Below are positions 1 through 32,369 of a stretch of 32,369 nucleotides of DNA, one piece after another. The DNA is from Prochlorococcus sp. AG-402-A08 (GTDB lineage: Bacteria; Cyanobacteriota; Cyanobacteriia; PCC-6307; Cyanobiaceae). The stretch spans positions 1 to 32,369 of the forward strand of contig QCHH01000016.1 of assembly GCA_003279585.1 (NCBI GenBank), in the 5' to 3' direction. Each line of letters begins with the position of its first letter. Position 1 is the first letter of the stretch. The notes beneath the pieces are model-generated. The model was not told the DNA's origin. It ran no database searches and saw only the letters and a list, made by a program, of their open reading frames with translations. Position numbers and translations under genes: made by a program.

Positions 1-891
1 AAGAAATTTAAAGAAGGTTGGATTGAAAATGAATGGAGATGGAAAATTAAAGACAATAAAAAACTCGAAACCTCCAAACCCGAATGGGAATCTGATAAGA
101 AAGGAAGATTATTATTATGGGAAGAACTAGGGATAGGTGATATTCTTTTATTTTTATCACTAATTCCAGATTTAATAAATAAAGTAGATCAATTGATAAT
201 CTTAATTGATAAAAGACTTATTCCTCTTTTGGAACGATCATTAAATAAGAGCATATCCTTTATTAGCAAAACTGATTTGATTGATGAAAGAAAATATGAT
301 TTCCATATAGCAATGGGTTCACTTCCAAAGTATTTAAGAACATCATTAAATAGCTTCAAAACAGCCAAAAAATTAAAATTAAAAGCAAGTAAAAAAAGAT
401 CTAACAATTTAAGAGATAAAATATTGACTGGAAACCACAAGAAAATCGTTGGTATTTCCTGGAAATCATCAAGCAAAGTTCCAACCTTAAGCATTACATT
501 GGAGAGAATGATGTTAGGAATTTATTCACCTGAAATAAGATTTGTATGCCTTCAATATGGTGAAGTTCAAGAAGAACTTAATCAATTAAGGAAAAAACAC
601 AATATAGATATTTACAAATCAGAAGAAATTGACTTGTTTAACGATATTGATGGCCTTGCAGCACTAATTCATGCTTGCGATGAAGTTGTATCAATTGACA
701 ATCTGACACCAATCCTTGCCGGTGCGCTAGAAAAAAAAAGTGATGTGTTATTACCAAGCAATGCTACTTGGTTACATGGAACGGATAATTGTGAAAGCTA
801 CTGGTATGAATCAATGAAATACTTTCGGCAAAATAAAAATTCTAACTTGGATACATTATTAAAGAAAATAAAAGATGAGATTAAAAAATAA
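1..891 (+). CDS. TPR protein with GT9-like glycosyltransferase domain, C-terminal part (5' end outside window)
   Basis: The reading frame is open from base 1 to a TAA at 889-891, so this is the last 296 codons of a longer gene. It aligns along its whole length with residues 195-497 of the complete TPR protein at 6710-8203: KKFKEGW, the KPEW box, the LLLW..LGIGD box, VVSIDNLTP and YWYES.KYFRQ all correspond. These boxes mark the heptosyltransferase-like (GT9-type) domain found behind TPR repeats in many cyanobacterial proteins, so it probably transfers a sugar in surface glycan synthesis. The usual EQGLGD box reads EELGIGD here, a divergence from the paralog that may affect donor binding. kdsC follows after 53 bases on the same strand. 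Family placement is firm; acceptor and donor are unknown. Confidence 0.8.
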   Translation, partial: KKFKEGWIENEWRWKIKDNKKLETSKPEWESDKKGRLLLWEELGIGDILLFLSLIPDLINKVDQLIILIDKRLIPLLERSLNKSISFISKTDLIDERKYDFHIAMGSLPKYLRTSLNSFKTAKKLKLKASKKRSNNLRDKILTGNHKKIVGISWKSSSKVPTLSITLERMMLGIYSPEIRFVCLQYGEVQEELNQLRKKHNIDIYKSEEIDLFNDIDGLAALIHACDEVVSIDNLTPILAGALEKKSDVLLPSNATWLHGTDNCESYWYESMKYFRQNKNSNLDTLLKKIKDEIKK

Positions 892-944
892 AAAATAAAA
901 AGAATATCAATGTATAGTCATGTTTTTTTAACTATTTTCTTAAT

Positions 945-1508
945 ATGGTCAAAGATTCAAATATTAAAGATACACAGACCTCTAATCCTTTTGAATCTGT
1001 TTCATCAGAAATAAAGCTAATCGCTATAGATGTAGATGGAGTTCTTACAGATGGGAGTATTTATTTAGATGACCATGGAAACCAAACTAAAAAATTTAAT
1101 TCTAGGGATGGTATGGGAATAAGACTTTTACAAAAATATGGATTTGAAATTGCATTAATATCTGGCTCGAAAAGTAATTCTATAAAAGCAAGAGGTATTT
1201 CACTAAATATAAATTTTATTATGACAGGAGTAGAAAATAAGCATGTCGCCATAAACAAAATTCAAAAGATACTTAATATCAATCCTTCACAAACAATTTT
1301 TTTAGGTGATGATATAAATGACTTAACTGTTTTACCAGCAGTAAGAATGTTCCTATCTCCAAAGAACGCTCATCCAGCTTGTCTAGGGAAAGCAAATTGG
1401 ATTGGTAAATGCGAGGGAGGTGAGGGGTTTTTCCGTGAATTTACTGACTTATTTTTATTTTCATTAAATATCAATCCATATCTAGAATTTGAAAGTTCAT
1501 CAACATGA
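945..1508 (+). CDS. kdsC: 3-deoxy-D-manno-octulosonate 8-phosphate phosphatase (HAD superfamily)
   Basis: KdsC removes the phosphate from Kdo-8-phosphate, the third step in making CMP-Kdo, in the cytoplasm. The 187-residue product fits the family. The HAD nucleophile motif DVDGVLTDG gives Asp29 and Asp31, the second HAD motif is ISGS at 72-75, a lysine lies in ENKH at about 99, and the Mg-binding motif is GDDINDL at 121-127. The C-terminal GGEGFFREF resembles the glycine-rich tail of KdsC proteins. It starts with ATG 53 bases after the TPR/GT gene and is probably cotranscribed with it. The second copy at 8242-8776 is broken, so this appears to be the only working kdsC in the window, and its partner kdsA lies 7.4 kb away. 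Its first ~20 residues are an extension that the motifs do not need. Confidence 0.88.
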   Translation: MVKDSNIKDTQTSNPFESVSSEIKLIAIDVDGVLTDGSIYLDDHGNQTKKFNSRDGMGIRLLQKYGFEIALISGSKSNSIKARGISLNINFIMTGVENKHVAINKIQKILNINPSQTIFLGDDINDLTVLPAVRMFLSPKNAHPACLGKANWIGKCEGGEGFFREFTDLFLFSLNINPYLEFESSST

Positions 1509-1590
1509 TCAAAAATTCATCATATCTTGTGTATCAATTTCTTTTACTAAAGACATCTTTTTAATTGATAATTTGAAGTAAAATTAAGAA

Positions 1591-1690
1591 ATGAGCAAAC
1601 CTCAAAAAATCTTCTAATTGGATATGGAGAGGTATCGTCAGTTGTCTTAGGTAATTCTAATCCTCTTGTATTTATAGGTGGAGCATGTGA
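1591..1690 (+). pseudogene. kdsA remnant (5' end only)
   Basis: Starting at ATG 1591, the sequence matches the first ~100 bases of the intact kdsA at 8917, including the start MSK-QK, the stretch around the GNSN codons and the IGG.C segment. A frameshift brings in a TAA after eight codons. Homology stops near 1690, just before the 3' end of the oppositely oriented carbamoyltransferase gene at 1744. The rest of the gene is missing, so it cannot encode an enzyme. Confidence 0.85.
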
Positions 1691-1743
1691 AAAACACACT
1701 CCTAATTAAGAAAACAAAGTATTAGAGTTCTCAACAATTATTT

Positions 1744-3492
1744 TTATTTATTATGCTCAGCTTCCACAAGAAATGGGCCGATTTGAAGATAGTCCAATTC
1801 ACAATCAATAAACGCTTTTAATGCATCATCAGGATTACATACTATTGGCTCCTCATGAGGGTTAAAGGATGTATTAATTAAACTGGGAATTCCACTTAAT
1901 TTATGATAATAAGAGAGAATAGAAAAAAGCCCTGGATTATTAAATTTATTTACTACTTGAGGTCTTGCTGTTCCATCTACGTGAACTACAGCAGGACTCT
2001 GTTTCTTCATCTTTTCCGAACAATTCACAGTTATTGTCATGAATTGGTAAGTATTGATTTCTTTAGAATTATCTTCATAACATTCACAAAAAAATTCCTC
2101 CAAAGTAACAGGTGCGAATGGCATAAATTCAGTTCTTTTTAATTTTTTATTTAACCAATCATTTGCGGTAATATCTGTAGTTTGAAAAAGAATTGATCGA
2201 TTACCTAAAGCTCGAGGTCCATATTCTAAACGACCATTAAATCTTGCCACAATTTTACCATTGAAAAGTTGATTTGCTATTTCTTCATTTATATTAATTG
2301 GTTGAGTATACTTAACATTATATTTAGAAAGAGTCTGTTCTATTTCTAACTTTGAGTAATCAGGTCCTAAGAATGCATTTGATAATGGATTAATAGAATA
2401 GCTTTCTCTCTTTTCAGTATCATTAGCAATCATTAATGCTGCTCCAACTCCTAGCCCAGAATCTCCCATAGCTGGATGAATATATATTTGTTTGACCGAA
2501 TTCAGTTCATAAATAGCCTGGTTAAGTCTTACATTAGCAAAAGCTCCACCTGCTAAAACAAGTGATTTTTTGTTTTGTTCTTTCATATGAAAATCTATAT
2601 AAGAAGTAATCTCATCTTCAAAATACTTTTGAACAGATGCTGCCAAATCTTCTCTAAGCCATTTAGTTGAAACTTCTCCTATCGTTTTTCTTATTAGCTC
2701 AAGATTTTTATTCCTCATGATATGCGGATAAGGACCTAGTTTATTCAAATAATCTAAGGTTCCATACCATTGACCATTTTTGGTATATGTAATTTTTTTA
2801 AATGCTTCGATCAAATTGATATTAGGTTTGCCCAAAGCTGCTAAACCTGTTATTTTACCTTCATGCCTTACAGGTTTAAAACCACATATTGCAGTCACTA
2901 ATGAATATATCATACAAATTGAATATATATAATTAGTAGTACCTATTTCTTCCATCTTTCCACTCAAACCAGTCCCAGTATATCCACACAAATCATCACC
3001 TTTACCGTCTAAAGTGACTATCAAACAATCGTCGAAAGGAGATTTATAATAGGCTGAACTTGCATGAGCAATATGATGATTAACAAAAGATAATGGGGTT
3101 TTCATATCTATTCCTAGAGAAGGGAATGAATCAGTTATTTTCTTTAATCTTTGTCTTTGTGTAGTTAATGGAAGCATCAACATCTCATATGGTGTATATT
3201 TATGACCTTGAATGATTTCACACTTTAACCTTTCAGCGAATCCATTATTTATACTTTTTATATAAGAATTCAATGCTCTTTTATGCAATGAATTTGGCTC
3301 CTCAAAAGCAAAGACAATAACATCTAATTTATTTTTACAGGCCTCCAGGCAATATTTAATTGAATAAAAAGGTATCCCAGCATGATTTTTCTTTCGAGAA
3401 AATCTCTCTTCTTCTACTGCAGAAATGATTTCTCCATCCGAAATAAATGAAGCATTAGCATTATGCCCATCGTAGATTCCTAAAATATTCAT
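1744..3492 (-). CDS. Carbamoyltransferase, NodU/CmcH/TobZ family
   Basis: Enzymes of this family move a carbamoyl group from carbamoyl phosphate, through carbamoyl-adenylate, onto a hydroxyl group of a sugar, antibiotic or lipo-oligosaccharide. The 582-residue product has the usual length and both domains. The N-terminal Kae1-like part opens with MNILGIYDGHNA and carries VEEERFSRKK, the metal-binding NHHIAH motif (His139, His143), LDGKGD at 161-166, LAGGAFANVRLN and GDSGLGVGAAL. The C-terminal part has EYGPRALGNRSIL, FMPFAPV, VDGTARPQ and SLINTSFN. A likely role is carbamoylating the island's glycan. It stands alone on the minus strand, with its 3' end 54 bases from the kdsA stub and a long gene-poor stretch upstream of its start. 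The substrate cannot be inferred. Confidence 0.9.
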   Translation of the reverse strand: MNILGIYDGHNANASFISDGEIISAVEEERFSRKKNHAGIPFYSIKYCLEACKNKLDVIVFAFEEPNSLHKRALNSYIKSINNGFAERLKCEIIQGHKYTPYEMLMLPLTTQRQRLKKITDSFPSLGIDMKTPLSFVNHHIAHASSAYYKSPFDDCLIVTLDGKGDDLCGYTGTGLSGKMEEIGTTNYIYSICMIYSLVTAICGFKPVRHEGKITGLAALGKPNINLIEAFKKITYTKNGQWYGTLDYLNKLGPYPHIMRNKNLELIRKTIGEVSTKWLREDLAASVQKYFEDEITSYIDFHMKEQNKKSLVLAGGAFANVRLNQAIYELNSVKQIYIHPAMGDSGLGVGAALMIANDTEKRESYSINPLSNAFLGPDYSKLEIEQTLSKYNVKYTQPININEEIANQLFNGKIVARFNGRLEYGPRALGNRSILFQTTDITANDWLNKKLKRTEFMPFAPVTLEEFFCECYEDNSKEINTYQFMTITVNCSEKMKKQSPAVVHVDGTARPQVVNKFNNPGLFSILSYYHKLSGIPSLINTSFNPHEEPIVCNPDDALKAFIDCELDYLQIGPFLVEAEHNK

Positions 3493-4736
3493 TCAATTAG
3501 CATTTCGTGTTTTCATCAAATCTAAAATATGATTATTAAAAATTAAACTATTGATTTAGAAATTATACCTTAAGATCCACTACTATTCTCTGCCAACTGA
3601 GTAACTGATTTTTTTAACATAATTCAAAAAGGTACCATGCATCCCAATCTTTCAACTTCTAACATGGTTAGATTAAATAAAATCCATTGGTAAAGTTATA
3701 AATAAAGCAGCGAACTAAAAGTGTTATAAAAAAACAGAATCATACCTCTTGCCTAGGCTTGATTTACTATTTTGTATTACCTTTTGGCAGCTCTTTTTTA
3801 TGTATAAACAACTAAGAAGTAAAGTAGTAAAATAGATCTACAGACTGAATATACTGATTAATCATGTTATGGATGTGGTGCGCACATTAATTTGCATAAC
3901 TTTCTAATATTTGCTATGAACCCATTTATACGAATACTTTACAAAGTAGCTCGACGGCATTCAAAGCAGTACGTCGCAGGTCCGAATTATGCAGGGAGCG
4001 TTGCCAAGGCTCTTTGAATTAAATCAAAGAAGCACTGTTAGCCTTAAAAATATATGCCTGAATATTGCTAATACTCACATGTTCTCTTAGAAACATTGTG
4101 AGCAATAAAATGGAAGCGAGTTCATATAGAATTTTCTAAATTTTAAAAAACATAGAAAAAGACTCAACTTTATATCGGTTGAAGAATATGGGAGCATTGT
4201 TGCGCTTAGAAATAAAACCAAGTGAATATGGGGACTCAGGAAGAGCCTGATAGCAAGAAATTCAAGGTAACTTGCACAAATAGTATTAAATGACAATTTC
4301 AAAAAACTACTCATAATCAACCATACTGTTCTCTCATCTTCCTCAAGAAATTAAAGCCATGTACTAATACAGATAAAAATAAGGTTCACGCCAAGTATTG
4401 AAAAAACTTAAAAAAAGGGGAAATCGAAGAGGAAGCATAAAAAACAAATTTAAAGCATTACCCTAAATATACTAATTTTGTTAAATTCTAATCAAAATAT
4501 AGACCTATATCTACCAAAGAGAAATTTGCTGTACAGATAGTAAATAATCAACTTAAATAGAATTAACATTTCAAAAGAATAAAAATATAGTTTAGTAATA
4601 GAATTAAAAATTGATTAAGAAGAACCATCACATCTCAATTATTTATAGCCACTACCATTAAAATATTAAAATATTTATTGACAATAATACATAAAGACCA
4701 TAAGTTTAAATAAAAAGAAAGAGATACAATAAATCT
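3493..4736. other. 1.24-kb gene-poor stretch
   Basis: I find no convincing gene on either strand. A 77-codon open frame at 4087-4320 (minus) has a composition typical of noncoding AT-rich DNA and no recognisable motif. The part around 3940-4030 is noticeably richer in G and C than its surroundings and may be a relic of a gene or RNA, but I cannot name it. The right end should hold the promoter of the oxygenase gene at 4737, and the left end that of the carbamoyltransferase gene. Confidence 0.5.
4678..4706 (+). promoter_or_regulatory. Possible sigma-70-type promoter for the 4737 gene
   Basis: A perfect TTGACA -35 box lies at 4678-4683. With 17-base spacing, the -10 position (4701-4706) reads TAAGTT, a weak match. 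A better -10-like TACAAT at 4725-4730 is too close to the ATG to serve easily. It is placed correctly upstream of the oxygenase-aminotransferase pair, but the assignment rests on one good box. Confidence 0.3.
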
Positions 4737-5504
4737 ATGTTTTCATTCTATGAATCCCACGGGTACACAATCCAAAAAGTATTAACAACAAAAGAATGTG
4801 ATTGTATAAATCAATATGTTGAGCTAAATGATAGAAATGCATACTATGAAAAGGATAGTAAAGAAAAGTTTGGATATAAGTTTGGTGAAAAAGAATTGCC
4901 AATTGATATCAAAAATAATTCCACTATAAAGGATTTTGCAACAGAAGTTCTTGGAAACTTCGAGATTTCTGTTGTTAAAAGCTACTATAAATCTGCACTG
5001 ATGTCACGTGATATTGAATATCATCAAGAATATCATTACAACGCCCATCATCCAACGAATGATAATTGGAAAGATTATATCCAAGTATTTATCGCCTTAG
5101 AGGATCATTCCTTAATAAATTCCTGCTTGAAACTTATACCTAACTCTCATGTTCAAGGATTATTACCATATACTGATATAGTCAACTCCAATTTAGAACA
5201 TAAACGTGCAGTTGAATATACTACTTTAAAAAGAATGGCTTTAAAAAATGGAATTTTTAATTGTCTATTAAAAAAAGGAGAGGCAGTATTTTTTAATCAT
5301 TTAATTATTCATGGTTCTCAAAATAATAATTCATTATCAACAAGAAAAGCATTAGTATTAACTTTATATAAAGATAATTTAAAACTGAACAAAGAGAAAT
5401 TAAATGACTTCGAAACGCGTCGTAAACTCTTTACGATTAAAGAACTGCAACTAAAGATTGATGAATTAAATAATGATTTACTTAATTTATCAACAAAGGA
5501 TTAG
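4737..5504 (+). CDS. Phytanoyl-CoA dioxygenase (PhyH)-family Fe(II)/2-oxoglutarate oxygenase
   Basis: PhyH-family enzymes use Fe(II), O2 and 2-oxoglutarate to hydroxylate small molecules. The 255-residue protein shows the expected pattern: an N-terminal FYESHGYTIQKVLT segment, the metal-binding pair His96-Gln-Glu98 in EYHQEYH, the central LKLIPNSHVQG segment, the distal His192 in LIIHGSQNNNS and the 2-oxoglutarate-binding Arg203 in STRKAL. The H-x-E form, rather than the common H-x-D, is a permitted variant. The C-terminal ~30 residues are charged and helix-like. An aminotransferase gene follows after 15 bases, so the two probably form an operon acting on one substrate. Family membership is clear, but the substrate is unknown. 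An amino or hydroxy sugar in the neighbouring glycan pathway is one possibility. Confidence 0.78.
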   Translation: MFSFYESHGYTIQKVLTTKECDCINQYVELNDRNAYYEKDSKEKFGYKFGEKELPIDIKNNSTIKDFATEVLGNFEISVVKSYYKSALMSRDIEYHQEYHYNAHHPTNDNWKDYIQVFIALEDHSLINSCLKLIPNSHVQGLLPYTDIVNSNLEHKRAVEYTTLKRMALKNGIFNCLLKKGEAVFFNHLIIHGSQNNNSLSTRKALVLTLYKDNLKLNKEKLNDFETRRKLFTIKELQLKIDELNNDLLNLSTKD

Positions 5505-5519
5505 CATAGTAAATTAAAT

Positions 5520-6557
5520 ATGTTTAAACAATTAGCCACAATTAAAAGAAAAAGGATCACTGACAAAAGAAATCCTGAAAAGGGTTTATTTTTAAATCGT
5601 GCAGAAAGGGTGCAACCGTTCTCAAAAGAAATTACAAAAGAAATCTCATCTATTTTTACCAATAGATTAGAGAAATATTATGATATAGAACCATTATATG
5701 CAAAACTATCGACTTATTTAAAAGTTGATAAAGATAATATCTTATTAACTAATGGTGCTGAAGAAGCAATACGTTATATATTTAATATTCATATAAAAGC
5801 AAACGATACTATAATGTTTCCAATTCCAACTTATGGAATGTATCATGTTTATTCAAAAATCTATAATACAAATGTAATTTTATTAACATATAATCAAAAA
5901 TTCAAAATTAACAAACAAGTTTTATATGATAATTTAAGCAAGGTTTCAGTCCTTTTTTTACCAAACCCAAGTCATATAGAGGATATATTTGCTAGCACTG
6001 AAATAATAAATATTTTAACTATTTTGAACAAAAATAACGGGATCTTAGTAATAGATGAAACATATTTTGGATTTGGTTCAGAAACCATGATTGAATTGAT
6101 AAAATCATATAAAAATTTATATGTTATTAGAAGTTTTTCAAAAACATTTGGTCTCCCTTCTATCCGTGTAGGTTGTTTACTTTCAAACTCCGATAATATG
6201 ACAATAATATCAAATTATAGATCAGCATATGAAATCTCCTACCCTAGTTTAAAAATTGCAGAATATTTTTTAGATAATTATAATATTGTCGATGAATATA
6301 TTAATGAATGTATTAAAGGCAGGCAGTTTCTAATGGAAGAAAGTTTAAGACTTAAAATTTTGTTTAATGGATCCCATAATTATTTATTTAATCTAAGAAT
6401 AGAGAATGAAGATACTTGCAATAATATTTGCAATGAATTAGAGAAAAATTATATTTATGTTTCAAATCATAAAAATTATATAGGTATTACAATAGGACCA
6501 GTAAATTACATGAAGAGTTTCATGAAAAAATTCATAGAATGTCTAGAGAAAAAGTAA
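5520..6557 (+). CDS. HisC-like PLP-dependent aminotransferase (fold type I, class I/II)
   Basis: The 345-residue protein has the layout of histidinol-phosphate-type aminotransferases. LLTNGAEEAI (76-85) forms the phosphate-binding turn, PIPTYGMY (101-108) carries the ring-stacking aromatic, Asn149 lies in LPNPSH, Asp179 in VIDETY contacts the pyridine nitrogen, Lys208 in RSFSKTFGLPS is the Schiff-base lysine, and Arg216 follows. It transfers an amino group to or from an aldehyde or ketone. It starts 15 bases after the PhyH-type oxygenase gene, which suggests oxidation followed by transamination of one compound. It is not near other histidine genes, so a role in a specialised sugar or small-molecule pathway is more likely than histidine synthesis. 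CobD-like or aromatic aminotransferase specificity cannot be excluded. Confidence 0.8.
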   Translation: MFKQLATIKRKRITDKRNPEKGLFLNRAERVQPFSKEITKEISSIFTNRLEKYYDIEPLYAKLSTYLKVDKDNILLTNGAEEAIRYIFNIHIKANDTIMFPIPTYGMYHVYSKIYNTNVILLTYNQKFKINKQVLYDNLSKVSVLFLPNPSHIEDIFASTEIINILTILNKNNGILVIDETYFGFGSETMIELIKSYKNLYVIRSFSKTFGLPSIRVGCLLSNSDNMTIISNYRSAYEISYPSLKIAEYFLDNYNIVDEYINECIKGRQFLMEESLRLKILFNGSHNYLFNLRIENEDTCNNICNELEKNYIYVSNHKNYIGITIGPVNYMKSFMKKFIECLEKK

Positions 6558-6709
6558 GAAATACTTTTTTTACTTTTATATCCAGATAGCAAAAGGAGGC
6601 TTACTTAAAGTGAATTTTTCCATCTTTCTTATTTTAAAAATAAATTCAACTTATTACAGAAAATGAAATTTAGTGCAATCAAGACTTAATAATTAATCTA
6701 CAAAATCAA

Positions 6710-8203
6710 ATGAAACATTTTAATTCTAAATCAGGGGATATAAGGAATAAAAATAACTTAACAACATTTACAGTTCCTTATTCTTTGATGGAAATAAATG
6801 AGAAGATTTATATAAAATTAATAGATGAGAAAAAATCATCAAAATATGAAATTATTAACTCAGCTATTAAATTTCATTTAGAGGGAAACATTGCTGAAGC
6901 AAAAAAACTTTATGAATTTTGTCTTGATAAAAATTTTGCTGATCAAAGAGTATTCTCAAATTACGGAATGATTATGCGAAATCTTGGTGAATTTAAGGAT
7001 GCTGCATACTACTTTCAAAAAGCTATCGAGCTTGATCCTAAATTTGCTCAAGCGTACTCTAATCTAGGAAATATTTTAAACGAGCTTGGTCAATCAAGCC
7101 AAGCGATAGAAAAACTTAAGAAAGCAATTGATCTTCAACCAGATTTAGCTGAAGCTTATTGTAATCTTGGGGTAGTTTTTAAAGATCTTCAGGAATTAAA
7201 AAGATCAGAAATATACCTGCACAAAGCAATCCAACTTAGACCTGATTACAACATTGCTCATTGGAATCTTTCTCAAATATTTCTTAAACAAAAAAAGTTC
7301 AAAGAAGGTTGGGAAAAATATAGTTATAGATGGAAATTAAAAAAACAAATTAAAGATATGGGCGGAAAATTAATTACAAATAAACCAGAATGGAATTCAA
7401 CAAGAAGAGGTAAAGTTTTGCTCTGGCAAGAGCAAGGATTAGGAGACACCTTTTTATTTTCATCAATAATTCCAGACTTCTTACCCAAAGTAGATAAATT
7501 GATAATTGCTATTGATAAAAGACTTATACCTATTTATAAACGTTCATTAAACGAAAATATATCTATCATTAATCGGACTGGATTAATTGATCAAACAATA
7601 TTTGACTTCCATATATCCATGGGTACACTTCCAAGGTATTTAAGAAAATCTTTACATAGCTTTCAAACACCAAATAAATTTAAATTAAAAGCTAGTGAGG
7701 AAAAATCTAAATATTTAAGGACTCAAATAAAAAGCACATATTACAGGAAAATAGTCGGAATATCATGGAAATCAAAAAATAAAGGTTTAACTCTTGATTT
7801 ATCATTAGAGAAGTTGATTTTAGGAATTTTTTCACCTGATATAAGATTTGTATGCCTTCAATATGGTGATGTGGAAGAAGAAGTTAATCACCTAAGGGAA
7901 AAACACAAGATAGAGATCTATAAATCAGATGAAATCAACTTATTTAGTGATATTGATGGCCTTGCAGCATTAATTACGGCATGCGATGAAGTTGTATCAA
8001 TTGATAATTTGACGCCATTCCTTGCCAGTAGCCTAGGGATAAAAAGTAATGTTCTATTACCAATTAATTCTAGATGGCAGTATGGAGAAGATGATCAAAA
8101 CAGCTATTGGTATGAATCAATTAAATACTTTAGGCAAAACAAAAATGCAGACCTGGATACCTTATTAAAAAAAATAAAAGAAGAGATTAAAATTAAAAAT
8201 TAG
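6710..8203 (+). CDS. TPR protein with GT9-like glycosyltransferase domain (complete)
   Basis: This complete 497-residue paralog of the gene at 1-891 has three parts. Residues 18-37 form the leader TTFTVPYSLMEINEKIYI, shared with proteins at 23213, 24666 and 31395. About four to five TPR repeats span 45-190, with canonical NYG..LG....A and AYSNLGNIL..LG units. A heptosyltransferase-like domain covers about 200-497, with the WQEQGLGD box, FVCLQYG, VVSIDNLTP and YWYESIKYFRQ. TPRs followed by such a domain typically act as cytoplasmic or membrane-associated sugar transferases in surface glycan assembly. A decayed kdsC and then an intact kdsA follow on the same strand, as in copy 1. The leader has no charged N-region or hydrophobic core of a signal peptide. 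Sugar specificity is not evident. Confidence 0.82.
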   Translation: MKHFNSKSGDIRNKNNLTTFTVPYSLMEINEKIYIKLIDEKKSSKYEIINSAIKFHLEGNIAEAKKLYEFCLDKNFADQRVFSNYGMIMRNLGEFKDAAYYFQKAIELDPKFAQAYSNLGNILNELGQSSQAIEKLKKAIDLQPDLAEAYCNLGVVFKDLQELKRSEIYLHKAIQLRPDYNIAHWNLSQIFLKQKKFKEGWEKYSYRWKLKKQIKDMGGKLITNKPEWNSTRRGKVLLWQEQGLGDTFLFSSIIPDFLPKVDKLIIAIDKRLIPIYKRSLNENISIINRTGLIDQTIFDFHISMGTLPRYLRKSLHSFQTPNKFKLKASEEKSKYLRTQIKSTYYRKIVGISWKSKNKGLTLDLSLEKLILGIFSPDIRFVCLQYGDVEEEVNHLREKHKIEIYKSDEINLFSDIDGLAALITACDEVVSIDNLTPFLASSLGIKSNVLLPINSRWQYGEDDQNSYWYESIKYFRQNKNADLDTLLKKIKEEIKIKN

Positions 8204-9016
8204 AATAAATGTTTCTTACTTTTTTATTTTCTTTTTTCAATATGATTAAAACTTCAATAAATAATACTACAACTTTCAAATCATTTTGAATCTTTTTTAT
8301 CATATAAGGTTAATTTCTATGGATATTGATGGAGTTCTAACTGATTGAAGTTTTTATTTCGATGATCATGCGAATCAAATCAAACGATTTAATTCTAGAG
8401 ATGGAAAAGGAATAAGACTTTTGCAAAAAATGGTTTTGAAATAGCATTAATTTCTGGATCTAAGAGCAATTCTATAAAAGCAAGAGGATTATCTTTAGAT
8501 ATAAATTATATAATTGTAGGAGTTAGTAATAAGCTAAAACCCTTAAGTGAAATTACACATAAAATTAATATAAAGACTACTAAGCAATTTTCCTAGGTGA
8601 TGAAATAAATGATTTAACTTTTTTGCCAGCAATCACAATGTTCTTATCACTTAAGAATGTACATCCTGCATCTCTAAGGAAAGTAAATTGGTTTTAAAAA
8701 TGCAATAGAGGTAAAGGTTTTATGAGAGAGTTTACTGATTTGTTCTTATTTTCATTAAATATTAATCCATATAAGAGTTTAACAGTTTGGCAACTTGGGT
8801 TTAATTTTACAGAATTAATTATGGGTATCTGTGCCTAAATATATTAATTATTTAATATCAATAATCCTATACCTTAATTAAGGTTCATAAACCTTCTTAG
8901 AGTGTAAAATAGTTTGATGAGCAAAACTCAAAAAGACATAGTAATTGGAGGTGGAGATGTATCCTCAGTGGTTATAGGGAACTCTAATGCTCTTGCTTTT
9001 ATAGGGGGACCATGCG
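7292..9016 (+). repeat. Segmental duplication, copy 2 (TPR/GT - decayed kdsC - kdsA)
   Basis: This is the counterpart of 1-1690, with the same gene order and strand. The limits given are only the part whose partner lies in the window; the duplication may begin further left within the TPR gene. Confidence 0.85.
8242..8776 (+). pseudogene. Decayed kdsC (second copy)
   Basis: Beginning at ATG 8242, this stretch follows the intact kdsC at 945-1508 over its whole length. The HAD motif survives as DIDGVLTD, but the next codon is TGA (8346-8348) where the intact copy has glycine. An earlier in-frame TGA, a one-base deletion near 8430, a further frameshift near 8580 and a TAA near 8695 also break it. 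The C-terminal segment GFMREFTDLFLFSLNINPY is still readable. It is clearly a dead gene, probably since the duplication. Confidence 0.9.
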
Positions 9017-9798
9017 CAATCGAATCATATGACCATACTTTCTTAATGGCTGAATTGATTTCGAAAATATGTGAGAAAAATAATGTTCCATGGATATTTA
9101 AATCTTGCTATGACAAAGACTGCCGTTCGGCACCAGAGAGTTTTCATGGTATTGGATTAGAAAAAGGACTAGAAATTTTAAACAGGATAAGAAAGGAATT
9201 TAACGTCCCAGTCGTTGCAGATTTTTCTGACGCAACTTGGGCTAAGAAAACTGGTGAAGTATGTGACTTAATACAAGTGCCAGCTTATTTATGTCGTCAA
9301 TCCTCAATCTTACGAGCTGCAGCAAGCACTGGAAGGCCAGTTCATTTAAAAAAAGGACAATTCATGAGTCCATGGAATATGAAAAACTCAATTAGAAAAT
9401 TAGAATCTTTTGGTTGTAATCAAATACTAATAACAGATAGAGGAACATTTTTTGGATACAACCATTTGGTTAATGACATGACTTGTTTTCCAATAATGAA
9501 GAAAACTGGTTATCCTGTATGTTTTGATGCCACCCATTCTATCCAGCACCCTACATCTATGGGCAATATATCTGGAGGGCAAAGAGAATATATTCCTTAT
9601 CTAGTAAGATCAGCTGTAGCATGTGGAATAAATGCACTTTTTATGGAAGTTCACAATAATCCTAGCCAAGCTTTTTCTGATCCAAATACAGTATTAGATA
9701 TAAAATATTTGGATCAGATCCTAAATCAAGCGAAGGAGATTCATGAGCTTAGACTAGAGCAATTAAAAATTTATGGAGAAGATAATGTCCATACTTAA
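8917..9798 (+). CDS. kdsA: 3-deoxy-D-manno-octulosonate 8-phosphate synthase (metal-dependent class)
   Basis: KdsA condenses phosphoenolpyruvate with arabinose-5-phosphate to give Kdo-8-phosphate. The 293-residue product has the expected motifs: GGPCAIES with Cys33, VPAYLCRQ (121-128), LKKGQFMSPWN (144-154), ITDRGTFFGYN (172-182), DATHS with His207, FMEVH with Glu244 and SDPNT with Asp255. Cys/His/Glu/Asp is the ligand set of metal-dependent enzymes; the metal-free class has Asn in place of the Cys. The substrate-binding motif usually written KANRSS reads KDCRSA (67-72), and the usual TDVHE is ADFSD (101-105), so the sugar substrate may differ. I start at ATG 8917, because a TTG immediately upstream adds only one residue and the 1591 remnant also begins at this ATG. 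The next gene overlaps its end. Confidence 0.88.
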   Translation: MSKTQKDIVIGGGDVSSVVIGNSNALAFIGGPCAIESYDHTFLMAELISKICEKNNVPWIFKSCYDKDCRSAPESFHGIGLEKGLEILNRIRKEFNVPVVADFSDATWAKKTGEVCDLIQVPAYLCRQSSILRAAASTGRPVHLKKGQFMSPWNMKNSIRKLESFGCNQILITDRGTFFGYNHLVNDMTCFPIMKKTGYPVCFDATHSIQHPTSMGNISGGQREYIPYLVRSAVACGINALFMEVHNNPSQAFSDPNTVLDIKYLDQILNQAKEIHELRLEQLKIYGEDNVHT

Positions 9799-10222
9799 AA
9801 ATAATATTTTAGTAAAAGATGTCATGCTTCAAGTAGGTAATTTTCCTATAGTCCGACCTAGCAATTTAATTATAGAAACAATAGAAGAAATGAATAAATT
9901 TGGAATAGGTATTGCTTGTGTAGTTAATGAAGAAATGATCCTAAAGGCAGTTTTTTGTGATGGAGATATAAGAAGAACTATTATAAGTAATCAAAAATCA
10001 ATCTCAGAGTTTTTTATTGATGATGTCTTAGACCATAGTGTGTTAACTTTTAAATCAGTGAAAGAAGATACAACTTTATTTGATGCAATAAAGTTAATGG
10101 GAACAATAAAAGTTTGGGATCTTCCTATCGTTGATTCAAATTCAGTAATAAAAGGCCTACTTCATCTTCATCCTGCAATTTTATATTTATTAGAATCATC
10201 ATTGAAAAATAAGTTATCTTAA
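9785..10222 (+). CDS. Stand-alone CBS-domain pair, resembling the C-terminal half of arabinose-5-phosphate isomerase
   Basis: The 145-residue protein is made only of two CBS domains. The first runs from VKDVML..GNFPIV through GIACVV to FCDGDIRR, the second from FKSVKEDTTLFDAI to WDLPIVDSNSVIKGLLHLHPAI. This pattern strongly resembles the CBS half of KdsD/KpsF/GutQ, the isomerase that makes the arabinose-5-phosphate used by KdsA, but the N-terminal SIS catalytic domain is absent. It may regulate KdsA or a separate isomerase by sensing a nucleotide or sugar. I choose ATG 9785, preceded by GGAG at suitable spacing; an ATG at 9773 would add four residues. It overlaps the end of kdsA by 14 bases and kdsB follows after 8 bases, so the three are probably translated from one mRNA. 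Confidence 0.8.
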   Translation: MSILKNNILVKDVMLQVGNFPIVRPSNLIIETIEEMNKFGIGIACVVNEEMILKAVFCDGDIRRTIISNQKSISEFFIDDVLDHSVLTFKSVKEDTTLFDAIKLMGTIKVWDLPIVDSNSVIKGLLHLHPAILYLLESSLKNKLS

Positions 10223-10230
10223 TAAATAAA

Positions 10231-11001
10231 ATGAGAATAGTAGCTATAATTCCAGCAAGATTAGCATCCTCAAGATTAAATAGAAAATTACTAATAAAAA
10301 TAAATGGTCTTGAAATTATTGAACATGTTAGAAGAAGAGCAATAATATCAAATGCATTTGAAGCTGTACATGTAGCTACTGGTGACGAAGAAATAGCTGA
10401 CGTTATAAAAGATAATAAAGGTAGTGTAATTCGGACTAAGAAATCCCATGAGAATGGCACTTCACGTGTTGCTGAAGCGATAAAAAGTATCGATGCTACT
10501 CATGTTGTTCTAATTCAAGGGGATGAACCATTAATATTACCCAATGATTTAAAAAAGATGGTAAAATATATTAAAAGATTTCCAGGATATGATACTCTTA
10601 ATGCAATTGCAAAAATAGATAAAGAATCAATTCTAGACGATAATTCTGAAGTTAAATGTGCAATAAATGAAAAAGGTAGAGTTATTTATTGCTTTAGGCG
10701 TTCTCCCTCACATTGTCATATGAATGAGCAGTTTAAATACATTAGAAAGATGCTTGGATTAATAAGTTATAAAAGAGAAACTCTTAATTTGATTGAAAAT
10801 GCAAAGGAATCTACCATACAAAAACTAGAGTCTATTGAACAGCTTTGGTTGATCTCTAATAACTATGATATATACGGAGTTGATATTGAATCTTGTTTAC
10901 CATCAGTAAACACATCAAATGATATTGCTAGAGTATTAAAATACATAGATGACAATCCAGAACAACAAAAAATTATAAAAGAAATAAAAAACTTAGATTA
11001 G
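10231..11001 (+). CDS. kdsB: CMP-Kdo synthetase (3-deoxy-manno-octulosonate cytidylyltransferase)
   Basis: KdsB activates Kdo with CTP to CMP-Kdo, the donor for transfer into lipopolysaccharide or capsule. The 256-residue protein begins with the nucleotide-binding motif IIPARLASSRL (6-16), then HVATGDEEI, the GTSR segment (76-79; usually GTDR) and the cytidylyltransferase box IQGDEP (95-100) with Asp98. Length fits the family (about 250). It is last in the cluster kdsA - CBS - kdsB, 8 bases behind the CBS gene. The Asp-to-Ser change in GTDR and loss of the usual proline-glycine after SRL are mild deviations that could mark a related 3-deoxy-ulosonic acid as substrate. Related CMP-sugar synthetases such as NeuA are less similar. 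Confidence 0.88.
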   Translation: MRIVAIIPARLASSRLNRKLLIKINGLEIIEHVRRRAIISNAFEAVHVATGDEEIADVIKDNKGSVIRTKKSHENGTSRVAEAIKSIDATHVVLIQGDEPLILPNDLKKMVKYIKRFPGYDTLNAIAKIDKESILDDNSEVKCAINEKGRVIYCFRRSPSHCHMNEQFKYIRKMLGLISYKRETLNLIENAKESTIQKLESIEQLWLISNNYDIYGVDIESCLPSVNTSNDIARVLKYIDDNPEQQKIIKEIKNLD

Positions 11002-11350
11002 TTTACCTAATATTCAAAATGAATTATTTATATAATTTATCCGATTCATATTCTATTAAAACGATTCTGTAAGTATTATTATTTAATCTCTATAGAATAG
11101 TTATAATAAATTTTAATAAATTACATTCACATTATAACTGTCATCTAAAATTGAATATAATTATGATATATCAGTTTAATAAATATCTAAAATAAATAAG
11201 AATAAAAATTGAAAGAAGGAAACCTAGAGATTATAAATTCTTTTACTCTTATTCAAATCATTTTGACATGAATAATGACAAAAAAAGTAAGTTAGCCTAA
11301 AAGATAAATTAAAGATATCTACTATAATTTTGATAATAATTTTTTTTAAT
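11002..11350. other. Intergenic, 349 bases
   Basis: This is very AT-rich DNA between the convergent kdsB and oxygenase genes. I see no gene, RNA or strong terminator hairpin. A TTGACA near 11264 has no gene downstream on its strand. Confidence 0.5.
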
Positions 11351-12241
11351 TTAAGTAATCATCATAGTAGGGAACAAAAAATTTATATTAATGGATAATC
11401 TAGGACCAAAATCATTTTGATCATATTCAAAAGAATGCCAACTGGTATCTGATCTAAAAAATAGTAGTGTATATTGATTTTGGAATTTAGTACGAATCGG
11501 ATAATATTTTTTTCTAAATTCTTTTAACTTTTCTCCAGATAAATGTTGATTTGCTGTTGCAATATCTTGCACATAAGCTCTATTACTATTAAGTGGTTTA
11601 GGCTTCCAAAAAGTCGTACCTAATGCGCTATTACTTTCTTCTTGATTTGTTGGAAGATAAATCATAAATGATGCAATTTTTTTAGATATATCTGTATGGG
11701 GGGCTATAAACCCGCCATGATCTATCCTTGAAATATTAAAAGATGGATAGTAGGGGATAAATTTTTCAGAGAGAATAAGCGATTTTAATTGTTCTTTATT
11801 GAAACAACTCTTTTTTTGCCAGTGATTAAATCCTTGATTTTTACCAATTCCAGAATTAGGTTGTATTTTATATTTTTGGTTAGCAAGATCCTCTATAAAA
11901 GTATGTTTATTTGATTTATTCAGAATATCATGATATTCTAAATGATCGATAATATTAGTATTACTTTGATATAAAAGATTTCCAATAAATTCGATAAATT
12001 TAAAATCATCAAAAATATTCATAAGACGTTGAAAAGAATCAGATTCGAATAGAGCTTGGTCTAATTGATTATTAGAGCTTTCTATATAATATTTTTTTCC
12101 GTAAGTAGGGGTATATTTATCTTTTTTTATTTTATTAATTAATTTCCTAAAAATTTCTATCTCTTTCAATGAAATTAAGTTTTCAAAACCCCAAAGGGGA
12201 TCTTGTGAATCTAGTAATTTATTGACTTTTACTTCAGTCAT
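11351..12241 (-). CDS. Fe(II)/2-oxoglutarate-dependent oxygenase (prolyl-hydroxylase-like)
   Basis: The C-terminal half of this 296-residue protein carries the double-stranded beta-helix signature: HGGFIAPHTD gives His182 and Asp184, FMIYLP follows, then LLFFRSDTSWHSFE with distal His269, and GPRLSININF with Arg281 for 2-oxoglutarate. The N-terminal half (1-160) matches nothing I can name and may bind the substrate. Enzymes of this type hydroxylate sugars, amino acids or peptides. It lies convergent to kdsB, and its 3' end is 349 bases away. It is unrelated in sequence to the PhyH-type oxygenase at 4737. A role in hydroxylating an island sugar, for example a Kdo-type acid, is only a contextual guess. 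Confidence 0.68.
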   Translation of the reverse strand: MTEVKVNKLLDSQDPLWGFENLISLKEIEIFRKLINKIKKDKYTPTYGKKYYIESSNNQLDQALFESDSFQRLMNIFDDFKFIEFIGNLLYQSNTNIIDHLEYHDILNKSNKHTFIEDLANQKYKIQPNSGIGKNQGFNHWQKKSCFNKEQLKSLILSEKFIPYYPSFNISRIDHGGFIAPHTDISKKIASFMIYLPTNQEESNSALGTTFWKPKPLNSNRAYVQDIATANQHLSGEKLKEFRKKYYPIRTKFQNQYTLLFFRSDTSWHSFEYDQNDFGPRLSININFLFPTMMIT

Positions 12242-12966
12242 ATTGAATGATAACTAATTAATTCATATCCTATTATTGATCTCAAAAGGTCCGCTTAAAC
12301 ATAAATCTTATATATTTAAAAGATTGATATACTTGATTTACCCTAATATATAGATCTAGTTTAGCCTTTTCGAAACTACTCTTACTCTCTACATATCCTT
12401 ATGGTGAAAAGGAACGTCGAAGTGATCTAAAATGTATAGTAATGATTATTCTCCTCATTCAATAGGGTTTAGATAGATAGCAGGAAGGAATATCCCTAGA
12501 ACAGATTTCCTTTATTGCCTGAATTCTTACAAGACCATAAACAAATCACCTGAATAAATTAGAAGTAATTGAGTAGTTACAAGTTTCTTCTTCCTTACTA
12601 ACTTTTTAGATAAATTTTTAGGCTTTTAGTTCTTAAATTGTCTAAAAGCATCCTTGCTATCCCTCACACCTTTATTTCAGCTAAAAACAAAACCCTCTTA
12701 TGTGTCGCAACAAGTCTTATTTCCTAGCTAGGATAGAGGAATTAGAATATATATATTTTAGAAATACCTAAGATATTAATTCATAGGCGCTAAATAAAGT
12801 CCCTCTGAATTAGGTTTTATTAAGCCTAATCCAAGTAAAAAAGTAATGGAGCTAGATAGTTTAAAATCAATATATCTTTTACGTTAGACAATAAAAAATG
12901 GAGAAATCCAGTAAGAAAGATCAGAAAAAAAATCAAGCGTAAGCATTATTCAGGATAGGATGATAA
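12242..12966. other. Intergenic, 725 bases
   Basis: This lies between divergent genes (oxygenase leftward, glf rightward), so it should hold both promoters. No open frame or RNA is recognisable. Confidence 0.5.
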
Positions 12967-14001
12967 ATGATGCCAAATATTGCTAGGAAAAGAATTTTAA
13001 TAGTTGGTGCTGGGATTTCGGGGGCAACTATTGCTAGGGCGCTGGCAGATAATGGCTATGAGATTCACTTAATTGAAAAGAAAAACCATATTGCTGGCCA
13101 TTGTTATGATTTTATCGATAGAAATGGGATTAGAATTCACAAATATGGGCCTCATCTTTTTCATACATCAAAAAAAGATGTAATAAATTGGTTAAGTAGA
13201 TTTACAGAATGGGTTGATTATAAACATCATGTGGTTTCAAAGCTAAGTAATGGAGATCTTGTCCCATTTCCACCTAATATTGAAACCCTAAAAAAAGTCA
13301 AGGAAGAAGATTTGATAAATATATTTTATCGTCCTTATACTGAAAAAATGTGGGGTATTAAACTAGAAGAAATCAACCCAGGGATTCTAAATAGAGTTCC
13401 AATAAGAAAAGATTCTGAAAATAGTTATTTTCCAAAAGACACTTTTCAAAAGCTTCCAAAAGAAGGATATACTTCTTTAATAGCTGAAATGCTTAATCAT
13501 GAGAATATAAAAGTAAGAATTAATTTTGAATATGAAAAAAAAATGAGTGATTTATATTTTCATACATTTAACTCAATGCCTATAGATGAGTTTTTTAATT
13601 ATAAATTTGGTCATCTACCATATAGATCTATAAAATTTCATCATAAAGTAGAAAAAACAACTAAAATTTCAGAACATCCTGTAATAAACTTTACCGACAG
13701 TAAATCACCTTATACTCGACAAACAGAATGGAAAATCTTACCAAATAATCAGACAATTAATAATATAACGGTCATCACTAAAGAGGAGCCTTGTGATTAT
13801 AAAGAAAATAATAAGGAAAGGTATTACCCTGTAAATGATAGGAAAGGGTTGAATCAAAAACTATATCAAAGATATGCTAAATTAGTCCCTAAGAACATTA
13901 CTTTTATAGGTAGATGTGGACTATATATATATATAAATATGGACGAGGCAGTTGCTTCAGCACTTTTAAAAGCTAAATCATTTATGAAAAACGTTACCTA
14001 A
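12967..14001 (+). CDS. glf: UDP-galactopyranose mutase
   Basis: Glf interconverts UDP-galactopyranose and UDP-galactofuranose, the donor for galactofuranose in surface glycans, using reduced FAD. The 344-residue protein has the FAD-binding start ILIVGAGISGATIARALA (10-27), the EKKNHIAGHCYD segment, YGPHLFHTS (60-68), FYRPYTEKMWG and, near the C-terminus, GRCGLYIYINMDEAVASAL, all family hallmarks. It is slightly shorter than the usual 360-390 residues. An ATGATG start is used; either ATG is possible. The next gene starts two bases after its stop, indicating an operon and suggesting that the neighbour uses the UDP-galactofuranose. A run of TA repeats near 13923 lies inside the LYIYIN codons. 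Confidence 0.92.
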   Translation: MMPNIARKRILIVGAGISGATIARALADNGYEIHLIEKKNHIAGHCYDFIDRNGIRIHKYGPHLFHTSKKDVINWLSRFTEWVDYKHHVVSKLSNGDLVPFPPNIETLKKVKEEDLINIFYRPYTEKMWGIKLEEINPGILNRVPIRKDSENSYFPKDTFQKLPKEGYTSLIAEMLNHENIKVRINFEYEKKMSDLYFHTFNSMPIDEFFNYKFGHLPYRSIKFHHKVEKTTKISEHPVINFTDSKSPYTRQTEWKILPNNQTINNITVITKEEPCDYKENNKERYYPVNDRKGLNQKLYQRYAKLVPKNITFIGRCGLYIYINMDEAVASALLKAKSFMKNVT

Positions 14002-14003
14002 GT

Positions 14004-14963
14004 ATGAAATATATCATCTTTTGTCCCGACTCTTACACAGGAGGTCCTTTTGCCCTCCTACAATTAAACAATGCAATTAATTCCCTTGGAGAAACTAGCG
14101 AGATAGTTTTTGCCAATTTAGTTTCAGGAGAAACATATAACCCGGACAATCAAACTCTTGAAATAAAATATAAGAGTATGCCCAATTTAAATATTGATGG
14201 TTTACCATATAATTTATGTCATAAATACAACAAAAATGATATTACTATTGTTCCAGAAATTTTTCATGAAATAATTATTAAATTAGCTAAAGCAGGATTT
14301 AAAAATCGAATATTTTGGTGGCTTAGTTGGGACAATGGTCCAATTAGTTATCTAAACAAATTTGAATATGAATATCACCTGAAAAATTCAACACATATTT
14401 TTCAATCAAGATATGCACAGAAAGAGGCTGAAAGATTTGGATATGAAGGTTCTATCGTCTCTGATTATACTTTTTTTGACAAAACAAAAATAAATAGGAA
14501 ATATGAAAAAACAATTGATATTTGTTACTTTCCTAGAAAAGCCGTAGGTACAGAGAAAATAATTAATCAATTAAAAACTAAATTTATAGTAAAAGAAATT
14601 GATGGACTTATGCATAATCAAGTTATACAAATACTGATGAAATCAAATTTCTTTATTGACTTTGGTCCTCTTCCTGGGAAAGACCGTATACCTAGAGAGG
14701 CTGTATTATATGACTGTATACCAATATTAAGAAACATTGGTGCAGCGAGATATTTAGAGGATTTTAATATTTCTAAATACCTCAAGTTAGACTTAAATAC
14801 ATTTACTAATCCTCAGGTTTTATACGAGATGTTATCAAAACTTGATAATAATAGAGAATTGATCCTAAGAGAACTAATTAACTTTAAAAATATTATTATT
14901 AATGAGCACAAGGTATTTGATTTACAAGTAAAAGAAAGACTTATAAAACCATATAGAAAGTAA
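14004..14963 (+). CDS. Putative GT-B-type glycosyltransferase, possibly galactofuranosyltransferase
   Basis: The 319-residue protein begins MKYIIFCPDSYTGGPFALLQL, like the N-terminal Rossmann strand and acceptor loop of GT-B enzymes. A later segment FIDFGPLPGKDRIPREAVLYDCIPIL (about 218-243) resembles the GT1/GT4 donor-binding region, in which an acidic or proline-rich loop and an E-A pair hold the nucleotide sugar. I recognise no exact family. It starts two bases after the stop of glf and is therefore almost certainly translated with it, so a transferase using UDP-galactofuranose is a reasonable inference from position rather than sequence. It could instead be a methyltransferase-free relative of capsule transferases with another donor. 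Confidence 0.55.
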   Translation: MKYIIFCPDSYTGGPFALLQLNNAINSLGETSEIVFANLVSGETYNPDNQTLEIKYKSMPNLNIDGLPYNLCHKYNKNDITIVPEIFHEIIIKLAKAGFKNRIFWWLSWDNGPISYLNKFEYEYHLKNSTHIFQSRYAQKEAERFGYEGSIVSDYTFFDKTKINRKYEKTIDICYFPRKAVGTEKIINQLKTKFIVKEIDGLMHNQVIQILMKSNFFIDFGPLPGKDRIPREAVLYDCIPILRNIGAARYLEDFNISKYLKLDLNTFTNPQVLYEMLSKLDNNRELILRELINFKNIIINEHKVFDLQVKERLIKPYRK

Positions 14964-15000
14964 AATAAGAAAATACAGATCAATAAAAAAATAAATATCT

Positions 15001-15040
15001 TCTTTTAATTAAAAAATTTTTGATTTATATAATTAAAAGA
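15001..15040. terminator. Possible bidirectional terminator
   Basis: An 11-base perfect inverted repeat (TCTTTTAATTA at 15001-15011, TAATTAAAAGA at 15030-15040) lies between two convergent genes ending at 14963 and 15150. The stem is AT-rich and the loop is 18 bases, so it is weak, but its position is right for ending both transcripts. Confidence 0.35.
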
Positions 15041-15149
15041 AATAGATAAACATATCTCAAAAGCTATCTTTAAAAAATTATTGGAATAAAATATACGAAT
15101 TTTTCTCTTTTTAATCTCTAATAATTTTTTATTTAATATATTAGTTTCA

Positions 15150-17204
15150 TTACGCAAATAAATTAATAAATTCTTTTTCTAAGTTCCTTGTAAATAATTC
15201 TGAGTCAAAATAAGGTGAAATAAGTTGGAGTTCCTTAAGATCACATTTTATTGACTTATATTTTTTCTTGTTAGTTGCAAGTTCATACGCAACTTTTTTA
15301 TAATCTTCAACATTTGTAGTTATTAATTCTTTCAAACCCATGGAATTCAAAATACTTGAAGATATTCTTGCAATCATACTTTTGCCAGCAAGAGTAAGAA
15401 CAGGCAGATTACATTTTAACGCTAAAAAGGTCATTGCTCCTGAATTCTGATTAAAGGTATCAAGAAATAAATCAGCGCATTCTTGTCTAGACATGTGCAT
15501 GTCTAGGGGAACTCTGGGAGCGAATATTATTCTTGAACTTGAGACCCCTCTCTTTTCCGCCTGCGCAAGTAGGTTTACCTTTGCAAGATCATTTGATTGG
15601 TAAAGCCATAAAACACTATCTTTAACTTCATGGAGTAATTTCATCCAAATATCAAATTCTTTTGGCATTATTTTATAAGTATTTCCAAAATTACAAAATA
15701 TAAATCCATGCTTAGGCAGACCAAGTTCTTCTCTAGAAAACTCTTTATCTGATTTCTTAATAGTGTCGTCATTACAATGGACACAATTAGGCAAATTGAT
15801 TATCCTTTCACTGTAAAACTTATGAGAATTACTTGGTATAATTTGCTTATCTGCCAATAAATAGTCAATACAATCTGAGCCAGTAGAACCCAAAAATTCT
15901 AAAAATGAAATCTGAATAGGAGCTACTCTATATGAAAAAATCCTCATTCGACAATCAGCTGAATATCCAGTTAAATCTATTGCGATATCAATCATGTCTT
16001 TTCTTACTTGTTCAGAAGCAGCAGCATCGCTTAAATCACCTAAATTAATAAATTTATAAACACTTCTTTTTATTCTCGAAGTATAGATATCTTCCTCTAT
16101 ATTTCTTAAAGAATAAGCATATATTTCAAATTTATTTTTATCATGCAATTCAAAAACTCTTGATAATAAAATCATAGAAGGATGTTCAAGAAATCTTGCA
16201 GAAAAATATCCAATACGAATTTTAGACTTATTTATCGAATTTCTTTTTATAGGTTTTTCATTGAAATTTTTCCTTACTCTGTAATTACTCTTATAAAACT
16301 TTTCTGCTCTATTGAGATGCTTCACTGGATCATCTTCAAATGGCATTATTGTCAAAGGACATATTGAAGATCCTTTTATCCCAAGATCCTTTAACCAAAA
16401 GGAATATTTTCGTATGGATTCCCAGTCACAAATGTATGAAGCGCTTCTTAATAATTCTGATTTAGCAGTAGAAAGATTATTATCTAAACCAATTGCAATT
16501 TCAAATGAATTAATTGCCTCTTTAAATCCAATCCCATCTTTATTTAATTTTCCTTCAATCATATATAGTAAGCCTAAATTCATATGAGCTAATGCTTGCA
16601 TTGGATTTAAATCAATTGCCTTATATATATTAATCTTGGCTTCATTAATATCTCCTAGAGATATTAAAATTCTACCTAAGTTTGAATATGCCAATGATGA
16701 TTTTTTATCAATTTTTATAGCATATTCCGTATATTTCTTCGCTTGCTTATGTTCTCCAATTGATTCAAGAATGCTTCCTAAGTTTATATAATTATTTGCA
16801 TTTAATGGATCAAGTTTTATAGCATTTCTTGTCATTAGTTCTGCTTCTCTAAAATCCCCAATGTTTTGTAGAATGCTTCCAAGGTTCGCATATGCTTGTG
16901 GACTCTGAGGGAAATTTAAAATTGATTTTTTATATAAAGAAATTGCTTTACCTATCTTTCCATTTTGTTTACAAATAACTCCATAATTGGAATATAAATT
17001 TGGATCTTTTATACCAATTTCAATTATACTTTGATACAATTCTTCTGCTTTTTTAATATCTCCTTTGGAATGATAATCAAAAGCCTTTGATAATATCTCA
17101 AGATCATATTTTTCTTTATCTAAATTACTATTTTTTTTATTAATAGGATCTATCCGAAAAGACTGATCTTTTTTCCTATCTTTATTATCTGAAAATTCTT
17201 TCAA
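15150..17204 (-). CDS. TPR / GT41 (OGT-like) glycosyltransferase
   Basis: The 684-residue protein has about six TPR repeats (36-250), a linker with WLKDLGIKGSS (270-280), and a GT41 domain like that of O-GlcNAc transferase (about 328-684). Key matches are IGYFSARFLEHP, whose His341 corresponds to the conserved OGT His498, PIQISFLEFLGSTGSDCIDYLLAD, and FCNFGNTYKIMP, whose Lys511 matches catalytic Lys842. ARISSSILNSMGLKELI also matches. The donor-binding GHTT motif of OGT is replaced by SGAMT (588-592), which is unusual and could mean a different donor or reduced activity. The N-terminus lacks the V-P-F leader of its relatives but keeps the AFDYHSKGDIKKAEELY first repeat. It probably glycosylates proteins or surface glycans in the cytoplasm. 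Its linker matches the truncated gene at 31395. Confidence 0.85.
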   Translation of the reverse strand: MKEFSDNKDRKKDQSFRIDPINKKNSNLDKEKYDLEILSKAFDYHSKGDIKKAEELYQSIIEIGIKDPNLYSNYGVICKQNGKIGKAISLYKKSILNFPQSPQAYANLGSILQNIGDFREAELMTRNAIKLDPLNANNYINLGSILESIGEHKQAKKYTEYAIKIDKKSSLAYSNLGRILISLGDINEAKINIYKAIDLNPMQALAHMNLGLLYMIEGKLNKDGIGFKEAINSFEIAIGLDNNLSTAKSELLRSASYICDWESIRKYSFWLKDLGIKGSSICPLTIMPFEDDPVKHLNRAEKFYKSNYRVRKNFNEKPIKRNSINKSKIRIGYFSARFLEHPSMILLSRVFELHDKNKFEIYAYSLRNIEEDIYTSRIKRSVYKFINLGDLSDAAASEQVRKDMIDIAIDLTGYSADCRMRIFSYRVAPIQISFLEFLGSTGSDCIDYLLADKQIIPSNSHKFYSERIINLPNCVHCNDDTIKKSDKEFSREELGLPKHGFIFCNFGNTYKIMPKEFDIWMKLLHEVKDSVLWLYQSNDLAKVNLLAQAEKRGVSSSRIIFAPRVPLDMHMSRQECADLFLDTFNQNSGAMTFLALKCNLPVLTLAGKSMIARISSSILNSMGLKELITTNVEDYKKVAYELATNKKKYKSIKCDLKELQLISPYFDSELFTRNLEKEFINLFA

Positions 17205-17637
17205 GTTTTTTAGAGGTGAATTTAAAAGGTATTCTCTTTTAGAGAAATCGCTTTAATTTTAATACTACCCTACTTACAAGAAACCGAGCATGTTCCATAA
17301 GTTTTTAGTTCTATATACTTTAAGAAGGAAATATTAAAAATCTTAAATATTCTAGTAAATGATTCCAGCTCGATTATTCAAACTTACCTATAAATTAATT
17401 TGGAAGACTAATGCCAATAACGTTATTACATCTTATTGGTAAAGAATCTCAAATACAAACTAAGGAATTGGACTCCAATTCAAATCATGAAGGAAGAGTG
17501 TTAATGGTTAATTTGTACCAATTTATTAAAGTAATAAAGTAATTCTGAAAACATAGAGCCCAAATCGGTTTGAGAGGGGAAATCTAATCTGCTAAGAATT
17601 TAAAGAAATTGAGAATTGGCAAAATATATTTTTAAAG
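17205..17637. other. Intergenic, 433 bases
   Basis: No gene is visible. It contains the left member of the imperfect direct repeat at 17481-17550 and should include the promoter region of the TPR/GT41 gene. Confidence 0.5.
17481..17550 (+). repeat. Imperfect direct repeat, left copy
   Basis: It shares about 60-70 bases with 18672-18740, including AAATCA/AATCC, GAAGGAAGAG, GGTAATT or GGTTAATT, and AAAGTAAT followed by CTGAAAA. The two copies sit on either side of the methyltransferase gene. Confidence 0.5.
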
Positions 17638-18420
17638 TCAACTCTTACCATGATTTTTAATTAACAAGCCTTGACCTGTAGGAAGCTCAAGAATACTTAA
17701 ACCATAATCAGAAACAATAGGGTCTAAAACTTTTTTTTGAGCAGAATAACTCCACCACCCATAGTCATCAAAAACAATTATCCCAGAATTAGATAATCTA
17801 GGAAGAATCATTTTTAAAGCTCCTTCCTCTGGATCTGGATGATTCATATCAATATGAGCAAAAGCTATTTTATCTGGAATTTCTTTTAAAAGTGTATCAG
17901 GAACTTTACCTTTTATAATTTTCACACATTCATAATTCTTAAATTTATTTTTGACTTTACTATAAAGATTTTTATCTTTTAATTCTCGATGTGGGTCATG
18001 TTCATAATCATCTTTCCAATCAAATAAATCATAAAGATAATAGTTTTTTTCTGATTCTTCGAAATTTATCTTTTTCAAAACTTGCTCTACTGTAATACCC
18101 TCTAATACACCAAGTTCCATAAAATCTCCTTCAACCTTAAGGGCAATCTGCGCAAAGTAAACCAAAATATATAATCGCCAAACAATAGCTCTATTTTTTT
18201 GATCTATATTTTTATCATTAATAAATTCATGATAAAAATTGTCATGTAAGAATGAAAGGTTGCGGTTCCATGTAATAAGATTATCTGATGCAAATATAGC
18301 TAACGGCGCAATAGCTTCTTCTAAAAGCTTTAGACCTTTTCTATATTTTTCTGGATCAGTGACTGAAAAGACGGGGCCCTTCATTCCTAACATAGTCAAC
18401 CTTTCATCTCTTGAAGTCAT
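17638..18420 (-). CDS. TylF-like class I SAM-dependent methyltransferase
   Basis: The 260-residue protein contains a SAM-binding motif GDFMELGVLEG (98-108), then YYLYDLFDW, FAHIDMNHPDPEEGALKMIL with the metal- or substrate-binding aspartate, and GIIVFDDYGWWSY. This order is that of the TylF/MycF sugar O-methyltransferases (macrocin-O-methyltransferase type), which methylate hydroxyls of deoxysugars. It likely methylates a sugar in the island glycan. The ~90 residues before the SAM motif are helical and unassigned. It sits alone on the minus strand between two imperfect direct repeats, which suggests a cassette. Homology to other small-molecule methyltransferases means the target sugar is uncertain. 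Confidence 0.75.
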   Translation of the reverse strand: MTSRDERLTMLGMKGPVFSVTDPEKYRKGLKLLEEAIAPLAIFASDNLITWNRNLSFLHDNFYHEFINDKNIDQKNRAIVWRLYILVYFAQIALKVEGDFMELGVLEGITVEQVLKKINFEESEKNYYLYDLFDWKDDYEHDPHRELKDKNLYSKVKNKFKNYECVKIIKGKVPDTLLKEIPDKIAFAHIDMNHPDPEEGALKMILPRLSNSGIIVFDDYGWWSYSAQKKVLDPIVSDYGLSILELPTGQGLLIKNHGKS

Positions 18421-18798
18421 TATTCTTTTTTGCTTATTATAAGTCCAACTAACATTACTGGAAATAATATATTTATTTTTCTAAATTTATTTTTTCTAAA
18501 ATCAAGCAAGCAACAATACACTAACCAACATAAATTAAAAACTGAAGTTCTTCTTATTAAAATGACCTAGACAAACTGCTAATTAGTTAAAAAACTTTGC
18601 CATAACCATAAAGTAATCGAAGCAATAGCTAACAGAATAATTTAATGGCCTTCTAATAAAAGTAATATCTATTTCAATCCAGAAGGAAGAGGATGAACTG
18701 GTAATTCGTATCAACTGATCAAAGTAATCCTGAAAAGAGCTTTCTGCCTAGTTTCTATATCTAATTTTTGCGTATAAAAGTCCTCGAAAGTCCTTTCC
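18421..18798. other. Intergenic, 378 bases
   Basis: No gene is visible. It holds the right member of the direct repeat (18672-18740) and the upstream region of the methyltransferase gene. Confidence 0.5.
18672..18740 (+). repeat. Imperfect direct repeat, right copy
   Basis: This is the counterpart of 17481-17550 in the same orientation, with roughly three quarters of bases shared by eye. It may be a short relic of coding DNA duplicated when the intervening methyltransferase gene arrived. Confidence 0.5.
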
Positions 18799-19281
18799 TT
18801 AGTTTAATCCCACTCCTCTAGCCATAAGTGTTGCTAAAAAAGGAATAGAAGAAAAACCCACCAATTCAATATTAATTATTAGCCTTAATCTTAAAACCAA
18901 ATTCTCTGTTACTTTAGGAAGATTCCCCTTGCTAAGGGGAATAGCCCATAGAACGTAAGTAATTGTGGGATAAAGAGATAAAGAACCTACTAAGGCAAAA
19001 ACAACTATCTTTGTCCAAAAGATAGGATTTTGAGTATAAAATTCTGAACCCTGACCAAACTTTATAACTCTGTAAATCCCACTTACCAAAAGAGCGACCC
19101 CAGCAATCCCATAAATTATATCTGCAACAACCATAGATATTGCTTCTTGTCTGTTTGGATTAGGCTTTAATGAGATACGCTCAAATATCAATGCTCCAAA
19201 GCAAAGCATAAAGCTCAAATAATGAATGTAAGCTACGGCGGCTGACTTGAATAAATCAACTGGAAAAACGAATCCGAACAC
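18799..19281 (-). CDS. DUF2214 family integral membrane protein
   Basis: The 160-residue protein has four hydrophobic segments (about 8-30, 47-70, 86-107 and 134-152) and matches the DUF2214 pattern: AYIHYLSFMLCFGALIFE at the N-terminus, ADIIYGIAGVALLVSGIYRVIKFGQG in the middle and PFLATLMARGVG at the end. Its function is unknown; the family is widespread in cyanobacteria and proteobacteria. The start is GTG, as no ATG fits. Base composition is richer in G and C than the neighbouring glycan genes, suggesting chromosomal backbone rather than cargo. Confidence 0.8.
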   Translation of the reverse strand: MFGFVFPVDLFKSAAVAYIHYLSFMLCFGALIFERISLKPNPNRQEAISMVVADIIYGIAGVALLVSGIYRVIKFGQGSEFYTQNPIFWTKIVVFALVGSLSLYPTITYVLWAIPLSKGNLPKVTENLVLRLRLIINIELVGFSSIPFLATLMARGVGLN

Positions 19282-19539
19282 AGCTAATAATTTTTTATCA
19301 ATTTATACACTAGCAAAAATCATAAATCACAGAGAGGCTCAAAGGAGCTCGTCGCAAAGAAACCAAAATTGGACTGAATCAGAAAAAGCCACTCTTCCAA
19401 AACTCACTCTCAAAGACACTTCAATGCAAGGCTTTCTTAATTAATTTCATTCTCCTATTTAATCAAGGCTATTACAAATATTTCAAGAATAGGACTAAAT
19501 GTAATTTAATGGATTATTTTACTATTTTCTAATTAGATC

Positions 19540-19932
19540 ATGAAAGAGGCATTAAAGAAAATATTTATGAGCCTATTCACTTTTATATTTATCATGTGCT
19601 CAACATTAATTTTTTTTCATACAGATAGCTTATACGCATCAGAAAGTGATGATGCTAAATTAATTGCTAAAGTATCACAGTCATATACTAAGAAGTTTTG
19701 TAATGCAATCGGGTTTGGACTTTCTAAGGAAAGCGCAATGGACTTTTCCATAGCTGAAAACACACAAGTTTTCAGAAAAAAAAAAGGGATTGATTCTATT
19801 AATAAAGAATTACTGGCAGAAGAAATAGCCATATCAGTTATTGAAAAATGTGGATATCCAATCAACCTATCTGGAGAAAAAGGTGTTCAGGAATTCAAAA
19901 ATTATTATTTAGTCAAAGATTCAGAGACTTAG
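19540..19932 (+). CDS. Small exported protein of unknown function
   Basis: The 130-residue protein begins with a clear signal peptide: a lysine-rich start (MKEALKKIF), a hydrophobic core from about 9 to 27, and a likely cleavage site after YASES near residue 35. The mature part is about 95 residues, mostly helical, with two cysteines that could pair (in KKFCNAIG and EKCGYPIN). I do not recognise the family; it resembles small periplasmic proteins conserved in marine picocyanobacteria. A run of ten adenines lies in the FRKKKGID codons near 19775-19784. It follows the DUF2214 gene in divergent orientation, 258 bases away, and like that gene looks like backbone. Confidence 0.65.
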   Translation: MKEALKKIFMSLFTFIFIMCSTLIFFHTDSLYASESDDAKLIAKVSQSYTKKFCNAIGFGLSKESAMDFSIAENTQVFRKKKGIDSINKELLAEEIAISVIEKCGYPINLSGEKGVQEFKNYYLVKDSET

Positions 19933-20348
19933 AAAATAGCGTAAGTAAGGAAGTGATAAGTTCTCCTCGAAGTTGTCTTCAAATTAAGAATGAACTCTGC
20001 CAGAATAAAATAATGAATCATCTTGCAACGTGAGGGGCGGAATAACTGAGCTCTTACGCAAATCTTTGAGTCGAGAGGAATTCATAATAAGCTCTAAAAT
20101 CAACCTACATAGCTTCCTGCATATGCTTAAATGAATTAGACATTATTCCCATTTACTAAAAATCTTCTAAAACATCTCAAGCCACTATATAAACAATTAT
20201 TTATTTCTCTCCTTCATTCATCAAATCTAAAATAAGGTTTGATTAAATGTATATAGTTACACGAAATCATTCACGACAAATTCACACCCTAATAGAATAC
20301 CTAAACTAAATTTTTATTTATTACCTTACACAAATACAAATCATACAG
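19933..20348. other. Intergenic, 416 bases
   Basis: No gene is recognisable. The first 100 bases can be read as an open frame, but its composition does not support coding. The region should hold the promoter of the TPR/GT gene at 20349. Confidence 0.5.
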
Positions 20349-22736
20349 ATGAATATTGAAAATGCATACTCTCATTTTAATAAAGGTGAAAATGAAAAAG
20401 CATTAAAATATTGCCATGATTTAATCGATCGTGAATCAAGATCAATACAACCTTTAATATTATTATCAAAAATATATTTAAGAAAAAATAATCCCAGAGA
20501 AGCGCTAAAGTATTTGCAAAATGCTATTGAGATTGAACCAGGTAATTTCGAGCTAATTAATGATATTGGAAATATATACAAAATGTTGGATGATATAAAT
20601 AAAGCCAGGGTATATTACGAGAAATCACTATTGATAAATAATAAATACTCCCCCGCACTGACAAACTTGGGTGCTCTTATGATCGGGAATGGTGAAAAAG
20701 AAAAAGGTATTAATCTGTTAAAAATGTCTGTCAATATCGATCCTAATTATGCTATTGGTTGGCATAAGCTTGGCAATGCATATTTCAATATAAAAAAATT
20801 TACTGATGCCGAGAATTCTTTAGTAAAAGCTTTTAAGATTAACCCTAATTCAATTATTTATAATTTTTCACTGGCAAAAGTTCTCTATAGTCAAGAAAAA
20901 CAAAAAAAAGCAATTTCGCATCTCAATACATGTATAAAAATAAATAGCCAATTCTTCCCAGCTTATCTAATGCTTGGATCAATATTTTATAATATAGGAA
21001 ATTTGTTTGATTCTGCTTCTGTTCTTGAAAAAGCAATTCAGATAAATCCCAATAGTTATAAACCTTTCTTTCTTTATGGGCAGACTCAATACAAATTAAA
21101 AAAATTTAATGAGAGCATAGCTTCTTATAAAACTGCAATTAAATTGGATCCAAAAATAGAGGTCTTATACACTAGACTAGCTAATATATATTTACAAATA
21201 GGAAATTTTTTAAAAGCTGAAGAGATTATAAAAGCTGTAATAAAAATAAACCCAAATGAACCTATTTATTACAGAAATCTTAGTGAGATACTCAAGTCTT
21301 CTGGAAAAATTATTGAGGCAAAAGAAGCATGTAGAGTTGCTCTTAACTATAAACCTAAAGATCTACAATTTAATTTTGAATATCTTCAATCATTAAAGAA
21401 AGTATATCAGGATCAAGATGAAATAGATAAAGAAAGAAAAAATTATATAAATAACCTAGAAAAATTAAATACTCTAGATCTAAATTTTAATGGAATAGCT
21501 TTCCCAACTGAATCCTTCAGATTGGCATATCATAACAATGAAAATGATAAACTTATATTAGAAAAATTATTTGATACTCTTTATAAAACTAAAGGAGTTA
21601 TAAATAATAATTTTAATAGACAGCTTCAAATAGATAGCCTAAGAAAAAGAGGAAGAATAAGATTAGGAATAATCTCAGATTTTCTCAGTAATCACTCTGT
21701 AGGACAATATTTTGGTAATGTAATTAAAGATATTGCACTATCAGATTTTGATGTCATAATCTTCAAAGGTCCACGAGCACTAACTGATGAAAACAGTAAA
21801 GAAATAGATTCTTATGCTCAGTCAATAATCAATTTACCAGAATCTATACCATTAGCTACTCAGATAATTATTGAAAAATCTCTTGATATTATTTTCTATC
21901 CAGAAATAGGTATGTCTAATCATACTTATTTTCTATCTCTCTCCAAGCTTGCTTTAATACAAATTACTTCTTTAGGTCATGCCAGCACTTCCGGATCAAA
22001 AAATATTGATTATTTTATTTCATGTAATGGTTACGAAACAAATCAATCAGAAAAATATTATACAGAGAACTTAATTAAACTAAGTAAAATACCATCTAAT
22101 TTTTCTATCCCTAAAATAATTAATAGTTCCTTTAATCGCGCAGATTTAAATCTTCCTAAAAATACTTTTTTAATGGGAATTCCACATTCAATTAATAAGT
22201 TTCATCCAGATTTTGATTATCTTCTTTTAGAAATTCTAAAATCTATACCCAACTCGTATTTATTTTTTTGTTTTTCAAATCAGCTAGAATGTAGTCAACT
22301 AAAGAATAGATGGAGTAAAGTTTCAAAGACATTAATTAGTAGGACAGTTTTTCATCCAAAGGTAGACTTAAATAATTTCTATGAAATTCTTAGACAGTTA
22401 GATATTGTTCTCGATCCATTATATTTCTCAATGGGAATCACATTTTATCAGTCAATGGCTTTTGGAACTCCAGTAGTTACTATGCCATCTAATCAAATGA
22501 GATCGAGATTAGTTTATTCAGGATATAAGCAAATGAATATTAACAATGCCCCTATTGCCAAAAACAATGATGAATATATCTCTTTCTGTAAAAAGATTTC
22601 ATTAGATAAATCATATAAAGAGCATCTGACCAAACAAATTAATCAAAAATCAATAGAATTTCTTTTTAATGATAAAGAGATTTTTAAAGAATACGTAAAT
22701 GCCTTTAATAAAGCAATTGAAAAAGTATTAAAGTAA
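20349..22736 (+). CDS. TPR / GT41-like (SPINDLY-type) glycosyltransferase
   Basis: The 795-residue protein has about ten TPR repeats across residues 1-370, such as ALKYLQNAIEIEPGNFELI and LGAL...KEKGINLLKMSV, followed by a catalytic GT41-like region (about 430-795). In that region IRLGIISDFLSNHSVGQYF holds the conserved His, DIIFYPEIGMSNHTYFLSL and ITSLGHASTSGSKNIDYFI follow, HSINKFHPDFD aligns with the lysine segment of OGT, and LDPLYFSMGITFYQSMAFGTPVVTMPS forms the donor-binding loop. The MGITFYQSMAFGTP form is the bacterial variant of the GHTT motif. It likely glycosylates a protein or oligosaccharide. It lacks the V-P-F leader, and it is the closest relative of the gene at 24666 in the C-terminal half. 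Donor and target are unknown. Confidence 0.83.
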   Translation: MNIENAYSHFNKGENEKALKYCHDLIDRESRSIQPLILLSKIYLRKNNPREALKYLQNAIEIEPGNFELINDIGNIYKMLDDINKARVYYEKSLLINNKYSPALTNLGALMIGNGEKEKGINLLKMSVNIDPNYAIGWHKLGNAYFNIKKFTDAENSLVKAFKINPNSIIYNFSLAKVLYSQEKQKKAISHLNTCIKINSQFFPAYLMLGSIFYNIGNLFDSASVLEKAIQINPNSYKPFFLYGQTQYKLKKFNESIASYKTAIKLDPKIEVLYTRLANIYLQIGNFLKAEEIIKAVIKINPNEPIYYRNLSEILKSSGKIIEAKEACRVALNYKPKDLQFNFEYLQSLKKVYQDQDEIDKERKNYINNLEKLNTLDLNFNGIAFPTESFRLAYHNNENDKLILEKLFDTLYKTKGVINNNFNRQLQIDSLRKRGRIRLGIISDFLSNHSVGQYFGNVIKDIALSDFDVIIFKGPRALTDENSKEIDSYAQSIINLPESIPLATQIIIEKSLDIIFYPEIGMSNHTYFLSLSKLALIQITSLGHASTSGSKNIDYFISCNGYETNQSEKYYTENLIKLSKIPSNFSIPKIINSSFNRADLNLPKNTFLMGIPHSINKFHPDFDYLLLEILKSIPNSYLFFCFSNQLECSQLKNRWSKVSKTLISRTVFHPKVDLNNFYEILRQLDIVLDPLYFSMGITFYQSMAFGTPVVTMPSNQMRSRLVYSGYKQMNINNAPIAKNNDEYISFCKKISLDKSYKEHLTKQINQKSIEFLFNDKEIFKEYVNAFNKAIEKVLK

Positions 22737-23036
22737 ATAAATTAAAAATGAATTAAAAATCACTAAATTTTTCAAATCTATTTGATAAGTAAATATTCAA
22801 GAATCTAACAAATCTTATTCAAATAACTATAAAAATCATCTATGCAACAGTCTATTAATTAATGAAGAGATACGAATAGAGTAGAACTCGAACTTACAGC
22901 TATAAAACGATTTTGAGTACTTAATTCCGACACTAAATCAACTTTCTTGTTTATTAATATCAACAATTTTGTTTTTATTTTTTTCCAAAAATCTCATTTC
23001 TAATCAACTTAATTGCGTTTGCTTCTAATTAATAAA
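22737..23036. other. Intergenic, 300 bases
   Basis: AT-rich with no gene. A short 6-base inverted repeat (TCAAAT-CT-ATTTGA) near 22769-22784 follows the TPR gene, but it lacks a T-run, so I do not call it a terminator. Confidence 0.45.
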
Positions 23037-23079
23037 TGGAGCCAAGCGGACTCGAACCGCTGACCCCCTGCATGCCATG
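23037..23079 (-). pseudogene. tRNA-Ala(GGC) 3'-half copy
   Basis: It matches the 3' 43 bases of the intact tRNA at 24317-24389 exactly, from the discriminator base through the T-arm and variable loop into the anticodon stem-loop. It ends after CTGCATGCCATG, and the next bases diverge. It cannot make a tRNA and is best read as an attachment-site relic. Confidence 0.9.
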
Positions 23080-23085
23080 GATGTT

Positions 23086-23125
23086 GGCTGTTTTGTGAGA
23101 CTGCATGCGACAGCTACAAAAAGCC
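23086..23125. repeat. Imperfect inverted repeat just inside the 3'-half tRNA
   Basis: GGCTGTTTTGT (23086-23096) is complementary to ACAAAAAGCC (23116-23125) with one extra base. The loop contains another CTGCATGC, the first half of the tRNA core. It may be a recombinase-related structure or a terminator-like hairpin; I cannot decide between them. Confidence 0.4.
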
Positions 23126-23208
23126 CATTGATACTAAAAGGTTTCAGAGAATAGTTTTAATCTGCTATAGCAACTTAGGGCAAGTAATAGCAAAAACTCA
23201 CTAGATTT

Positions 23209-23226
23209 TGCACTAATTTTGCACTA
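23209..23226 (+). repeat. Paired TGCACTAA repeats, left end of element A
   Basis: Two TGCACTAA units 11 bases apart (23209 and 23220). The stop codon of the methyltransferase lies inside the first unit, and its last residues, LVQN, are encoded by the repeat. Confidence 0.7.
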
Positions 23227-24130
23227 AATTGATTTGAGACGGGATTTTATTTGTATTTAAACTTATATATCCAATATATTGATCATTAACAGTTTTACTT
23301 ATTCCCAATCTTTTTAAAAAGTAACCACATGAAATAATACCTGATCTAATTAGTTCTTCTATAGTTTCAAAGCTTGCTATAGAGTCATACATAGCATCAC
23401 TCTCCTCAATATTTTTAAACACATCATCGCACATTATTATCGTATTAGAATTTGCTAATGATACTGAATTTATAATATCGGCGCAGACAATGGGATACCC
23501 ATGTGCTCCGTCGATCCATATTAAATCAAATTGATCTTTAAATTCTTTTCTTATAGTTAATAATAATGAGCTTTCTTCAATGAATTCAATATTAGGTTTA
23601 CTTTTTAAGTATTTATTTCTTACCTTCAGGAATTCTTTCCTTTCTTCAGGTTTTCTACGATTATAAGATTCTTTGAATTTGTCGTCATCAGACTTTAAAT
23701 CAATAGTAAAAACCTTTGAATCTGGAAACAACGTTGCTAATACAAGTGAACTAAAGCCTTTATAAGTTCCTATCTCAAGTATTTTTTTAGGGTTAAATTG
23801 TTTCGCGGCCAAGGAAGCAAACATTATAAAATGTTCTGACATCATTCCTGATTCCTCGTTATATTTGCGGCCGAATAGATCAAGAAAAGTCTCATTTATT
23901 TTTTGCAAACCTGCTGTCCTATCTAAGCCATGAGCTTTGTAAAGTAGTTCTTGTTTAGGTAAATTTTCCTTCCGATAATCTTCTGATGACTTGGTACTAA
24001 TAATAATATTTTCTTTGATTTCTCCTAAAGAAAATGGAACTGTAATTGTTTCTACTCTACTGACTTTCTGTTTCATCATATCTTTCTTAATAGATTTCCC
24101 CATAATTTTATTATCTAATGTAAAAGACAT
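23213..24130 (-). CDS. Class I SAM-dependent methyltransferase with V-P-F leader
   Basis: The 305-residue protein has a SAM-binding motif ILEIGTYKGFSS (117-128), SKVFTIDL (138-145), a catalytic region FDLIWIDGAHGYPIV (201-215) and IIMCDDVFKN (231-240). This order is that of the Methyltransf_24 type, which usually methylates a sugar or small-molecule hydroxyl. Ahead of this fold, residues 27-47 form the leader VETITVPFSLGEIKENIIIST, matching the N-terminus of the TPR glycosyltransferases at 6710, 24666 and 31395 even at DNA level. That a methyltransferase and TPR proteins share it is unusual. The start is ATG at 24130; ATGs at residues 10 and 18 are alternatives that would still keep the leader. 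The gene lies in element A between TGCACTAA pairs. Confidence 0.8.
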   Translation of the reverse strand: MSFTLDNKIMGKSIKKDMMKQKVSRVETITVPFSLGEIKENIIISTKSSEDYRKENLPKQELLYKAHGLDRTAGLQKINETFLDLFGRKYNEESGMMSEHFIMFASLAAKQFNPKKILEIGTYKGFSSLVLATLFPDSKVFTIDLKSDDDKFKESYNRRKPEERKEFLKVRNKYLKSKPNIEFIEESSLLLTIRKEFKDQFDLIWIDGAHGYPIVCADIINSVSLANSNTIIMCDDVFKNIEESDAMYDSIASFETIEELIRSGIISCGYFLKRLGISKTVNDQYIGYISLNTNKIPSQINLVQN

Positions 24131-24225
24131 ATCAATTTTGACCTGTCTAAAGTTAATACTATTTCACTAGGATTGGGCTTAATAAAACAAACAAGATTAG
24201 AATCCATGCAAGTTATCTATCTAAA

Positions 24226-24244
24226 TGCACTAACTTTTGCACTA
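24226..24244 (+). repeat. Paired TGCACTAA repeats, right end of element A
   Basis: Two TGCACTAA units 12 bases apart (24226 and 24238), followed by AAATTGATTT as at 23223. They lie 73 bases from the 3' end of the intact tRNA. The extended similarity to 23209-23250 includes AGACG and GATTT. Confidence 0.7.
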
Positions 24245-24316
24245 AATTGATTTAGACGAGATTTAAGACCATTGAGAATGAAGATCTAATCCCTTCATAA
24301 CAATATTTTTGAAGAA

Positions 24317-24389
24317 TGGAGCCAAGCGGACTCGAACCGCTGACCCCCTGCATGCCATGCAGGTGCTCTACCAACTGAGCTATGGCCCC
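24317..24389 (-). tRNA. tRNA-Ala (anticodon GGC)
   Basis: The 73-base gene on the minus strand folds into a full cloverleaf. The acceptor stem is GGGGCCA/TGGCTCC and includes the G3:U70 wobble pair that identifies alanine tRNAs. The D-arm has GCTC/GAGC, the anticodon stem is CCTGC/GCAGG around loop ATGGCAT (anticodon GGC), and the T-arm is AGCGG/CCGCT around TTCGAGT. The CCA end is not encoded. It decodes GCC and GCU. It is the intact copy between two partial copies of itself. Confidence 0.96.
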
Positions 24390-24460
24390 AAATCGTTTAC
24401 ATAACAGTGATTGCAATCAATCTCAAGCAACATAACCATTATACTTCACCACTCAAATAT

Positions 24461-24485
24461 ACCCAAACACACCCAGATATACCCA
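24461..24485 (+). repeat. Three ACCCA boxes with a 10-base period
   Basis: ACCCA occurs at 24461, 24471 and 24481, exactly one helical turn apart, immediately before the TGCGGTA repeats. The related flank at 31260 keeps only one box. Confidence 0.6.
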
Positions 24486-24488
24486 ATG

Positions 24489-24518
24489 TGCGGTAGATTC
24501 TGCGGTAAATCTGCGGTA
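24489..24518 (+). repeat. TGCGGTA tandem repeats, left end of element B
   Basis: TGCGGTA occurs at 24489, 24501 and 24512, with a variant TGCGGCA at 24568. The spacing of 11-12 bases equals that of the TGCACTAA pairs in element A, while the middle two bases differ (GG instead of AC). Confidence 0.7.
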
Positions 24519-24665
24519 AGCTCTTTGCAATAGGCAACAGGGTTTATGGACAAATGGGTAATAAATCTGCGGCAAAACCTTCGAGAAGATGGTCATATTG
24601 AATTTAATGTTAGAATTGATTCTAGAAATTGGAACTAACCAACTGAACATATAAGGGGAACTTAA

Positions 24666-26912
24666 TTGCCAGAAAAAAATAGCAATCTAAATAAAAATAC
24701 TAACAAAGCAACCACCTTCACAGTACCTTTTTCTTTAGGAAAATTTGAAGAATATTTAGCTATCTCTATTAATAATTCTTCTAAATCTTATAAAGAAGAA
24801 ATAATTAATCAAGCATTTAAGTTTCATTCACAAGGGAATATTAAAGAAGCATCAAAATATTATCGATATTTGATCAAGCGAGGATTAAATGATCACAGAG
24901 TATTCTCTAATTATGGAGTAATATTAAAAGATAATGGAAAATCAGAAGAAGCAGAAATATTAACTCGTAAAGCAATTAAACTTAAACCTGATTTCGCAAA
25001 TGCTTATGCAAATTTAGGACTAATTTTACTAGATCTTGGTAAATCAAAAGAAGCAGAAATTTCAACTCGAAAAGCAATTAAACTTAAACCTGATTTCGCA
25101 AATGCTTATTCTAATCTAGGAAATATATTGTACACTCTTGGAGAATTAAAAGAAGCTGAATTATCTTATAAAAAAGCAATTAAACTTAAACCTAATTTCG
25201 CAAATGCTTATTACAATCTTGCAAACATATTTAGAGATCTTGGAAATCCTAAAGAAGCAGAATTTTTCTATCTAAAAGCGATTGAATATAAACCTGATCA
25301 TGCAAAAGCATATTCAAATCTTGGAAATATACTTAGAGAACTTGGAAATTTAAAAGAAGCAGAATTATCGTATCTAAAAGCGATTAAATATAAACCTGAT
25401 TATACAGATGCTTATTGTAATCTTGGAATATTATCAAAGGATATGGGAAAAAAAGAAGAAGCCAATAAATACAATTCGATTCTATTAGAAAAAGAGCCAA
25501 ATAATATTTTCTTCTTCATTAATGCAAAATTAAACTTCTCTCCAATAATGAGTAATAATAAACAGATAGATATTGAGAGAGAGAAATACCAAAAGGAATT
25601 ATATAAGATAAAAGACAGAAATGAAATGTACTATAAATCAGGGGGGGTATTTAATACAGATATATTTTTTCTAGCTTATCAGAACAGATCAAATGACAAA
25701 CAAATACTAGAGCTACTAAGTAATACAATCTCTAAAATCAAAGGGATAGCAAATAACAACTCTAATCTACAGGAAAGAAAATACTCAAAATTGAAACGCA
25801 AAAGAATAAAAGTTGGAATATGTTCAGAATATCTAAGAGATAACCATACGGTAGGTAAATTATATATAAATGTACTAATTGATTTATTAAAAACTGATAT
25901 TGACATGAGAATTTATATACCTCCAGAATTAAGAAAATATAGCGGACCAAGTATAATCAGAAATTCATTTAATTCAATAATAGATTTACCTGAGTCACCA
26001 ATTGATGCTCAGGAAATAATATTAAATGACAATTTAGATATTCTATTCTATCCAGATATTGGAATGTCTAGTTATACCTATATTCTTGCATTATCGAAGC
26101 TAGCAACAATACAAGTTAATAGTTTAGGCCATGCAAATACATCAGGTATAAATAATATTGATTATTTTATAACTTCAGATATTGAACCAACAGAATCAGA
26201 TAATAATTACACAGAGGATTTAGTTCGATTTCCCAGGCTACCATTCAACTACTCAGTACCAAAAATAAACAAGTCAAGATTATCAACTGAAACAAAAATA
26301 AACTTTGAAAATAATTTCAATATTGGTTTATTACAATCGTTGTATAAATTACACCCTGATTATGACAAAATACTGGAATCAATATTATTAGAGATTAAAG
26401 ATTCTCGCTTAATTCTTATAAAAGATAAATATGATTATAGAACTAAAATATTAAAAGACAGATGGGAAAAGAGAAGCGAAGTATTACTTGAAAAGTCTAT
26501 TTTCCTAAATAGAATGTCTAGTGATGACTACATGAATACATCTAAAAGTTGTCATATAATGTTAGATCCATTCTATTTTGGTAGTGGAAATACTTTTTAC
26601 GAATCAATGGCTTTTGGAATACCATTTATTACTTATCCAAATAATCAAAAAACAAAAATAGCCTCAGCAGGATACAAACAAATGAAACTTAAAAATCCTC
26701 CTATTGCAACCTCCCCCAATGATTATATAAGATGGTGTAAATTATACTCAAATAACAGATCCTTACTTATACAAACAAAGAATGAGATAATTGAAAAAGC
26801 AAACAAATATTTATTTAATGATAGAGAAATATACAAAGAATATTACCGTTTCTTTTGCGAAGCAACAAAGAACTCAAGAAAGAAAAAAAAAGAAGCTTAT
26901 TTACATGAATAA
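24666..26912 (+). CDS. TPR / GT41-like glycosyltransferase with V-P-F leader
   Basis: The 748-residue protein starts with TTG, supported by an AAGGGGA ribosome binding site 6 bases upstream. The leader TTFTVPFSLGKFEEYLAISI spans residues 16-36, about seven TPR repeats 45-280, and a GT41-like catalytic region about 380-740. The latter has KVGICSEYLRDNHTVGKLY, DILFYPDIGMSSYTYILAL, VNSLGHANTSGINNIDYFI, SLYKLHPDYD with the conserved lysine, and LDPFYFGSGNTFYESMAFGIPFITYP. It is the closest relative of the 20349 gene. It is the first gene of element B, about 280 bases from the tRNA. A run of seven G lies at 25641-25647 in the coding sequence. It probably transfers a sugar to protein or glycan; its substrate is unknown. 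Confidence 0.83.
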   Translation: MPEKNSNLNKNTNKATTFTVPFSLGKFEEYLAISINNSSKSYKEEIINQAFKFHSQGNIKEASKYYRYLIKRGLNDHRVFSNYGVILKDNGKSEEAEILTRKAIKLKPDFANAYANLGLILLDLGKSKEAEISTRKAIKLKPDFANAYSNLGNILYTLGELKEAELSYKKAIKLKPNFANAYYNLANIFRDLGNPKEAEFFYLKAIEYKPDHAKAYSNLGNILRELGNLKEAELSYLKAIKYKPDYTDAYCNLGILSKDMGKKEEANKYNSILLEKEPNNIFFFINAKLNFSPIMSNNKQIDIEREKYQKELYKIKDRNEMYYKSGGVFNTDIFFLAYQNRSNDKQILELLSNTISKIKGIANNNSNLQERKYSKLKRKRIKVGICSEYLRDNHTVGKLYINVLIDLLKTDIDMRIYIPPELRKYSGPSIIRNSFNSIIDLPESPIDAQEIILNDNLDILFYPDIGMSSYTYILALSKLATIQVNSLGHANTSGINNIDYFITSDIEPTESDNNYTEDLVRFPRLPFNYSVPKINKSRLSTETKINFENNFNIGLLQSLYKLHPDYDKILESILLEIKDSRLILIKDKYDYRTKILKDRWEKRSEVLLEKSIFLNRMSSDDYMNTSKSCHIMLDPFYFGSGNTFYESMAFGIPFITYPNNQKTKIASAGYKQMKLKNPPIATSPNDYIRWCKLYSNNRSLLIQTKNEIIEKANKYLFNDREIYKEYYRFFCEATKNSRKKKKEAYLHE
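24946..25440 (+). repeat. Near-identical 102-base tandem repeats inside the TPR gene
   Basis: The TPR-coding units repeat every 102 bases (34 codons). A 36-base segment starting at 24972 recurs unchanged at 25074 and with one substitution at 25176. Identity at synonymous positions points to recent unit duplication. Confidence 0.85.
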
Positions 26913-26936
26913 GAAAAACATATATTTGTAATTAAG

Positions 26937-27938
26937 TTACTCTTTAAATTCATTCTTTAATATATTATAGGTCTTAAGCAGACCATCTTCAATAGATATT
27001 TTTGGATAATACAGCAACTCATTTTTAATCTTTTGAAGTGAAGGGATCCTTCTATTTGGCTCATCTTGTGGATAAGAATCGGGATATGCTACAAGCTTAT
27101 AATTTACTTTTTCTCCAATAACAGAACTAAAAACCTTCACCAAGTCCAATGCTGATAACTCAGGATAATCATTACCTATATTATATGTCTCACCACTACG
27201 CCCATTCTTAATTACTTTACAGATAGCATCTATGGCATCTGTAAAATAGCAGTATGTACGAGTCTGTCTACCAGTAGAGAATAATTTAACAGGTCGGTTA
27301 TTAATATAATTATAAATCATACTCGGTATCATTCTAAAATCTGTTTTACACATTCCTGGACCATAAATATTAAATGGTCTTATAATATTAGTATGTACAT
27401 TATAGTATTTGTTGTAAACATAACATAAAGTCTCGCCTAATCTTTTGCTCTCATCATAACAAGATCTGGGGCCTTGACATGAAACATTGCCCTTAAATTC
27501 TTCAGATGTAGGTATAAAAGAGCTTGGGGGATCTCCGTATATTTCAGATGAAGAGAAAAAAATAAATTTACTCCCCCATTCCTTGCTAACATCTAGCAAG
27601 GAGCGGGTTACCAACGTATGCACATCAATAGTTTTTAGAGGTAATTTCATATAATGAACTGGACTGGCCAGACCAGCCATATGTATTATCAAATCACATC
27701 TATCTAAGCTTTCAAATGGGTAACCTATTAAATCTTTTTCTATAAGTTTAACTCTTTTATTTCTAATTTTTTCAACAGAAGTAATTCCATTATCAATACC
27801 AACTATAGAAAAAGATTGTTTATCTTCTTGATCAAAAACCTTAATTAATGCCTCAACTAAATGTCGGCCAAGGAAACCATTTACACCAGTAATTAAAATT
27901 CTTTTCAAAAGGTTAGATGACAAAAAACGAATCGCCAA
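26937..27938 (-). CDS. Extended SDR, UDP-glucuronate decarboxylase (UDP-xylose synthase)-like
   Basis: NAD-dependent enzymes of this group convert UDP-glucuronate to UDP-xylose or related sugars. The 333-residue protein shows the Rossmann motif GVNGFLG (18-24), HMAGLASPVHYMKLPLKTI (86-104), FFSSSEIYGDP (127-137), GNVSCQGPRSCYDESKR (150-166) with the catalytic Tyr161 and Lys165, PFNIYGPGM and QTRTYCYFTDAIDAI. GNV..GPRSCYDE is typical of UXS enzymes. It ends 24 bases from the TPR gene (convergent). The start is uncertain: the only candidates are TTG codons, here 27938 or 27908 (giving a start at the usual KRILITG). The product is probably a pentose-type UDP sugar, though a dTDP-sugar dehydratase cannot be ruled out. 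Confidence 0.8.
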   Translation of the reverse strand: MAIRFLSSNLLKRILITGVNGFLGRHLVEALIKVFDQEDKQSFSIVGIDNGITSVEKIRNKRVKLIEKDLIGYPFESLDRCDLIIHMAGLASPVHYMKLPLKTIDVHTLVTRSLLDVSKEWGSKFIFFSSSEIYGDPPSSFIPTSEEFKGNVSCQGPRSCYDESKRLGETLCYVYNKYYNVHTNIIRPFNIYGPGMCKTDFRMIPSMIYNYINNRPVKLFSTGRQTRTYCYFTDAIDAICKVIKNGRSGETYNIGNDYPELSALDLVKVFSSVIGEKVNYKLVAYPDSYPQDEPNRRIPSLQKIKNELLYYPKISIEDGLLKTYNILKNEFKE

Positions 27939-28061
27939 AACAAATAATTGATAAAAACTATTTTAAATGAGTTCTTAAAAAGGTATGCTGGCTTATATTG
28001 TATTTATGATATAGTAAAAAAAGGTTTTTATTATTATAGAGTAAAATCTCTTATTATTTAT

Positions 28062-29282
28062 ATGAAAAATTTTCGTACAATTAATAGCTGCGAAGTCTGT
28101 GGAAATAATCAGTTAGAGCCTGTTCTTGATTTAGGTTCACATATATTATGCGACAACTTAAAAAAGATTGGTGACGAATCAAAATCGGAAAAGTATCCTA
28201 TAAAGGTATTGTTTTGTAAAAGATGTATTACGGCTCATCAATCATGTCAGATTGATAAAAAACTTCTTTTCCCTAAAACATATCATTATAGAGCGAGATT
28301 TACAAAAGATGTAGTAAAAGGTCTTAATGATTTAGTAAACTCAATTGAAGATATTTTAGGGAGTATTAAGAATAAAACAGTTATAGATATAGGATGTAAT
28401 GACGGAACCCTTCTTGATATATTTTCAGAGAAAGGAGCAATAACATATGGAATAGAACCTACTGATGCTTATAAAGATGCCATAGGTAAAAAACATATTA
28501 TATATCATGAATATTTTGATAAAAATATTGTTTCTAAAATCAAAGATAAAAACATTATGCCTGATATTATAACTTTTACAAATGTATTTGCACATATAGA
28601 GGATTTAGAAAACCTTATTAATAACTTAAAAGATATTATGCATTCAAAAACTCTTATATGTATTGAAAATCATTATCTAGGATCTATATTAAGCAAAAAT
28701 CAGTTTGATACTTTTTACCATGAACATCCAAGAACTTACTCACTAAGATCTTTTGAATTCATATCAAAAAAACTTAATAGTAATATAATTAATACCACTT
28801 TTCCCAAGAGATATGGTGGAAATATAAGAGTGATTATGGCTCCAATCAATTACTCAGAAAATTTTACTAATAGAAATAGATTTGAGGAGATAAAAGCCGA
28901 AGAAGAAGACTTCTATAATAATTTCCAATCATTAAGTATATTTTTCAATGATTGGAAATATTCAAAGCGCAAGGAAATTCTAGATTTAGTTTCTAAATAT
29001 GGTCCTATACCTGCAAAAGCATTCCCTGGAAGAGCGGCAATACTAATTGAACTTCTAAAATTAAGTAGCAGGGAAATAGAATGTGTTTACGAAAAACCTG
29101 GTTCTAAAAAGATAGGCCATTTTGTTCCAGCAACTAACATACCTATCGTCTCAGCCCAAAAGCTATTTGAGTTAGAAAAAAAGCCTGAAGTAATTCTTAA
29201 TTTAGCTTGGCACATTCCAGATGAAATAAAAGGTTTTCTGAAGATAAATAATGTTCATAGTAAAATTATCAATATTATATGA
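28062..29282 (+). CDS. Sugar C-methyltransferase (NovU/TylCIII type)
   Basis: These enzymes add a methyl group to a carbon of a keto-deoxysugar. The 406-residue protein has an N-terminal zinc site with Cys10/Cys13 and Cys52/Cys55, a SAM-binding motif VIDIGCNDGTLLD (107-119), FTNVFAHIED, a catalytic FYHEHPRTYSL and a C-terminal nucleotide-binding half with PAKAFPGRAAIL and NLAWHIPDEI. I start at ATG 28062, because family proteins begin close to the first Cys pair. A TTG at 27948 would add 38 residues and leave only 9 bases to the divergent SDR gene. The following gene overlaps by four bases (ATGA), so the two are coupled. Together they point to a methyl-branched sugar. Confidence 0.85.
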   Translation: MKNFRTINSCEVCGNNQLEPVLDLGSHILCDNLKKIGDESKSEKYPIKVLFCKRCITAHQSCQIDKKLLFPKTYHYRARFTKDVVKGLNDLVNSIEDILGSIKNKTVIDIGCNDGTLLDIFSEKGAITYGIEPTDAYKDAIGKKHIIYHEYFDKNIVSKIKDKNIMPDIITFTNVFAHIEDLENLINNLKDIMHSKTLICIENHYLGSILSKNQFDTFYHEHPRTYSLRSFEFISKKLNSNIINTTFPKRYGGNIRVIMAPINYSENFTNRNRFEEIKAEEEDFYNNFQSLSIFFNDWKYSKRKEILDLVSKYGPIPAKAFPGRAAILIELLKLSSREIECVYEKPGSKKIGHFVPATNIPIVSAQKLFELEKKPEVILNLAWHIPDEIKGFLKINNVHSKIINII

Positions 29283-30226
29283 TTCATCAAAATATGAATC
29301 ATGGTCATAAAATAAGCGCCAAATTATATGGGAATGGCTTTGCCTTAAAAGTATATTTACCTGCCCTTATTAGACTAGGAATAAAAAGAATATTAATCGA
29401 CAAAGATCAGAGTTTAGATTTATATAAAGCAAACATTTTAGATAAATTCAAGGAATATATTATAGATATTAATAAGAACGATTTTAAAGAGGAAATCTTT
29501 GATTATACAATTCTTGCAGTCTCGCCTAAGAAACAATACGACTTACTCTTAAAAAATAACTTTTTTAAAAATACTAACACTCTTATCTTAGAAAAACCTA
29601 TAGCAACATCTCCAAGCAAAGCTTTTGAAATCCATAAAAAACTTGAAGATATGAAAATTAAGTATTTAATTAATTATTCTTTTAGATACGCATCATGGTA
29701 TGAAAATCTTTCGGAAATAATCAAAACATTACCACAAGATGTTGAGCTGACTTTTATTTGGGAATTCATGGCAAGACATTTTGTTAATAATAGAAATACA
29801 TGGAAAAGATTTCATTCTGAAGGTGGAGCAGCGATAAGATTCTATGGAATTCATTTGATTGCCATACTTTCAGATATTGGATATTTTAAAGTTTTAAAAT
29901 CAAATAATTCTTCTAAACCATCCTCAGATTTAAGTTCATTTTCATGTTCATTTGAATCAACACACAATCTTCCCAAATGCAATATATTAATAAATTCAAA
30001 CTCATTAGTAAACAATTTTAGTTGTTTTTACATTAAGCGTAATAAAAAGATTTCATTACTAAAAACAAAGGAACCTCTCCCAAAAAAAAATCAATTTGCA
30101 TTAGAAGATCCTAGAATAGATCTTACAAAAAGATTTATTCAGGAACAAAATTTTAATTACAATAATTTTAATGTAATTAAGTTGTGGGAAGAGATAGAAG
30201 ATAAAATTGAAGATAACTATTCCTAA
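29279..30226 (+). CDS. Gfo/Idh/MocA-family oxidoreductase
   Basis: The 315-residue protein has the N-terminal NAD(P) region YGNGFALKVYLPAL (17-30), the EKPIA motif (105-109) characteristic of this family, and GGAAIRFYGIHLIAILSDIG near the middle, corresponding to the D-x-G-x-H-x-x-D region. The Rossmann motif has GNGFAL in place of the full GxGxxG. It oxidises or reduces a sugar or sugar nucleotide; partners of C-methyltransferases often include 3- or 4-ketoreductases of this type. Start and stop codons of the two genes overlap as ATGA, so translation is coupled with the C-methyltransferase. It is the last plus-strand gene of element B's biosynthetic part. Exact substrate unknown. Confidence 0.78.
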   Translation: MIHQNMNHGHKISAKLYGNGFALKVYLPALIRLGIKRILIDKDQSLDLYKANILDKFKEYIIDINKNDFKEEIFDYTILAVSPKKQYDLLLKNNFFKNTNTLILEKPIATSPSKAFEIHKKLEDMKIKYLINYSFRYASWYENLSEIIKTLPQDVELTFIWEFMARHFVNNRNTWKRFHSEGGAAIRFYGIHLIAILSDIGYFKVLKSNNSSKPSSDLSSFSCSFESTHNLPKCNILINSNSLVNNFSCFYIKRNKKISLLKTKEPLPKKNQFALEDPRIDLTKRFIQEQNFNYNNFNVIKLWEEIEDKIEDNYS

Positions 30227-30272
30227 TAATAAATTAATTAAGAACTAATTTTATTTTTTATTGGTTTGAGAA

Positions 30273-30287
30273 TTCTACATAGTAGAA
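30273..30287. terminator. Hairpin after the Gfo/Idh gene, weak terminator candidate
   Basis: Inverted repeat TTCTAC-ATA-GTAGAA 47 bases after the stop at 30226. No T-run follows, so intrinsic termination is doubtful. Confidence 0.25.
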
Positions 30288-30426
30288 GTTACATTCTATT
30301 AGACGATATAGCTAACATATAATCTAACCATTGAATATATTTGCTTAGCGCAGCAGCAACTTTCTATAATGATTTTATATGAGTCTTTTTTGGATTGCCT
30401 TTTTTATATTTAAGAGTGATTAATCC

Positions 30427-30633
30427 TTATTTGCGCCGCTCAATATTGATCTCTTCAAAGTCTTGAACAATTAAATCCATTGCTTTGGCTGTAATTCTTC
30501 GAGCTTGTCTTCTGCTTAATTGATACTCTTCGGTCACTCGGGTCGTTACCACTGTGCAACTATGACCTTGAGCAAGCAAGTCAGCAGCAAAACCTGCTCT
30601 TAATTCCATCTCTTGTTTATTAGCTTTTTTCAT
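30427..30633 (-). CDS. Small basic protein with HTH-like segment
   Basis: The 68-residue product (from ATG 30633; a TTG at 30645 would add four residues) is rich in Arg and Ala. The stretch VTEEYQLSRRQARRITAKAM looks like a helix-turn-helix: an amphipathic helix, a turn at LS and a second basic helix. It may bind DNA, but I recognise no family. It overlaps by 14 bases with the open frame ending at 30620, whose EYEK codons contain its ATG, suggesting coupled translation. The region is clearly richer in G and C (near half in parts) than the surrounding genes. Its place close to the right end of element B suggests a regulator or accessory factor of the element rather than glycan synthesis. Confidence 0.6.
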   Translation of the reverse strand: MKKANKQEMELRAGFAADLLAQGHSCTVVTTRVTEEYQLSRRQARRITAKAMDLIVQDFEEINIERRK

Positions 30634-30862
30634 ATTCCAGCTCAATGCAATGTAGATTCAATTCCCTCTGGAGCATGTGCAAACACAATGCCAACTCAGG
30701 AACCAAAGAAGGCATTAGGTGCCAAGCTTGATTCCTTTCTATTGTTGAAAAGGCGGAAGTCATTGCTTCTGCGACAGTTAAAAAATCAGAGTGAATGACT
30801 TTAGTCATTTGAGATTTTCTAGGTGTTGCTATTTGGCGTGAGCTTATAAATTTATTAATCAT
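30620..30862 (-). CDS. Small protein upstream of the HTH-like gene
   Basis: From ATG 30862 the product is 80 residues. A shorter version from ATG 30808 would start MTKVIHSDFL and be 62 residues; the N-terminal 18 residues look less conserved in character, so the shorter start is quite possible. The segment EAMTSAFSTIERNQAWHL is helical, followed by LVPELALCLHMLQREL. I recognise no family. Reasons to accept it are the higher GC, protein-like composition and the 14-base overlap with the next gene's start. Both genes could act together in element maintenance, but this is inference from position. Confidence 0.45.
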   Translation of the reverse strand: MINKFISSRQIATPRKSQMTKVIHSDFLTVAEAMTSAFSTIERNQAWHLMPSLVPELALCLHMLQRELNLHCIELEYEKS

Positions 30863-31068
30863 ATAAGCAACCAAAGTAATAACAAAAGTAGCCTAAAAAC
30901 ATATTACTTTCAATTAAAGTACACCTTTTACTTGGGTTAGTATTTATGATTTAGGCTCCCTTTGGTAGTCTTTTCTATATTATTTAGTGGTTAGTTATTA
31001 AAGCCAAAAACTACTATAATCAAAGATATAGACTGAACAAACTTACATAAAAAGTTTTTTTAGAGTTA

Positions 31069-31088
31069 TGCGGTAAATTGTGCGGTAA
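31069..31088 (+). repeat. Paired TGCGGTAA repeats, right end of element B
   Basis: TGCGGTAA occurs at 31069 and 31081, 12 bases apart, 61 bases before the tRNA 5'-half. It is the same unit as at 24489-24518, at the opposite end of the element. Confidence 0.7.
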
Positions 31089-31147
31089 TTATCTATTACT
31101 TAAAGAGAAAACTTAGTGATTGCAATGACTTTCAAAGGTTTGATATT

Positions 31148-31189
31148 CTGCATGCCATGCAGGTGCTCTACCAGCTGAGCTATGGCCCC
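31148..31189 (-). pseudogene. tRNA-Ala(GGC) 5'-half copy
   Basis: It matches the 5' 42 bases of the intact tRNA with one substitution in the D-loop. Similarity begins exactly at the core CTGCATGCCATGCAG, and the T-arm and 3' acceptor are missing. The flank to its right also matches the flank of the intact tRNA for over 150 bases. Confidence 0.9.
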
Positions 31190-31365
31190 AAATCGTTGAC
31201 ATGAAAGTGATTGCAATAACTCTCAAGCAACACAAGCATTATACGTCACGACTCAAATATACCCAGACATAGCAATTTGCGGTAGAATTTACGGTAATAT
31301 CTTTGCAATAGGCGACAAGGTTTATGGACAAATTGGTAATAAATCTTCGCCCAAACCTTAAAGAG
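31190..31365 (+). repeat. Duplicated tRNA upstream flank
   Basis: It resembles 24390-24590, including CTCAAGCAACA, CTCAAATATACCCA, a TGCGGTA unit at 31278 followed by a degenerate ACGGTAA, TTTGCAATAGGC and TTTATGGACAAAT. In both places the flank leads into a leader-bearing TPR gene, so flank and gene were duplicated together. Confidence 0.8.
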
Positions 31366-31394
31366 GAAGAAATCAAACACAAGCAGGATTTAAT

Positions 31395-32369
31395 GTGAAA
31401 ACATACCCAGTTCCATTTGACATAGCAGAATTAAATGAAAATATTAATGTTAGTATAGATACTCCTTCTAACCCTTCTAAAGAACAAATAATAAATCAAG
31501 CATTTAAATTTCATTCAAAAGGAAATATCCAAAAAGCAGCACAATATTATCAACAATTAATAAATAAAGGGTACAAAGATTACAGGGTTTTTTCTAATTA
31601 TGGATTAATTCTACAAAATATTAGAAAACCAAAAGATGCAGAAATATTCACTCGCAAAGCAATTGAAATTAATCCTAATTTCGCAAATGCATATTCCAAT
31701 CTAGGAATCATTTTGAGAGATCTTGGTAAATTACAAGAAGCTGAATTATCACTACGCAAAGCAATTCAACTTAATCCTAATTTCGAAATGGCATATTCCA
31801 ATCTGGGAAATGTATTGAGAGATCTTGGAAAAAAGCAAGAAGCTGAATTATTACTACAAAAAGCCATTGAACTCAAACCTGATTACTCAGAGGCTCATGC
31901 CAATCTCGGAAATGTATTGAGAGATCTTGGTAAATTACAAGAAGCTGAATTTTCACTACGTAAAGCTATTCAACTTAATCCTAATTTTGCAAATGCTTAT
32001 TGCAATCTAGGAATCATATTGAAAGAGCTTGGAAACTTAAAAGAAGCAGAATTATCTACTCGTAAAGCAATTGAAATCAAACCTAATTACGCAGAAGCCA
32101 ATTCTAATCTAGCAATCATATTGAAAGATCTTGGGGAATTTGGTGATGCTATAAAACACTTCCAACAAGCTCTAAGATTAAACAATCAATTATCGACGGC
32201 GAAAGCTGGTTTAATTAAAACCAAAGGTAAAATATGTGATTGGAGTGATCAAGAGACACAAACTATTTGGCTAAAGAATCTTGGCATTGAAGGATCTTCT
32301 GTTACACCACTTGGTTTACTTTATTACGAAGATAATCCTTTAAATCATTTAAAAAGATCTAAAAGATAT
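31395..32369 (+). CDS. TPR / GT41-type glycosyltransferase with V-P-F leader, N-terminal part (runs off window)
   Basis: The frame is open for all 325 codons from GTG 31395 to the window end; the ATG two bases upstream is out of frame and meets a stop at once. An AGCAGGA ribosome binding site precedes the GTG. The leader KTYPVPFDIAELNENINVSI covers residues 2-21, then about eight TPR repeats follow, again with close 102-base DNA repetition. The last residues, WLKNLGIEGSSVTPL and LNHLKRSKRY, match the linker just before the GT41 domain of the protein at 15150-17204, so a catalytic domain probably lies beyond the window. It stands about 205 bases from the tRNA 5'-half, as the 24666 gene stands from the intact tRNA. 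Confidence 0.82.
   Translation, partial: MKTYPVPFDIAELNENINVSIDTPSNPSKEQIINQAFKFHSKGNIQKAAQYYQQLINKGYKDYRVFSNYGLILQNIRKPKDAEIFTRKAIEINPNFANAYSNLGIILRDLGKLQEAELSLRKAIQLNPNFEMAYSNLGNVLRDLGKKQEAELLLQKAIELKPDYSEAHANLGNVLRDLGKLQEAEFSLRKAIQLNPNFANAYCNLGIILKELGNLKEAELSTRKAIEIKPNYAEANSNLAIILKDLGEFGDAIKHFQQALRLNNQLSTAKAGLIKTKGKICDWSDQETQTIWLKNLGIEGSSVTPLGLLYYEDNPLNHLKRSKRY

Follow-up and report, generated by a model that had tools for sequence, protein, structure and literature searches.

A tRNA-Ala(GGC) gene of Prochlorococcus as a probable integration hub used from both sides by 3'-type and 5'-type elements

The tRNA-Ala(GGC) gene of Prochlorococcus sp. AG-402-A08 is very probably an integration hub used from both sides, occupied by element A of the 3' type and element B of the 5' type. 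We analysed the whole 32,369-nt stretch of contig QCHH01000016.1, referred to here as the window. According to the proposed mechanism, tyrosine-integrase elements would recombine in the anticodon stem-loop of the tRNA; 3'-type elements such as A would bring a tRNA 3' half and displace the old one, and 5'-type elements such as B would bring a 5' half together with the tRNA upstream region and displace the old 5' half. At the level of sequence, this proposal is borne by one breakpoint zone, family-specific end repeats, an integrase beside the tRNA in complete relatives, and the presence or absence of the units. The target gene and its partial copies are located as follows.

24317-24389, minus strand: intact tRNA-Ala(GGC), the target gene and the A/B junction (ARAGORN; Rfam RF00005, 67.1 bits)
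24347-24363, no strand: core, the anticodon stem-loop (breakpoints of 18 half copies in tRNA nt 27-42)
23037-23079, minus strand: 3'-half copy (tRNA nt 31-73), distal limit of element A (100% over 43 nt)
31148-31189, minus strand: 5'-half copy (tRNA nt 1-42), distal limit of element B and proximal limit of the unit after it (98% over 42 nt)

ARAGORN and Rfam detected this tRNA as the sole one in the window. Both half-copy matches were far above chance in the search of its own genome, with E values of 2e-16 for the 3' half and 2e-14 for the 5' half. The first-pass annotation had claimed that the halves meet only in the anticodon stem-loop, around a palindrome interrupted at its central base, and both points were borne out. 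The stretch common to the two halves is limited to nt 31-42, the sequence CTGCATGCCATGCAG at 24348-24362 is the anticodon stem-loop, and with one base added on either side it forms a 17-nt palindrome (24347-24363) except for the centre. The 7-nt overlap at the core is probably the anticodon loop. The boundary claimed for the 5' half stood in part: the copy of nt 1-42 is present at 31148-31189, but the similarity is not confined to the tRNA and continues upstream of it (24348-24469 against 31148-31269, 91%), followed by a second similar stretch (24508-24589 against 31286-31367, 84%).

The own genome (1.59 Mb in 69 contigs, 86% complete), in which the window is contig C16, contains two further 5' pieces, one on contig C36 (6455-6501, nt 1-44, 87%) and the other on contig C17 (24438-24473, nt 3-38, 86%). 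The piece on C17 lies approximately 1.35 kb past lexA, the ancestral upstream neighbour of the tRNA, and C17, C36 and the window presumably belong to one array.

The breakpoint was compared among 38 tRNA-Ala regions with an intact gene, namely the window and 37 relatives. Half copies of at least 33 nt with E of 0.01 or lower were accepted, thresholds that excluded for example a match of 35 nt at 86% in region L050. The search yielded at least seven 5' halves in five regions and at least 11 3' halves in 10 regions, counts that are lower bounds as many contigs are short. All 18 copies were located on the matching side in the orientation of the tRNA, and all 18 broke inside the anticodon stem-loop (nt 27-42), the 5' halves ending at nt 39-42 and the 3' halves starting at nt 27-37. 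Both half types occurred together in the window and in region L069. One further copy (nt 19-70), in the opposite orientation in region L067, is part of a second tRNA detected by ARAGORN and was counted as 'other'. The arrangement of a tRNA-targeted element, with a displaced tRNA fragment at the far end and the intact tRNA at the near end, was thereby found.

The gene order around the tRNA is ribD-ftsH-argF-lexA, tRNA-Ala, a 130-aa gene and a DUF2214 gene, in which the names ribD, ftsH, argF and lexA were read from translations with no family search behind them. On the 5' side, the distance from the end of lexA to the tRNA is only 66, 69, 72 and 94 nt in L040, L078, L070 and L075, respectively, all from sister genera of the family. 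On the 3' side, the start of the neighbouring gene is 135, 164, 214 and 236 nt from tRNA nt 1 in L043, L059, L052 and L058, respectively, which belong to the same genus as the window. In the regions other than these eight, kilobases separate the tRNA from the flank genes. Presence and absence across strains thus vary as the first-pass annotation had anticipated; a general lack of empty sites, which would speak against insertion, was looked for and was absent, with four regions empty on the 5' side and four on the 3' side. For the outer flank of A (22738-23036), the window itself was the sole match among the fetched loci, and no empty site with these exact flanks was seen there.

The first-pass annotation had described two tandem insertions, A of 1.28 kb and B of 6.8 kb. 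Both are bounded by halves as stated, but a third unit follows from 31189, and B is of the 5' type. Judged from its ends, B is to be read as a reversed-polarity (5'-half) element replacing the tRNA upstream region, and the array in the window would comprise at least three units. The features of B and the third unit are listed below.

24390-31147, no strand: element B, 5'-type, 6.8 kb including the core (only the ends common to the outer element of relative G033)
24390-24600, no strand: proximal end module of B, comprising the tRNA upstream region, arms and integrase start (94.8% over 211 nt with G033)
24489-24518, plus strand: proximal arm-like repeats of B, TGCGGTA three times (tandem-repeat test)
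24546-24638, plus strand: integrase start stub of B, 30 codons and then a stop (26 aa 77% identical to the integrase of relative G036)
24666-26912, plus strand: cargo of B, TPR protein, in part GT41-like (TPR models; PF13844, 4.7e-7)
26937-27938, minus strand: cargo of B, NAD-dependent epimerase (PF01370, 5.2e-48)
27948-29282, plus strand: cargo of B, SAM methyltransferase with PF08421/PF08484 (domain search)
29279-30226, plus strand: cargo of B, GFO/IDH/MocA-like oxidoreductase, a weak match (PF01408, E 0.0068, below the cut-off)
30380-31147, no strand: distal end module of B (89.9% over 769 nt with G033)
30427-30645, minus strand: truncated small helix-turn-helix protein (93% to a 120-aa protein of AG-402-B05)
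31069-31088, plus strand: distal arm-like repeats of B, TGCGGTAA twice (tandem-repeat test)
31190-31398, plus strand: proximal end of the third unit, with arms at 31278-31296 and a second integrase stub at 31324-31398 (alignment of ends, translated stub)

The third unit carries a TPR gene as cargo from 31395, which runs off the contig. The small helix-turn-helix protein of B gave weak fold matches (best PDB match E 0.61; small terminases E 0.9-1.0) and an unnamed best viral match at E 8e-4, and might at most be called TerS-like.

At the DNA level, B and the outer unit of G033 shared nothing beyond the two end modules at E 1e-5, and the cargo of the G033 unit is different, including an arylsulfotransferase and a sulfotransferase. 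The comparison with AG-402-G10 gave 145 and 715 nt at the ends (89.4% for the 715 nt) plus similarity in the TPR gene. These data bear on a plain segmental duplication, by which the tRNA 5' half, the upstream region and a TPR gene would have been copied in tandem, with the 3' half as a separate truncation. The repeat starting at 24348 and 31148 does extend beyond the tRNA, related TPR genes (approximately 75%) come after both 5' copies, and TPR genes of this one cluster are abundant (58 ORFs in 22 of the 38 regions). We nevertheless consider this origin very improbable, because the end module has the same endpoint in other genomes, where unrelated DNA follows, the same breakpoint recurs in independent elements on both sides, and an integrase occupies the same place in complete relatives. 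No collinear block copied as a whole was found, and the sharing of ends only between B and the G033 element agrees with the earlier view that the halves are not products of such a duplication.

On the other side of the tRNA, element A consists of the following features.

23080-24316, no strand: element A, 3'-type, approximately 1.28 kb, with a single cargo gene (arm repeats at either end)
23209-23227, plus strand: distal arm-like repeats of A, TGCACTAA twice (tandem-repeat test)
23213-24130, minus strand: cargo of A, methyltransferase of 305 aa (PF13578, 1.6e-12; PF01596, 3.8e-8)
24226-24245, plus strand: proximal arm-like repeats of A, TGCACTAA twice (tandem-repeat test)

The proximal end of A was found beside the intact tRNA in seven relatives at 80-85%. 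Its distal end aligned with the corresponding end of the G033 3'-type element (region L069) with a score of 50, compared with a mean of 18 (sd 2.5) for shuffled sequences, none of 500 scoring as high; blastn at 1e-4 did not detect this likeness. The G033 element has an integrase adjoining the 3' half, VapE and a capsid/protease gene (PF05065). No packaging or capsid genes, as looked for in a phage satellite, were found in A or B in the window. In Synechococcus AG-670-B23, this tRNA is occupied by two 3'-type elements in tandem, one with a distal integrase as in G033 and the other with the integrase right after the 3' half.

The first-pass annotation had noted no recombinase in A or B and regarded both as dependent cargo units. 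A whole recombinase gene was indeed not found in the window, but B and the third unit each retain a stub of an integrase start (24546-24638 and 31324-31398). The stub of B reads MDKWVINLRQNLREDGHIEFNVRIDSRNWN, and its first 26 aa are those matching the 423-aa integrase of G036 (profile match E 0.02); the stub of the third unit reads MDKLVINLRPNLKEEEIKHKQDLM. The dependent state fits the own assembly (86% complete), where the search revealed no intact member of the integrase family. Apart from the stub in B, the integrase gene expected inside a tRNA-targeted element is missing from both, with none seen in A, although complete relatives possess it. A and B were therefore filed as derivatives rather than full members.

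Whole integrases lie directly upstream of the tRNA and divergent from it in G036 (L045, 423 aa), G010 (L054, 450 aa) and G007 (L063). The G007 region contains a complete 5'-type unit of approximately 12.2 kb. From the intact tRNA outwards, it consists of arms, an open integrase frame of 433 aa, cargo, a further set of arms matching the first, and a 5' half (nt 1-44 at 95%); the repeats at its two ends are TGGCGCA. Past this unit comes a further proximal end, whose own, second integrase is broken and shares 91% identity with the G036 enzyme. Over approximately 220 nt, covering the arms and the integrase start, the upstream regions of the window and of G036 are nearly identical; they then diverge sharply. 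Similarly, in five relatives of the GGCGGGAT-repeat family, similarity to the end of the L054 element, which bears an integrase, persists for 140-180 nt and is then lost, and longer integrase pseudogenes are retained in the TGCGCCAT family. The identity as integrases was given by phrog_1 (8e-13 and 1e-13), the matches of the family to PF00589 being below the Pfam cut-off. Viral contigs gave no match either in a scan with the integrase alignment or in a search for an exact 20-base pattern from the distal end of B.

The G007 unit also weighs on the idea that B derives from a 3'-type element later inverted or rearranged, so that its 5' half would have arisen without true 5'-half integration. The core is nearly palindromic, the flank genes have switched side in G039 and G007, and the two tRNA-Ala genes of G011 face opposite ways, all of which would suit such an origin. 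It is still highly unlikely in our view, as G007 holds a complete 5'-type unit whose integrase and matching arms are accompanied by a 5' half oriented like the tRNA, and all seven scored 5' halves keep that orientation.

The two ends of an element often carried the same repeats. A tandemly repeated 7-mer with a spacing of 10-14 was shared by both ends in 10 of the 20 own pairs; among the 380 mismatched pairs the figure was 19, several of these coming from members of the same family. Permutation of the end pairs gave a mean of 1.44 and a maximum of 8, and none of 20,000 permutations reached 10. The remaining 10 elements failed this test for matching arms; some of them have lost part of an end. 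A filter excluded repeats of two letters, and the pairs were those chosen by the author as having two usable boundaries, leaving out half copies that lacked such a pair, for example those in L063, L067, L076, L077, L108, L109 and L146. The test, in which all 20 elements were retained, replaced a comparison of longest common substrings, in which the 260-nt windows overlapped in the shortest element and gave a false match. The tandem repeats, one per family, are likely to represent an arm-site code of the integrases, the repeats being arm sites for the N-terminal part of the enzyme.

On this basis, A and B would be deletion derivatives that retain only the end modules and would be moved, if at all, in trans by an integrase of the same family. 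Each insertion would add a unit beside the tRNA, and cargo would accrete in tandem. The mobility of A and B today is unproven, because the own assembly has no intact integrase of the family. This fact also favours a reading as dead relics, in which old integrase-driven insertions are decaying and the island varies mainly through homologous recombination between repeated ends or TPR genes; the truncation of the small helix-turn-helix gene and the many integrase pseudogenes upstream of tRNA-Ala in relatives point the same way. Decay of this kind is quite possible but somewhat less likely than not, since B still shares 90-95% identity at its ends with another genome whose cargo is wholly different, and close relatives still hold intact integrases. 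A further extension of the two-sided hub seems rather doubtful to us: the near-palindromic core would seat either half, 5'-type units would take over the tRNA promoter, and many integrase-less, arm-coded units would be inserted and released in trans by a matching integrase entering the cell. Such cargo units would resemble integron cassettes, which rely on one integrase.

Both the integrases and the core bear on the two polarities. The named Synechococcus integrases nearest to that of G036 (41-42%) are on the 3' side, and the Prochlorococcus integrases near it are on the 5' side. A tree of 17 integrases did not separate the 5'-type from the 3'-type, the former making one group in 6% of 200 bootstrap trees. 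The near-palindromic core could help the carriage of either half. The stronger proposal that a palindromic core is needed for 5'-half carriage was weakened by tRNA-Pro(TGG), which is less palindromic and has one 5' half in G003 (nt 1-42, 100%); it is consequently no strict requirement. Among 20 further integrase loci fetched, 17 had a 3' half of tRNA-Pro.

Tycheposons are mobile elements of Prochlorococcus, reportedly first described by Hackl et al. (2023, Cell). Their hallmark is a deep-branching tyrosine recombinase. They are probably the nearest kind to the elements in the window, which likewise are inserted at a tRNA gene of Prochlorococcus and its neighbours. The host, the tRNA gene sites, a tyrosine recombinase, and cargo and satellite forms are common to tycheposons (see also PMC10872708) and the elements here. 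The satellite form would be represented here by one relative with VapE and a capsid gene. A and B differ in carrying no recombinase beyond stubs. The Prochlorococcus tRNA-Met island, as portrayed in passages of PMC2784084, has five pseudo-tRNA-Met and repeats and thus also shows repeated tRNA fragments beside a tRNA; those passages ascribe it to attachment of phage P-SS2 and to insertion sequences, and define no element ends or arms.

Ordinary tRNA islands of the anticodon-loop class (Williams 2002, as reviewed in PMC8371274) are of the 3' type like A, with a core formed by the 7-bp anticodon loop and stem. In those islands, only one side of the tRNA is used and the original promoter is kept with few exceptions (PMC8371274), whereas both sides are used here. 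Reversed elements go back to Zhao and Williams 2002, cited in PMC6563490. These and the pTN3-like elements (PMC8371274) also bring a 5' half and replace the region upstream of the tRNA. They are reported as single cases; here, 5'-type and 3'-type elements meet on one tRNA, with tandem arrays and integrase-less derivatives. Most known elements of such sort carry the tRNA 3' half, whereas B carries the 5' half and the control region.

The tRNA may now be driven by the upstream region of B. The upstream ends of B type share an invariant CATTATAC (reverse complement GTATAATG) in all 10 aligned ends, a -10-like box approximately 48 nt before the tRNA. A consensus scan of 24300-24700 found no sigma-70 promoter, so the supply of a promoter by B rests on conservation and position. 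For bacterial tRNAs hit by elements, the original promoter is nearly always kept and 5'-half cases are rare, according to PMC8371274.

If the proposed hub is true, the locus would show how small packages for surface chemistry, with glycosyltransferase-like, methyltransferase and sulfotransferase genes, accrete and swap without an integrase of their own, and this in genomic islands of a phototroph that ranks among the most abundant. The arm repeats would be a sequence code that predicts the matching helper integrases, and the question of why some integrases carry the 5' half would be testable with a single core sequence. The expression of an essential tRNA would then depend on a mobile element.

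The methyltransferase encoded by element A (23213-24130), the insertion on the 3' side of the tRNA-Ala(GGC) gene, and the TPR proteins, represented in the window by 24666-26912 in element B on the 5' side, have in common an N-terminal leader, ..TVPFSLG.IKENI.., and the domains following it are unrelated between the two. A loose pattern for the leader matched 27 of the 58 ORFs in the TPR cluster. Outside this cluster, the element A methyltransferase was the only ORF whose match looked true.

Among the relatives, the usual 3' neighbours of tRNA-Ala are a 130-aa gene and a DUF2214 gene, whose side was changed at the loci L065 and L141. Both genes were located on the 5' side of tRNA-Ala in the genomes G039 and G007, and were inverted in the latter. 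In another relative, G011, ARAGORN detected two tRNA-Ala(GGC) genes in opposite orientation, approximately 9.5 kb apart:

L067 9193-9267, + strand, tRNA-Ala(GGC) of G011
L067 18695-18769, - strand, tRNA-Ala(GGC) of G011

Given this opposite orientation, the intervening DNA could invert.

Actual or apparent partial copies were also observed for other tRNAs. In G003, a 5' half of tRNA-Pro(TGG) (nt 1-42, 100%) was located approximately 1 kb upstream (L166 16232-16273), and tandem repeats of TTTGTCACTCG lay beside the intact gene. At L173 8300-8600, an integrase of G022 adjoins an apparent 3' half of another tRNA, which looks Thr-like by eye.

Within the window itself, genes assigned by eye to KDO-type sugar synthesis (8914-11001) suggest that the tRNA-Ala gene is located inside a larger surface-polysaccharide island.
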